From contig CAMSZT010000020.1 of NCBI GenBank assembly GCA_947066815.1, positions 1-54,269 of the forward strand: a stretch of 54,269 nt of DNA. Direction: 5' to 3'. This document shows, in pieces, positions 1 to 54,269 of the stretch. Numbering within the stretch: position 1 is the stretch's first letter; the number at the start of each line of letters is the position of its first letter. The stretch comes from an uncultured Lachnotalea sp. GTDB lineage: Bacteria > Bacillota > Clostridia > Lachnospirales > Lachnospiraceae. The notes beneath the pieces were generated by a model, which made no database searches, had not been told where the DNA came from, and was given only the letters and a program-made list of their open reading frames with translations. The translations under genes were made by a program, and so were the position numbers.

Positions 1-27
1 CATTATATCACAGGTCGAGCAATTAGT

Positions 28-1089
28 CTATTTATTTATTTTACAATATACTAGCTGTTGCAAAACATACTGTTCTGTCAAGGATCCTTTAAATTCTTCA
101 AATAATCTGTTACCTTCTAAAATTGTTCTTGCGTTCAAACCGGACATAGCGCCCAACAAACCAACATCAACAATAAACAACTTGAATGCTGAAAAATCCT
201 GATATGCTCTAAGCGGAAAATCAGGTTTTTTTACTCGGCCGATTCTATATACCAACCCCACATCCACTAACCATGTAATGGCTACCTCATATTCTCTGGC
301 TCTGGCTCCTTTACGGATTAGTCCATAAATAAATTTCTTATTTTCTTTTGCCAACTGGGTCGGAATAGAATTCCACAACATTCTGATTCGTGTAACAATT
401 TCCTTTGGAGCATGCTTGGACAAATCATATTCATAGGCATATAATAACCTGTTTTGGATTTCTCTTACCCTTTTCAAATCCCTGTTCGTAATAAAATCCG
501 ATACAGCCTCTGGCATCCCCCCAACATAATAATAGTATTTAAGATAATCCGTATACTTTGTTTTAAATGCCTGCATGATATCCACATCATTCCTGTCTAA
601 TACTTCTATAAGCTTCTCTTCTCCGAATGCCAGTAAAAATTCCCGAAATGTCAATGGATATAAATTACAAAAATCAACCTTTCCCACTGGAAACGAAGTT
701 CCTTCATGCAACGCAATCCCCAAAAGAGAACCTGCCGCTATAATATGGAACTGAGGTGCATTTTCCTGAAAATACTTTAAAGATTTTAACGCTCTGGGTA
801 TTTCCTGTACCTCATCGAAAATAATAAGTGTCTTCTCAGGTTCGATTTTAAACCCTACTTCTATTTCCAGCATTTCAATAATTCTGTCAATGTCAAATGC
901 TTCCCGGAAGACCTCTTCCATTCTCTTATTCTCATCCATACTAATGTAAGCGCATTTCTCATAATATTGCTTACCAAACTCTTTTATAATCCATGTTTTA
1001 CCTACCTGCCGTGCCCCTCGCAGGACCATCGGTTTTCTGTTAGCTTCTCGCTTCCACAATTCTAACTGTTTTATTGCTTCCCTGTACAT
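28..1089 (-). pseudogene. AAA ATPase with DUF4143-type domain, C-terminally truncated
   Basis: Single AAA+ ATPase of the archaeal-like ATPase/DUF4143 family, whose cellular role is not defined. Walker A (GARQVGKT) lies near residue 25 and Walker B (LIIFDEVQE) near residue 90. The ATG at 1089 is chosen because AGAAGG lies 8 bases upstream; an in-frame TTG at 1110 is possible but has no such site. The protein stops after SLTEQYVLQQLV plus a few unrelated residues, about where family members continue with a nuclease-like C-terminal part, so it is probably a truncated remnant, although the neighbouring sequence lies outside the window. It is much more AT-rich than the genes beside it, which suggests separate acquisition. 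Confidence 0.75.
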
Positions 1090-1124
1090 ATACATCACCT
1101 TCTTATCCAATCTTTATGATTTCT

Positions 1125-1153
1125 ATAATACCCTGTTTAACATTTCTATGCAA
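1125..1153 (-). promoter_or_regulatory. promoter of the truncated AAA ATPase gene
   Basis: On the minus strand TTGCAT (1153-1148) and TATTAT (1130-1125) are separated by 17 bases, 36 bases before the chosen start codon. Sequence match only. Confidence 0.5.
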
Positions 1154-1158
1154 TCATA

Positions 1159-1216
1159 AAATCACTTTTTTTAAATCACTTTTTCTTATAATATTCATTT
1201 TTCCAAATCACTTTTT
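1159..1216. repeat. three AAATCACTTTTT direct repeats
   Basis: AAATCACTTTTT occurs at 1159-1170, 1173-1184 and 1205-1216, just upstream of the promoter of the AAA ATPase gene. They could be binding sites for a regulator or simple AT-rich slippage repeats. Confidence 0.45.
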
Positions 1217-1254
1217 CTTTTTTTCTACACATTTTCCAAACAACTTTATCTTCA

Positions 1255-1285
1255 TTAAATAAAACGGAGAGCCTCACGCTCTCCG
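1255..1285 (-). terminator. intrinsic terminator overlapping the spmA stop codon
   Basis: Minus-strand hairpin CGGAGAGC / GCTCTCCG (1285-1265) followed by TTTTATTT. The spmA TGA lies in the loop. It ends the spmA transcript, so no spmB is co-transcribed downstream. Confidence 0.8.
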
Positions 1286-2017
1286 CTTCCCGTCCATCAC
1301 CTTGCAAAACACCACCGCCGCTACCGTGCTCACCGCCGTCGCCACGATGGCCGGCCCCACAATCGCCGCGGGATTTACCGCCCCATACTGACTCCGGTAG
1401 GCGATCATGTTCACCGGAATGAGCTGCAGGGACGAGATATTTAAGATCAGGAACGTGCACATCTCATTGCTGGCGGTCCCTTTCGGCACGGCGGGCCGCC
1501 GCAGTCCCGGCCGGCCGCCTTTTTGATCTTTCCTGTTATTCCAGCCGCTTCCCACAACCTGCGGCCCCCGCACCACTCTCCCGTCTCTTTCTATGAGACT
1601 CTTGTTTTCATCCTTCCGCTTTTCCTCTCCCCCGGCCTTCCGCCGTTCCTCCTCCAGTTCCTCCAGGCTTTCCATGGCCTTTAATCCTGCCGGAGTAGCC
1701 GCCCAGCCGAGCCCCAGCACGTTGGCCGCAATGTTTGTCGAGATCTCGTCCGCCGCCTTATGCCCCTCCGGTATCCCCGGAAACAGGAAGCGCACGAAGG
1801 GCCGCAGGAGGCGGGTCAGCCCCCTTATGATCCCCGCCTCCTTAGCCACCTCCATGAGCCCGCACCAGAATGCCATGACCCCCGCCATGGTGATGCAGAG
1901 GGAGACCGCGTCCTTCGCCCCCGTCAGGATTCCGTCCGTCAGTTCCGCAGGCCGCCCGGAGAGGATCCCCCAGAAAACGCCCACGAGTATCATAATTCCC
2001 CACAGATAATTCAACAT
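1274..2017 (-). CDS. spmA: spore maturation protein A (nucleoside recognition domain)
   Basis: Membrane protein of the Gate/nucleoside-recognition family; in Bacillus SpmA acts with SpmB in spore core dehydration. The N-terminus (MLNYLWGIMILVGVF) and the conserved blocks around GLMEVAKEAGI, ADEISTNIAANVLGLG, and the C-terminal TFLILNISSLQLIP and AAIVGPAIVAT segments are recognisable. The start at 2017 matches the family; MRRGFE is an in-frame extension starting at 2035. The protein is about 247 residues against about 195-200 usually: residues about 118-180 form a charged, low-complexity insertion rich in E, K, R and G between two conserved blocks. No spmB follows; a terminator and a truncated ATPase gene do. 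Confidence 0.85.
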   Translation of the reverse strand: MLNYLWGIMILVGVFWGILSGRPAELTDGILTGAKDAVSLCITMAGVMAFWCGLMEVAKEAGIIRGLTRLLRPFVRFLFPGIPEGHKAADEISTNIAANVLGLGWAATPAGLKAMESLEELEEERRKAGGEEKRKDENKSLIERDGRVVRGPQVVGSGWNNRKDQKGGRPGLRRPAVPKGTASNEMCTFLILNISSLQLIPVNMIAYRSQYGAVNPAAIVGPAIVATAVSTVAAVVFCKVMDGKRRA

Positions 2018-2054
2018 TTCGAAACCCCGTCTCAAGCTCTCGTTTCAGAATATG

Positions 2055-2083
2055 AAAAAAGGACGGAAATCATTCCGTCCCTT
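2055..2083 (-). terminator. terminator of the fatty-acid operon
   Basis: Minus-strand hairpin GGACGGAA / TTTCCGTCC (2080-2061) followed by TTTTTT. It lies 20 bases after the stop of the last gene of the fab-acc operon and separates it from spmA. Confidence 0.88.
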
Positions 2084-2101
2084 TCCAAACCACACAAAAA
2101 A

Positions 2102-3157
2102 TCACATCAAATCCGCCATCACCTCATGGACCGTCTCGATCCGGTCGGCCAGATACGCCTTCGCCCCGCAGAAAAGCAGGGCGTCCTGGATCTTTCCTTT
2201 CGCCGCATTGACAAGGGCCTCCGTGATGCAGTAGGGCGTTTCTTTGGGATTGCACTTTTCCAGGCACTGGAGGCACTTTTTTGCCGGTTTCCTCGCCCGC
2301 CCCGCCTCCTCCAGGAAGCGGTTCTTTATGGCCCGGCCGGGCATTCCCACCGGGCTTTTCGTGATCACGATGTCCTCCTTTTTGGCATCCAGATAGGCCT
2401 GCTTGTAGGCCATGGGAGCATCGCATTCCTCCGTGGTCACAAAGCGGGTCGCCACCTGGATGCCGTCCACTCCCAGTTCCTCCAGGTAATAATCCGCATC
2501 CTTTCTGGTATAGATTCCCCCTGCTGCCGCCACGGGAATCTTTTTCCCGTACTTTTCCTCGTAAGGGCGGACGCATTCCATGACGTCCCGGACCTCTTTT
2601 CCGAAATCCAGCGTCTCCGGACGGGACAGGGCTTCCTCGTCAAAGCCCAGATGGCCTCCCGCCTCCGGCCCTTCGACGATCATCAGGTCCGGCGCCGTCT
2701 GATAATGACGGTCCCATAGCCTTAAGATCACCGAGGCCGCCTTGACGGAGGAGACGATTGGGGCAAGCTTTGTCCGAAAGCCCTTCACAAGTTCCGGAAG
2801 ATTCGCCGGGAGGCCCGCCCCCGACGCAATCAGGTCTGCCCCGGCCTTCGCCGCCGCCCGCACGTAATCCCCGTAGCGCCTGGTGGCCACCATGATGTTG
2901 CAGCCGATGATCCCCTTCGGTGCGATCTCTCTGGCCTTCTCAAGCTCCTTCCCAATGCACTGCAGGTTGGTCTCTATGGGCGCCCTCTCAAAGTCCGGTT
3001 CCCGGAAACCGATCTGAGCCGTGGAGATCATGCCGATCCCGCCCTCCTTCGCCACGGCGCCCGCCAGGTGCGACAGGCTGATCCCCACGCCCATCCCACC
3101 CTGGATCAGCGGACGCTCCGCCTTTAAGTTTCCTATTATCAGTGGCTTTCTACTCAT
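2102..3157 (-). CDS. nitronate monooxygenase / 2-nitropropane dioxygenase-like FMN protein
   Basis: TIM-barrel flavoprotein related to FabK and nitronate monooxygenases. The N-terminal PLIQGGMGVGISLSHLAG, the central EGPEAGGHLGF (flavin and catalytic His region) and AAGGIYTRKDA (phosphate binding) are visible. The start at 3157 (MSRKPLIIGNL) fits the family and leaves 46 bases after accDA; a longer frame would overlap accDA. The C-terminus carries a Cys-rich tail, CLQCLEKCNP followed by a YCITEALVNA motif, typical of the clostridial subgroup and possibly a metal site. As last gene of the fatty-acid operon, next to a true fabK upstream, it may detoxify nitronates or act as a second enoyl reductase; the substrate cannot be decided here. 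Confidence 0.8.
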   Translation of the reverse strand: MSRKPLIIGNLKAERPLIQGGMGVGISLSHLAGAVAKEGGIGMISTAQIGFREPDFERAPIETNLQCIGKELEKAREIAPKGIIGCNIMVATRRYGDYVRAAAKAGADLIASGAGLPANLPELVKGFRTKLAPIVSSVKAASVILRLWDRHYQTAPDLMIVEGPEAGGHLGFDEEALSRPETLDFGKEVRDVMECVRPYEEKYGKKIPVAAAGGIYTRKDADYYLEELGVDGIQVATRFVTTEECDAPMAYKQAYLDAKKEDIVITKSPVGMPGRAIKNRFLEEAGRARKPAKKCLQCLEKCNPKETPYCITEALVNAAKGKIQDALLFCGAKAYLADRIETVHEVMADLM

Positions 3158-3203
3158 GATCCGTTTCCTTTCCGAGCCCTCTTTTCTGCCGCCGGCCTGC
3201 TCC

Positions 3204-4955
3204 TCACATATTTCGGAACCGCTCATACCTGCGGGCCGTCAGCTCTTCCCCGCTCAAAGCCCCGTACCGGGCCAGAAATTCCTCAAAGCCCGCCGCAAGA
3301 ATCCTGCAAAAATCCCCGGAATTTTTCTTTTCCGCCGGGACAGGCTCCGGAATCACCCGCTCGATGATCCCCAGGGCCTTTAAATCCTCCGCCGTGATCC
3401 GCATGACCCCGGCCGCCTCGTCCGCCCGCTTGCTGTCCTTCCAGAGAATGGACGCAAAGCCCTCCGGCGACAGCACCGAATAAATGGCGTTCTCCATCAT
3501 CCACACCTCGTCGGCCACCGCCAGGGCCAGGGCTCCGCCGCTCCCGCCCTCCCCAATGACCACGGAGAGAATCGGAACCTTCAGAGAAGAAAGCTCGAAC
3601 AGGTTCCTGGCAATGGCCTCCCCCTGTCCCCGCTCCTCGGCCTCCATCCCGCAGAAGGCCCCGGGAGTATCCACGAAGCAGAAGACGGGACGGCCAAATT
3701 TCTCCGCCTGCCGCATCAGCCGCAGGGCCTTCCGGTAACCCTCCGGGGAGGGCATGGAAAAATTCCGCTCGATGTTCTCCTTGGTGTTCCGCCCTTTCTG
3801 CTGGGCAATGACCGTCACCGGGCGGCCATGGAAATAAGCGATTCCGCCCACGACGGCCCTGTCGTCCCCGTAAGCCCGGTCGCCGTGAAACTCCGTGAAA
3901 TCCGTGAAGATTCCCTGGATATAATCCAGCCCGGTGAGCCTCCCCTGCTTTCTGGAAAGCTTTACCCGCTCCCAGGCGGAAACCTCCTCCTTTTCCGGCA
4001 AAACAGCGGGCTCCGTCTGCCCGTCTCCCCCACCGGAACCATTCCGGACGCCGGAACCGTTCTCCTCCGCAGGGACTCCCTCCCGGGCTGTCCCTTTGCC
4101 GGTCCGCCCATGAAGGGCCAGCAGCCTGGCCAGCGTTTCCCTGGATTCCTCCCTGGGAAGGATGGCGTCCACGAAGCCGTGTTCCACCAAAAATTCGGCC
4201 CGCTGGAAGCCCTCCGGCAGCTTCTGGCCGATGGTCTGCTCGATGACCCTGGGGCCGGCAAAGCCAATGAGGGCGCCCGGTTCCGCCAGAATGATATCTC
4301 CCAGCATGGCGAAGCTGGCCGTCACCCCGCCGGTGGTGGGGTCCGTCAATACGGAGATAAAGAGAAGCCCGGCGTCACTGTGCCGTTTTAGGGCCGCCGC
4401 CGTCTTCGCCATCTGCATCAGGGAAACGATCCCCTCCTGCATCCTGGCCCCGCCGGAACAGCAAAAGAGAATCAGGGGAAGCCCCAGGGCCGTGGCCCTC
4501 TCCGCCGCCCCGGCGATCTTCTCCCCCACGTTCCGCCCCATGCTTCCCATGATAAAACGTCCGTCCATGACGCCTATGGCCGTCTCATGGCCGTCTATGG
4601 ACAGTTTCCCGGTGAGCACCGCCTCGTCAAGGCCCGTCTTCTCCTTAAGCTCCGAGAGCTTTTTCGGATAGCCGGGAAGGCCCAGCGGATTGGAGATTGG
4701 AAGACCTTCCCCCCACTCCTCAAAGCTTCCCGCATCCGCCAGCATCTCGATCCGCCTTCTGGCGTGGACCCGGAAATATCCGCCGCACTTGGGGCAGATA
4801 TAGTTCCCCGCCTTCACATCCTCCGAAAAAATGGGGGCGCCGCATTTGTTGCATTTGCGCCACATGCCCTGGGGGACCTCCGGCTGTGCTTTCGTACCCT
4901 TTGTCTCTATTTTAATGTAAGAATTAGAAGGGGTTTTTCCCCACAACCGTCTCAT
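3204..4955 (-). CDS. accDA: acetyl-CoA carboxylase carboxyltransferase, beta-alpha fusion (AccD-AccA)
   Basis: Transfers the carboxyl group from carboxybiotin to acetyl-CoA to give malonyl-CoA. Residues about 30-290 are AccD, with the zinc ribbon C35-x2-C38 and C54-x2-C57 and the oxyanion segment [13 protein letters not shown] linker of about 40 residues ([15 protein letters not shown] region) leads to AccA, residues about 330-583, recognisable by [17 protein letters not shown] and [18 protein letters not shown]. In most bacteria these are two subunits; the fusion makes a single-chain carboxyltransferase. It follows accC after 220 bases that hold a fold-back repeat, and precedes the nitronate monooxygenase-like gene by 46 bases. 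Confidence 0.95.
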
Positions 4956-4992
4956 ATATCACACCGGCCTTTCCGTTTTCTACAGTTTATTC

Positions 4993-5164
4993 CGTCTCCG
5001 TCAGGAATCAGCAGTTTTCGCAGACACGTTGATTTTTTGATTTTGCTGCGCCGCCTATTGTCATCGGACTGCCTTCCATCAAATCGGGTCAGACAGTCCG
5101 ATGACGCTATACTCGCAAAATCTGCCTATCGTCTGTTGCAAACAGCTGCTTCCTGACGGAGACG
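4993..5164. repeat. fold-back element family A, copy A1 (short form)
   Basis: 172-bp element with near-perfect terminal inverted repeats: CGTCTCCGTCAGGAA at 4993-5007 pairs with TTCCTGACGGAGACG at 5150-5164. Inside are the conserved core CGCAGACACGTTG, a GATTTTGC / GCAAAATC pairing, and a central hairpin GTCATCGGACTG / CAGTCCGATGAC. Compared with copy A4 (47.8 kb) it lacks about 93 bp holding two further hairpins. It sits inside the fatty-acid operon, between accC and accDA, the only copy not at gene 3' ends facing each other. Its outer right arm continues into the last codons of accC. Confidence 0.85.
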
Positions 5165-5175
5165 TCTTAAAATAT

Positions 5176-6501
5176 TCAGCCACACGGGTGGAAATATCGT
5201 TCTATAAAGCCCGTATCCACCGGCCCGGCCTCGTAAACCGGGTGGGTAAAGATCTCGTACTGTTCATCCAGGTTCGTCTCCACGCCCTCGATGACCAGCT
5301 CCCCCAGGGCGCACTGGATCTTTTTCAGGGCCTCCGCCCGGTCCTCCCCGTGGGCGATGAGCTTTAAGAGCATGGCATCATAGTAGGGGGGCACCGCACA
5401 GCCGTTATACATGGCCGTGTCCACCCGGATCCCCATGCCTCCCGGCACCAGAAGGTTTTTAAGCTTCCCCGCCACCTTCGCATTGATCCTGCACTCGATG
5501 GCGTGACCGGAAAGCCGCACCTCCTCCTGGGAAATGACAAGAGGCTCCCCCGCCGCAATGCGAAGCTGAGCCTTGATCAGGTCGATGCCGGTCACCGCCT
5601 CCGTGACGGGATGTTCCACCTGGATCCTCGTGTTCATCTCGATAAAATAATAATGGTTCTCCTTGTCCAGGAGAAATTCCACCGTCCCGGCGTTCTCGTA
5701 TCCGGCGGCCTTCGCCGCCCGCACCGCCGTCTCCCCCATCTCCCGGCGGAGGGCTTCCGGGACCCACGCCGAGGGGGCCTCCTCGATGAGCTTCTGGTGG
5801 TTCCTCTGGACGGAACAGTCCCGCTCCCCCAGGTGGATCACGTTCCCGTGCTCGTCGGCCAGGATCTGGAACTCGATGTGCCTGGGGTTCTCCACATACC
5901 GCTCGATGTACATGGTATCGTCGGAAAATCCTTTGACCGCTTCCCGCTGGGCATTCAAAAAGCCGGACGCAAGCTCCTGCGGATTTCTGGCGATGCGCAT
6001 GCCCTTGCCGCCCCCGCCGAGGGCCGCCTTGACCATCACCGGATACCTGACCGCCTCCGCCGTCTCCTTCGCCTCTTCCAGAGTCCGCACCGGCTCCCGG
6101 CCTCCGGGAACCACGGGGATTCCCGCCTGGATCATGGTGTTCCTGGCCTCCGCCTTGTTCCCCATCTTTGCGATCACCCGGCTGTCCGGCCCGATAAATT
6201 TGATGCCGCAGAGGCTGCAAAACTCCGCAAATCTCGCATTTTCCGAGAGGAAGCCAAAGCCCGGATGGATGGCGTCCGCCCCCATGGCCACCGCCGCCGA
6301 CAGGATCCGCTCCATGTTCAGATAGCTGTCCTGGGACTTGGCCGGCCCGATACAGATGGCCTCATCCGCCAGCAGAGTGTGGAGGGCTTCGCTGTCCGCC
6401 TCCGAATAGACGGCCACCGTCCCGATTCCCATCTCCCGGCAGGCACGGATCACACGGACCGCGATCTCCCCCCGGTTGGCGATCAACACCTTGTTAAACA
6501 T
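5176..6501 (-). CDS. accC: acetyl-CoA carboxylase, biotin carboxylase subunit
   Basis: ATP-grasp enzyme that carboxylates the biotin on AccB with ATP and bicarbonate. The N-terminus MFNKVLIANRGEIAVRVIRA, the glycine-rich ATP loop GGGGKGMRIA, the HIEFQILADEHGNVIHLGERD segment (split by position about 208-232), and EMNTRIQVEHPVTE are intact. The length of 441 residues is normal. The gene lies 13 bases after fabZ. The last residues, HPCG and the stop, are encoded by the outer arm of repeat A1, so the repeat supplies the end of the reading frame. Confidence 0.97.
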   Translation of the reverse strand: MFNKVLIANRGEIAVRVIRACREMGIGTVAVYSEADSEALHTLLADEAICIGPAKSQDSYLNMERILSAAVAMGADAIHPGFGFLSENARFAEFCSLCGIKFIGPDSRVIAKMGNKAEARNTMIQAGIPVVPGGREPVRTLEEAKETAEAVRYPVMVKAALGGGGKGMRIARNPQELASGFLNAQREAVKGFSDDTMYIERYVENPRHIEFQILADEHGNVIHLGERDCSVQRNHQKLIEEAPSAWVPEALRREMGETAVRAAKAAGYENAGTVEFLLDKENHYYFIEMNTRIQVEHPVTEAVTGIDLIKAQLRIAAGEPLVISQEEVRLSGHAIECRINAKVAGKLKNLLVPGGMGIRVDTAMYNGCAVPPYYDAMLLKLIAHGEDRAEALKKIQCALGELVIEGVETNLDEQYEIFTHPVYEAGPVDTGFIERYFHPCG

Positions 6502-6514
6502 GGCACGCCTCCCA

Positions 6515-6937
6515 TCAGCCCATCATAAAGGTCAGCTCCGCCGAAGCCGCCACCACGCCGTCCACGGTCGCCGTCGCTTTTCCGACCCCAACCGGGCCTT
6601 TTGCCTTGATGATCTCACATTCCAGACGAAGCTTATCTCCGGGCGACACCTTTTTCCGGAACTTGGCATTGTTGATGGCCCCGAAATAAGCCGTCTTTCC
6701 CTTATTTTTCTCCACGCTTAAAATTGCGACGGCGCCCACCTGGGCCAGCGCCTCGATGATGAGGACTCCCGGCATGACCGGCTCCTCCGGAAAATGTCCC
6801 CGGAAAAAGTCCTCCCGGAAGGTCACGCATTTGTAGCCCACCGCCCGGACGCCCGGCTCCAGCTCTTCGACGCAGTCCACCAGAAGAAACGGGTGGCGGT
6901 GGGGAATGATCGCTTCAATCTCCTTGACTCCCAACAT
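6515..6937 (-). CDS. fabZ: 3-hydroxyacyl-ACP dehydratase FabZ
   Basis: Dehydrates 3-hydroxyacyl-ACP to trans-2-enoyl-ACP in fatty-acid elongation. Hot-dog fold of 140 residues with IPHRHPFLLVD at the N-terminus, the catalytic His48 in RGHFPEEPVMPG and Glu62 in VLIIEALAQ. It follows accB after 5 bases and precedes accC by 13. No separate isomerase gene (fabM or fabN) is seen in the operon; how unsaturated chains are made is not shown here. Confidence 0.96.
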   Translation of the reverse strand: MLGVKEIEAIIPHRHPFLLVDCVEELEPGVRAVGYKCVTFREDFFRGHFPEEPVMPGVLIIEALAQVGAVAILSVEKNKGKTAYFGAINNAKFRKKVSPGDKLRLECEIIKAKGPVGVGKATATVDGVVAASAELTFMMG

Positions 6938-6942
6938 ACTCT

Positions 6943-7542
6943 CTATCCTTTCCGGCGGATACGGAACAGGGGCTGCCCGTACTCCACCACCTGCTCATTG
7001 GAAATGAGCACGGCCTCGACGACGCCGTCGTATTCGCTCTCGATCTCATTCATCAGCTTCATGGCCTCGATGATCCCCAGCACCTGCCCCTTCTTCACCG
7101 TGTCGCCCACGCTCACAAAGGGGGCCGCATCCTCCGAAGGGGCCGAATAAAAGGTTCCCACCAGGGGAGCCTTCACGATCTCCTCCCCGGGGACCGCTTC
7201 CTTCCGGCCATCGGCCGCCGCTTGGGCCTCTACGGGAGCCGCAGGGCCTTCCGCAGCCCCGGACAGGGCTGACAAAGCCGCAGAAACCGCAGGCTGCATC
7301 TCTTCCGGCGAAGGAAGCCCCGCTGCCTGAGGGACCGCCTGAACCGCCGCCTGAGGGACCGTTTGGACCGGTGCCTGCACGATAGGCGTAGTTTTTAGTA
7401 CAGAGAGCGGCTCCGGGGAAGCCAAAGCCCCTCCCGGCCGTTTTTCCAGTATGAGCCTCGTTCCGTTCTCCTCCAGGGTAAAACCGGTAAGCCCCGAGGC
7501 CGACACCGCCTCGATCAGCTTCAAAACCTTTTCAAATTCCAT
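6943..7542 (-). CDS. accB: acetyl-CoA carboxylase, biotin carboxyl carrier protein
   Basis: Carries biotin between AccC and the AccDA carboxyltransferase. The C-terminal biotinyl domain has the EAMKLMNEIES motif, with Lys162 as the expected biotinylation site. An Ala/Pro/Val-rich flexible linker spans about residues 40-120; an N-terminal helical domain precedes it. Length (199) is a little above the usual 150-170 because of the linker. It lies 10 bases after fabF. Confidence 0.96.
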   Translation of the reverse strand: MEFEKVLKLIEAVSASGLTGFTLEENGTRLILEKRPGGALASPEPLSVLKTTPIVQAPVQTVPQAAVQAVPQAAGLPSPEEMQPAVSAALSALSGAAEGPAAPVEAQAAADGRKEAVPGEEIVKAPLVGTFYSAPSEDAAPFVSVGDTVKKGQVLGIIEAMKLMNEIESEYDGVVEAVLISNEQVVEYGQPLFRIRRKG

Positions 7543-7552
7543 GGCTCCCTCC

Positions 7553-8794
7553 TCACGCCTCGTACCGTTTCACCAGAATGGACGCATTGTGGCCGCCAAA
7601 GCCCAGGGAATTGCTGAGGGCATAGTCCACGTCCATGGAAACGCCCGCCCCCGCCGTGTAGTCCAGGTCGCACTCCTCGTCCGGGACGAGAAGCCCCACC
7701 GTCGGGTGGATGTACCCATTCTCAATGGACTTCACGCAGGTGATGAATTCCACACCCCCGGCCGCCCCCAGAAGGTGGCCGATCATGGACTTCGTGGAAC
7801 TTACCTTCACCCGGCCCGCCGCCTGGCCGAAGGCCGCCTTGATGGCCCTGGTCTCGAACAGGTCATTGTGGTGGGTCCCGGTGCCGTGGGCATTGATGTA
7901 GGTCACCTGCTCCGGGGTGATGCCCCCGTCCTTCATGGCCTCCGTCATGGCCCTGGCCGCCCCGGCGCCGTCCTCGGCGGGTGACGTGATATGGTATGCG
8001 TCGCAGGTAGCGCCGTAGCCTGCCACCTCCGCATAGATACGGGCGTTCCTGGCCTTCGCATGTTCCAATTCCTCCAGGATCACCACGCCGGCCCCCTCGC
8101 CCATGACAAAACCGTTCCGTTCCTTGTCAAAGGGGATGGACGCCCGCCCCGGGTCCGTGGACTCGCTTAAGGCCGTCAGGGCCGAAAACCCGGCCACCCC
8201 GATGGGGGTAATGCTGGCCTCCGTGCCCCCCGCTGCCATCACGTCCGCATCTCCGTACTGAATACTTCGGAATGCCTCACCGATGGAGTGGGTCCCTGTG
8301 GCACAGGCCGTCACCACGTTGATATTCTTGCCCTTGAAACCAAGCTGAATTCCCACGTTGCCCGCCGCCATATTGGAGATCATCAGCGGCACGAACAGCG
8401 GGTTTACCCGGCCCGGCCCTTTTTCCAAAAGCTTCACATGTTCCCGCTCTATGGCTTGAAGGCTTCCGATACCGGAGCCGATGCTCACACCCACCCGGAA
8501 GGGATCTTCATTCTCCATGGAAAGCCCGGAGTCCTTAAGGGCCTCCTTCGCTGCCGCCACCGCATACTGGCTGAAAAGCTCCATCCGCCTGGCCGCCTTC
8601 ACGTCCATACGCTCTTTGGCGGTAAAACCCTTCACTTCCGCCGCCAGCCTTATCTTAAAGTCGGTCGTGTCAAACCGGGTGATCTCCCCGATTCCCACAC
8701 GTCCGTCCCGTATTCCATTCCAAAATTCCTCCACCGTATTCCCGATGGGGGTAACGGCCCCCAGGCCGGTCACAACCACTCGACGCTTCATCAT
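7553..8794 (-). CDS. fabF: 3-oxoacyl-ACP synthase II
   Basis: Condenses malonyl-ACP with acyl-ACP in elongation. The thiolase fold is complete, with the catalytic Cys in VTACATGTHS and the two His in NAHGTGTHHND and MIGHLLGAAGG. ATG ATG at 8794/8791 is preceded by GAGAGGAGC; the longer open frame upstream overlaps fabG and is not used. It follows fabG by 10 bases. It is the only elongating synthase of type FabF/FabB in the operon. Confidence 0.96.
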   Translation of the reverse strand: MMKRRVVVTGLGAVTPIGNTVEEFWNGIRDGRVGIGEITRFDTTDFKIRLAAEVKGFTAKERMDVKAARRMELFSQYAVAAAKEALKDSGLSMENEDPFRVGVSIGSGIGSLQAIEREHVKLLEKGPGRVNPLFVPLMISNMAAGNVGIQLGFKGKNINVVTACATGTHSIGEAFRSIQYGDADVMAAGGTEASITPIGVAGFSALTALSESTDPGRASIPFDKERNGFVMGEGAGVVILEELEHAKARNARIYAEVAGYGATCDAYHITSPAEDGAGAARAMTEAMKDGGITPEQVTYINAHGTGTHHNDLFETRAIKAAFGQAAGRVKVSSTKSMIGHLLGAAGGVEFITCVKSIENGYIHPTVGLLVPDEECDLDYTAGAGVSMDVDYALSNSLGFGGHNASILVKRYEA

Positions 8795-8804
8795 CCTGCT
8801 CCTC

Positions 8805-9542
8805 TCACATCGCCATTCCGCCGTCCACGGAAAGCACCTGTCCGGTAATGTATCCGGCCCGCTCCGACGCCAGGAAGGCCACCGCCTCCGCCACGTCCTC
8901 CGGCCGGCCAAAACGCCCGAAGGGAATCTGGGCGCAGGCCTGCTCCTTCACCTTGTCAGGGAGCACCTGGGTCATCTCCGTGTCGATAAAACCGGGAGCC
9001 ACCGCATTGACCGTGATGCTCCGGGACGCAAGCTCCCTGGCCGCCGATTTGGTCAGGCCGATGATGCCCGCCTTGGAGGCTGAATAATTGGCCTGCCCGG
9101 CGTTGCCCATGACCCCCGACACGGAGGAAATGCTGATGATGCGCCCGCTCCGCTGCTTTAACATCTGCCTCGACACGTGGCGGATACAGTTGAAGGCTCC
9201 CTTCAGGTTGATACCGACGACCCGGTCAAAGTCCTCCTCCGTCATCTTCATGAGGAGTCCGTCCCTGGTGATCCCCGCATTGTTGACGAGAATGTCGACC
9301 CGCCCGTATTTCCCGATGACCTCCTTGAAAAATTCTTCCGCAGCCGCAAAGTCCGACACGTCGCACCCCATGGCCTCTGCCTTTCCCCCGGCCGCCTCGA
9401 TCTCCGAGACCACCGCGCAGGCCCGCTCCCTGGAACCGTTATAATTGACGACGACCGTGGCCCCGTCTGCCGCAAGGGCCAGGGCGATGGCCCTGCCGAT
9501 GCCTCTGGACGCCCCCGTCACCACTGCAATCTTTTCATTCAT
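8805..9542 (-). CDS. fabG: 3-oxoacyl-ACP reductase
   Basis: NADPH-dependent reduction of 3-oxoacyl-ACP. Short-chain dehydrogenase of 245 residues with the cofactor loop [12 protein letters not shown], the catalytic Ser in ISISSVSG and YSASKAG, and the family C-terminus [15 protein letters not shown]. It overlaps the fabD stop by 4 bases (ATGA type), suggesting translational coupling. Confidence 0.97.
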
Positions 9543-10498
9543 ATACTTTCTCCATTTTCCGGCTTAGAAAGTCTCTCCAGCTTCCCAAGGTCCTCCCAGG
9601 TTTCCACGTTGACGAGGACTGCGCCCTTGACGATTTTTTTCACGAAGGAGGTCAGGGTCTTTCCCGGCCCGATCTCCACAAAGGTGTCCACGCCGTCCGC
9701 CGCCATGGCCTCCACGCTCTGCTGCCATTTCACCGGCGAAGAAACCTGCTCTCTCAAATACTCCTTGATGGGCCCCGTCTCCCGCACATACCCGGCGGTC
9801 ACATTGGTCACGTAGGGAATCCGCGGATCCGAAAGCCGCACCGGCGCAAGCTGCCCGGAAAGCTTATCCCCCGCCCCCTTTAAGAGGGGGGAATGGAAGG
9901 GGCCGCTCACGTTGAGGGGAAGCACCCGCCTCGCCCCTGCCGCCCTGAGGGCCATCGACGCCTCCGACACTGCCTCCTTCCGCCCGGAAATTACCAGCTG
10001 CCCGGGGCAGTTGTAATTGGCGATCCACACTTCCGGGATGGAGGCTATCACCCTGGAGACGTCCTCCGCCTTCATGGAAAGGACTGCCGCCATGGCTCCC
10101 TCGCCCGCCGGAACTGCCTCCTCCATGAAAATTCCCCGCTTCCTCACCAGGACAACGGCGTCCATGGGTTCCATGGCCCCCGCCGCCGCCAGGGCGCAGT
10201 ATTCCCCGAGGCTTAAGCCCGCCGCCACGTCCGGCTCCGGGATGGGATGCCCCGCCTCCCGCCTGCGGTCAATCTCCGCCATCATGGCCAGGCTGGTGGT
10301 CACCATGGCCGCCTGGGTGAATTCCGTCTGGTTGAGTCTCTCATTCTCCTCAAAGCAGAGCTCCCGCATATCCAGCCCTAAAAGCCCGCCGGCCTGGTCA
10401 AAGACCCGCCGGGACGCCTCGCTGTTCTCATAAAAATCCTTTCCCATGCCGGGCTTTTGTGCCCCCTGGCCGGGAAACAAGTATGCTATTTTACCCAT
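9539..10498 (-). CDS. fabD: malonyl-CoA:ACP transacylase
   Basis: Loads malonyl groups from CoA onto ACP. Starts [19 protein letters not shown]; the nucleophile is Ser96 in GLSLGEY and the catalytic His lies in SGPFHSPLL. 319 residues, normal. It overlaps fabK by 13 bases and fabG by 4. Confidence 0.97.
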
Positions 10499-11427
10499 GA
10501 GCTGCGCTCCTTAACTATCCCAATGGTCTCCGCCATCAGTTCGTCGATGATCTCCTTACAGGACTGTTCCTTCTTGATCAGCCCCGCAATCTGTCCCGCC
10601 ATGACGCTGCCCCGGTCGGCGTCCCCCTCCATGACGGCCTTCCTGAGGCCCCCGATGGTCAGGTTCTCCAGCTCTTCGAAGGAAGCGCCCTCCTTCTCCA
10701 GCCGCAGATATTCCCGGGTGGTCTTGTTGCGCAGGGTCCGCACCGGGTGTCCCGTGCTCCTGCCCGTCACCACGCTGTCAATGTCCTTGGCCGAGAGGAT
10801 TTTCTTCTTATAATTTTCATGGACAATGGACTCATTGGCCACCACGAACCGGGTTCCGATCTGGACCGCCTCGGCCCCCAGCATGAACATGGCCGCCACG
10901 CCTCTCCCGTCCCCTGCGCCCCCTGCGCCGATGACGGGAATCTCCACCGCATCCGCCACCTGGGGCAGGAGCGCCATGGTGGTGAGTTCCCCGATGTGGC
11001 CGCCGGACTCACAACCCTCCGCCACCACGGCGTCCACGCCGCTCCGCTCCATCCGCTTTGCAAGGGCCACCGAAGCCACCACGGGAATCACCTTGATTCC
11101 GGCCTCCTTCCACATGGGCAGGAACTTCTCCGGGCTTCCGGCGCCGGTGGTCACCACCTTCACGCCCTCCTCCACGACGACCTTCGCCACCTCTTCGGCA
11201 TAGGGGCTTAAGAGCATGATGTTGACACCAAAGGGCTTCTCTGTCATTTCCTTTGCCTTCCTGATCTCCGAACGGACCCAGTCCGCCGGGGCATTGGCCG
11301 CCCCGATGAGGCCCAGCCCGCCGGCCTTTGACACCGCCGCCGCCAGGTTATGCTCCGCCACCCAGGCCATGCCGCCCTGGATGATGGGATACTCGATACC
11401 AAGACATTCCGTCACCCTGGTCTTCAT
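10486..11427 (-). CDS. fabK: enoyl-ACP reductase, FabK type
   Basis: FMN-dependent, triclosan-insensitive enoyl-ACP reductase that completes each elongation cycle. TIM-barrel with [30 protein letters not shown] around the flavin, and [14 protein letters not shown]. The closest relative in the window is the nitronate monooxygenase-like gene at 2.1 kb; this one sits between acpP and fabD, the standard place for fabK. It overlaps acpP by 4 bases and fabD by 13. Confidence 0.94.
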
Positions 11428-11657
11428 GCTTCCGCACCCTTTCCTTTTAAATAATCCATCACTGCTCCCACCGTCGTCAGTTCCTCCAGATCCTCCGCCG
11501 GGATCTCCACGTCATACTCTTCCTCCAGCGCCATCACCAGCTCAAACAGGTCCAGGGAGTCCGCTCCCAGATCATCCTTAAAAGAACTGGCCTCCGTGAC
11601 GTTCTCCGCATCCACATTCAACTGCTCCGCGATCATTTCCTTCATCTTCTCCAACAT
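11424..11657 (-). CDS. acpP: acyl carrier protein
   Basis: Carries the growing acyl chain on phosphopantetheine attached to Ser34 in [12 protein letters not shown]. The start at 11657 gives the usual 77 residues and has AAGGAG 9 bases upstream; an upstream in-frame ATG at 11684 would place that ribosome site inside the gene. Strongly acidic, as in the family. 132 bases separate it from fabH; I see no convincing separate promoter there. Confidence 0.95.
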
Positions 11658-11789
11658 GGCTTTAATCTCCTTCATAATTTTCATTTTAATTAAGTGTAGA
11701 TAGTTTCCTTATATAAGCAACGGTAAGGTTCACCGTCTGCTGCCGTCTTGTTCGCCCCGCTTGAGGCAGGCCGCCTGGCCGCCCGATGG

Positions 11790-12842
11790 TCACCACACCA
11801 GGTACGTGGCCCCCCAGGTGAGGCCCGCCCCAAAACCGGCCAGGGCCAGCTTATCTCCCCTCCCCAGTCTCCCCTCCCGGTTTAGCTCGTCTAAGAGGAT
11901 GGGAATGCTGGCGCCGGAGGTGTTTCCGTAATGCTCCAGATTCATGGGGAATTTGGAGAGGGGCTGCCTCATCCGCTTCGCCACCGACGCAATGATGCGC
12001 TCGTTGGCCTGGTGGAGTACGAAATACCGGATGTCCTCCGCCGGGACCCCGGCCTTCGCAAGAAGCTCCTCCAGTGCCTCCGGCACCGTCTTCACCGCAA
12101 ACCGGAACACCTCCTGTCCGTTCATGGACAGGTACCCGAAATCCCCGGCGTTCTCTTCCTTAATAAAGGGATTTCTGAGGGGCGCCGCCTGGCAGCGCAA
12201 AACCCCTCCCCGGCCTCCGTCCGCCCTCATGAGAAAGGGTCCCATCCGGCTTTCCCGCTCTCCGGCCGCCGGGCGGTCCACGTTTTCCCTGCCGGCGTCC
12301 TCCGATTTCCGTCCGCCCGCTTCCGGCTCTGCCCCGGATTCCGTCCGCTCAAGGAGAGCCGCCCCGGCGCCGTCCCCGAAGAGGATGCAGGTGCCCCGGT
12401 CACTCCAGTCCACCGTCTTGGAGAGGGTGTCCGCCCCGACCACCAGGGCCGTCCGATATGTCCCCGCCTCCAGATAGACGCTGGCCGTATTCAGGGAGAA
12501 CAGAAACCCCGAACAGGCGGCACTAAGGTCAAAGCAGGCCGCACGCTCCGCCCCCAGGGCCGCCTGCACCTCACAGGCAGTCCCTGGAAACAGGCAGTCC
12601 CCCGTGGAGGTCCCCACCACGATCAGGTCCAGCTCCCCCGGCGAAAGCCCCGCCATCTCCATGGCCCGCCTCGCCGCCCGCACCGCCATGTCCGTGGTGC
12701 CCGTCTCCGTGATCCGGCGGCTCCCGATCCCGGTCCGCTCCCGGATCCAGGCGTCGCTCGTCTCCACCATCTGTTCCAGCGCCGCATTGCTCAGTGCCTT
12801 CTCCGGCACAAAACTTCCCGTTCCTATGATTTTTATCCGCAT
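11790..12842 (-). CDS. fabH: 3-oxoacyl-ACP synthase III
   Basis: Starts fatty-acid synthesis by condensing acyl-CoA with malonyl-ACP. Cys110 in LSAACSGF, His in VLHQANERI and Asn in HYGNTSGASI form the triad. It is 350 residues against about 320-330 because of an insertion of about 25 charged residues (about 170-198, rich in E, G and R) before the MGPFLMRADG segment, probably a surface loop. First gene of the operon, with the promoter and palindrome at 12864-12916 directly upstream. Confidence 0.96.
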   Translation of the reverse strand: MRIKIIGTGSFVPEKALSNAALEQMVETSDAWIRERTGIGSRRITETGTTDMAVRAARRAMEMAGLSPGELDLIVVGTSTGDCLFPGTACEVQAALGAERAACFDLSAACSGFLFSLNTASVYLEAGTYRTALVVGADTLSKTVDWSDRGTCILFGDGAGAALLERTESGAEPEAGGRKSEDAGRENVDRPAAGERESRMGPFLMRADGGRGGVLRCQAAPLRNPFIKEENAGDFGYLSMNGQEVFRFAVKTVPEALEELLAKAGVPAEDIRYFVLHQANERIIASVAKRMRQPLSKFPMNLEHYGNTSGASIPILLDELNREGRLGRGDKLALAGFGAGLTWGATYLVW

Positions 12843-12863
12843 AATATTTTTATGTCCTTATTA

Positions 12864-12876
12864 TTTGAATATCAAA
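12864..12876. promoter_or_regulatory. FabT/MarR-type operator at the fab operon start
   Basis: Perfect palindrome TTTGA-ATA-TCAAA, flanked by A and C. It matches the known FabT box (A.TTTGA...TCAAA.T) of Gram-positive fatty-acid operons. It lies 11 bases downstream of the -10, over the expected transcription start, so binding should repress. No MarR/FabT gene is present in the operon. Confidence 0.75.
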
Positions 12877-12887
12877 CTATTTAGCAC

Positions 12888-12916
12888 AGTATACGGGATT
12901 CTGCGCCCTTTGTCAA
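12888..12916 (-). promoter_or_regulatory. promoter of the fab-acc operon
   Basis: Minus strand TTGACA (12916-12911), exactly 17 bases, then TATACT (12893-12888). Start expected near 12881, about 38 bases before the fabH ATG. Confidence 0.85.
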
Positions 12917-13002
12917 GAGGAAATTTGCAGAACCCCGGAAAAATTTCACCTCCGAATTTTTTTAGGATTTGTTTCAGGAGCCTCCCTGTGGGCGATGGCA
13001 GT

Positions 13003-13605
13003 ATGACGGCTTACATTCGCATCGGAAACGAGAGTGTTCCGGCCAATGCGGCGGTTTCGCGGAGGCTTGTGCTGCGTGGCAGCGGAAAACATTATGACGC
13101 TCTGCCGTCCCGCTATAAAATAGAAAACATTCCCGTCTGTTCTGCACAAGGTGGTTTGGACTGGATAAGGCATCCGGTATTATGGACGCAATTGACGATA
13201 AGGAATTTGAGGGCAGCCTGATATCCCTTTTGCAGGACGGAGATGCCTATGGAGCGCAGGGGAAGCGGCTTCCGAAAAATAAAAACTGATTATCACAATG
13301 CCGTCAATTTTAGGCCGGAGTTGGAGCCGAAGTCCAGTTCAACCCCAACATCCTTCTTTGTAACACTTTACAATCTAAATTACCATGTTCCAATTGCGGA
13401 AAAGCCAGCCGAGGATAAGAAAGTAACGTTTGAGAATGACAAAGCAGCGTTTGACGCAGACAAAGTGGCGTTTGACAAGGAAAAAGTAGCGTTTGAACGC
13501 CGCCTTTCTGAAATAACAGCAAACACTCCAACCAAGAACAAGGCAATACACCTTTTCGATGCTTATGGCTATCATTTCCCCAAAAATAAAACAAACAGTA
13601 TATAA
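13003..13605 (+). pseudogene. remnant of an AlbA_2-type (Schlafen-like) ATP-binding putative regulator
   Basis: Three pieces of one family lie in different frames. 13003-13131 encodes TAYIRIGNESVPANA and the RRLVLRGSGKHYDALPSRYK region; about 13153-13290 encodes GLDKASGIMDAIDDKEFEGS in another frame and ends in a stop; 13249-13605 encodes MERRGSGFRKIKTDYHNAVN to the C-terminus. The order is that of intact proteins, so these are deletions and frameshifts in one gene, with the N-terminal AlbA_2 domain missing. The last piece has a repeated FD-x-K/D-K-x-A heptad-like stretch and ends inside the gntR promoter region. Family assignment is from memory of conserved motifs. Confidence 0.75.
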
Positions 13606-13640
13606 CACTTGACAACAGTTTCGAACTGTTATATACTGTT
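13594..13640. promoter_or_regulatory. gntR promoter with nested operator palindromes
   Basis: TTGACA (13609-13614), 17 bases, TATACT (13632-13637). Two inverted repeats overlap it: AACAGTATATAAC (13594-13606) with GTTATATACTGTT (13628-13640), and AACAGTT-TCG-AACTGTT (13614-13630) between -35 and -10. Probably the autoregulatory site of the adjacent GntR repressor. Confidence 0.8.
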
Positions 13641-13665
13641 ATCAGTCAAGGGAGGGCCCCCAACC

Positions 13666-14037
13666 ATGAAAATAATCATCAACACCACCTTAATGGTCCC
13701 CATCTATGAGCAGATCACAGACCAGATCAAGACGCTCATACGAAACGGGGAGCTAAAGGAAAATGACAATCTTCCGTCTGTCCGCACGCTGTCAAAGGAA
13801 TTGAAGATCAGTGCCTTAACCGTCAAAAAAGCATATGACAATCTGGAAAGTGAAGGCTTTACCATAACCGTGCATGGAAAAGGAACCTATGTGGCGGCCA
13901 CAAACGCAGAGCTTTTGCTGGAAGAGCAAAAAAAGGAGCTGGAAGCTGATCTGGAACAGGCGATCCAAAAAGGCAGGCGCTGCGGGATCAGTGACGAAGA
14001 TATCAGAAGCTTATTTGAGTTGATCTTGGAGGGATAA
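13666..14037 (+). CDS. GntR-family (YtrA-type) transcriptional regulator
   Basis: Small winged-helix repressor without a large effector domain, as in the YtrA subgroup that sits with ABC transporters. The wHTH covers residues about 10-75 (VPIYEQITDQIKTLI, LPSVRTLSKELKIS, TVKKAYDNLESEGF), followed by a short helical tail of about 40 residues. ATG at 13666 follows AAGGGAGGG; an earlier in-frame start lies within the promoter. It precedes the ABC ATPase by 5 bases and most likely represses its own operon through the palindromes at 13594-13640. Confidence 0.92.
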   Translation: MKIIINTTLMVPIYEQITDQIKTLIRNGELKENDNLPSVRTLSKELKISALTVKKAYDNLESEGFTITVHGKGTYVAATNAELLLEEQKKELEADLEQAIQKGRRCGISDEDIRSLFELILEG

Positions 14038-14042
14038 CGGCT

Positions 14043-14891
14043 ATGCTGAAAATCGAACATCTGAAAAAGCATTATGACAATTTCTCGCTGGATTGTTCCC
14101 TGGAGGTGCGGCCCGGCTGCGTAACCGGGCTGATCGGACAAAACGGCGCCGGAAAAAGCACCAGCTTTAAGGCGGTGCTGGGACTCATCTCCTCCGACAG
14201 CGGAAGCATCACGATACTCGGGAAGGATCTGCGGGAGTTCACGCCAAAGGACAGGGAGAATCTAGGCGTTGTCCTTTCCGATTCCGGTTTCAGCGGGTAT
14301 CTGACCGTCAAGGACATCATCCCTATTTTGAAAAATTTGTATAAGAATTTTGACGCTTCCTTTTTTGCAGAACAGCTGCGCAGATTTAGGCTTCCGCCGG
14401 ACAAGAAGATCAAGGACTTTTCCACCGGCATGAAAGCCAAGCTCAAGATCCTCGTCGCCGTCTCGCACCATGCGAAGCTGTTGATTTTAGACGAGCCGAC
14501 CGCAGGCCTGGACGTCATCGCCAGGGATGAGCTGCTGGAGCTTTTGCGGGAGTTCATGGAACAGGACGAAGAGCGTTCCATCCTCATCAGCTCCCACATT
14601 TCCAGCGATCTGGAATCCCTGTGTGACGATATCTACATGATCCATGACGGAAGCATGATCTTACACGAAGACACCGACGTTTTACTGAGCGATTACGCTC
14701 TGCTGAAAGTCGACGAAGACCAGTTTGCAAAACTGGATAAACAGTTCGTCCTGCGCTCAAAGAAAGAGAGCTATGGATATCGCTGCCTGACGGACCAGAA
14801 ACAGTATTATATGGAAAACTATCCGAAAATTGTAATCGAAAGAGGAACCATAGACGAAGTAATCACGATGATGATAAGGGGGCAGAAATGA
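14043..14891 (+). CDS. ABC transporter ATP-binding protein
   Basis: ATPase subunit paired with the permease that follows. Walker A GQNGAGKST at residues about 32-40, signature FSTGMKAKLKI, Walker B LLILDEPTAGLD and the switch His in LISSHIS are present. The 282-residue length and the C-terminal extension match exporters of the YtrB/BcrA group that are controlled by YtrA-like repressors. It overlaps the permease by 4 bases. Substrate unknown; antimicrobial peptide export or envelope stress resistance is the usual role for such cassettes. Confidence 0.93.
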   Translation: MLKIEHLKKHYDNFSLDCSLEVRPGCVTGLIGQNGAGKSTSFKAVLGLISSDSGSITILGKDLREFTPKDRENLGVVLSDSGFSGYLTVKDIIPILKNLYKNFDASFFAEQLRRFRLPPDKKIKDFSTGMKAKLKILVAVSHHAKLLILDEPTAGLDVIARDELLELLREFMEQDEERSILISSHISSDLESLCDDIYMIHDGSMILHEDTDVLLSDYALLKVDEDQFAKLDKQFVLRSKKESYGYRCLTDQKQYYMENYPKIVIERGTIDEVITMMIRGQK

Positions 14892-15544
14892 TGAAGGGTT
14901 TATTGATCAAGGATTTCAAGTTGATGAAAGGGCAGAAAAATTTCTTCTTTTTGGTCGTACTCGTATCCATCGGCATGCCGGCCTTTTCCGGGGACGCCAC
15001 TTTCATGCTGGGTTTTCTGCCCTTTGTGCTGTCGATGTTTACCTTGAGCACCATCAGCTATGACGAATTTGACAACGGCAATGCATTCCTGTTCACCCTG
15101 CCCGTCAGCCGCACGGGCTATGCCGTTGAAAAATATATCCTCGCCCTCCTGCTCGGCGGCGGCGCATGGGTCTTTGCAACGCTTTTAGCCGTTGCCTTTG
15201 CGGTGATCAAAGGGACCGCCAACATTTCGGAAATCCTCATGGCCGCCGTACTGATCCTGCCCGCGCTGATCGTGATCCAGGCATTGATGATTCCCTTCCA
15301 GCTTAAATTCGGTAGTGAGAAGGGACGGCTCGCCCTGATTGGGGCCTTTGGGCTTCTGGCCGTGATCGGTGTCGTCGCCGTAAAGGCGGCCGAAATTCTG
15401 GGAATCGATCTGTGGGAACTCATCGGCAATCTGCCCGCAATGGGCATGGGCGTCATGATCACCCTCCTGCTCCTCGCCGCAATCCTGGTCCTGCTCACAT
15501 CCATGAAGATCAGTTGTTCCATTATGAAGGGCAAAGAGTTCTAG
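14888..15544 (+). CDS. ABC-2 type permease
   Basis: 218-residue membrane protein with about six hydrophobic segments (for example near residues 18-32, 35-52, 75-98, 106-124, 142-158, 180-203). It begins MMKGLLIKDFKLMKGQKN, typical of ABC-2 permeases of the ABC2_membrane_5 kind found beside YtrB/Pmt-like ATPases. It ends the GntR-ATPase-permease operon and is followed by a long hairpin. Confidence 0.9.
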   Translation: MMKGLLIKDFKLMKGQKNFFFLVVLVSIGMPAFSGDATFMLGFLPFVLSMFTLSTISYDEFDNGNAFLFTLPVSRTGYAVEKYILALLLGGGAWVFATLLAVAFAVIKGTANISEILMAAVLILPALIVIQALMIPFQLKFGSEKGRLALIGAFGLLAVIGVVAVKAAEILGIDLWELIGNLPAMGMGVMITLLLLAAILVLLTSMKISCSIMKGKEF

Positions 15545-15572
15545 GGGAACGCTGATTAAATCAGCGTTCCCC
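15544..15572. terminator. 14-bp-stem hairpin between convergent genes
   Basis: GGGGAACGCTGATT (15544-15557) pairs with AATCAGCGTTCCCC (15559-15572). It lies between the permease (plus) and the SDR gene (minus). No U-run follows on either strand, so termination is likely but not proven. Confidence 0.6.
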
Positions 15573-15615
15573 CAATGAAAACCGCAGGGATCGAGTAGAG
15601 AAGATTTATCTCCCC

Positions 15616-16458
15616 CTACACGCCGGAGTATGCCGAAAACCCGGCGTCGATGGGCAGGACCACCCCGGTGACCGCGCTGGCCGCCCGGTCGTCACAGAGG
15701 AAGAACACGCCGCCGAGAAGCTCCTCGCTCTCCACGAACCGGCCCTGCGGCGTGCCGGCCAGAATCTTCTCCGCCCGTGCCGTGGGCGTCCCGTCCTCTT
15801 TAAAGAGCAGCGCCCGGTTCTGATCGGACACCAGAAACCCCGGTGCGATGGCATTGCAGCGGATCCCGCTCCCCGCAAAATAGGTCGCCAGCCACTTCGT
15901 AAAATTAGAGACCGCCGCCTTGGCTCCGGAGTAGGCCGGAATCTTCGTCAGGGGAATGTACGCATTCATGGACGAGATATTCAGAATGCAGCCGGAGCCC
16001 TTCGCCGCCATATCCTGCGCAAAAACCTGCGTGGGAAGCAGGGTTCCCTGGAAATTCAGCCGGAACACCGCATCCACCCCCTCCGTTTCCAGGTCGAAAA
16101 AAGTCTTCTGTCCCACAGACGCCTCGTGATGGTACTCATTGTCCGTGGTCGCCCTCGGATGATTGCCGCCCGCACCGTTGACCAGAATGTCACAGGGGCC
16201 GAGATCCTTTAACACCTGCCGGTGCACCTCCTCCAGGGCCGCTTTATCCAGCACGTCGGCCTGGTAGGCCCTGCACACATATCCTTCCGCCTCACATTCC
16301 GCTTCCAGCTTCTTTATGTTCCCTTCACTCCTGTTTAAAGCCGCCACCTTGGCTCCCGCCTGGGCAAAGGCCCTCGCCATGGTCCCGCAGAGCACTCCGC
16401 CGGCCCCGGTCACCACCACCACTTTTCCTGAAAAATCAACATTCAACGGTAACTTCAT
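15616..16458 (-). CDS. SDR-family D-mannonate oxidoreductase (fructuronate reductase-like)
   Basis: Short-chain dehydrogenase, 280 residues, with cofactor loop TGAGGVLCGTMA, NGAGGNHP, ISSMNAY and the catalytic YSGAKAA. Together with uxuA and uxaC upstream it should interconvert D-fructuronate and D-mannonate, replacing the unrelated long-chain UxuB; this matches SDR enzymes in Gram-positive hexuronate operons. The ATG at 16458 has AAAGGAG 8 bases upstream and overlaps the end of uxaC by 23 bases. 2-deoxy-gluconate type dehydrogenase is the alternative. Confidence 0.85.
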   Translation of the reverse strand: MKLPLNVDFSGKVVVVTGAGGVLCGTMARAFAQAGAKVAALNRSEGNIKKLEAECEAEGYVCRAYQADVLDKAALEEVHRQVLKDLGPCDILVNGAGGNHPRATTDNEYHHEASVGQKTFFDLETEGVDAVFRLNFQGTLLPTQVFAQDMAAKGSGCILNISSMNAYIPLTKIPAYSGAKAAVSNFTKWLATYFAGSGIRCNAIAPGFLVSDQNRALLFKEDGTPTARAEKILAGTPQGRFVESEELLGGVFFLCDDRAASAVTGVVLPIDAGFSAYSGV

Positions 16459-17878
16459 TCCCTGACTCCTTTCCTGAGATCCCAAATCCAAAAAACCGGT
16501 CCGTATTGTAAAAGCAGATGTCCTCCACCAGTTCCCTGAGCTGCTTCTCATCCGCCGGGTACTGCCCGCTCTTCACCCATTCGCCCACAAGCTCGCAGAG
16601 GATCCGCCGGAAATACTCATGCCTCGTATAGCTTAGGAAGGAACGGGAGTCCGTCAGCATGCCGACAAAGCAGCCGAGCATCCCGCAGTTTGCAAGCTCC
16701 GTGAGCTGGCTCCTCATACCGCTCCGGTTGTCGTTGAACCACCAGCCGCTCCCCTGCTGCACCCTCCCGGCCAGGCCGCCGCCCTGGAAGCACCCGGCAA
16801 TGGTGACCAGCGCCGTGTTGTCCCCCGGGTTCAGCGAATACAAAATCACCTTGGGCAGCCCCCCGTTTTCCGCAAAGGCATTCAGGAGGGGGGCCACGTT
16901 CTCCACGCCGGACCTGCTGTTGACGGCGTCGTACCCCGTGTCCGGCCCCAGCCTCGCAAACTGCGGCTTGTTGTTATCCCGCAGACATCCGAAATGGATC
17001 TGCATGACCCAGCCAAGCTCCGCACATTTTTTGGCGCAGGCGACGGTCAGAAGCGTCTTGTAGGCGTCCGCCTGGGCCTTCGTCGGGCGCTCCCCCTTCA
17101 TGGCGAGGGCAAAGGCCGCATCGGCAGCCCCCTCGTCCGGCTCCTCAAACATACAGGCGTCCAGCCCGTGGTCGGCGCAGAGGCAGCCGTGGGCGCCGAA
17201 ATATTCGATACGGGAAAGGAGCGCCCTCGCCACGTCCGCCGCAGAGGCGATGGGAAAACCGCACACCCCCGACAGCTTCCGGATATATTCCGCAAAGCCG
17301 GCCTTCTCGATGTTGACTGCCTTGTCGGGCCGGAATGCCGGAAGCACCCGGATCTCCATGGTCTCATCCTCCGCGATCACCTCGTGCCAGTGGAGGTCGT
17401 CGCAGGGATCGTCCGTGGTACAGACAGCCCTCACGTCAAACCTGCGCATGAACTCCCTGGCCGAATACCGGGACAGTTGTTCATTGCAGCGGTCATAGAC
17501 CTCGTCCGCATTCTCCCCGCTCAAAGGCTCCGTGATCCCGAACACCCGCCGCAGCTCCAGATGGCTCCAGTGATACAGAGGATTGCCGATGAGCTTCGGC
17601 AGGACAGCGGCATAGGCACGGAACTTTTCCCGGGGCCCGGCCTCCCCGGTGACAAGCTCCTCCGGCACGCCGCCGAACCGCATCTGACGCCACTTGTAAT
17701 GGTCACCCCCCAGCCAGACCTCCGCCATGTTCTCAAACCTTTTATCCTCCGCAATTTCCTGCGGACTGATGTGGCAGTGATAGTCGATGATCGGCATCTT
17801 TTTTGCCACCTCATGATACAGCCATTTCGCCGTGTCCGTGGACAGAAGAAAATCCTCGTCCATAAATGTGTGTCCCAT
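16436..17878 (-). CDS. uxaC: glucuronate/uronate isomerase
   Basis: Converts D-glucuronate to D-fructuronate and D-galacturonate to D-tagaturonate. About 480 residues. MGHTFMDEDFLLSTDTAKWL then MPIIDYHCHISPQEI, with the metal-binding HCH motif of the amidohydrolase-like fold. The start at 17878 follows the uxuA stop by one base; a long upstream frame lies inside uxuA and is not used. Middle gene of uxuA-uxaC-SDR. Confidence 0.95.
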   Translation of the reverse strand: MGHTFMDEDFLLSTDTAKWLYHEVAKKMPIIDYHCHISPQEIAEDKRFENMAEVWLGGDHYKWRQMRFGGVPEELVTGEAGPREKFRAYAAVLPKLIGNPLYHWSHLELRRVFGITEPLSGENADEVYDRCNEQLSRYSAREFMRRFDVRAVCTTDDPCDDLHWHEVIAEDETMEIRVLPAFRPDKAVNIEKAGFAEYIRKLSGVCGFPIASAADVARALLSRIEYFGAHGCLCADHGLDACMFEEPDEGAADAAFALAMKGERPTKAQADAYKTLLTVACAKKCAELGWVMQIHFGCLRDNNKPQFARLGPDTGYDAVNSRSGVENVAPLLNAFAENGGLPKVILYSLNPGDNTALVTIAGCFQGGGLAGRVQQGSGWWFNDNRSGMRSQLTELANCGMLGCFVGMLTDSRSFLSYTRHEYFRRILCELVGEWVKSGQYPADEKQLRELVEDICFYNTDRFFGFGISGKESGNEVTVEC

Positions 17879-17879
17879 G

Positions 17880-18977
17880 TCAGTCTCTTCCCCCTTCCGC
17901 TTTTTTCTCCGTCTTTTCCAGCATGTCCCAGCAGCCCAGAAGGTACATGATCCCGAGGGCCCTGTCATAAAGCCCGTAGCCCGGACGGCAGGTCTTCTCC
18001 TCGCCCCAGAGATGACGCCCGTGGTCCGGACGCACATAGCCGGAAAAGCCGCAGTCGTGGTACGCCTTCATGATGCCCAAAATCCCGGTGTCCCCGTCGC
18101 AGTCCCTGTGGGAGGCCTCCGTGAAATCCCCGTTCGGATAATGACGCACGTTGCGGATATGGGCGAATGCGATCCGGTCACAGTAGGTCCTCACGATGTC
18201 CGCCACGTCATTGTTCGGGTTCGCCCCCAGGGAACCGGAACATAAGCACAGACAATTATGCTCGTCGTCCACCATGCCAAGGAAGCGCCCGATGGACTCC
18301 TTGTCACAGAGCAGCCTCGGAATGCCGAAGATGTCCCACGGCGGATCGTCCATGTGGATTGCCAGCTTGATTCCCGTCTCATGGCAGGTGGGCATGAGCG
18401 CCTCCAGAAAATATTTCAGATTCCCCCACAGCTTCTCCCTGGTGACCGGCTTATAGGCCTGAAAGAGCTCGTCCAGCTTCGCCATCCGCTCCGGCTCCCA
18501 CCCGGGAAAGGTCATGCCGTGGAGATTCTCAAGAATATACTCCGCCATCTCCTTATAATCCTCCCGGATACGGCTCTGCTCATAATAAAGCGCATTGGAG
18601 CCGTCCCCGAGGGGGTGGAAGAGATCCGTCCTCGTCCAGTCAAAGATCGGCATGAAATTGTAGGTCACCACCTTGACGCCGAATTTTGCCAGATTCCGCA
18701 GGGTCGTTTTATAATTTTCAATATACTGATCCCTCGTCGGAAGCCCGATCTTGATGTCGTCGTGGACATTGACGCTCTCCACCACGTCCATGTGGAAGCC
18801 TGCGCCCTCGATCCGCCTGCGCACCCTCTCGATCTCCTCCGTCTCCCAGACCTCGCCGGGCTGCTTGTCGTGAAGCGCCCAGACCAGCCCCGTCACCCCC
18901 GGGATCTGTCTGATCATTTCCGGCGTAATGCTGTCATTCCCCTCGCCGTACCAGCGAAACGTCATCTGCATATCCAT
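17880..18977 (-). CDS. uxuA: mannonate dehydratase
   Basis: Dehydrates D-mannonate to 2-keto-3-deoxygluconate. About 365 residues, with MTFRWYGEGNDSITPEMIRQ at the N-terminus, and the HMDDPPWDIFGIPRL and CSGSLGANPNND segments with metal ligands. ATG at 18977 has GGGAGGAA directly upstream; the ATG two codons later (18971) has better spacing and is equally likely. No kdgK/kdgA gene is seen nearby, so the last steps are encoded elsewhere. Confidence 0.95.
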   Translation of the reverse strand: MDMQMTFRWYGEGNDSITPEMIRQIPGVTGLVWALHDKQPGEVWETEEIERVRRRIEGAGFHMDVVESVNVHDDIKIGLPTRDQYIENYKTTLRNLAKFGVKVVTYNFMPIFDWTRTDLFHPLGDGSNALYYEQSRIREDYKEMAEYILENLHGMTFPGWEPERMAKLDELFQAYKPVTREKLWGNLKYFLEALMPTCHETGIKLAIHMDDPPWDIFGIPRLLCDKESIGRFLGMVDDEHNCLCLCSGSLGANPNNDVADIVRTYCDRIAFAHIRNVRHYPNGDFTEASHRDCDGDTGILGIMKAYHDCGFSGYVRPDHGRHLWGEEKTCRPGYGLYDRALGIMYLLGCWDMLEKTEKKAEGGRD

Positions 18978-19002
18978 TTCCTCCCTTCCTTCCTCATAGC
19001 AA

Positions 19003-19067
19003 CAGGCAATTGCGAAACGTGGAATTGTCAGAATCCTTCCCATGTTTCGCGATTTCGCAATTACCTG
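19003..19067. repeat. 65-bp palindromic repeat family B, copy B1
   Basis: CAGGCAATTGCGAAA (19003-19017) pairs with TTTCGCAATTACCTG (19053-19067), one mismatch; inner ACGTGG / CCATGT adds further pairs. Same ends and same total length (65 bp) as copy B2 at 48880. It lies in the untranslated leader of uxuA, 26 bases before the start codon. Confidence 0.8.
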
Positions 19068-19105
19068 CTCATACCAAACCTGCCGCCGTCGATTTTGATG
19101 ATTCC

Positions 19106-19145
19106 AGTATATAAAAAATCTTGGGATCAGACAACTCTGTGATCC
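19106..19145 (-). promoter_or_regulatory. uxuA operon promoter with a small inverted repeat
   Basis: Minus strand TTGTCT (19134-19129), 17 bases, TATACT (19111-19106). GGATCA (19124-19129) and TGATCC (19140-19145) form an inverted repeat over the -35, a possible operator. The transcript would have a leader of about 120 bases containing repeat B1. The 323 bases between uxuA and the methyltransferase hold only these signals. Confidence 0.6.
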
Positions 19146-19299
19146 GTTCTCGATCAAAACCTTACAGAAAAGAGGCGATTGCCATATCTAAAGAAATCTT
19201 TATAGTTCATACGGTTTTCTCTTTATACTTCCTCCTTATACTGAAATCATCAAACGACAATATCGCACACTGAATTCATGATATGAGGAGGGACACCCT

Positions 19300-19938
19300 A
19301 TGTGGCAGTTTTTAAGAGAATACCTCAGTGCTCCGGACACGATCGGAGCGATCGCTCCCAGCAGCAGGCATCTGGCGGCGTCCATGACGGCTTCTATTGA
19401 TTTCGGTCAGGCGCACTGCATCGTAGAATACGGGGCGGGGACGGGAGTATTTACCAGGGAGGTGGCAGCAAGAAAAAGGCGGGACACAACTTATATCGTA
19501 ATTGAACAGAATGACCGTTTTTACGAAATACTGCAAAAACAGTTCCATGGAACGCCGGGAGTGGTGCTGATCCATGGAGATGCCGGAAATGTATGCGGAT
19601 TCTTAAAAGAACAGGGGGTTCGGCATGCGGATCATGTCATTTCCGGTCTGCCATTTACCTCTCTTCCCCGGCAGGTGTCCCACAGGATACTCTCACAGAC
19701 CCAAAAAGCCATCGGAACCGAAGGCGTATTTACCACATTTCAGTATACCCTGCTGCGGAAAACCTTTCTTGAACATTATTTCAACATCCAGAGGATTGTG
19801 CGGGTCTGGCGAAATCTGCCCCCGGCATATGTGCTGGACATGAAATTAAAATACTGCCAGAGGAAGCAGACTTCTGCTGAAGGTGCGGTATCGCGTTTGG
19901 ATTCTTGGCGTACTGCTGATCGTTCCCCTTGTATCTGA
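19300..19938 (+). CDS. phospholipid N-methyltransferase-like SAM-dependent methyltransferase
   Basis: Class I methyltransferase resembling PmtA/ribosomal adenine dimethylase folds: TIGAIAPSSRHLAASM, SAM loop VEYGAGTGVFTREV, acidic IEQNDRFYEIL, and ISGLPFTSLP. The last recognisable family residues are YVLDMKLKYCQ; the final 25 residues (RKQTSAEGAVSR onward) look unrelated and may be a shifted reading of the next gene's start. ATG at 19300 follows GAGGAGGGACACCCT. Substrate not known. It heads a plus-strand group whose downstream members are broken. Confidence 0.8.
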   Translation: MWQFLREYLSAPDTIGAIAPSSRHLAASMTASIDFGQAHCIVEYGAGTGVFTREVAARKRRDTTYIVIEQNDRFYEILQKQFHGTPGVVLIHGDAGNVCGFLKEQGVRHADHVISGLPFTSLPRQVSHRILSQTQKAIGTEGVFTTFQYTLLRKTFLEHYFNIQRIVRVWRNLPPAYVLDMKLKYCQRKQTSAEGAVSRLDSWRTADRSPCI

Positions 19939-20159
19939 CGAAGCGCTCTGCTTTCTTAAAAATATCCTTGCCCCAGTTTTTGAAAATTGGTATAATTGCT
20001 AAAATCATCTCCGTCGGTATGATTTCCTTTTCGGGTTTTTTTGGCAGCTTGTGCGGTCTGAGGCGATGGCAGATGATCACTGTGGAGCTTCTGTTCCTGT
20101 TCCTTGCCCCGGCGGCTCTGCAGCATTTTGGCAAAAAGGGAGTGGCAAAGCTATCATGA
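19929..20159 (+). other. small possible reading frame, unknown
   Basis: A 76-codon frame with hydrophobic stretches (around IGIIAKIISVGMISFSGFFG and MITVELLFLFLAPAAL) starts with TTG without a clear ribosome site and ends in an ATGA overlap with the response regulator start. In another frame the same stretch encodes VRYRVWILGVLLIVPLVSDE, also membrane-like. This is probably a decayed membrane protein gene. I do not recognise it. Confidence 0.3.
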
Positions 20160-20847
20160 AAGAATTCATATTGATTGTTGACGATGATAAAGACATCCGC
20201 AGGCTTCTGGGCATCTATCTGGGCAATGAGGGCTACCGTTACCTGGCCTGTGAAAATGCAGCGCAGGCGCTGGATATTCTGGAGCGCTATCAGGTAGATC
20301 TGATCCTGATGGATGTGATGATGCCGGAAATTGACGGTATCAGTGCCTGCCTGCGAATAAGGGAAAGAAGCAAAATTCCGATTATATTTATGTCGGCGAA
20401 AACGGAAGATATAGACATAATACAAGGTCTCACGGTGGGAGGGGACGATTACGTGACGAAGCCTTGGAGGCAGAGGGCCTGACGCTTTCATGGCGGCTGG
20501 AGGCGGAAAGCCATACCGCCGATATCAATACGCAGCAGATGGTGCGGGTGTTTCAGAATCTGCTGGACAACGCCCGCAAATACGCCGATCACTCCGCTCC
20601 GGTAACCGTGACGGCACAGGAGGCGGACCGGCTCCATATCTGTTTCACGAACCGATTGACAGATGCCAGAGGCATTGAGCCTGACCGAATCTTCGAGCGC
20701 TTCTACTGCGGAGACCAGGCCAGAAGCATCCCCCAAAGCTCCGGGCTGGGGCTTGCCATTGTAAAGCGCATCGTGGAACTCCACGGGGGCGAGGTCGATG
20801 CCTCGTTACAGGGGCAGGAACTGTCCGTCCATCTGTTCCTCAAATAA
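20156..20847 (+). pseudogene. two-component system remnant: receiver domain joined to histidine kinase ATPase domain
   Basis: 20156-20482 encodes a response regulator receiver domain (MKEFILIVDDDKDIRRLL, phosphoacceptor Asp53 in LMDVMMPEIDG, switch Lys in DYVTKPW) and then stops. 20464-20847, in another frame, encodes the end of a histidine kinase: N box NLLDNARKYADHS, IFERFYCGDQAR, and SSGLGLAIVKRIVELHGG. The DNA-binding domain, the kinase sensor and the phosphorylated His region are missing. The simplest explanation is one deletion that removed the regulator 3' end and kinase 5' part. Original class: OmpR regulator with its kinase, VanRS-like in style. Confidence 0.85.
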
Positions 20848-21006
20848 CCCCCATATCGACATTGCAGATATATTAGTAAAGTATAAATTAGTAAATCGTA
20901 ATTGACGAAATTGCAACGGCATGGAGACCGCCGGACAGATGGGTAACGTCACGCTGGTCTCCTACAAGAACATTCTGGAAAAGCTTTTACCGTAATGTTA
21001 TTACCA
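20848..21006. other. intergenic remnant
   Basis: No gene. 20919-20995 can be read as GMETAGQMGNVTLVSYKNIL followed by a stop, looking like the tail of a lost gene; I do not recognise the protein. The remainder is AT-rich. Confidence 0.35.
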
Positions 21007-21978
21007 TCACTTCCCTCTTCGATAGATCCCGATCGCCAGACAGATCACAGCAATTCCGATGCTCCCCGTCAGGAACATCCACTTGATATTTCCGTCGCTG
21101 GTGTGGAAATTCCAGACCCAGGGATTCCACCTGGGCCAGGGATGCAGTTCTCCTTCCCCCAAAATCAGGCCGATCACATGGTCGACGGAAAAGGTATAGA
21201 CTCCGGTCATGACGCTGGCAAGTCCCGCCCGGAAGAAGCGGTTCACCCGCAGATACCTGCATACCAGGAACAAAAGCCAGAGGAAACCTCCGTTAAAGAG
21301 GGCGATGGGCGGCATAATGCGCCAGTAGGAAGCACTGCCGGCATAAAAACCGATACAAAGCATCATGAGGGCAAATAAAATCGTATCTGTCCCCAGCACC
21401 AAGAGGCCCCTGTTCCGTTTCCAGAAGGCCGGGAGGGGAAGGGCATGGGCAAGGTACGGCATAAAGAGGACGGACAGGCCAAAGAGCACCGAGCTTGCCG
21501 CCACCGGGAACCAGCTTCCGTGGGTATAAATGGAGCAGGTCAAAAGCAGCAAGAGAAGCGTTCCGGTAAAGCTGAACATGGTGCAGAGGATCCTCTGTTT
21601 TTCGGCCACCAGGGGGACCACCAGAAGTGAGGCCACGACCATCAGTGCCGTCAGGACAATGAAAAACCAGTCCAGCCCGTGGCCCACGGCCAGATTCACG
21701 ATCAGGCAGACCAGGACCGGGACACAGAGCACCCCGGCGATTCCCATCCCCACGGCCAGGGTATGCCTCCTCTGCCGTTTGGCGTGATGGGCGAGCACCC
21801 CCTCCGTTTCCCGCCGCAGACTCTCCTCATATGGATTAGATTTCATGGACTGCAAAAATGCCTTGCATACCTCGCATTCCGAAAGGTGCTCCTCGATTAT
21901 CTGCGCACTGGACTCGCTGCAGGCGCCGTCCATGTACAAAGGCAGAAGATCCCGTATGATCTCACATTGTTTATTCAT
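21007..21978 (-). CDS. membrane anti-sigma factor with N-terminal zinc-finger (zf-HC2)
   Basis: 323 residues. The N-terminus (CEIIRDLLPLYMDGACSES, then EEHLSECEVCKAFL) has the His-x3-Cys-x2-Cys zinc-binding anti-sigma domain. It is followed by a linker and about seven to eight hydrophobic segments from residue 75 to the C-terminus. It overlaps the upstream sigma factor by 8 bases, so it should hold that sigma factor at the membrane. The signal sensed by the polytopic domain is unknown. Confidence 0.88.
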   Translation of the reverse strand: MNKQCEIIRDLLPLYMDGACSESSAQIIEEHLSECEVCKAFLQSMKSNPYEESLRRETEGVLAHHAKRQRRHTLAVGMGIAGVLCVPVLVCLIVNLAVGHGLDWFFIVLTALMVVASLLVVPLVAEKQRILCTMFSFTGTLLLLLLTCSIYTHGSWFPVAASSVLFGLSVLFMPYLAHALPLPAFWKRNRGLLVLGTDTILFALMMLCIGFYAGSASYWRIMPPIALFNGGFLWLLFLVCRYLRVNRFFRAGLASVMTGVYTFSVDHVIGLILGEGELHPWPRWNPWVWNFHTSDGNIKWMFLTGSIGIAVICLAIGIYRRGK

Positions 21979-22459
21979 GCTCCCTCTCCATCCTTTCCTT
22001 TATTTTCAGGCGGGCCCGATGATAAGTCACCCTCGCCCAGCTCTCCGTTTTCCCGAAGATCGCCGCAATTTTGGCAAAGGGCAGCTCGCCGAACACCCGC
22101 AGGGAGAAAACTTCCTTATAAGGCTCCTCCATCCCATGGAGGATCACGTGAATCCGGTAAGCCGTATCCGCATCGGCCGCCGCCTTTTCGACATCCTCCC
22201 CCGACGGCAAATCCTCCTTCGGCAAAGCCCCCGGTGCCAGACGCTTTCTCTGGCGCATCTCATCATAAAACAGATTTTTTGCGATGGCGCACAACCAGGT
22301 CAGCTCCCCGGAACCCCCGGCAAAATCCGCCCGTGTCACCATAGCCTTATAGAATGCCTGCTGGGTGAGCTCCTCCGCCAGATCCCTGCTTTTTGCAAGG
22401 GTCATCACAAAAGAGTATACCTGCATGTAATAGCTGTTGTATAATTGCTCATAGTCCAT
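21971..22459 (-). CDS. ECF-type RNA polymerase sigma factor
   Basis: Region 2 (YMQVYSFVMTLAKSRDLAEE, LTWLCAIAKNLFYDEMRQ) and region 4 (YKEVFSLRVFGELPFAKIAA) of a sigma-70 family ECF factor are present; about 162 residues. MDYEQLYNSYY at 22459 fits the family best; upstream in-frame GTG/ATG codons exist beside GGGAGG. Its partner is the zinc-finger anti-sigma factor overlapping its 3' end. Confidence 0.93.
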   Translation of the reverse strand: MDYEQLYNSYYMQVYSFVMTLAKSRDLAEELTQQAFYKAMVTRADFAGGSGELTWLCAIAKNLFYDEMRQRKRLAPGALPKEDLPSGEDVEKAAADADTAYRIHVILHGMEEPYKEVFSLRVFGELPFAKIAAIFGKTESWARVTYHRARLKIKERMEREHE

Positions 22460-22636
22460 GCCGCTTACCATCACCTCCCGTCTCTGTCGGTTAGACGAAG
22501 CATCCGGGTTTTCGTTACAAAGTTTTTCTATCTGCCCAGCAAATTTTTCCGATACTCCTTGTAGTTTTAATTATCGGCGTATATAATGAATATCAAAGCC
22601 TTTATAGGCTAAAATATTCAATACAGGGAGGCATCC

Positions 22637-23926
22637 ATGGAGATAAAACGTGACACCTATTTACAACAATTGATTTCCTATCAGTTTGACGGATTAGTAA
22701 AAGTCATCACAGGCATTCGCCGTTGCGGAAAATCCTATTTACTGAAAAAATTATACAAAAATTATCTGCTGCAAAATGGCGTAAAAGAGGAGCAGATCCT
22801 ATGCATCGAGCTTGACCTTGCAAAAGACGTCCGTTTCCGCAATCCGCTGGCACTTTCTTCCTACGTAAGAGAAAAAATGGAAAATCGGAAAGACGAATGT
22901 TACCTTTTTATTGATGAAATCCAGATGTCCGACATGGTGCGCAATCCCTATGATCCGGAGGGAAAAAAAATCACATTTTATGATGCGCTCAACGATCTGC
23001 GCAGCATAGAAAACCTGGATGTCTATGTTACCGGCAGCAATTCCAAAATGCTCTCCCGCGATGTCCTGACTGAATTCAGAGGACGAAGCGATGAAATCCG
23101 TGTTCACCCCTTAAGCTTCTCTGAATATTACTCCGCCGCCGGCAAGGACAAACAGGAGGCCTTCGAGGATTATGCGTTTTACGGCGGAATGCCCTTAATT
23201 TTGTCCAGACCCAACGATGCGGCAAAAATGAATTATTTAAAATCTCTGATCACAGAGGTATATATCAAAGATATTATAGAGCGAAAGCACATTGAAAGGC
23301 AGGACGTCCTGGAACAGATCCTGGATTTCCTCTGCTCGTCCGTCGGCTCACTGACAAACCCCTCAAAGATTGCAAATACCCTGAAATCAAAGCAAATAAA
23401 GGGGATCTCCTCAAATACTGTCCGTGCATATATCAGCCATCTGGAGGACGCTTTTTTGTTTTCAGAGAGCAAGCGTTACGACATAAAAGGCAAATCCTAT
23501 TTTGACACGCCCAATAAATATTACTGCGAAGATCTGGGGCTTCGCAATGCGCAGATCGGTTTCCGGCAACAGGAAATGACACATATCATGGAAAATATCA
23601 TCTACAACGAATTAGTGAACCGGCAATTTTCTGTCGACGTCGGGGTTGTATATGCGAGAACAGTCAACGAAAACGGAAATTCTGTCCGCACACCAAGGGA
23701 AATTGATTTTGTCGCCACCTATGGAGGAAAAAGAACCTACATCCAATCTGCATATGCTATGCCGACAGAGGAAAAAATGGAAATGGAACTTCGCCCCTTT
23801 GCCCTCACCGGAGATTTTTTTCCAAAAATCGTAATCAGACAGGACATCGGAAGGCGCTGGTACGACGACAACGGCATCCTGAACATCGGCCTGCTGGATT
23901 TCCTTTTAGACAAAAATTCCATATAA
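22637..23926 (+). CDS. AAA ATPase of the DUF4143 family, complete
   Basis: 429 residues. Walker A GIRRCGKSYLL near residue 25, Walker B YLFIDEIQMS near residue 92, sensor TGSNSKMLS, then ELRPFALT-type C-terminal domain with REIDFVATYGGKRTYIQ, which resembles a PD-(D/E)xK core. ATG at 22637 follows CAGGGAGGCATCC. Members are common singletons in Clostridia and Bacteroides, often horizontally spread; the role is not established. Lower GC than its neighbours. It separates the two ECF systems. The ATPase at 28-1089 is a distant, broken relative. Confidence 0.9.
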   Translation: MEIKRDTYLQQLISYQFDGLVKVITGIRRCGKSYLLKKLYKNYLLQNGVKEEQILCIELDLAKDVRFRNPLALSSYVREKMENRKDECYLFIDEIQMSDMVRNPYDPEGKKITFYDALNDLRSIENLDVYVTGSNSKMLSRDVLTEFRGRSDEIRVHPLSFSEYYSAAGKDKQEAFEDYAFYGGMPLILSRPNDAAKMNYLKSLITEVYIKDIIERKHIERQDVLEQILDFLCSSVGSLTNPSKIANTLKSKQIKGISSNTVRAYISHLEDAFLFSESKRYDIKGKSYFDTPNKYYCEDLGLRNAQIGFRQQEMTHIMENIIYNELVNRQFSVDVGVVYARTVNENGNSVRTPREIDFVATYGGKRTYIQSAYAMPTEEKMEMELRPFALTGDFFPKIVIRQDIGRRWYDDNGILNIGLLDFLLDKNSI

Positions 23927-24005
23927 ATTTTTGTCGTTCCCTATAAATATAGCGAATATTTTCTTCCCGTTCCTGTCTATAAAAGTGAGAGGGGGAACGA
24001 TACCT

Positions 24006-24563
24006 ATGAAAGATGAACAGATCGTCGCCTTGTTCTGGGAAAAGGACGAGGCCGCCATCAGAAACAGCGACACAAAGTACGGAAAAAGCCTGCACCGCAT
24101 TTCCTTCAACATCCTCGCCAACAGGGAGGACAGCGAGGAGTGCGTAAACGACACCTACGTGAAGGCCTGGAATGCCATCCCGCCGGAAAGGCCCCTGCGG
24201 CTTTTCGCCTGGCTGGGGCGCATTACCCGCAACCTTTCCCTGAACCGGTTTTATGAAAACCATGCGAAGAAGCGGGGCGGGCAGGCTTTGGTCCTTTTGT
24301 CGGAATTATCGGACTGCATTCCGGCCGGGCAGACCGTGGAGGAGGAGGTCGAGGGGAAGCTTTTGACCGAGGCAATCGTCCGCTGGCTAAAGGGCCGCTC
24401 CGAGGAAGAACGGGCCCTGTTTCTCGGCCGCTACTGGTTTGGCGAAAGCCTGGTCTCGCTGGCCATCCTCGCAGGAACGGATCCCAATCGGCTGGCCGGC
24501 CGCATGTTCCGCCTGCGGCAGTCCTTAAAAGACGCACTGGAAAAGGAGGGAATCACCATATGA
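24006..24563 (+). CDS. sigma-70 family RNA polymerase sigma factor (serpin-linked)
   Basis: 185 residues. Region 2: SLHRISFNILANREDSEECV, NDTYVKAWNAIPPERP, FAWLGRITRNLSLNRF; region 4: ALFLGRYWFGESLVSLAI, GRMFRLRQSLKDALE. Related to the ECF-like factors of Firmicutes that pair with a membrane protein. ATG at 24006 follows GAGAGGGGGAA. Its stop overlaps the serpin start (ATGA), so the two proteins are translationally coupled. Confidence 0.9.
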   Translation: MKDEQIVALFWEKDEAAIRNSDTKYGKSLHRISFNILANREDSEECVNDTYVKAWNAIPPERPLRLFAWLGRITRNLSLNRFYENHAKKRGGQALVLLSELSDCIPAGQTVEEEVEGKLLTEAIVRWLKGRSEEERALFLGRYWFGESLVSLAILAGTDPNRLAGRMFRLRQSLKDALEKEGITI

Positions 24564-25978
24564 AACGAGAACGAAAGCTTCTGGACGCCATTGCGGACGT
24601 CCCGGACGAGATGATCGAAGAAACGGAAAAACGGCTGAATCAGACCTATTCTGCCAAAAGCAAAAAACGCCTGCTCTGGCTCCTTCCGGCCGCCGCCTGC
24701 CTTCTCCTGTCCGCAGGCGCCATTCTGTGGTTCGCCCTGTCCGGAACAAAACTTCAGAAAAATCCCAAGGAAACGCCCCGCCTGCAAGCTGCAGCTCCCC
24801 TCATGGAGGTTTCCATGCCGGAAACCTACGCTTTTGACGACTCGGAAACCCGCTGGAAGATCCGGGAGGAAAATCCCGTGGAGGATTCCTTCACGGAGGG
24901 CCTCCTCACATTTTCCTACGAGACGGCCTCTGCCCTGCTCGCAGAAGGAGAAGAAAACGTCAATTACTCTCCCCTCTCCTTATACTATGCCCTGGCCCTG
25001 GCCGCCACGGGCGCAGAGGGAGAGACAAAAGAAGAACTCCTCGCCCTGCTGCATGTTCCCGACACGGACACCCTGGCTGCCCAGTGCGGCAACTTCTTCC
25101 GCCTCTCCTATCAGGACAACGAGATCGGCATCCGGAAGATCGCCAACTCCCTGTGGATGGACAAAGACACTGCCTGGAAGCAGGACTTCATTGAGGGGGC
25201 GGCTAAGAATTTTTATTCTTCCGTCTTTTCCGTGGATCTGGGAAGCGAAGAGGCAGCGGCAGCCATATCCGCCTGGATCTCCCAGCAGACCAACGGGAGC
25301 CTTGCCCCCGCCCTTTCCTCGGACGAAGAATCCGTCCTGAGGCTGATCAACACGGTCACCTTCCACGACGAGTGGGTGGACCGCTTCAATAAAGAGAAGA
25401 CGAAGCCGGACAGCTTTACCCTGTCCGACGGTTCCTCCGTCACCTGTGACTTCATGAACCGGACTTACGATTCCCACGGCTTTTCGAGGGGAGACGGCTA
25501 CACCCGTTCCTCCCTCTCCTTAAAAAACAACACCATGGTTTTCATTCTTCCCGACGAGGGCGTTTCCCCCAGGAGTCTCGTCGACACGCCGGAAAAAATG
25601 CGGGAAGCCTTCGAGGGCGGCGAGAATTACATGGGGGAGGTAGTCTGGCAGGTCCCCAAGTTCGACTTCGTCTCCAGCCTGGATCTGAAAGAAACCCTGA
25701 ACAACCTGGGCGTGAGCTCCGCTTTCGGGGCGGACGCCGACTTTTCCGGTATCACCGACGATGCGGCTTTCCTCTCCGGCGTCACCCAGGGAACCCACAT
25801 CGCCGTCAACGAGGACGGCGTGGACGCCTCCGCCTTCACCATGATTGATTATACCGGAGCCGCAATGCCGGAGGGACGGGCGGACATGCGCCTGACCCGC
25901 CCCTTCCTCTACGGGATCATCGGGGCGGACAGTTCGCTGCTTTTCGTGGGGATCTGTGAGAATCCGACCGCAAACTAG
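24560..25978 (+). CDS. membrane-anchored serpin with anti-sigma-like N-terminus
   Basis: 472 residues. Residues 1-36 are a charged cytoplasmic segment (LLDAIADVPDEMIEETEKRL), 37-60 a transmembrane helix (LLWLLPAAACLLLSAGAIL), then a linker and a complete serpin domain from about 110: NVNYSPLSLYYALALAA, IANSLWMDKD, LINTVTFHDEW, and VNEDGVDASAFTMID as the reactive-loop hinge, followed by TRPFLYGIIGADSSLLFVG. The hinge keeps small residues (GVDASAFT), compatible with inhibition but not ideal. Its N-terminus resembles those of membrane partners of the sigma factor encoded immediately upstream, so it may both inhibit a protease outside and control sigma inside. The protease target is unknown. Confidence 0.9.
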   Translation: MKRERKLLDAIADVPDEMIEETEKRLNQTYSAKSKKRLLWLLPAAACLLLSAGAILWFALSGTKLQKNPKETPRLQAAAPLMEVSMPETYAFDDSETRWKIREENPVEDSFTEGLLTFSYETASALLAEGEENVNYSPLSLYYALALAATGAEGETKEELLALLHVPDTDTLAAQCGNFFRLSYQDNEIGIRKIANSLWMDKDTAWKQDFIEGAAKNFYSSVFSVDLGSEEAAAAISAWISQQTNGSLAPALSSDEESVLRLINTVTFHDEWVDRFNKEKTKPDSFTLSDGSSVTCDFMNRTYDSHGFSRGDGYTRSSLSLKNNTMVFILPDEGVSPRSLVDTPEKMREAFEGGENYMGEVVWQVPKFDFVSSLDLKETLNNLGVSSAFGADADFSGITDDAAFLSGVTQGTHIAVNEDGVDASAFTMIDYTGAAMPEGRADMRLTRPFLYGIIGADSSLLFVGICENPTAN

Positions 25979-25982
25979 AGCG

Positions 25983-26022
25983 GCCGGCCGGCTTGGAAAC
26001 GAGCCGGATAATCGGCCGGATT
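25983..26022 (+). terminator. possible GC-rich hairpin after the serpin gene
   Basis: CCGGC (25988-25992) and GCCGG (26002-26006) with flanking CGGCCGG repeats can fold just after the serpin stop; TTCTAAATTT follows. Weak evidence for termination. Confidence 0.4.
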
Positions 26023-26037
26023 CTAAATTTACTGACG

Positions 26038-26305
26038 AAAAGCGCCCTCTGATTTCCTCCGCAGACACGTCGGTTTTACCGATTTTGCTCCGCCGCCTGT
26101 TACAGGCCATTCCCGCTACTATAGAAGCTGGCAGCGAAATGGCCTGAGCTATGCAAGGCACTAAGGCTCGAAAATACCTCGCCAAGAGCCTTTACATGTA
26201 TCGCACGTAAGCGCCCAAAAGACGAGCGCTGAGTGCTCATAACGATGCTCGCAAGATCGGCAAACCCTTCCTATCGTCTACTTGAGGAAATCAGGAGGCG
26301 CTTTT
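26038..26305. repeat. fold-back element family A, copy A2 (full form, divergent stem)
   Basis: The ends AAAAGCGCC..CTGATTTCCTC (26038-26059) and GAGGAAATC..GGCGCTTTT (26284-26305) pair over 22 positions with two imperfect pairs. This stem has no sequence similarity to the CCGTCAGG stem of A1/A4, but the interior is homologous: CGCAGACACGTCGG, GATTTTGCTCCGCCGCC, a central hairpin ACAGGCCATT / AATGGCCTG, GCAAGGCACTAAGGCTCGAA, ATGTATCGCACGTAAGCG, ATAACGATGCTCGCAA and CCTATCGTCT. It fills the space between the convergent serpin and IclR genes. Confidence 0.85.
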
Positions 26306-26351
26306 CTGCAATTCAGGTGAAGCTCAGCCGATTTATTCAGCCTGCCTCCAG

Positions 26352-26367
26352 GGTGGCGGCCGCCACC
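26352..26367. terminator. perfect 16-bp palindrome downstream of iclR-type gene
   Basis: GGTGGCGGCCGCCACC lies 8 bases beyond the stop of the IclR-family gene (minus). It can form a GC-rich hairpin; no clear U-run follows, so its role as terminator is a guess. Confidence 0.4.
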
Positions 26368-26374
26368 GACCATT

Positions 26375-27142
26375 CTAGTTTAACTTCTCGCTGAGCACCT
26401 CAGCCGCCTCGAAGAGGCAGCGTTTGATATACTCAAAATTTTCCGGGTTCCGGTACTCCTCGATGTATCCGGTGACTCCCAGGGCGGCCGCACACTGGCC
26501 CTCCCCGTCGAACACGGGGACAGCCATACAGCCGACGCCCGCCGTAAACTCCTCGTCGTCCATGCCGTAGCCCCGTTTTTTCGTGAGGGCCAGCTCCCTG
26601 CGGAGTGCGTCCATATCGTCGATGGTGCGGGCCGTCCGTTTGTGGAGCGTGACCCCGGCCAGATACTGCTCCCTGGCCTCCTCGCTCTGATTGGCAAGGA
26701 TGACCTTCGCCCCGGCGCTGGTGTTCACCTCCAGGGGCATGTAGAGCTGGGCCAGTACATTGAGCTCCGCCGCCGACAACGCCTGCTCCGTGTAGATAAA
26801 CTGCCCGTTCTGGAAAACCGCATACTGGGCCGTCTGGTTGGTCTTTGCCGTCAGCTCCTGCATGACGGGCTTGATGACATGCTTCCGGTCCGTCCGGTTC
26901 TGATAACCGGTCACCAGCCGGAAGGGCTTGTGGCCGATGGCGTAGCGCACCGGCGTACCGTCAAGGACCGTCACATATTCCCGGCTGGCCAGATTCTTCA
27001 TGATGCGGAACAGGGACGCAGCCGGGATCTCCAGCTCCCTCGACAGCTCGTTTAACGATTTCGGCGCAGGGCTTACAAACAATGCTTCTATAATGTTGAG
27101 CGTCCGCATGACTGCGGGCACCACGACCATTTCATCCTTCAA
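26375..27142 (-). CDS. IclR-family transcriptional regulator
   Basis: N-terminal winged helix (VVVPAVMRTLNIIEALF, LSRELEIPAASLFRIMKNL) and a C-terminal effector domain (GAKVILANQS, MDDEEFTAGVGCMAVPVFD, AALGVTGYI). The start is probably TTG at 27142, 8 bases after AGGAGG; ATG at 27130 is the alternative. IclR regulators of this kind often control sugar acid or aromatic catabolism; no target gene is adjacent. The hexuronate operon lies 7 kb away, and a KdgR-like link would be speculative. Confidence 0.9.
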   Translation of the reverse strand: MKDEMVVVPAVMRTLNIIEALFVSPAPKSLNELSRELEIPAASLFRIMKNLASREYVTVLDGTPVRYAIGHKPFRLVTGYQNRTDRKHVIKPVMQELTAKTNQTAQYAVFQNGQFIYTEQALSAAELNVLAQLYMPLEVNTSAGAKVILANQSEEAREQYLAGVTLHKRTARTIDDMDALRRELALTKKRGYGMDDEEFTAGVGCMAVPVFDGEGQCAAALGVTGYIEEYRNPENFEYIKRCLFEAAEVLSEKLN

Positions 27143-27242
27143 CTTTCCATCCTCCTGCCGGACAAGCTTTCCACCAGATGATCCTCCGCCGGACAAGCCT
27201 TCTTTCGGACAGTCTCTCTTCCACTCCCATGCCGGACGGCTG

Positions 27243-28046
27243 TCATGGAAACAAGCGGTTCAGAGCCAGCAAAAGTCCCTCGTGGTCATTGTCCTCCGTG
27301 ACCTCCGAAGCCGCCGCCTTCACCGCCTCCGGCGCATTTCCCATGGCAACGCCGTGCCCCGCGGCCCTCAGCATGTCCACATCATTGTAATTATCCCCAA
27401 AGGAAACGGTTTGAGCCGGACTTATCCCCCATTCCCGGCACAAAATGCGGACAGCCTGGGATTTGGAGGCGCGCCCGTCCATGATCTCCAGCAGATGGGG
27501 GGCCGATTTACAGAAGATGCATTGGGGAAACCTCTCCCTTAACCGCTCCGCCGTTTCGTCCAGAAGCTCCTCCGGCCCCACGCCCCAAAGCTTATGGATC
27601 GGGGCCGCTCCGGAAAGCAGCTCTCCCCAGGTTCCTTCAGCGGCACAGACTGAGGTGATCTCCTCCTCCGCACGGACAAGCGGATGCCTTCTGTCCGTGA
27701 CCATCCACAGATCCCCGGAATAGGCACAAAAACAGCTCTCCTCCGTCTCCGGCGGGAATTCTTTCCAAAGCTCTGCGGCAAGGGACTGGGAGAGCCCGAT
27801 ACTTGCCAGCGGTCTCCTGTCCTCGTCCAGGACCAGACCCCCTCCGTAGCTGATCACCGGCCCCCGGAAACCAATCTCCTCCTGAATGGGATATATGGCT
27901 GCCGGCATGCGGCTGGAGGTCAGCACAAAGGGAATCCCTCCCTCCGAGAGCTCCCGGACCTTTTTTGCCGTATCCGGCGTGACCCGGTGGTCCCTTGTCA
28001 AAAGCGTCCCGTCTATGTCACAGAAAACCGCACGATATCTTCCCAT
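27243..28046 (-). CDS. Cof-type HAD-IIB family hydrolase
   Basis: Sugar-phosphate or flavin-phosphate phosphatase. Motif I FCDIDGTLLT, motif II VLTSSR, motif III Lys in MDGRASKSQAV, motif IV SFGDNYNDVDML, and a C2 cap in the middle. 267 residues. ATG at 28046 follows GGGAGGAAGAGGT; the longer frame upstream is rejected. It sits 100 bases upstream of the IclR gene in the same direction, so co-transcription is possible. Confidence 0.93.
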   Translation of the reverse strand: MGRYRAVFCDIDGTLLTRDHRVTPDTAKKVRELSEGGIPFVLTSSRMPAAIYPIQEEIGFRGPVISYGGGLVLDEDRRPLASIGLSQSLAAELWKEFPPETEESCFCAYSGDLWMVTDRRHPLVRAEEEITSVCAAEGTWGELLSGAAPIHKLWGVGPEELLDETAERLRERFPQCIFCKSAPHLLEIMDGRASKSQAVRILCREWGISPAQTVSFGDNYNDVDMLRAAGHGVAMGNAPEAVKAAASEVTEDNDHEGLLLALNRLFP

Positions 28047-28306
28047 ACCTCTTCCTCCCGCCATCTCTTTCTCCGTTCTCCGGGCAGTGCAGCCGCTCCG
28101 TCCCTTCATTATAGCATGTCCCCCTGTTTTTATGGAAGCTTTTGTTTTTCGATTGTTCAACGCGCATTCCCGTGATATGATAATAAGAGAGATAAACTTC
28201 ATTGACCTGAACGATGATATGAATAAAAATCTTGCAGTTTTCCAGGATGTTTTGGCTAAAATAAAATAAACGCAGCGAAATTTGCCATAGAAAGCGAGGT
28301 GTTACC

Positions 28307-28854
28307 ATGACCATGGATGCCATTGCCAATGCGGTATCTGACAGCTGTGAGCCGGCAATAATCCCGGATATAACTCTGCAGACGATAGATGGCAGGACCG
28401 TCATTGTGGTTGAAATCTATGAGGGCAGACAGCGTCCTTATTATATCAAAACATTGGGCAGAGATGGCGGTGTGTATGTCCGTGTCGCCGGAACAACCCG
28501 CCTTGCAGATGAATATATGGTAAAAGAGCTGATGTTCGAGGGCAGCAACTATTCTCCTGGGGGATTTTGATCGAACGTGAAGGGAAATATTATCCCTCCA
28601 ATGCTGCCGATAAACTGCCGGAAGACTTCCAGAAGACTGCCGATAAATTACCAGTAAGCGAACAGGAACGGCAAATTTACAAATTTGTGCTCGAAAATGG
28701 TGCGATCACAACGGCACAGGCGATGGTTCTGCTAGGTGTAAAACAGCGCAGAGCCAGAGACATTCTGGTTAAAATGATCAAAAATAAATGGCTGACAGTT
28801 GTCCATCAGTCCCCATTTATGCTATACTTCTATTGGCAAAACAGGAGGCCCCCT
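28307..28854 (+). pseudogene. second AlbA_2-type (Schlafen-like) regulator remnant
   Basis: 28307-28540 encodes the second half of an AlbA_2 domain (MDAIANAVSDSCEPAIIPDI, IVVEIYEGRQRPYYIKTLG, YVRVAGTTRLADEYMVKEL). It then jumps to YSPGGF, a motif from much later in the family, and stops. From 28567 another frame encodes the C-terminal winged helix (ENGAITTAQAMVLLGVKQRR). The N-terminus and the centre are missing. Same family as the remnant at 13.0 kb but a different copy: each retains parts the other lost. Its end runs into the MNT gene. Confidence 0.75.
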
Positions 28855-29151
28855 ATGGAACATCAAACAGGGATCCGGGACATCGTATTGACGGAGCTTC
28901 GCACTCTGGCCCGGACATACGAGCTGGATAAACTCATTCTCTTCGGCTCAAGGGCCCGCGGCGACTACCGGAGGACCAGTGACATTGACCTGGCCGCCAC
29001 AGGCGGAGACGTCGTGCGCTTTTCTCTGGATGCGGATGAAGAAACCTCAACTCTGTTGTCCTTCGATGTCGTCAATCTGGACAGGGCTGTTCCGGAAGAA
29101 TTGAGAGAATCCATTGAAAAAGAAGGGATCGTTCTCTATGAAAAAACATGA
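28855..29151 (+). CDS. MNT-type nucleotidyltransferase (antitoxin of MNT-HEPN pair)
   Basis: Minimal nucleotidyltransferase, 98 residues, with the signature FGSRARGDYRRTSDIDLA (GS-x10-D-x-D). In MNT-HEPN systems this enzyme neutralises the HEPN RNase, in studied cases by adding AMP to it. The ATG at 28855 has AGGAGG 6 bases upstream, which decides the start, although the frame is open further upstream into the AlbA_2 remnant. It overlaps the HEPN gene by 14 bases. Confidence 0.9.
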   Translation: MEHQTGIRDIVLTELRTLARTYELDKLILFGSRARGDYRRTSDIDLAATGGDVVRFSLDADEETSTLLSFDVVNLDRAVPEELRESIEKEGIVLYEKT

Positions 29152-29530
29152 AAATTTTTGTGCCGCTTTGAAAAACCTGCATGCGGTCTTTGAATACAGC
29201 GAACCCTATGACAATGTCGTCCTCACTGGACTGACCGCCCTCTATGAAATCTGTTTCGAGCAGTCGTGGAAAGCTATGAAGGAAATTCTGGAATGGAACG
29301 GCGTCTCGGAGGCGAAAACCGGTTCTCCCAAACAGGTCCTGAAAGCGGCTTACCAGGCAGGGATGATCTCTGACGAAGCGCTGTGGCTGGAAGCGCTGTC
29401 CAGCCGGAACAACGTCGCCCACGCCTACAACCAAGCTATCGCCCTGGATATCGTAACGGCCGCCAGGCAGACCTATTATCAAATGTTTTCAGAGTTAAAA
29501 ACGGAACTGGAGGCAAACTGGCTTCCCTAA
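29138..29530 (+). CDS. HEPN-domain toxin (HI0074 family)
   Basis: 130-residue helical protein, partner of the upstream MNT gene. The HEPN motif R-x4-H is present as RNNVAHAY near residue 90, so RNase activity is plausible. MKKHENFCAALKNLHAVF at 29138 is the usual start. Members of this exact subgroup are annotated as nucleotidyltransferase substrate-binding proteins. Role as toxin-antitoxin or phage defence is inferred from the family. Confidence 0.88.
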   Translation: MKKHENFCAALKNLHAVFEYSEPYDNVVLTGLTALYEICFEQSWKAMKEILEWNGVSEAKTGSPKQVLKAAYQAGMISDEALWLEALSSRNNVAHAYNQAIALDIVTAARQTYYQMFSELKTELEANWLP

Positions 29531-29569
29531 AAGGTCAAATATAAAAACACAAATACAGGAGGTCAAAAC

Positions 29570-30424
29570 ATGAGCAAAAATTATCGCGCGGAGCTGGTCG
29601 GAGCTTTTGGAAACCCCATCGATGAAAATCCCACCGGTGTCATGGAGGAGGCGGCCTTTGCGGCTAAGGGCTTAAACTTCCGGTATCTGACGGTCAGGGT
29701 GGAGAAGGACGACCTGGAAGCCGCCATGAACGGGGTGAGGGCCTTCGGCATGAAGGGGATCAATCTCACCATTCCCCACAAAGTCAACGTGTTAAAGTAT
29801 CTGGACGAGCTCTCCGAGGCGGCGAAGATCATCGGCGCCGTCAACATGGTGGTCAATAAAGACGGAAAACTCTGGGGAGAGAACACCGACGGCAAGGGAT
29901 TTCTCATCTCCTTAAAAAATGAGGGGGTCTCCGTGGAGGGGAAACAGGTGGTCATCCTGGGAGCCGGCGGCGCCGCCAAGGCGATCGGTGTGGAATGCGC
30001 CCTGGCCGGAGCGAAAAAAATCATTATCGTCAACCGGAATCGGGAGCGGGGCGAAGATCTGGTCCGGCTCATCGAAGAGAAGACAAACGCCAAAGCCGAG
30101 TACGCCCCCTGGGACTCCACCTATAAAGTCTCACCTGAAACGGACATCTTCATCAATGCCACCTGCATCGGCCTGTATCCCGATGTGAACAGCAAGCCCG
30201 ACGTGGATTATGACACCGTTACTTCCGACATGGTCGTCAGCGACGTGGTCTTCAACGACCCCAACACCTTGTTTTTGCAGGAAGCGGCAAAACGAGGCGC
30301 CCACACCGTCAACGGACTGGGAATGCTGGTGAACCAGGGAGCCCTGAATTTTACCCTCTGGACCGGAGTGGAGGCGCCGATCGACGTGATGACAGATACC
30401 TTAAAGAAAGAATTTTCTTTGTAA
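29570..30424 (+). CDS. shikimate/quinate dehydrogenase-like protein (divergent AroE)
   Basis: 284 residues with substrate domain, catalytic Lys in NLTIPHKVNVLKYL, ENTDGKGF, and the NAD(P) loop VVILGAGGAAKAIG. The usual N-terminal G-x-P-x-x-H-S-x-S-P shikimate-carboxylate motif is replaced by GNPIDENPTGV, so the two serines that hold shikimate are absent. This fits the AroE-like subgroup found alone in Clostridia; it may act on quinate or another cyclic acid. AGGAGG precedes the start at 29570. No other aro gene is near. Confidence 0.85.
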   Translation: MSKNYRAELVGAFGNPIDENPTGVMEEAAFAAKGLNFRYLTVRVEKDDLEAAMNGVRAFGMKGINLTIPHKVNVLKYLDELSEAAKIIGAVNMVVNKDGKLWGENTDGKGFLISLKNEGVSVEGKQVVILGAGGAAKAIGVECALAGAKKIIIVNRNRERGEDLVRLIEEKTNAKAEYAPWDSTYKVSPETDIFINATCIGLYPDVNSKPDVDYDTVTSDMVVSDVVFNDPNTLFLQEAAKRGAHTVNGLGMLVNQGALNFTLWTGVEAPIDVMTDTLKKEFSL

Positions 30425-30472
30425 ATATTTTTGTTTCTTTGTAAAGTCTGAAGCAAATAAAAAAAGACAAAA

Positions 30473-30556
30473 AATTTCCATCTGCGCGGTTGAGGGTTTT
30501 CTATGTCTCCGTCAGGGAGCAGAACAAGACGCTCCAACCGCACAGGTGGAAAGATT
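30473..30556. repeat. fold-back element family A, copy A3 (mini form, convergent terminator)
   Basis: Outer arms TTTCCATCTGCGCGGTTG (30475-30492) and CAACCGCACAGGTGGAAA (30535-30552) pair with two imperfect positions. The left half continues TATGTCTCCGTCAGGGAGCAG-like, matching the right flank of copy A4, but the core is gone. A-rich sequence before and ATTTTTT after the stem make it a bidirectional terminator between aroE-like (plus) and the ferredoxin gene (minus). Confidence 0.82.
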
Positions 30557-30572
30557 TTTTGCCCTTCGTTTC

Positions 30573-30959
30573 TCAGCTCTCCACGACCTCCAGGATCCCC
30601 ATGGGACATGCCTTCGCACAGATCCCGCAGGCAATGCACTTGCTGGGGTTCGCAGCTCCCGCGGGCATCACCATCACCTTCATGGGACATGCCTCCACGC
30701 ACTTGCCGCAGCCGACGCAGAGCTTCTTGTCGATCACATATGTACCCTTTGCATTCTGCTTGATGGCTCCATGCTCACAGGTCCTCGCACACTTGCCGCA
30801 CTGGATACACATCGCCGGCTTCACGACATCCTTCTTCTCCTCGATGCGGATACAGGCCTTCCCCGGATCGAACTCCTTGTAAAAAGCCTCAGAACAGGCA
30901 GATACACAGGCAAGGCAAGCCATACACTCGCCGCCCTTTTTCATGGTCAGTTTCTTCAT
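30573..30959 (-). CDS. polyferredoxin with four 4Fe-4S motifs
   Basis: 128 residues. Four cysteine groups: CMACLACVSAC, CIQCGKCARTC, CVGCGKCVEAC and CIACGICAKAC, each followed or matched by a further cluster ligand, as in HycB/CooF-type electron-transfer subunits. No redox partner is next to it, so it is probably a free electron carrier. ATG at 30959 follows GGAGGAACGGAA. Confidence 0.92.
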   Translation of the reverse strand: MKKLTMKKGGECMACLACVSACSEAFYKEFDPGKACIRIEEKKDVVKPAMCIQCGKCARTCEHGAIKQNAKGTYVIDKKLCVGCGKCVEACPMKVMVMPAGAANPSKCIACGICAKACPMGILEVVES

Positions 30960-31015
30960 TTCCGTTCCTCCAATCGTATTTTCCCTTCAAAAACAGATTT
31001 GTATCTTCCCATAAA

Positions 31016-31045
31016 ATTATAGCATACAAGCATCGCCTTTGACAA
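31016..31045 (-). promoter_or_regulatory. promoter of the polyferredoxin gene
   Basis: Minus strand TTGTCA (31045-31040), 18 bases, TATAAT (31021-31016), about 57 bases before the start codon. Confidence 0.7.
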
Positions 31046-31130
31046 GACACGATTCACGGCAACCCAAAAACCACTCACCCGAAAATCAGTCTTTTGTCAT
31101 GCTAATACCATGATTATTTCTAATATTCGA

Positions 31131-31159
31131 TTGACTTTATTCTATCAAAATAGTATATT
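31131..31159 (+). promoter_or_regulatory. promoter of the small gene at 31244
   Basis: TTGACT (31131-31136), 17 bases, TATATT (31154-31159). Confidence 0.65.
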
Positions 31160-31243
31160 ATAGTAAGTACGTTTCTCTTCGTCGCCGCTTCCCGTCCACC
31201 CATCTGCCTTTTCGGCGCAGAACCTGCATGAAAGGAAAATCAA

Positions 31244-31537
31244 ATGCCTAAAAAAAGAACCCTGAAGCGACAACTGTGTATCATACTGAAAACTATTTAC
31301 TGGGAATATCTTTCGACAATTGACGATCCCTGGAAATACGGTGTCAATGGGATGACCCCCAGATATCTTCCCTCTTTTTTCAAGATCTACACCCCGGAAG
31401 AAGCGGAGGAGATCATAGAGGAAGACCGCAAATTTTTCCAGGAAAAACTGGAAGCCCTGGGCAGATGGGAAGAAGCCTGGAAGGCAAAAGAGGCCGGGCT
31501 GATCTCGGAAGCGCCAAAAGCCAAGCACTATCTCTGA
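31244..31537 (+). CDS. hypothetical 97-residue protein
   Basis: Not recognised. A basic N-terminus (MPKKRTLKRQL) leads to an aromatic-rich stretch (YWEYLSTIDDPWKYG) and then acidic helices (PEEAEEIIEEDRKFFQEKLE). No signal peptide or membrane segment. A good promoter at 31131-31159 and AAAGGAAAATCAA before the ATG support expression. Its end overlaps the convergent rsmI gene by 10 bases. Confidence 0.6.
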   Translation: MPKKRTLKRQLCIILKTIYWEYLSTIDDPWKYGVNGMTPRYLPSFFKIYTPEEAEEIIEEDRKFFQEKLEALGRWEEAWKAKEAGLISEAPKAKHYL

Positions 31538-32385
31538 TCGTCCCGGGCCCTCAAAAGCCCCTGGTAGACCTCCCGCCTGGGGATCCCCCGGTCCTTCGCC
31601 ACCGCCCGCATGGCCTCCTTTTTATCCATGCCCTGATCCAGGTAGTATCCCATATGCTCCGCCAGGGACAGGCCGGCCCAGCCTTCTGCCTCCGCCGCTT
31701 TCAGCTCCTGCCTGCTCCTTCCCTCGATCACCAGCACCTGCTCCCCCCTCGGCGCCTCCGCCTCAAACCGGGCAAGGGCCCCGGAAAGGGTAGTCCGAAA
31801 TACCTGCTCAAAGGCCTTGGTAAGCTCCTTGCACAGAGAGATCCTCCGGTCTCCCAGCACCTCATAAAGTTCCCCCAGGGTCCGCGCCAGCCGGTGGGGG
31901 GCCTCATAGAGGATGATCGTCCTGGTCTCCTTCTCCAGCTCCTTTAAAACTTCCCTCCGCTCTCTCTTATCCGCCGGGAGGAATGCCTCAAAGCAGAACC
32001 TCCTGGCCGGCAGGCCGGAAACCGTCAGAGCCGTCACACAGGCAGAGGGGCCCGGAAGAGAGGTCAGAGGGATCCCCGCTTCATAGCACTGGCGCACCAG
32101 CTCCTCCCCCGGATCGGAGATGGCCGGAGTCCCCGCATCCGTCACCAGCGCCACCGTCATGCCCGCCTCCATCTGTCCCACCAGATACCTGGCCTTTTCT
32201 ACTTTATTGTGCTCGTGATAGCTGGTCATGGGGGTTTTGATCTCAAAATGATTCAGAAGCTTGACGGTATTCCTCGTATCCTCCGCCGCGATCAGGTCCG
32301 CCTCCCTTAAGATCCTGAGCACCCGCAGGGTGATATCCTCCAGGTTCCCGATGGGCGTGGCACAGAGATAAAGCTGTCCCGCCAT
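31528..32385 (-). CDS. rsmI: 16S rRNA (cytidine1402-2'-O)-methyltransferase
   Basis: SAM-dependent tetrapyrrole methylase-fold enzyme that modifies C1402 of the ribosomal decoding site. LYLCATPIGNLEDITLR at the N-terminus, IAAEDTRNTVKLLNHF, VTDAGTPAISDPG, and SLPGPSACVTAL are diagnostic. 285 residues. Last gene of the decarboxylase-to-rsmI run; 38 bases after trmN6. Confidence 0.96.
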   Translation of the reverse strand: MAGQLYLCATPIGNLEDITLRVLRILREADLIAAEDTRNTVKLLNHFEIKTPMTSYHEHNKVEKARYLVGQMEAGMTVALVTDAGTPAISDPGEELVRQCYEAGIPLTSLPGPSACVTALTVSGLPARRFCFEAFLPADKRERREVLKELEKETRTIILYEAPHRLARTLGELYEVLGDRRISLCKELTKAFEQVFRTTLSGALARFEAEAPRGEQVLVIEGRSRQELKAAEAEGWAGLSLAEHMGYYLDQGMDKKEAMRAVAKDRGIPRREVYQGLLRARDDQR

Positions 32386-32423
32386 GTGCGCTCTCCTCCC
32401 TTCTCCCGGGATATCCCGCGGAT

Positions 32424-33167
32424 TCAGTATCCATAGATCTCATAGATTTCTCTCGTATAGACTCCCGGCCGTTCATAGACCACCACGGGCGCCTCCACCC
32501 GCATCTGGGGCCTTCCGCCCCGAAATGCCTCCAGAAGGACCATATTGGCCTCCGCCGTCACAAAGGGGTGCACAAATCGGATCCTTTTGGGCTCCAGCCT
32601 GTGACGCCTCAGAGTCTCAAGGAGCTCCAGGAGCCTGCGGGGCCTGTGGACCAGGTAAAACCGGCCGCCCGGCTTTAAAACTGCCGCCGCCTCCCTGGCC
32701 ACATCCTCAAAGGTGCAGAGGATCTCATGCCTGGCAATAGCCTTCGGCTCCTCCGGATTTTTTAACCCGTGGTTCTGGTCCATATAAGGCGGATTGCAGG
32801 TGACCACATCAAAAGAAGCCCGTCCGAAAATCTTCGAGGCCTCCTTCAAATCCCCTGTCACGATGCTGACCTTTTCCTCCAGGCCGTTGAGCGCCACGCT
32901 GCGCCCGGCCATCTCAGCCATATCCTCCTGGATCTCCAGGCCGGAAAAATGATCTCCCCGGGTCTTCGCCTCCAGAAGGATCGGGATGATCCCGGTCCCA
33001 GTCCCCAGATCCAGCGCACACTCCCCCTCCTCCACCAGGGCAAAGCCCGACAACAGCACCGCATCCATGCCGAAGCAGAATTTCTGTTCATCCTGGATGA
33101 TGCGGTAGCCGTTCCTCTGCAGCTCGTCAATGCGCTCGCGGCCCAAACGCCTACTTTCCGTTGTCAA
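32424..33167 (-). CDS. trmN6: tRNA1(Val) (adenine37-N6)-methyltransferase
   Basis: Class I methyltransferase of the YfiC/TrmN6 family: ALDLGTGTGIIPILLEAK (SAM loop), GLEIQEDMAEMA, and VVTCNPPYMDQN with the N6-adenine NPPY motif. The start is probably TTG at 33167 (AAGGGAAG upstream), overlapping ricT by 17 bases; a later TTG at 33146 is possible. The long frame further upstream lies inside ricT and is not used. About 247 residues. Confidence 0.9.
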   Translation of the reverse strand: MTTESRRLGRERIDELQRNGYRIIQDEQKFCFGMDAVLLSGFALVEEGECALDLGTGTGIIPILLEAKTRGDHFSGLEIQEDMAEMAGRSVALNGLEEKVSIVTGDLKEASKIFGRASFDVVTCNPPYMDQNHGLKNPEEPKAIARHEILCTFEDVAREAAAVLKPGGRFYLVHRPRRLLELLETLRRHRLEPKRIRFVHPFVTAEANMVLLEAFRGGRPQMRVEAPVVVYERPGVYTREIYEIYGY

Positions 33168-34074
33168 GCTTTGACTTCCCTTCTTTTTTCTCCAGAGCCT
33201 CCAGCTTTTTAAGCTCCTGCTCCTCCCTCTTGTCGATCTTTTCCTTATCCTTTTTCTTCCGGGGGCGGAACTTAAGCTGCTCCACCCGGTATTCCCGGAT
33301 GTCCTTCTCGTCATTATCCAAAAATACGATCACCTTGACCCGCTGGCGTAGCACATTCACACTGGACACCTCGCCCTTCAAGCCGTCGTCCGTGGTCACC
33401 CGGTCGCCCACCCCGGGAAGCTTGCTGTTCAGATAACGGTAGGTCTCCTCCTCGTTTTTCAGGCAGCACATCAGCCGGCCGCAGGTGCCGGAGATCTTCG
33501 CCGGATTTAAAGAGAGATTCTGCTCCTTTGCCATCTTGATGGACACGGGGATAAACTCCGACAGATAAGAATGGCAGCACAGAGCCCGGCCGCAGATGCC
33601 CACGCCCCCCAGGATCTTTGTCTCGTCCCGGACGCCGATCTGTCTGAGCTCGATCCTGGTCTTGAACACGGAAGCCAGATCCTTCACCAGTTCCCGGAAA
33701 TCCACCCGCCCGTCGGCCGTAAAATAAAACAGTACCTTATTGTTGTCAAAGGTATATTCCGCATCGATCAGCTTCATCTCCAGCTTGTGCTTCTCGATCT
33801 TTTTCTGGCAGATTTTAAAAGCCTCCCGCTCCTTCTTCTCGTTCTTCTCCTCAACGGCATCGTCCTCTTTGGTGGCGATCCGGAGCACCGGTTTCAAAGG
33901 CTGCACGACTTTGCTGTCATCCACTTCCTTCGTGCCCATGACCACATGACCGTACTCCACACCTCTGGCCGTCTCCACGATGACATGCTGTCCCTTTTTG
34001 ATCTCCAGACTGCCCGGTGCAAAAAAATAGATCTTGTCCGCCGTGCGGAACCGCACGCCCACTACCTTCGTCAT
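33151..34074 (-). CDS. ricT: RicT/YaaT, PSP1-domain protein of the Y-complex
   Basis: PSP1-domain protein; in Bacillus it works with RicA and RicF in mRNA maturation by RNase Y and in sporulation and biofilm control. MTKVVGVRFRTADKIYFF, IGVRDETKILGGVGICGRAL, and the cysteine pairs CGRALCC and CGRLMCC, which bind iron-sulfur clusters in the complex. A basic, Lys/Glu-rich tail ends the 307 residues. Overlaps holB by 4 bases. Confidence 0.95.
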   Translation of the reverse strand: MTKVVGVRFRTADKIYFFAPGSLEIKKGQHVIVETARGVEYGHVVMGTKEVDDSKVVQPLKPVLRIATKEDDAVEEKNEKKEREAFKICQKKIEKHKLEMKLIDAEYTFDNNKVLFYFTADGRVDFRELVKDLASVFKTRIELRQIGVRDETKILGGVGICGRALCCHSYLSEFIPVSIKMAKEQNLSLNPAKISGTCGRLMCCLKNEEETYRYLNSKLPGVGDRVTTDDGLKGEVSSVNVLRQRVKVIVFLDNDEKDIREYRVEQLKFRPRKKKDKEKIDKREEQELKKLEALEKKEGKSKLDNGK

Positions 34075-35063
34075 ACAAAATTCTCCTTCATCACTAACAG
34101 CATAAGCTCCATGGCCACCTCATAATTGACATTGGCAGCAAGCCGCACGCCGGCTTTCTCAATGGCCTTCAAAATTTTATCGATCCCGTCAAAGGAGCTA
34201 TGGTCCGCGATCTCTTTGATATATTTATACTCATCCCGGAAGATGAACATGGAGGTATCCCTCGTGGCCTTGAACATCAGCACGTCCCGGTACCAGAGCT
34301 GCATAAAATCCAGGCAGTCTCCCACGTTCAGGTCCGCCTCTTTGATCTCCTTCAGGACCGCCAGCATCTCCCGGATCTCCATATCCTTCACATGCTTTAA
34401 AAGCTCCAGGACGATCTCCTGCATCCTCACAAATTCCTCCGAGGAGGCCAGGGCCACCGCTTTCCCCAGGTTTCCCCTGGCAAAAGCCGCACAGACATCG
34501 GCCTGGTGATCCGACACCTTTTCATGCTCCTTCAGATAATCCTTGATGACCTGATCGTAGAGAGGCTTCAGCTTGAGCTTCGTGCACCGGGAGAGGATCG
34601 TCGGCAGGAATGCCTCCGAATTGGTCGTCAAAAGCAGGATGACCGCATATTCCGGCGGCTCCTCGATGGTCTTCAGAAGGGCGTTCTGCGCCTCCGGCGT
34701 GAGGAGCTCCGCCTGATCCACAATGTAGATCTTATAGGGGCTGCCATAGGGCTTTATCTCCACGTCGTTGATGATCTGCTCCCTCACGTCGCCCACGCCG
34801 ATGCTCCCCGGCTTTTCATGGCGGACATAGATCACATCCGGATGGTTCCCGCTTATGAACTGGCGGCAGGAATGACAGACGCCGCAGGCCCTCACCTCCC
34901 CGCTCTCACACTGGAGAGCCATGGCAAAAGCATTGGCCAGCATCTTTCTCCCCATACCCGCCTCTCCGGTCAGGATGTATGCATGGGACACCTGATGGCG
35001 CTCCAATGCGTTTTTGAAATAATCCTTGATCTGTTCATGTCCTAAAATCGCTTCAAAAAGCAT
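34071..35063 (-). CDS. holB: DNA polymerase III subunit delta'
   Basis: Clamp-loader subunit. AAA+ fold with HAYILTGEAGMGRKMLA (Walker A), the zinc module CESGEVRACGVCHSCRQF, YIVDQAELLTPEAQNALLKT (Walker B), and EEPPEYAVILLLTTN. 330 residues. Starts 45 bases after the guanylate kinase-like gene and overlaps ricT by 4. Confidence 0.96.
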   Translation of the reverse strand: MLFEAILGHEQIKDYFKNALERHQVSHAYILTGEAGMGRKMLANAFAMALQCESGEVRACGVCHSCRQFISGNHPDVIYVRHEKPGSIGVGDVREQIINDVEIKPYGSPYKIYIVDQAELLTPEAQNALLKTIEEPPEYAVILLLTTNSEAFLPTILSRCTKLKLKPLYDQVIKDYLKEHEKVSDHQADVCAAFARGNLGKAVALASSEEFVRMQEIVLELLKHVKDMEIREMLAVLKEIKEADLNVGDCLDFMQLWYRDVLMFKATRDTSMFIFRDEYKYIKEIADHSSFDGIDKILKAIEKAGVRLAANVNYEVAMELMLLVMKENFV

Positions 35064-35108
35064 ATCCGCGCCTCCCTTAAAGACATACTATAAAGACACA
35101 CTATGGCT

Positions 35109-35741
35109 TTAGTATACCACATTTTCTGTCAGATTTTCAAGGATAACCGCCCGGATCTCCTCTTTGCAGGCGGAAAGCTCCCGATTTTTAAAAACCCTGT
35201 CGATCCCGAGCCGCTCCAGACGCTCCCCGGAGAAATCCTCCTGGTCCGCCAGAAACCTGCGGCAGACCTCCGCATAGTGGGGCTCCTCCTCGCGCATTTC
35301 CCGCTTCACCGCCCGGAGGAGCCGCTCCCCGTCCTCCACCTCGATATAGATGGGGATCAGCGCCTTCCCGCCGGCCCGGCCGCCCGCCGCGCGGCCCTCA
35401 AAATACCGCCTCGTATTTTCATAGGATTCCGGCGTCCCCATCATCAGATAGCTGTGCCTCTCCAGGTCGATCTGCCCGTCGTCCAGGGTAAAATAACTCC
35501 AGGGGCCCAGCACCGTCTCGTAGGTGCGGCATTCCACCACCCGGCCTGCTGCCTCCTCCCGCAAAAGGAAGGCCCGGTCCCGGAAAAAATACTCCCGGCC
35601 GTCCTCCTCATTGCTTCTCTTCGGCCTCGTCGTATACATGGTGACGGTTTTTAACGGGAGCGCCCCGTCCTCCGCCAGCATGCGGAACATACTGTCCTTG
35701 CCGGATGCGCTCTTTCCCATGATATAAAAGATCCTGCCCAA
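35109..35741 (-). CDS. guanylate kinase-like protein
   Basis: P-loop kinase related to Gmk: FYIMGKSASGKDSMFRML, then TMYTTRPKRSNEEDGREYFF, the GMP-binding TTRP-x-R-x-x-E segment. 210 residues with a Gly/Ala-rich insertion near residue 120. In this gene order it is usually annotated as a guanylate kinase paralogue; a main gmk is expected elsewhere. 4 bases after the decarboxylase gene. Confidence 0.85.
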   Translation of the reverse strand: MGRIFYIMGKSASGKDSMFRMLAEDGALPLKTVTMYTTRPKRSNEEDGREYFFRDRAFLLREEAAGRVVECRTYETVLGPWSYFTLDDGQIDLERHSYLMMGTPESYENTRRYFEGRAAGGRAGGKALIPIYIEVEDGERLLRAVKREMREEEPHYAEVCRRFLADQEDFSGERLERLGIDRVFKNRELSACKEEIRAVILENLTENVVY

Positions 35742-35745
35742 GCTC

Positions 35746-37236
35746 CTACTCCTCTTCCTCGATCACCAAAATCTCCCCGCCTGCAAAATTCTCCGTCCCC
35801 GCCACCGCAAGGCCGTTCTCCTCATACCGTTTAAGTACCGCAAGGACCTTTGCCGTGATCCTCTCTCCCGGCGCCAGAACGGGGATGCCCGGAGGATAGA
35901 GATAGGCGAATTCTCCGGAGACCCTTCCCTCACAGACTTCCAGGGGACAAGACTCCTTCCGCCGCTCCATGGCCTGCCCCGGAGTGAGGACCACCTGCGG
36001 CTCCGGGAGCCCCGGGAACCCGGGAGCCTCTCCGGAAGTCTCCCCTCCGCTTTTCTCCGGCCCGGTATCCGAAGATTCCCCGCCGCACGGCCGGCCCATG
36101 CCTGCGGCCCGTCCTTCCCCGGCCGCCTTCCGGTCCATGTCCGCCAGGGCCTCATACAGCTTCCCAAAATCCGCCGGCTCATCGGCCACGGAGGTCATCA
36201 GGACCACATAGGTCTCCGTACACATCTCCGGCTGTATCTCATACTCCAGCCGCAGGCGGTCATAGAGTGCCTTCCCGCTCTGTCCCTCCGCCCGGATCAC
36301 CAGCTTGGAGATATCATAGGAAGATCCCCCCGCCTCACGGCCGGACAAAAGCCCGATGCGGGAAAGTCCGCCAATCCTCTGTCTCAGCCCTTTGAGCCCG
36401 GATACGTATGCCTCCATATCCCGCTTCCCCTCCTCCCCTGCCATATAGGAAATGCAGGAGTCCATGGAGGCCATCAGCACGTAGGAGGGGCTGGAAGTCT
36501 GATAGACCTGCAGATACCATTCCAGACGCCGTTCGTCCACAAGGCCGGAATTTTTGTGGAGGATGGCGGTCTGTGTCAGGGACGGCAGCGTCTTGTGGAG
36601 GCTCTCGACGACCAGGTCCGCCCCACAGGAGACGGCCGACTCACAGACCTCCCAAAATGAAAAATGCGCCCCGTGGGCAGCATCGACAATGACAGGAAGC
36701 CCCCGCCTGTGGGCAGCATCACAGATACGTTTCAGATCGGAGCAGATCCCCTCATAGGTGGGGGAGGTGATCAGGACCGCCCTCACATCCGGATGCTCCG
36801 AGAGAGCCTGCTCTGCTGTCTCCGCCCTGACCGCCCCGCTCGTCCCCCAGCCCGGGACCGGCTCCGGAAAAAGATATACCGGAGAGAGTCCTCCGAGCAC
36901 CATCCCGTGATATACCGATCTGTGGCAGTTCCTTGCCACGAGGAGCTTCCCTCCCCGGGGAACGCAGGCCGAAACGGCCGCCAGGATCCCGCAGCTGCTC
37001 CCGTTCACGAGAAAATAGCTTTTCTCCGCCCCGTAAAGTGCAGCTGCCTCCTCCATGGCCTCCCTTAGGATCCCCGCCGGATGGTGGAGATCGTCAAACC
37101 CGTCGATCTCCGTGATGTCAACGGCGAAAGGATTTCCAAAAGAAAACCGGTCCTTTTTTCTTTTATGGCCCGGCATATGGAAAGGAGAAACATTTGAGTT
37201 TCCATATGCCGCCAGCCGCTCATATAACTCTGACAT
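35746..37236 (-). CDS. Orn/Lys/Arg decarboxylase-family PLP enzyme
   Basis: Fold-type I PLP enzyme of the short clostridial type (lysine, arginine or ornithine decarboxylase), a polyamine pathway enzyme. FHMPGHKRKKDRF, DDLHHPAGIL, NGSSCGILAAVSA, VIVDAAHGAHFSF and the PLP lysine in VESLHKTLPSLTQTA. The C-terminal part follows a Gly/Ser/Glu-rich insertion (about 375-410). 496 residues. Heads the decarboxylase-gmk-like-holB-ricT-trmN6-rsmI run. Confidence 0.92.
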   Translation of the reverse strand: MSELYERLAAYGNSNVSPFHMPGHKRKKDRFSFGNPFAVDITEIDGFDDLHHPAGILREAMEEAAALYGAEKSYFLVNGSSCGILAAVSACVPRGGKLLVARNCHRSVYHGMVLGGLSPVYLFPEPVPGWGTSGAVRAETAEQALSEHPDVRAVLITSPTYEGICSDLKRICDAAHRRGLPVIVDAAHGAHFSFWEVCESAVSCGADLVVESLHKTLPSLTQTAILHKNSGLVDERRLEWYLQVYQTSSPSYVLMASMDSCISYMAGEEGKRDMEAYVSGLKGLRQRIGGLSRIGLLSGREAGGSSYDISKLVIRAEGQSGKALYDRLRLEYEIQPEMCTETYVVLMTSVADEPADFGKLYEALADMDRKAAGEGRAAGMGRPCGGESSDTGPEKSGGETSGEAPGFPGLPEPQVVLTPGQAMERRKESCPLEVCEGRVSGEFAYLYPPGIPVLAPGERITAKVLAVLKRYEENGLAVAGTENFAGGEILVIEEEE

Positions 37237-37277
37237 TTATTATTCCCGGTATTTTTTTCTTAAGAAACAAAATAATT

Positions 37278-37688
37278 TCACTTTTCAAACAGAATCTCTT
37301 CCACTAGCTCCGCCGCGTCCAGGATACAGCCCTCGCAGGAACGGAGTGGCTTCTTCGTCTCCACCCCTTTTAACTCCCCGCAGACCAGGCTTCCGTTCTT
37401 TTCCTGGAACCGGTCCGCGATCATCCTGGAAAGCTTGTAGGTCTGTCCCTTGCTGACCGGCTTCTGCAGATCCCCGCAGCTGTTTTTGAGCCCCGCCAGG
37501 AACACGGCCCCGGAAACGGCCCCGCAGGTCCCCTTCATGCCGCCCATCCCGGCTCCGAAGGCCTCGCAGGCCTTAAAGGCCGTCGCCTCATCCATCCCCA
37601 GCAGTTCACAGTACGTACAGGCAACCGCCTGACAGCAGTTATAGCCCTTATCGTGGCGTTCCTTCGTCTCCATCACTTTTGTATCCAT
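37278..37688 (-). CDS. C_GCAxxG_C_C family redox-type protein
   Basis: 136 residues with conserved cysteines NCCQAV, EAFGAGMGGMKGTCGAVSGA, the CGxL motif and CEGCILDAAELVEEIL. Family (DVU_1555) is a probable redox or metal-binding protein of anaerobes; function unknown. It lies 61 bases after the phosphodiesterase gene and 41 before the decarboxylase gene, in the same direction. Confidence 0.9.
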   Translation of the reverse strand: MDTKVMETKERHDKGYNCCQAVACTYCELLGMDEATAFKACEAFGAGMGGMKGTCGAVSGAVFLAGLKNSCGDLQKPVSKGQTYKLSRMIADRFQEKNGSLVCGELKGVETKKPLRSCEGCILDAAELVEEILFEK

Positions 37689-37749
37689 ATGCGCTCTCCT
37701 TTATCAGGGCCGGATCCCATGCCGGTATGGCCACGGTGATCCACGTGGA

Positions 37750-38295
37750 TCATGCCAGGACAAACTCCCGGATCTTCCTGCCCTCCATATTTTTAATGGT
37801 AAAGACCCCGTCCTCGTAGATCATATAGCTATTCTCATTTCCATTCTTCGGAATTGAGACAGAACCGGGATTCAAATAGATATAAACTCCCCTGTCCTCC
37901 ATGGCCTGCACATGGGTGTGTCCGTGCAGAAGGATATCCCCTTCCCCCAGCGGCGGCAGATTCTTCTCATGGTAGACATGCCCGTGGGTCGCGAAGACCG
38001 TATGCCCATCCAGGTACAAGAGCATGGAATCCGAGAGGATTGGGAAGTTTAACACCATCTGATCCACCTGGGCATCGCAGTTCCCCCGCACGCAGAGAAG
38101 CTCCTCCCTGGCCTCATTGAGCATGGAGATCACTTCCTTCGGCGCATACTCCCTGGGAAGGTCGTTCCTCGGTCCATGGTAGAGCAGGTCGCCCAGGAGG
38201 AGAAGCCTTTCCGCCGCCTCCTCCCGGTAGCGCTCCAGCATTTTCTTACAATAATAAGCAGAGCCATGGATATCCGACGCGATCATCAGCTTCAT
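37750..38295 (-). CDS. YfcE/MJ0936-type metallophosphodiesterase
   Basis: Calcineurin-like phosphoesterase, 181 residues: D-x-H in IASDIHGSAYY, GDLLYHGPRN, GNCDAQVD, THGHVYH and HGHTH metal-binding motifs are all present. Acts on small phosphodiesters in the cytoplasm. 3 bases after mrp. Confidence 0.94.
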   Translation of the reverse strand: MKLMIASDIHGSAYYCKKMLERYREEAAERLLLLGDLLYHGPRNDLPREYAPKEVISMLNEAREELLCVRGNCDAQVDQMVLNFPILSDSMLLYLDGHTVFATHGHVYHEKNLPPLGEGDILLHGHTHVQAMEDRGVYIYLNPGSVSIPKNGNENSYMIYEDGVFTIKNMEGRKIREFVLA

Positions 38296-38298
38296 ATC

Positions 38299-39132
38299 CT
38301 ATCTCTCCTCCAGCGCCCTCACGGCTTCCTCCATGCAGGTTCCCGCAAAATCCTCGATCGTTCCGCTGTCACAGGCCGCGGCCAGGGCCGGATCGATGGG
38401 GATCCTCGCGAGGACCGGAAGCCCGTGTATCTCGGCCACCTCGTAAATATGGCTCTCCCCGAAGATCTGATAATCCTTTCCGTTATCCGGGCAGTGGAAA
38501 TAGGACATATTTTCTACCAGGCCCAGCACCGGGATCTTCATGAGCTCGGCCATCTTCACCGCCTTCGCCACGATCATGGACACCAGCTCCTGGGGGGAGG
38601 CCACCACCAGGATCCCGTCCACCGGCAGGGACTGGAACACCGTCAGGGGCACGTCCCCGGTTCCCGGAGGCATGTCCACGAACAGGTAATCCAGATCTCC
38701 CCAGATCACGTCCGACCAGAACTGCTTCACCGTATTGGCGATGACCGGCCCCCTCCAGACCACCGGATCCGTATCATTCTCCAGAAGCAGATTGATGGAG
38801 ACCACGGGAATGCCGCCCTTACTGTACACCGGGAGCATTCCGTCCTTCGACCCCATGATCTTATCCTTCACGCCAAAAGCTTTCGGAATAGAAGGCCCTG
38901 TGATATCCGCGTCCAGGATCCCGCATTTGTATCCCTTTTTGCTCATGGTCACCGCCAAAAGGGAGGTCACCAGGGATTTACCCACGCCTCCCTTCCCGCT
39001 GACGACACCGATCACCTTTTTCACGTGACTCAGCGAATTGGAAGGCGCCGAAAAATCCATCTTTGCCTTGTCGCAGCCCTCGCAGGATTCCTTGCTGCAG
39101 GAGGTGCTGGAACATTTTCTTTCTTCTGCCAT
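38299..39132 (-). CDS. mrp: Mrp/NBP35-family iron-sulfur cluster carrier ATPase
   Basis: P-loop scaffold/carrier for iron-sulfur clusters. Deviant Walker A SGKGGVGKSLVTSLLA, DADITGPSIPKAFG, FVDMPPGTGDVPLT; N-terminal cysteines (CSSTSCSKESCEGC, residues 7-20) in NBP35 style and FHCPD for the bridging cluster. 277 residues. First of the mrp-yfcE pair. Confidence 0.95.
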   Translation of the reverse strand: MAEERKCSSTSCSKESCEGCDKAKMDFSAPSNSLSHVKKVIGVVSGKGGVGKSLVTSLLAVTMSKKGYKCGILDADITGPSIPKAFGVKDKIMGSKDGMLPVYSKGGIPVVSINLLLENDTDPVVWRGPVIANTVKQFWSDVIWGDLDYLFVDMPPGTGDVPLTVFQSLPVDGILVVASPQELVSMIVAKAVKMAELMKIPVLGLVENMSYFHCPDNGKDYQIFGESHIYEVAEIHGLPVLARIPIDPALAAACDSGTIEDFAGTCMEEAVRALEER

Positions 39133-39231
39133 TTTCTTTCCCTCTTTCCGTTACCTGTATTCTATGATCTGTTTTTTAATTTCATGGTTTCCCGATCCCC
39201 GCCTTTTCATCCGGGAAAAGACAACATTTTT

Positions 39232-39261
39232 ATTATAACAGACCCGAGGGGGGTATTACAA
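39232..39261 (-). promoter_or_regulatory. mrp promoter
   Basis: Minus strand TTGTAA (39261-39256), 18 bases, TATAAT (39237-39232), about 100 bases before the mrp ATG. Confidence 0.65.
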
Positions 39262-39361
39262 GAAGTTTCTTACGGAATCTCCTTTTCCAATGAAAAGTCT
39301 CATACTGCCTTCACCCATACAACTTCCCTTCAATATACTGACTAATAGGAGGTGCAACAAA

Positions 39362-40168
39362 ATGAATACTATAGTCCTTATGGCACTGACCGCAACCCTT
39401 GGAACCTGGTTTGTGACGGCCCTGGGAGCCGCAACCGTCGTTTTCTTTAAATCTCCCAACCCGAAAGCCCTGAACCTGATGCTGGGTTTTGCTTCCGGCG
39501 TCATGATCGCCGCCAGCTTCTGGTCTCTCCTTCAGCCGGCCATCGAGCGGGCCGAGGCTTCCTCTTCCGGGCTGCCCGCCTACGTCGTCGCCACCCTCGG
39601 CTTTCTCTCCGGCGCGGTGTTCATGTGGGGTTCCGACAAGATCGTTTCCTTCTCCAGAAAAAGGACCGACAATGCCCAGGGAAAACCCAACGAACGGCTG
39701 AACCGCATCATCATGCTGATCCTCTCCATCACCCTTCACAATATCCCGGAAGGCCTGGCAGTAGGAGTCGCCTTCGGAGCGCTCCAGGGCGGCATCCACA
39801 ATATGGAAAGCTTTATGGGAGCCGTCACCATCGCCGTGGGGATCGGCCTGCAGAATTTCCCGGAGGGAGCCGCCGTCTCCATCCCGCTGAGACGGGAAGG
39901 CTATTCCAGGAAAAAGAGCTTTCTTTTGGGGCAGGCATCCGGCCTGGTGGAGCCCGTCGCCGGGGTCATCGGCGCCATGCTGGTGGTCTACGTGGAAGCC
40001 ATCCTTCCTTTTGCCCTTTCCTTTGCGGCCGGCGCCATGATCCTGGTCGCCGTCCACGAGCTGATCCCGGAATGTCAGCAGAACCAGAAGGCGCAGCCCT
40101 ACACCGCGACCATGGGCATCGTCACAGGCTTTGCAGTCATGATGCTGCTGGACGTGATGCTGGGATAA
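39362..40168 (+). CDS. ZIP family metal transporter
   Basis: 268 residues with eight predicted membrane helices. Helix IV has HNIPEGLAVGVAFG and helix V QNFPEGAAVSIPLRREG, the metal-path motifs; in helix V the usual His is Gln, as in the GufA-like bacterial branch. Imports zinc or another divalent ion. ATG at 39362 follows TAGGAGGTGCAACAAA. Single gene, divergent from mrp. Confidence 0.93.
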   Translation: MNTIVLMALTATLGTWFVTALGAATVVFFKSPNPKALNLMLGFASGVMIAASFWSLLQPAIERAEASSSGLPAYVVATLGFLSGAVFMWGSDKIVSFSRKRTDNAQGKPNERLNRIIMLILSITLHNIPEGLAVGVAFGALQGGIHNMESFMGAVTIAVGIGLQNFPEGAAVSIPLRREGYSRKKSFLLGQASGLVEPVAGVIGAMLVVYVEAILPFALSFAAGAMILVAVHELIPECQQNQKAQPYTATMGIVTGFAVMMLLDVMLG

Positions 40169-40211
40169 AGGAGACGGCGGCCCGTGCGCCCCATCTGCGG
40201 CATCCTTCCCC

Positions 40212-40227
40212 TGCGCGGGCCCGCGCA
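40212..40227. repeat. perfect 16-bp GC palindrome
   Basis: TGCGCGGGCCCGCGCA, 44 bases after the ZIP stop and directly before the bidirectional terminator. Forms a tight hairpin or a symmetric protein site. Confidence 0.6.
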
Positions 40228-40228
40228 T

Positions 40229-40294
40229 AAAAAGCAGAAATCTCCCTCTCTGTCCGGTCTGATATCCCACAGAAAGAGAGATTCCTGCTTTTAT
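40229..40294. terminator. bidirectional terminator between ZIP and dehydrogenase genes
   Basis: AAAAGCAGAAATCTC (40229-40243) pairs with AGAGATTCCTGCTTTT (40276-40292), with CTCTCTGT / ACAGAAAGAG in the middle. A-rich and T-rich flanks serve both strands. Confidence 0.78.
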
Positions 40295-40352
40295 AGGAAA
40301 CGACAAAAAGATTCATGCCGTCTGCTATATCTTTGCTGTCATCCCCTATCGG

Positions 40353-41426
40353 TCAAAACTGAAAGGCCACCTTAAAATCCCCGTATTTCCCGGTTGCGTA
40401 TTCAAATGCCTTCTCCCAGTCCTCCAGTGCAAAGATGTGGGAGACCATCCCCTCCGTGGTAAGGCTGCCGTCTTTGATGTGCTCGATGACAAAAGGAAAC
40501 GCATAGGGCGACAGATGGGACCCCAGCACATCCAGCTCCTTTCCGTCGCCGATCACGGACCAGTCAAGGGTCACCGGAGCCCCAAATACGGAAAATTCCA
40601 CAAACCTTCCCAGCTTCCGGATCATCTCCATTCCCTGGCTCACGGAGGAGGGATGCCCGGTTGCTTCTATATAAATGTCACAGCCGTACCCTTCCGTGAG
40701 CGCCATGATCTCTTTTACCACGTCTGTCTTCCCGGGATTCCAGACAAGATCCGCGCCGAACGCCTTCGCCTTCTCCAGCCTCTCATCCATCATATCCAGC
40801 ACGATCAGCTTTGCCGGATTTTTCATCCTGGCATAAGTGACCATCCCGAGTCCCAGCGTCCCTGCCCCCGAGATCACGACCACATCCTCGTTGGTGATCT
40901 GGGCCCGGTCCACACAGTGTTTGGAGCAGGCGTAGGGTTCAATGAGGAGGGCCTGTTTCAGAGGCATGTCCTCCGGCACCCGGTGGATCACCGCCGTCTT
41001 CGGGTAGCGGACGTATTCTGCCATCCCTCCGTTGTTCTCCTTCTGAAATCCAAAGGTGGCATGGGGCTGGCACATCCAATAACGGCCGGATCTGCAGAAC
41101 CTGCATGTGCCGCAGGGAACGATCTGGTCCGCCGTGACCCGCTCTCCCGGCCTGTACTCCGTCACATTCCCGCCGACCTCGGCGATCCTTCCCAGAAATT
41201 CATGGCCCGGTATGAAGGGCGGCCTCACCCAGGAAGGATCCTTTTCATTCCCCCAGAACCGCTCGGCACCGTGCATGCATTTCAGGTCTCCGGCACAGAT
41301 CCCGCAGGCCTCCGTTTTGATGATGATGTCGTCCGGCCCGCAGACAGGGACCGGATACTCCTTTTCATAGCGGTAATCCCCTTTTCCATATGCCACAAGG
41401 GCTTTCATTGTCTTGGGAAGACTCAT
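40353..41426 (-). CDS. zinc-dependent medium-chain dehydrogenase (polyol type)
   Basis: 357 residues. Catalytic zinc: CGICAGDLKCMHG, PGHEFLGRIAEVG; structural zinc: CGTCRFCRSGRYWMC; Rossmann loop VISGAGTLGLGMV and ligand ILDMMDERLE. It resembles the erythritol/threitol dehydrogenase branch of MDR enzymes, but substrate cannot be fixed. Last gene of the ABC-esterase-dehydrogenase operon, so it probably oxidises the imported sugar alcohol or its product. Confidence 0.88.
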   Translation of the reverse strand: MSLPKTMKALVAYGKGDYRYEKEYPVPVCGPDDIIIKTEACGICAGDLKCMHGAERFWGNEKDPSWVRPPFIPGHEFLGRIAEVGGNVTEYRPGERVTADQIVPCGTCRFCRSGRYWMCQPHATFGFQKENNGGMAEYVRYPKTAVIHRVPEDMPLKQALLIEPYACSKHCVDRAQITNEDVVVISGAGTLGLGMVTYARMKNPAKLIVLDMMDERLEKAKAFGADLVWNPGKTDVVKEIMALTEGYGCDIYIEATGHPSSVSQGMEMIRKLGRFVEFSVFGAPVTLDWSVIGDGKELDVLGSHLSPYAFPFVIEHIKDGSLTTEGMVSHIFALEDWEKAFEYATGKYGDFKVAFQF

Positions 41427-41454
41427 TTTTCTCTCTCCTTATCTCTCATTATAC

Positions 41455-42231
41455 TTATCGGTTCAAAAATCTCAGAATCCTCTCTTTTACGGCCTCCTGG
41501 AAAAAATTCCGTTCCGCGTGGTCGGCCCCTTCGATCAGCAGAAGCTCTGCCCTTCCCCCTGCCTCCAGGATCCTCTCATAGATCCGTTCTCCGTGGGAAT
41601 ACGGCACAAGGGAATCTGCCGTGCCGTGGAGGATCATGACCGGAGGCATCCCCTCCCCGATCTCCCCGAGAAGCGAGGGGAACCGGTCCGCGCCGCAGGG
41701 CAGCTCCAGCACACATTCCCCCGTCTCCTGATCCACGAGCGCCGTGGGACTGACCGGCGGATAAAATGCCACTGCTCCTGCTGCCCCTTCCCTGGCGGCA
41801 TATAAAAGCGCCAGGTAAGCTCCCGCAGATTCCCCCATCACCACAGGATGCCCCATATCGATGTGGAGCGCCTCCCCGTTTGCCTTCAGATAAGAGACGG
41901 CCTTTTTTACCGCCTCCAGGCTCTCCGGAAATCTTGTCGCGGCCGTCACGGGGTACTGGACACTGACCACCGCATACCCCCGCTTGGCAAACCAGGAAAG
42001 CTCCGGGAGCCACGCATTGTGGTCCGTCTCACTCCAGCCTCCCCCGCATAAAAACAGGAGCGCCGGAACGGTCTTTTTCTCATCGTAGGAGAAATGGATC
42101 CTCGGCCTCATCAGGCTCAGCTTCAGAGGAAGATACTGTGCCCCGCAGAATTCCGTCCGATATCCGTACACCACATCCGTTGTCAGTAAGATCACATCCT
42201 CATCCGGTTCTATTTTGATCCGTTCAACCAT
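41455..42231 (-). CDS. alpha/beta hydrolase (acyl or carboxyl esterase)
   Basis: 258 residues, no signal peptide, so cytoplasmic. Oxyanion segment LFLCGGGWSETDHNAW, nucleophile in VMGESAGAYLALL, Asp in LHGTADSLVP, His in EGADHAERNFF. Related to BD-FAE/acetyl-xylan esterase-like hydrolases. ATG at 42231 follows AAGGAGGGAGCT, 10 bases after the permease. Probably removes an acyl group from the imported substrate before the dehydrogenase acts. Confidence 0.88.
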   Translation of the reverse strand: MVERIKIEPDEDVILLTTDVVYGYRTEFCGAQYLPLKLSLMRPRIHFSYDEKKTVPALLFLCGGGWSETDHNAWLPELSWFAKRGYAVVSVQYPVTAATRFPESLEAVKKAVSYLKANGEALHIDMGHPVVMGESAGAYLALLYAAREGAAGAVAFYPPVSPTALVDQETGECVLELPCGADRFPSLLGEIGEGMPPVMILHGTADSLVPYSHGERIYERILEAGGRAELLLIEGADHAERNFFQEAVKERILRFLNR

Positions 42232-42241
42232 AGCTCCCTCC

Positions 42242-43231
42242 TTATTCCTTTTCCTTTTTCCCCTCCGAGCGGACGATCCGGACGGTCTTCTCCGCCTTTC
42301 TGGTCCTGGCATAATAGTCAAAGCCCACGGATATCACCAGGACGGCCCCCTTCATGAGGAGCTGGTAATACTCGTTGAGGCCGAGGATGGTCATCCCGTT
42401 TGACAGTACGCCCATCACCAGGACGCCTCCGACCATCCCCACGATGCTGCCCTCCCCGCCGGAGGCGCTGACACCGCCGAGCACACAGCCGATGATGATG
42501 TCCATGGAAGTATCCGCACCTGTTCCCGGCTGGCCCGCGTTCAGACGGCTCATCATGATGATCCCTCCAAGGCCCGCCAGAAATCCCGCGACCGTGTATA
42601 CGGCGACCTGGATCCTTTTCACGTTTAACCCGGACAGGCGGGAGGCCTCCTGATTGGAGCCGATGGCAAATACCCCTCTTCCATAGGAAGTCCTCTTTAA
42701 GACAAAAGCCCCGATCAGAGCGATCACAACAAAGATGATGACCGGGATGGGGATCGGGCCCACATAGCCCTGTCCAAGGGTCTGCATCTCCTTCGGCAGG
42801 CTGTAGACCGGCATCCCCCCATGGATCAGATAGGCAGCGGCCTTGATCACATAGCTCATTCCCAGTGTGGAGATGAGCGGAGGCATATTGGTCGCCGTGA
42901 TGGAGAGCCCGTTAAAAAGCCCGAAAAGTGTCGCCGCAAAGATCCCGATGAGGCAGGCCGCAAAGATCGGTATCCCGTTTTCCACCATCAGCATGGCCGC
43001 CAGGGTTCCGGTAAATCCCAGCATCGGCCCCAGCGACAGATCGATCCCTCCGGATACCAGCACATAGACCAGACCCACGGCCAGGATCCCGTTGATGGAC
43101 ACCTGGCGCAGGATCGTGATCGCATTGGATATCTGGCGGAACCTGGGCGAAAAAGCGGAAAAAAAGAGTACCAGCACCACCAGGATGATCCAGGAAACAT
43201 ATTTTTTTACATCGATTTTCATTTTTCTCAT
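42242..43231 (-). CDS. sugar ABC transporter permease (RbsC type)
   Basis: 329 residues with about nine to ten membrane helices and the family motif VSGGIDLSLGPMLGF; ANLAAVSSRNQEAS-equivalent EAA-like loop GSNQEASRLSGLNVKR. Forms the channel with the RbsA-type ATPase encoded 11 bases upstream. Confidence 0.94.
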   Translation of the reverse strand: MRKMKIDVKKYVSWIILVVLVLFFSAFSPRFRQISNAITILRQVSINGILAVGLVYVLVSGGIDLSLGPMLGFTGTLAAMLMVENGIPIFAACLIGIFAATLFGLFNGLSITATNMPPLISTLGMSYVIKAAAYLIHGGMPVYSLPKEMQTLGQGYVGPIPIPVIIFVVIALIGAFVLKRTSYGRGVFAIGSNQEASRLSGLNVKRIQVAVYTVAGFLAGLGGIIMMSRLNAGQPGTGADTSMDIIIGCVLGGVSASGGEGSIVGMVGGVLVMGVLSNGMTILGLNEYYQLLMKGAVLVISVGFDYYARTRKAEKTVRIVRSEGKKEKE

Positions 43232-43242
43232 GCTCCAACTCC

Positions 43243-44730
43243 TTATTGATTTCCCGACGCCAGCGCAAGCACCGCCTCCTGGGAAAAATCCTCCCTCTTA
43301 AGGATCCCCTCCTGCCTTCCTTCACACAGGACGACGATCCGGTCGGACATGCCCAGGAGCTCCTCCATCTCCGAGGAGATCATGATGATCGAGGCTCCCT
43401 GTTCACATAGTGCACACATCAGCTTGTAGATCTCCTGCTTCGCGCCCACATCAATCCCCCGGGTGGGTTCATCGAAGATCAGGACCCTGGATCTGCTCAA
43501 AAGCCACTTTGCCAGGACCACCTTCTGCTGGTTCCCTCCCGACAGATTTCCCGCCAGCTGTCTCATGGAAGGGGCGGCGATCCGAAGGGCCTTCATCTGC
43601 TCCGAGACAAGGGCTCCCTCCTTCCGCCTGTTGATCACGGAATACTTCGTCACCAGCTTTAAGTTCGGCAGGATCACATTCTCCAGGATCGGAAGGCTCA
43701 AGACCACCCCCTGCCGCTTCCGGTCCTCCGGGATCAGAGCGATCCCCTCCCGTATGGAGATCCTCGGAGATTTCATGGAGAGCTCTTTTCCTTCCAGCCA
43801 TGCCCTCCCGCCTGTCCGTGCGTCCACCCCGGAGAGGACCCGCATGATCTCCGTGCGCCCTGCCCCCACCAGGCCTCCAAAGCCCAGGATCTCTCCCCGG
43901 TGCAGCTCAAAGCTGATATCCTCCACTCCGTTGCCGGAAAGATCCTCTACCTTTAATGCGACCTCCTCCGTTCTGGCCGTATTTCTCGGAAAAGTTTCAT
44001 TGAGCTCCCGTCCCACCATCTGACAGATCAGCTGCTCCCTGGTCATCTCCCCGGTCCGAAAGGTGCCGATCTTACAGCCGTCCCGGATCACCGTCAGCCG
44101 CTCCGTCACCCGGAAGATTTCATTGAGCCTGTGGGAGATATAGATGATCGTCACGCCCTGTCTGTGGAGCTTATCCATCAATTGAAAGAGGACCTCCACC
44201 TCGCCGGCCGTAAGCGGGGCCGTCGGCTCATCCATGATCAGGATCCTCACCTTCTTTGCCAGGGCCTTCGCGATCTCCACCAGCTGCATATAAGCCATGG
44301 AAAGACCCGACACCGCCGCGCGGGGATCGATCCTCACCCCCATACTTTGAAAGATCTCGTCTGTGCGGCGCTCCATCTCCCTGTGATCGATGATCCCGTA
44401 CCGCTTCGGATAATTCCCCATGAAAACATTCTCCGCAACGGACAGCGTCGGCATCAGATTAAACTCCTGATAGATCACTTCAATGCCCAGATGCCTTGCC
44501 AGGGCCGGCGTAATGTGGCTGTAGGTCTGTCCGTCCAGTTCGATCTCCCCTTCATCCGGCCGGATCGCCCCGGCCAGAACCTTGATAAAGGTGGATTTTC
44601 CCGCTCCGTTTTCCCCCACCAGGGCATGGGTCTCTCCTTCATAGATATCCAGGGATACCCGGTCAAGTGCCAGGACTCCCGGGTACTGCTTGGAAATATT
44701 CCTCATAGAAAGCAAAGTTCTTTTCTCCAT
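43243..44730 (-). CDS. sugar ABC transporter ATP-binding protein (RbsA/MglA type)
   Basis: 495 residues, two fused nucleotide-binding domains. First: Walker A VGENGAGKSTFIK, Walker B LIMDEPTAPLT. Second: degenerate P-loop GLVGAGRTEIMR, signature LSGGNQQKVVLAKWL, LIFDEPTRGIDVG. This is the usual architecture for monosaccharide/polyol importers of the CUT2 class. Confidence 0.95.
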   Translation of the reverse strand: MEKRTLLSMRNISKQYPGVLALDRVSLDIYEGETHALVGENGAGKSTFIKVLAGAIRPDEGEIELDGQTYSHITPALARHLGIEVIYQEFNLMPTLSVAENVFMGNYPKRYGIIDHREMERRTDEIFQSMGVRIDPRAAVSGLSMAYMQLVEIAKALAKKVRILIMDEPTAPLTAGEVEVLFQLMDKLHRQGVTIIYISHRLNEIFRVTERLTVIRDGCKIGTFRTGEMTREQLICQMVGRELNETFPRNTARTEEVALKVEDLSGNGVEDISFELHRGEILGFGGLVGAGRTEIMRVLSGVDARTGGRAWLEGKELSMKSPRISIREGIALIPEDRKRQGVVLSLPILENVILPNLKLVTKYSVINRRKEGALVSEQMKALRIAAPSMRQLAGNLSGGNQQKVVLAKWLLSRSRVLIFDEPTRGIDVGAKQEIYKLMCALCEQGASIIMISSEMEELLGMSDRIVVLCEGRQEGILKREDFSQEAVLALASGNQ

Positions 44731-44760
44731 AACCCTCCCTCAAGAAAATCTGTAATATCC

Positions 44761-44823
44761 ATGGGGCCGCCGCATCTCTCCTTTTTCTCTATACCAAAAG
44801 CACCGGATATGCAGCAGCCCCAT
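44761..44823 (-). promoter_or_regulatory. intra-operon RNA hairpin between binding protein and ATPase genes
   Basis: ATGGGGCCGCCGCAT (44761-44775) and ATGCAGCAGCCCCAT (44809-44823) form a 15-pair stem; on the minus-strand transcript the two imperfect pairs are G-U. Likely protects or attenuates, giving more binding protein than ATPase. Confidence 0.7.
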
Positions 44824-44861
44824 ATTCTTTGATAATCTCTCAACTCTGATAAAAAGCCCTC

Positions 44862-45932
44862 TTACTGCCTGGAAGCCAGATATTCATCCAGATTCTTTAA
44901 GGTCACCTCTGTCATCGGGAAATAAGTAGTGGCGTTCTGCTCGTCGATGACGCCTGTCAGGGCCGTCTCCGTGCAACGCTTATACATCTCATAAAGTCCG
45001 GTATCCAGTTCCACAGAGATCGTCCCTCTGAAAATGCCCCCGTCGCGGAGAGCCACCTCGCCGGGATCCGTGAGCTCGGCGGTGAAGATCCCGATATTCT
45101 CGTCATTTCCCTTTCCTGCAGCTTTGAACACCTCATAGCTGGCCAGGGCGCCCATCTCCCCGAGGGTCATGATCACATTGATATCCGGATACGCAGATAA
45201 TACATTCTCACTGGCTGCCGTCGCCTCGTCTACCCAGCAGCCTGCCGTCCGGATCACGATCTCGGCATCCGGGCAGACCTCGTAAAACCCGTCCTCCATG
45301 CCGTTTCCTCTCTTCTGGAATTCTTCCGTCAGATCATAGGTCAGGATCGCCGCTTTTCCGGTCCCGCCCGTCGTCTCCTTCAGCCAGTTTCCGGCCATCT
45401 TCCCGATATTGTATCCCACCTCATAGTTGTCTGCCATGAAGCAGTAGGTGCATCCGTCCACATAAGTATCATAAGCTGCCAGCATAATGCCCTTTTCCTT
45501 CAGTTCATCCACCTTGGTGGCCACCGTATCCGCGCTGAGTACATGGGCAATGATGATGTCGCATCCGGCTGCCTCCAGATTCTCAATGGCCTCCGGAATA
45601 TCGTCGGCGCCGTTCAGTTCGGAAGTGATCAGCTTATATCCTTTCTCGTCCGCATCTGCCTGGATCAGATTTACCGCGTTGATAAACACCGGATTCGTTG
45701 AGATCGCCTGCATCGTGATCCCGATCGTAAGGCTTTTTTCCGGATCGGCCCCCTGCGCCTCTGTCCCTGCGGGAGTTTCCTCTTTTGCCTCCGTCGCAGC
45801 CTCCCCCTTCGTCTCGGCAGAAGCCTCTTTTGTCTCCTGTTTTTCCGTCCCCCCGTCATCCGATTTTCCGCACCCGGCCAGAGTCCCCAATAACATGGCC
45901 GCAGCGAGGATCATTGCCAACACCTTTTTCAT
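44862..45932 (-). CDS. sugar ABC transporter substrate-binding lipoprotein
   Basis: 356 residues. Lipoprotein signal MKKVLAMILAAAMLLGTLAG with Cys21 as the lipidated residue, then a Lys/Glu/Ala-rich linker to about 65 and a periplasmic-binding fold of the RbsB type (SLTIGITMQAISTNPVFINA, LTYDLTEEFQKRGNGMEDGF, INVIMTLGEMGALASYEVF). First gene of the operon, divergent from the ROK regulator. Confidence 0.94.
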   Translation of the reverse strand: MKKVLAMILAAAMLLGTLAGCGKSDDGGTEKQETKEASAETKGEAATEAKEETPAGTEAQGADPEKSLTIGITMQAISTNPVFINAVNLIQADADEKGYKLITSELNGADDIPEAIENLEAAGCDIIIAHVLSADTVATKVDELKEKGIMLAAYDTYVDGCTYCFMADNYEVGYNIGKMAGNWLKETTGGTGKAAILTYDLTEEFQKRGNGMEDGFYEVCPDAEIVIRTAGCWVDEATAASENVLSAYPDINVIMTLGEMGALASYEVFKAAGKGNDENIGIFTAELTDPGEVALRDGGIFRGTISVELDTGLYEMYKRCTETALTGVIDEQNATTYFPMTEVTLKNLDEYLASRQ

Positions 45933-45964
45933 TTTCCTTCCTCCTTTAATAAATTTATTTTCTT

Positions 45965-45999
45965 AATTCATTTTTATAATTTAATTATAAAAATGAATT
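45965..45999. promoter_or_regulatory. 35-bp perfect palindrome, operator of the sugar ABC operon
   Basis: AATTCATTTTTATAATT (45965-45981), centre T45982, AATTATAAAAATGAATT (45983-45999). It lies between the binding-protein gene and its regulator, 33 bases before the former's ATG. Probable ROK repressor site. Confidence 0.82.
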
Positions 46000-46052
46000 T
46001 ATATTTATTATAACAATCTGTCTCATTTTGTCAATTGGTTTTTAAAAACTTT

Positions 46053-46128
46053 TTATAAAAACGACTTGTTTTTATAAGATACTATGCTATAATTATAAAA
46101 ATGAAAGGGCATTGTTTATAAAAACAAT
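46053..46128. promoter_or_regulatory. ROK-gene promoter region with further operator copies
   Basis: TTATAAAAAC (46053-46062) and GTTTTTATAA (46068-46077) form an inverted repeat over the -35 (TTGTTT 46066-46071); -10 TATAAT 46088-46093 after 16 bases. A half-site AATTATAAAAATGAA (46091-46105) follows, and ATTGTTT / AAACAAT (46111-46128) forms another. Shared core: TTATAAAAA. Confidence 0.75.
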
Positions 46129-46168
46129 TTTAAAAAACTGATTCGATAAAAGGGGGATTTCAATCTTA

Positions 46169-47296
46169 ATGACAGTAAAAAAAACGGCAAACATGGAAAT
46201 TAAGAAAAAAAATCATTCAGATATCTTTCAGCTGCTCCGGAAAAGTGACGGTTTGACAAAACAGGAGATCGTCAATACCCTTCAGCTGTGCCTTCCCACC
46301 GTGACCCAGAACATCAACGACCTCTCCGGCCAGGGTCTGGTCACCGAATACGGGACAAAAGGAAACACCGGCGGCCGGAGGGCAAAGCTATATGGGATCG
46401 TCAAAGACGCCCACGTCGCTGTGGGCATCGACATTACGAGAAATCATGTCGCCATTGTGGCCGTAGACCTGACCGGCTCCATCTGCTACAAAAAACGGGT
46501 GAGGCGGAAATTTGAAGAGACCGATGATTATTACCGTTATCTGGGGGAATTGGTGGACGACTGCATCCGCTCCGTCAACATTACGCCGGAACGGGTCCTC
46601 GGCGTCGGGATCGGCGTTCCCGGGCTGGTCACTGCCGACAACCAGACTGTTTTTTACGGGGAGATCCTCCATTTCACCGGGGCTACCTGCTCCCAGTTTT
46701 CCAGATACATCTCCTATCCCACCGTTATGCTCAACGATGCAAAAGCGGCAGGCTTCGCGGAAACCTGGATCAAACCGGATATCAAAACCGCCTTTTATCT
46801 GATGCTTTCCAACAACATAGGAGGAGCCGTGATCATGAACGGCTCCCCCTATATGGGGAGCCATTTCCGAAGCGGCGAAGTGGGACACATCTGCATAGAG
46901 CGGAACGGCCGCAAATGCTACTGCGGACAAAGGGGCTGCGTCGACTGCTATCTCGCCGCGACAGAGCTCTCCGACCTGACCGACGGCAAGATCGCCGGCT
47001 TTTTTTCCCTGCTCGCAGAGGGCGATCCGGAGGCCAAAGCCCGCTGGGACAGTTATCTGGACCATCTTGCCTTTACCGTGAACAATGTCTACATGCTTTT
47101 TGACTGTCCGATCATTCTCGGGGGATATGTGGGGGAATACCTGCCCGCCTACATGGGTGAGATCAAAGAACGGGCCAGGAAATACAATTCTTTTGAGACA
47201 AACGCAGATTACCTGCTCCCCTGCATGTACCGCACGGAGGCCATTGCCGCGGGCAGCGCCCTGCATTTTATCACTCAATTTTTGGAATCGATCTAG
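46169..47296 (+). CDS. ROK-family transcriptional regulator
   Basis: 375 residues. N-terminal winged helix (SDIFQLLRKSDGLTKQEIVN, TLQLCLPTVTQNINDLSGQG), then a sugar-kinase-like ROK domain: VGIDITRNHVAIVAVDL, VPGLVTADNQ, GEVGHICIERNGRKCYCGQRGCVDCYLA with the zinc His and three Cys. The ATP motif is degenerate (SNNIGGAVIMNG), so it is a sensor rather than a kinase. It should control the divergent ABC operon through the AT-rich palindromes. Confidence 0.94.
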   Translation: MTVKKTANMEIKKKNHSDIFQLLRKSDGLTKQEIVNTLQLCLPTVTQNINDLSGQGLVTEYGTKGNTGGRRAKLYGIVKDAHVAVGIDITRNHVAIVAVDLTGSICYKKRVRRKFEETDDYYRYLGELVDDCIRSVNITPERVLGVGIGVPGLVTADNQTVFYGEILHFTGATCSQFSRYISYPTVMLNDAKAAGFAETWIKPDIKTAFYLMLSNNIGGAVIMNGSPYMGSHFRSGEVGHICIERNGRKCYCGQRGCVDCYLAATELSDLTDGKIAGFFSLLAEGDPEAKARWDSYLDHLAFTVNNVYMLFDCPIILGGYVGEYLPAYMGEIKERARKYNSFETNADYLLPCMYRTEAIAAGSALHFITQFLESI

Positions 47297-47341
47297 ACTA
47301 TCCAGATCCGGACAGGATCAGAAAAAATTTGGAGGTGCTCT

Positions 47342-47761
47342 ATGAAAAATAAGATCGACAAGCTTTCCTTTATCCTCGGAATGACCGCCGCCTTCGGCGA
47401 GTGTGTCGCCTGCGAGGCAAAATACCTTGCCTTCAGCCCGCCGATGACAAAATCCCAGGCCGACGCGGTCCGGGAAGATATGGTTTCCATTGCGGACGGG
47501 ATGGGATTAAAGCTCCATTTCGAGGAAAACCCGGATCTCGAGGAGGACATTGTCTGGTGGGTCATCTACAAATTTGACAGCCAGCTCGACTCCTATCTCT
47601 CGGCGAGAAGCTCCGGCCTCAATCCCTGGAAAAGCATGGAAGAATTCCGCCCCATGCTGAGCTACGGCATGGTCTACGGCGACGGGGCCGGAAAGGTTAC
47701 CCCAAAGCTCCGCGTTCCCGCCAATCCCATAAGCGTCGTGTCCGATATCCTGGGCATATGA
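47342..47761 (+). CDS. hypothetical 139-residue protein
   Basis: Not recognised. Compact acidic soluble protein: KLSFILGMTAAFGECVACEA, then ADAVREDMVSIADGMGLKL, EEDIVWWVIYKFDSQLDSYL, and a C-terminus with YGMVYGDGAGK. GGAGGTGCTCT precedes the ATG. 45 bases after the ROK gene in the same direction, so it may belong to the same sugar system. Confidence 0.75.
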   Translation: MKNKIDKLSFILGMTAAFGECVACEAKYLAFSPPMTKSQADAVREDMVSIADGMGLKLHFEENPDLEEDIVWWVIYKFDSQLDSYLSARSSGLNPWKSMEEFRPMLSYGMVYGDGAGKVTPKLRVPANPISVVSDILGI

Positions 47762-47780
47762 TCATGCGCCGCTCCCGCGG

Positions 47781-48116
47781 AAAATTTCCACCTGTGCGGT
47801 CAAAATATTATATTTTGTCTTCGTCAGGGAACAGCCATTTGAAGCAGACGATAGGCAGATTTTGCGAGCATCGTTATAAGCACTTAGCGACCGTAGTCTG
47901 GTCGCTTACGTGCGATACATGCAAGGCACTTAGCGAGGTCTTTTCGAGCTTTAGTGCCTTGTATAGCGTCATCGAACCGGCTGACCCGATTTGATGGAAG
48001 CAGGTTCGATGACAATAGGCGGCGCAGCAAAATCAAAAAATCAACGTGTCTGCGAAACTGGCTGTTCCCTGACGGAGACATGCAAAATCTTCAACCGCAC
48101 AGATAGAAAATTTTTT
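47781..48116. repeat. fold-back element family A, copy A4 (full form)
   Basis: Outermost arms TTTCCACCTGTGCGGT (47785-47800) / ACCGCACAGATAGAAAA (48094-48110). Inner arms GTCTTCGTCAGGGAACAGCC (47817-47836) / GGCTGTTCCCTGACGGAGAC (48060-48079). Inside, read on this strand: GACGATAGGCAGATTTTGCG, hairpin AGCGACC / GGTCGCT within GCAC / GTGC, hairpin AAGGCACT / AGTGCCTT, hairpin GTCATCGAACC / GGTTCGATGAC, CAATAGGCGGCGCAGCAAAA, CAACGTGTCTGCG. It occupies the whole space between two convergent genes; A- and T-runs outside make it terminator-like. Confidence 0.88.
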
Positions 48117-48121
48117 CAATA

Positions 48122-48673
48122 TCAAATCCTCGCAAAGATAACATCCTCGGGCCGCAGAGGCGGGTAGGGAGACTGTGAGGGATAACCGACATCCACATAG
48201 GTAACAAGATCTATGTACTCCGGAATGGCAAACCGTTCGATCAGCCGTTCCCGCATCTTCCAATGGCGGACAGAACGGCGCTCATAGAGAGCCCTCTCAA
48301 ACACCCTGACCTCCCGCGGCGTGAGCCACTCCGGTCCATAGGAGGAAAGATCCGGAACCTCCCCGGCGATCAGGGTCCTTGCGAACTCCAGAAGCTTCTG
48401 CACATAGCGGTATTCATGGCAGTCATGGGAGAGTCCCCTCCTGTCCCAGGAGCGCAGATATTTTTCCGCTGTCGCGATCTGTTTTTCCGCGAGGGGTTTC
48501 CCGCGGAATGCATGCTCGTATACCTGGATCTCCATGGTATGGTGGCAGCGTTCCCGGAATCTGGCCCTAAACTCCACCTCGTCCATGGCCGCCAGCTCAT
48601 CCTCACTCCAATCAAAGAGGCTGCTTACCTCCGCCGCCGACAGTTCCTCTGGCATCATTTTCCCAATATCCAT
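48122..48673 (-). pseudogene. nitroreductase-family protein with internal deletion
   Basis: 183 residues. It starts after AAGGAGAG. The first 120 residues are a helical region (EVEFRARFRERCHHTMEIQV etc.) ending in FERALYERRSVRHWK, the N-terminal nitroreductase motif; this jumps directly to RFAIPEYIDLVTYVDVGYPS and PPLRPEDVIFARI, the C-terminal end. The FMN-binding and dimer core of about 120 residues that normally lies between is missing, in frame. It is therefore unlikely to be an enzyme. Confidence 0.7.
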
Positions 48674-48696
48674 CTCGTTCTCTCCTTTTTCACCAT

Positions 48697-48860
48697 CAGC
48701 CCTTCCAGGGTGTGGTCCAGACCAGATCCGTATCCTCCATGGAATTCTTGCCGCCGTCCACAGGGATCACCGCACCTGTCACATAGCTGAAGGGATCGCC
48801 GGCCAGACAGATGATCACATCTCCCACCTCCATGGGAGAACCGGCCCGGTGAAGAGGGCC
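48697..48860 (-). pseudogene. C-terminal remnant of a short-chain dehydrogenase
   Basis: Only the last ~50 codons remain: RAGSPMEVGDVIICLAGDPF, SYVTGAVIPVDGGKNS, ending in DLVWTTPWKG before the stop. The cofactor and catalytic parts are absent. The break lies about 20 bases from repeat B2. The stop is 24 bases before the nitroreductase remnant in the same direction. Confidence 0.8.
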
Positions 48861-48879
48861 TTTTTACAGATAATTTTTG

Positions 48880-48944
48880 CAGGTAATTGCGAAACTCAAA
48901 AGCTTGTCGAATATTCTCATAATTTTACGTTTCGCAATTACCTG
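48880..48944. repeat. 65-bp palindromic repeat family B, copy B2
   Basis: CAGGTAATTGCGAAAC (48880-48895) and GTTTCGCAATTACCTG (48929-48944), perfect 16-bp arms around a 33-base AT-rich loop. It lies just after the livJ remnant, at the junction with the SDR remnant. Confidence 0.85.
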
Positions 48945-48961
48945 AATATTTATGACCGAAG

Positions 48962-50189
48962 TTACTTCAGGGAAGGGATCTCCGTAACGGCATGGAATAC
49001 ACCGTCCTCTATATCATACTTACTCCAGATGGTGGGACGGTCCGCATCGCCGTCGATAAATTCCAGAGTACCAAGCTCCGTTTCCTGTGTCCCGTTCCTG
49101 AGGGCATCGCGGATCGCCGTCATGTCGTCAAGCCCGTATTCCTCGATGGTATCAAGGAGACGCTGTGCGGCACAGTAACCAAAGTAACCGTGGACAATGG
49201 GCTTCTCCCCGTAGAGGGACTCATTACTCGGAGACAAACTTCTGGAAAGCCTCGTCGGGATAATCCGCCGCATAAGAGTCACAGCAGTAAATCTCTTCCA
49301 GACCGGCGATCAGCTCATTGAACTCGTCATTCAGAGCCATGGAGTTTACCTGGATCAGGCAGTCCAGATCCATGTCCCTTGCCTGGGTACAGATCAGGAC
49401 AGAGTCGGCCGTCGCGCCGTACATACAGATGAACTCGATCCCCTGGCTCTTATATTTCGTCATCAGCGGAGTGAAGTCCTTGGTGCCGGCCGCATAGCCT
49501 TCCACCGTGACCGTACCGCCGCCTTTCGTGAAACGCTCCTCAAACAGCTCAGATCCCTTGGTAGCGCCCTCGTTGGTATTGTCATACAGATATACGCCAT
49601 TGGTATACCCGGCCTCAAGAAGCGTGTCCGCACAGCCATAAGCCAGGGTGGCGGCCAGAGGCGTCTGGCGGATGATCCATTCGCTGGACTTGGTCAGATC
49701 CGCATGGCTGGGGGACGTCGCATACATGATAAGGCCCGCGTCATCGATGATGGGAGCCATGGCGAGGCCCACGGTGGAAGACCAGGGGCCGATGATCGCA
49801 GTGACGGAATCGTCGGTCACTAATTTCTGAGCGATCATCGTTCCCTCGTTGGCATCTGCCTTGGTATCGTATTCCACATACTCAACCGGAGTCCCGTTGT
49901 AGCCGCCCGCCTCCTTGTACGCGTCGATCACCATCTTAGCGCCATTGAACATGGCCTCGCCCGCATAAGCGTTGTTGCCGGTCAGAGGGCCCACAAGGGC
50001 AAATTTGACCGCGCCGGTCCCGCCTGAAGATGCGGCCTGCGTGCCGTCATCCTCTTTTGCCTCTCCCTTTGTCTCGGCCGCCGTCGCGGCGCCTTCCTTT
50101 GCCGTTTCCTTGCTGTCCCCGCCTCCGCATGCCGCGAGAGACATTGCCATTGTCGCTGCAAGGATGATGCTGAAAATCTTTTTTCTCAT
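48962..50189 (-). pseudogene. livJ: branched-chain amino acid binding lipoprotein LivJ, frameshifted
   Basis: Lipoprotein signal MRKKIFSIILAATMAMSLAAC (Cys at about 21), acidic linker, then a Leu/Ile/Val-binding fold (VKFALVGPLTGNNAYAGEA, IGPWSSTVGLAMAPIIDDAG). ATG at 50189 follows AGGAGGATAACT. The frame ends at AFQKFVSE; the next frame continues SLYGEKPIVHGYFGYCAAQR to AVTEIPSLK at 48962. One extra base at 49226-49227 (GAGTAATGAG instead of GAGTATGAG) explains the break, so the lesion is very recent or a sequencing error. Confidence 0.9.
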
Positions 50190-50258
50190 AGTTATCCTCC
50201 TTTTCTTTTTCTTATATAAATTGCTCATGCAATTTACCGCATTGTAATAAGATCCCTA

Positions 50259-50535
50259 CAGGCCGCCCAGATAAGCTTCCTTCACTTTTTCGTTATCTGC
50301 CAGCTCTCTTCCCGTACCCGAAATGTTGATCCTGCCATTCTCCACCACATATCCTCTGTCGGAGAGAGTCCCCGCCACCTGGTCGAACCGTTCCTTCAGT
50401 CTCGGAAACAGCTCCGCCGCCGTTCGCACCGATCAAAGTTACGATTTCTCCCTTCTCCACCCGGAAGGAGACCCCCTGTACCGCTTTGATCGCGCCGTAA
50501 TTTATCTGAAGGTTCTCAACCTGCAAATATGCCAT
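50259..50535 (-). pseudogene. livF: LivF remnant (ATPase with large internal deletion)
   Basis: Starts intact (MAYLQVENLQINYGAIKAVQ, VEKGEIVTLIGANG), breaks off inside Walker A, and continues in another frame with FPRLKERFDQVAGTLSDRG, ELADNEKVKEAYLGGL and the stop. About 145 residues, with signature and Walker B motifs, are missing. Confidence 0.88.
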
Positions 50536-50536
50536 A

Positions 50537-51125
50537 TCACGCCTTCTTTCCCAGATATGCCTCTATCACCAGAGGATCCTGCCTGATCTCATCCGGCTTC
50601 TCTGATCTCACGGATAAATCCTGTCAGATCCGCCGTTTCACCTTCGTTCATACCGGCTGCCGGCTCATCAAACATCAGCACTTCGGGATCGCTCGCAATG
50701 GCCCGTGCGATCTCCAGCCTTCTTTGCTTTCCGTAGGGAAGATCCGTTCCGTAATAGTAGGGATTGTCCGACAGACCTGTCAGTTCCAGCGCTTTTTGGG
50801 CTCTCTCTTCTGCCTGCTTCTCCGCCTTTTTATAAGCCTTTGTATGGAAAAACACATCCCATAAATTTTCCTTGATCCGCGTATGGGCGCCGACCATTGC
50901 ATTCTCCATGATCGTCATGTGAGGAAACAGCTTGATATTCTGGAAGGTCCTGCACATCCCCAGTTCCGTGATCTGAAAAGGAGTCATGCCCGCGAAAGCC
51001 GCGGAGATCACAAAAGCCATGATCTTATATCTGGAGTCCTTGATACCCATGGCCTGTGCCGCTATGTAAACTGCCACTACCGCCCGGCGGTGGAGAGCCC
51101 ATGCCGTAGTCATCTTTTTAAACAT
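50537..51125 (-). pseudogene. LivM-LivG deletion fusion
   Basis: Ribosome site AGGAGGGCACATAA and the livM start (MFKKMTTAWALH) lead to a late livM segment (YIAAQAMGIKDSRYKIMAFV, ISAAFAGM), which is joined in frame to livG (FQITELGMCRTFQNIKLFPH, PYGKQRRLEIARAIASDPEV, MFDEPAAGMNEGE). livG then shifts frame near IREIREAG and ends with DEIRQDPLVIEAYLGKKA. Most of LivM and the LivG P-loop are gone. Confidence 0.88.
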
Positions 51126-51138
51126 TTATGTGCCCTCC

Positions 51139-51570
51139 TTACACTTTTTTGATCTCTTTGTGTCCGAACAGGCCGGAAGGCCGGAACAAAAGCACCAGGA
51201 TCAGCACGACGAAGGCAATGCAGTCCTTCCAATCGGCACTGACATAACCGGCGACAAAAGCCTCCAGGACACCGATGATGATACCGCCCAGGGCTGCCCC
51301 GGGCAGGGAACCGATCCCGCCGAGCAGGGAAGCCGCAAAGGTCTTCATAGAAACGCCCAGGTACATGGTCGTGTCAACGGAGCCCTAATACATTGCCACC
51401 AGGATCCCCGCGATCGCAATGATGACCTGATTCCATTTCATGATCACATTCCCCACATAGAACTTTCCAAGATTGATCGGATTTGGAAAAGGCTTTGTCT
51501 CGCTTCCATAAAGCACCATGATGAGATTCAGGATGAACGTCGAAACTCCCAAGGTAGCCGTCATAACAGA
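51139..51570 (-). pseudogene. livH: LivH remnant with internal deletion and nonsense codon
   Basis: Permease segments TLGVSTFILNLIMVLYGSET and FYVGNVIMKWNQVIIAI are joined to AGILVAMY, then an in-frame TAG (51387-51385), then GSVDTTMYLGVSMKTFAASL to the normal C-terminus RPSGLFGHKEIKKV. About 100 N-terminal residues and an internal block are missing. The TAG stands where Tyr is usual (TAC to TAG). Confidence 0.88.
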
Positions 51571-51660
51571 TTCGCCGGAAGAAGTTTTTTGTGCATTATC
51601 CCGATTTCTGGATTCAAAAAGCTTTCCTATTATATATCTGCGGGACTTTTTTATATGACA

Positions 51661-51706
51661 AAGGCTCCCGGGAGCAGAACGATATCGCACTGCTCCCGGG
51701 AGCCTT
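51661..51706. terminator. strong hairpin between liv remnants and the LacI remnant
   Basis: AAGGCTCCCGGGAGCAG (51661-51677) pairs perfectly with CTGCTCCCGGGAGCCTT (51690-51706) around a 12-base loop. No clear U-run follows on the minus strand. Confidence 0.65.
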
Positions 51707-51767
51707 CCTTAAAGAAGGGCAGACTGTTCTGCTTATCCGGCTTTTTACAAAAAACGCGCTTCCTCAC

Positions 51768-52489
51768 ACACTACACCGGGATGTCGATTCCCGGATCACC
51801 AGTTCCGGTTCCATCCTTACATTCTCTGTTACACATTGATCCTTCAATTCAATTTCTTTTAACAGCATATCGACAGCCTTTGTTGCCATCTTTCCAATGG
51901 GCTGGCCGATCGTTGTCAGAGAAGGACAAGTCATACATGCTCCCGCCCGTCTAAAAATTGATATACCGCATTGGCCCCGCTGATCACGCCGGAAACCTGG
52001 TAGTTAAACTCACATTCACAGATATCCTGCTGACGGAGTTCTATATGATACCTCGCCAGCCCGTCCCGAAAGCCATGCAGCCTTTCCCGAAGATACTCCA
52101 TATTGGTAGGACCAACCGTACAGGCCATACGCCGGTGGCCAAGCTTCACAAAATGCTCTGCAGCCATGATTCCCGCCATATAATTGTCACATGCGACGAC
52201 TCCTATCTGGCTGCTGGAAAAACTGTAACCATATAAGACCATGGTATTCCTTCAGCATGGCAGAAACATTCTGTCCGTCAAACACCGGCTGCAAAATGAT
52301 CCCGATCAGTCTGCTGCTCTTCGCGCGCAGTCCATATGCCACCAGATTAGGCTTATAATTCAGCTTTTTTATCGCAAGCTCCACATTCTTCTTAGTCTCC
52401 CGATCCAGCAGACTGCTTTCATTCAGTACTCTGGACACAGCAGAAACGGAAACTCCGGCTAATTTTGCAACATCCTTTTGTGTAGCCAT
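51768..52489 (-). pseudogene. LacI-family regulator, broken into three frames
   Basis: The HTH and hinge are intact (ATQKDVAKLAGVSVSAVSRV, KLNYKPNLVAYGLRAKSSRL, IGIILQPVF). Then a deletion and frame change lead to VVACDNYMAGIMAAEHFVKL, GHRRMACTVGPTNMEYLRER, a second break after NAVYQFLDG, and a third frame TTIGQPIGKMATKAVDMLLK ending RMEPELVIRESTSRCSV. Most of the sugar-binding N-subdomain is lost. Confidence 0.85.
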
Positions 52490-52551
52490 CTTTTCTCGAT
52501 CTTCTCCTCATTCGAATTTTCGTCCACGTCCAATATGCTGCATCAGGAGCT

Positions 52552-53688
52552 CTATTTATGAATTCCGCTTGTCGTCTTTCCGCGGTCGGAAACCGCCTTC
52601 GCAACAGAAAAAGCGATCTGCTCGATCTCTTTGCGGATAAGCCGGTCTTTCTCGCCCTTGCCCCATTTTCTCATCTGATCCTCTATGTACTTATAGCCGC
52701 CGTTATTGATCGTGATCAGAGCCATCTCCAGATATCCGCCGGGAGTTGCATGATTTTTGGTATTCTGTACAAGGACTTCCTTGGGCTCCAGCTGGGCTTC
52801 CATGTGGAACGTCTCCATAGTGCCGCAGATCATCCTGTCCGCCGCCTCATGAGGGATACCGGCAGTCTCGGAAAACCGGTAGACGCCGTCATACCAGGCA
52901 TCAAGCGTCATCTCCATAAATTCCCTCATATTCTCATCATCGATGCCATCCAGGCTCCAGGGAAGCACCTCCACACAGGGCTCATGAAAACGCTTCCGTA
53001 AGAGTGCACGGAACGCAGATGCCGACTGTGCCAGAGAAATCTCTTTCCCGTTTTCCTTCGCAATATCCTGAACAATGTAATTCAGCTCAAACATCAGATG
53101 ACAGGCCACCTGCATTGCCAAAAAGGAATTCGCTTTCTCCCCGGCAATTTCCACAACAGTGCCGGTCGGACTTAAAAACTCCTTCGCCCTTCTCTTTTTC
53201 TCTTCCGGCCATTCCCTTCTGGAATCAAAAGATACAAAGGAAACTCCGGCCTGAGAGAGATCATAGCCCTCCACATGACTTATCATATTCGGTAACTGAT
53301 TGGCTGCATTTACATCACTGCCCAGCGCATCGTAATAATAGCTTACCGGCGGAGCGGGAGCAAAAGAGTACAGATCTGGAAGCTCCTCCTCCTTTTCCCG
53401 GAGCATCTGATAGTACGGCGCAAGAGTTCCTTCCACCATATCCGCGATCTGATCTGGTTTCACGGCGAGAATAATGAGACCGGGATCCTTTTCCTCCAGT
53501 GTCTCCCTTACCTTTCCCACCTGCACCGGAAAATTACACTGGGCCTGCCTTTCTTTAAGGCCCCGGTCACTTCCTTTGATCCCCACCAGACGGCTGCCTA
53601 TCTCGTCTCCCAACAATCTCTCATAACAGGGTATTGCATAAGTTGCCAAAAAACCCATACCAATGATCACAACATTCTCTTTTTTCAT
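52552..53688 (-). CDS. NAD(P)-binding oxidoreductase, pyrroline-5-carboxylate reductase-like
   Basis: 378 residues. N-terminal Rossmann loop NVVIIGMGFLATYAIPCYE and LIILAVKPDQIADMVE resemble ProC/F420-dependent reductase folds; SFAPAPPVSYYYDALGSDVN and NTKNHATPGGYLEMALITIN match the ProC-like C-terminal dimerisation helix with the T-P-G-G motif. It is longer than ProC (about 270), so it is a separate subgroup with unknown substrate. ATG at 53688 follows AGGAAAGGTGAATACT by the ribosome site. Confidence 0.8.
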   Translation of the reverse strand: MKKENVVIIGMGFLATYAIPCYERLLGDEIGSRLVGIKGSDRGLKERQAQCNFPVQVGKVRETLEEKDPGLIILAVKPDQIADMVEGTLAPYYQMLREKEEELPDLYSFAPAPPVSYYYDALGSDVNAANQLPNMISHVEGYDLSQAGVSFVSFDSRREWPEEKKRRAKEFLSPTGTVVEIAGEKANSFLAMQVACHLMFELNYIVQDIAKENGKEISLAQSASAFRALLRKRFHEPCVEVLPWSLDGIDDENMREFMEMTLDAWYDGVYRFSETAGIPHEAADRMICGTMETFHMEAQLEPKEVLVQNTKNHATPGGYLEMALITINNGGYKYIEDQMRKWGKGEKDRLIRKEIEQIAFSVAKAVSDRGKTTSGIHK

Positions 53689-53698
53689 AGTATTCACC

Positions 53699-53932
53699 TT
53701 TCCTGATCTGTAAAATACATACAGAACAACATTAAAATCCTTTTATCTTCATGATTAACACTTTAGGGATCATAAAAGATTGAATCAAGATATCAGAGAA
53801 ATACACACAGAATAAAGTGTTCTCTCAAACACTCTATCAAGCTTATAAAAGAATTTATGAAATCGACTGAATTTATTATACCATTAATATTAAGGATTTT
53901 TCAACAGGATTTTTATTTTTCCAAATTAAAAA
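53699..53932 (-). promoter_or_regulatory. promoter and long leader of the gene at 52552-53688
   Basis: Minus strand TTGAAA (53904-53899), 18 bases, TATAAT (53880-53875). The leader would be about 180 bases; TAAAGTGTT (53813-53821) and AACACTTTA (53757-53765) in it could pair. No known riboswitch is recognised. Nothing else is seen in this stretch. Confidence 0.5.
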
Positions 53933-54005
<73 letters not shown>

Positions 54006-54023
54006 ATGACACAAATGTGCCTA

Positions 54024-54098
<75 letters not shown>

Positions 54099-54134
54099 AC
54101 ATTATCAATATGAAATTTTATAAAACTGTCTGAG

Positions 54135-54216
54135 TGGGGGAAGGTGGATTCGAACCACCGAAAGCACTGCTAACAGATTTACAGTCTGCCCCCTTTGGCC
54201 ACTCGGGAATTCCCCC
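54135..54216 (-). tRNA. tRNA-Tyr (GTA)
   Basis: 82 bases with a long variable arm; acceptor GGGGGAA / TTCCCCC, anticodon region CAGACTGTAAATCTG. Confidence 0.94.
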
Positions 54217-54220
54217 ATAA

Positions 54221-54269
54221 AGCCGATGATCGGACTCGAACCGATAACCTGCTGATTACAAATCAGCTG
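54221..54269 (-). tRNA. tRNA-Thr (TGT), partial
   Basis: The 3' part only; anticodon region CTGATTTGTAATCAG, T arm and ATCGGC acceptor half. The 5' part lies beyond the window. Confidence 0.88.

Follow-up and report, generated by a model that had tools for sequence, protein, structure and literature searches.

The element A4 is one copy of a palindromic, mobile-looking repeat family of Lachnospiraceae from gut and rumen, which reaches up to dozens of copies per genome. A4 lies in the window, the whole 54,269-nt stretch of DNA from an uncultured Lachnotalea sp. that was analysed here. The family is new and belongs with the MITE-like palindromic repeats; its conserved folded core is unusual. 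The matching changes in its stems look RNA-like, but may owe as much to copying of one arm from the other at the DNA level, and the covariation by itself does not demonstrate RNA selection in this family.

A sequence-only reading of the window had described a multi-copy, multi-hairpin intergenic family with paired sequence changes. That family is real and its paired changes are very strong. Copies A4 and A2 are in opposite orientations, the segments named in that reading are common to both, and the stems differ. The proposed pairing of GATTTTGC with GCAAAATC was found in the sequences and the folds, as was the stem that is AGCGACC/GGTCGCT in A4 and AGCGCTC/GGGCGCT in A2. Positions 47781-48116 fold at -151.4 kcal/mol, against a mean of -88.3 for shuffled sequences (z -13.4; 0 of 100 shuffles as good), and A2 (26030-26315) gave a z of -6.9 (0 of 200 shuffles as good). 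In A1, the left terminal repeat is recognisable and the right one is not. All three copies of the sequence-only reading are present, but the same genome has about 41 such places, so the family is far larger than it had suggested.

Table 1. Features of the family in the window, and loci elsewhere with close pairs of copies.
Feature	Position or locus	Strand	Remarks
Copy A4	47788..48106	+	319-bp palindromic element; terminal inverted repeats of CCACCTGTGCGG type
AAAATTT flanking A4	47781-47787 and 48107-48113		both sides
A4 core	47844..48053	+	GCAGACGATAGG to ACGTGTCTGC; 210 nt, optional two-hairpin module included
A4 two-hairpin module	47872..47964	+	optional; within the core
A4 apical hairpin P3 and following segment	47968..48027	+	P3, GTCATCGAACC...GGTTCGATGAC, at 47968-48013; AATAGGCGGCGCAG segment after P3
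Copy A2	26038..26305	-	other subfamily than A4
A2 two-hairpin module	about 26153-26245		
Copy A1	about 4985..5191	-	A4 subfamily; without the two-hairpin module
Deletion derivative	about 30478..30549	-	A4-subfamily outer arms and terminal repeats, without the core
Close pairs of copies	L231, L236, L242, L249, L252, L262, L266, L294, L298, L308, L331, L340, L346, L348		

Used as a DNA query against its own genome, A4 gave 75 matches, and highly similar copies occur at unrelated loci (92, 89 and 95% identity over A4 positions 1-313, 1-313 and 174-319, respectively). An alignment of 18 copies folds into 56 pairs, 38 of which have compensated double changes. The covariance-model search that the sequence-only reading had proposed was run with a model (R1) built from these 18 aligned, folded copies, and returned 59 matches in the window's own genome, with E-values down to 1e-36. 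Once 18 antisense rows are removed, these represent 41 distinct places, some of them partial. Among 61 genomes (own included), nine had R1 matches: 7 of 11 in the genus, 2 of 26 others in the family and 0 of 24 in other families. One of these genomes, G007, has at least 45 R1 matches. A second model (R2), from 88 matches (alignment A3), was applied to a family-wide sample, in which six candidates per genome were scored, and matched 27 of 397 genomes (own included) and 26 of 334 genera. In an order-wide sample, it matched 9 of 392 genomes (own included), one of them with a weak match outside Lachnospiraceae. The single-contig genomes G315 and G224 contain 32 and 9 matches, respectively. At least 115 stretches of named genomes carry a pattern made of two core segments, which is also present in the cultured Eubacterium ramulus ATCC 29099 and [Eubacterium] cellulosolvens LD2006. 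The titles of those listed name Lachnospiraceae, Blautia, Eubacterium, Lachnoclostridium and unresolved Clostridiales, Eubacteriales or Bacillota.

The same two-segment pattern had no match in viral contigs at the sensitivity used, and A4 had none in plasmid and phage records at the sensitivities used. Comparison with Rfam (release 15), also proposed earlier, identified only tRNAs above the gathering threshold in the window. A permissive Rfam search of five loci (E up to 5) gave 11 hits, all below gathering and implausible. HEARO and omega-RNA had no Rfam match at gathering in the window and none in the five loci. The titles and abstract openings of the open-access literature searched contain no description of this repeat family.

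An outer stem of variable sequence, some 25 bp long, closes the core, which measures about 130 nt. Within the core, two sets of opposed segments are conserved and partly unpaired: GACGATAGG faces ACGTGTC and, as a second pair, GAGCATAGC faces ATAGGCGGCG. With at most one mismatch per segment, the second pair was found in 21 of 29 distant loci. The apical loops are of at least two types: 14 of those 21 loci have a motif resembling TTTGAGC/GCGAGTTT, and one has the GACCCGGTTTGATGG-like motif that is the commonest type in the window's own genome. Judged by eye, the GACCCGGTTTGATGG-like type is also present in L171 and L194, which fail the one-mismatch criterion; the stretches examined for L179 and L185 miss the element. 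The optional two-hairpin module (AGCACTTAGCG...) is nested inside the second segment pair. Besides A4 and A2, it was noted for L005, L008 and L012; A1 lacks it, as does the copy in genome G004 at the A2 site. Mini-copies at L214 (G010:C45:40400-40800) and L046 retain the outer stem and the first motif and have lost the interior. In UBA4348, the outer arms at L231, L235, L247, L251 and L276 contain a GGGGACAGTCC-like sequence, which may resemble REP or IS ends.

In an alignment of 88 copies (86 distinct), standard pairs fill 95.8% of 4798 cells (68.8% after shuffling), and double changes occur in 50 of 56 pairs. The covariation value is 0.738, compared with 0.215 for shuffled and 0.10-0.13 for slid alignments. 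All of these figures are flattered, because the alignment was fitted to the model. G-U pairs are in excess across copies (46 vs 23 in P1 and 33 vs 4 in P3), which weighs against the explanation preferred below, though a single column pair holds 21 G-U cells. Truncated and deletion-derivative copies occur, as they would under ordinary inverted-repeat decay or among chance palindromes that form no family. This reading is refuted by the R1 matches with their low E-values, the pairing kept across copies and the core-pattern stretches in named genomes, and we regard it as practically dismissed.

The A4 subfamily is MITE-like, with terminal repeats and 8-bp flanking duplications. Its ends are CCACCTGTGCGGTTG-type terminal inverted repeats in 23 listed copies, a count in which we kept four copies that look spurious or partial (spans of 417, 177, 106 and 90). 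Outside the CCACCTGTGCGG ends, the 8-bp AT-rich direct repeats of these 23 copies are 63% identical, against 52% for re-paired flanks (p 0.0006), the end of the element having been placed after the sequences were viewed. At other widths the test gave p-values of 0.012 (7 bp), 0.16 (9 bp) and 0.54 (10 bp). Seven of the 23 copies match at 8/8 positions, three of them with non-palindromic repeats (AAAAAATT, AAATTATT and AAATTTTT), and A4 itself matches at 6/8. These flanks also match significantly as inverted repeats, at each width tested (6-10 bp), as expected if the arms were later homogenised into the flank. Direct repeats are demonstrated for the A4 subfamily only; the other subfamily and the copies in other genera had no readable ends at the sites compared.

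No transposase was identified in a by-eye inspection of the A4 matches in its own genome for a partner with the same ends. Y1 transposase (PF01797) was detected in 9 of 20 element-carrying and 11 of 17 element-free genomes. A Y1/RAYT partner was rejected, as there are 0 PF01797 matches in G000, G007 and G315, which all have many copies and the last of which is one contig. The copies in G315 have no replication-strand bias, with 17 in the direction of the leading strand and 11 against it when four of the 32, near the inferred origin and terminus, are left out.

Comparison of flanks identified 13 orthologous pairs with matching sequence on both sides, distributed over 11 sites. In three of the 13 (L002/L103, L060/L138 and L092/L149), the core of one copy is inverted with respect to the shared flanks; others have the same orientation and paired changes. 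At the A2 site the element is present in G000 and G004, the latter with a module-less copy between the same genes, and G010, the closest genome by identity at that site, has none. In G006 and G007, a plain long terminator-like inverted repeat lies between the same two convergent genes. At further sites the element is absent, internally deleted or present in tandem. At L216 (G009:C249:7150-7850), there are two tandem copies, against one in G000. Clean empty sites were not found for the second subfamily, where either the intergenic DNA was replaced or the copy was internally deleted.

Between orthologues, the four core motifs differ at 20 of 330 positions (10 pairs), compared with 99 of 673 for all loop positions and 215 of 2068 for all stem positions (15 pairs), a constraint that is inflated because pairs were chosen for both copies still being recognisable. 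In the 12 same-orientation pairs for which both flanks were measured, the left 150 nt of flank are 28-67% identical in nine and 91-100% in three, and the right 150 nt are 64-100% identical in all 12, so the element clearly exceeds just one of its flanks in conservation. Sequence comparison thus qualified suggests that the core segments are under constraint and have a selected role. The core may act in a sequence-dependent way, possibly as RNA.

Gene context was parsed for the 57 of 63 copies with enough flank, orthologues among them: 23 are ++, 14 --, 15 convergent and 5 divergent. A fixed sense in 3′ UTRs was rejected on the 23 ++ vs 14 -- copies. Divergent contexts make up 5 of 57 for the copies and 11 of 41 for junctions with gaps of at least 60 (window, L195 and L196), both counts resting on a crude, purpose-made ORF caller. 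Copies within 500 bp of each other are arranged divergently in 14 cases, in tandem in three and convergently in none (one duplicate removed), and those 500-1500 bp apart are divergent in four (one duplicate removed) and convergent in two (851 and 959 bp); the pairs counted include related ones. No consistent gene was found between divergent pairs in the loci examined. In several genomes, another long inverted repeat (GTGCACC...GGTGCAC) surrounds a close pair.

The sequence-only reading took covariation as an argument for selection on structure, and proposed that the element might be a new structured RNA or a hairpin mobile element. Mobile features are present in the A4 subfamily. RNA selection is not established by the covariation, given double changes rich in transversions and the inversion of the core in place. 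Among single stem changes in 15 orthologous pairs, pairing was kept in 43 and broken in 54; among double changes, it was kept in 44 and broken in 13. The double Watson-Crick changes in 10 orthologous pairs comprise 23 transversions and 19 transitions, several in runs, whereas an RNase P RNA control (7 pairings drawn from 8 genomes of the genus; the 8 sequences folded to a consensus) had 12 transitions and 0 transversions (Fisher p 0.0005). When both were folded in the same way as single sequences, the two readings gave 39 transitions to 48 transversions and 38 to 49 for the element, and 16 to 0 and 18 to 1 for RNase P. With RNase P reduced to four disjoint pairings, the counts were 5 to 0 (p 0.02) or 6 to 0 (p 0.009), and each change was read twice. 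The comparison is limited by the few double changes in RNase P, by genomes common to several pairings and by lower divergence (89-96% identity in RNase P pairs, mostly 79-92% in the element), and repeated substitution may therefore explain part of the transversion excess.

A contrast in wobble pairs had also been counted against RNA selection. Single changes in the element lead to G-U vs A-C in 56 vs 41 cases (p 0.08), and RNase P under its consensus fold gave 37 to 6. Under matched folds the element gave 54 to 36, close to the 59 to 40 of RNase P, and we withdrew the contrast as an artefact. With its loss, our confidence in the preferred explanation set out below fell a little, from fairly good to slightly favourable, and that in an RNA under selection rose a little within the unlikely range. 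The core inversions and the share of transversions fit template switching; it is these, and not wobble, that support it, and selection is still compatible with them. In outline, PMC8604942 attributes both the homogenisation of arms and the inversion of the spacer to template switching, and PMC8794818 indicates that RNA hairpins can be created and maintained in this way.

Our preferred explanation, which we hold to be somewhat probable, is that these are non-autonomous palindromic dispersed repeats with a conserved folded core, spread as MITEs and with arms homogenised by template switching. Copies would spread through a transposase encoded elsewhere. In place, template switching during replication would copy one arm onto the other, which would keep the hairpin near-perfect while its sequence drifts, and would sometimes flip the core. 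Reading of the folded or cruciform form by a protein, or by transposition itself, would explain why the core segments are retained. It is rather unlikely, though worth serious consideration, that the family is instead a structured RNA under selection, with copies transcribed from their own promoter or by read-through and a folded RNA that works in trans or in cis, for example as a terminator, a decay barrier or a protein-binding RNA. The high pairing and covariation of the model-fitted alignment point to such an RNA, as do the constraint on the core motifs in place, the two segments recognisable in most distant loci, the position of 52 of 57 copies next to at least one gene 3′ end, and a G-U to A-C ratio that resembles RNase P under matched folding. 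Against it, transversion double changes are common, and orientation to neighbouring genes is variable and flips between orthologues.

More doubtful is a new folded nucleic-acid class, in which a dedicated protein would read the core (GAGCATAGC/ATAGGCGGCG, GACGATAGG/ACGTGTC and, in many genera, the TTTGAGC/GCGAGTTT apical motif) and the arms would form a self-repairing palindrome, held near-perfect and flipped in place by replication, with structure inherited without stem sequence. By analogy with attC logic, the element could be a single-stranded DNA fold on which a recombinase acts, a reading consistent with conserved core segments alongside variable stems and with copies that invert and delete; the lack of strand bias in G315 and of Y1 transposase in the three many-copy genomes makes it improbable.

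Several known kinds of repeat share features with the family. MITEs and the modular BOX and RUP repeats have terminal inverted repeats, short direct repeats at their ends and optional internal modules, all of which are found here; the difference is that here internal segments are common to many genera and stems have no common sequence. REP/RAYT systems likewise consist of intergenic palindromes, sometimes paired, but the Lachnospiraceae element is much larger and the Y1 transposase is missing from the three many-copy genomes. Integron attC sites likewise combine conserved unpaired bases with variable stems. By description, the nearest described kind that we found is the bcr1 type. In the outline given by PMC3446304 and PMC6542083, the bcr1-bcr3 repeats of the Bacillus cereus group (BCRs) are intergenic, MITE-like and 100-400 bp long, bcr1 averages 39 per strain, and BCR mobility is associated with a TTTAT motif (PMC6542083). 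Compared by description only, both families are intergenic, multi-copy, MITE-like and confined to one bacterial group; they differ in host group, and the TTTAT-associated mobility is a feature of the BCRs.

The matched RNase P control shows that an unmatched control can mislead, as one of two contrasts vanished under it. The family itself is a large one for which no Rfam match was found, in a major bacterial family of gut and rumen. If template switching is the true explanation, it would be a natural case of extreme covariation arising largely at the DNA level, and a warning for RNA discovery that treats covariation as proof of RNA function.
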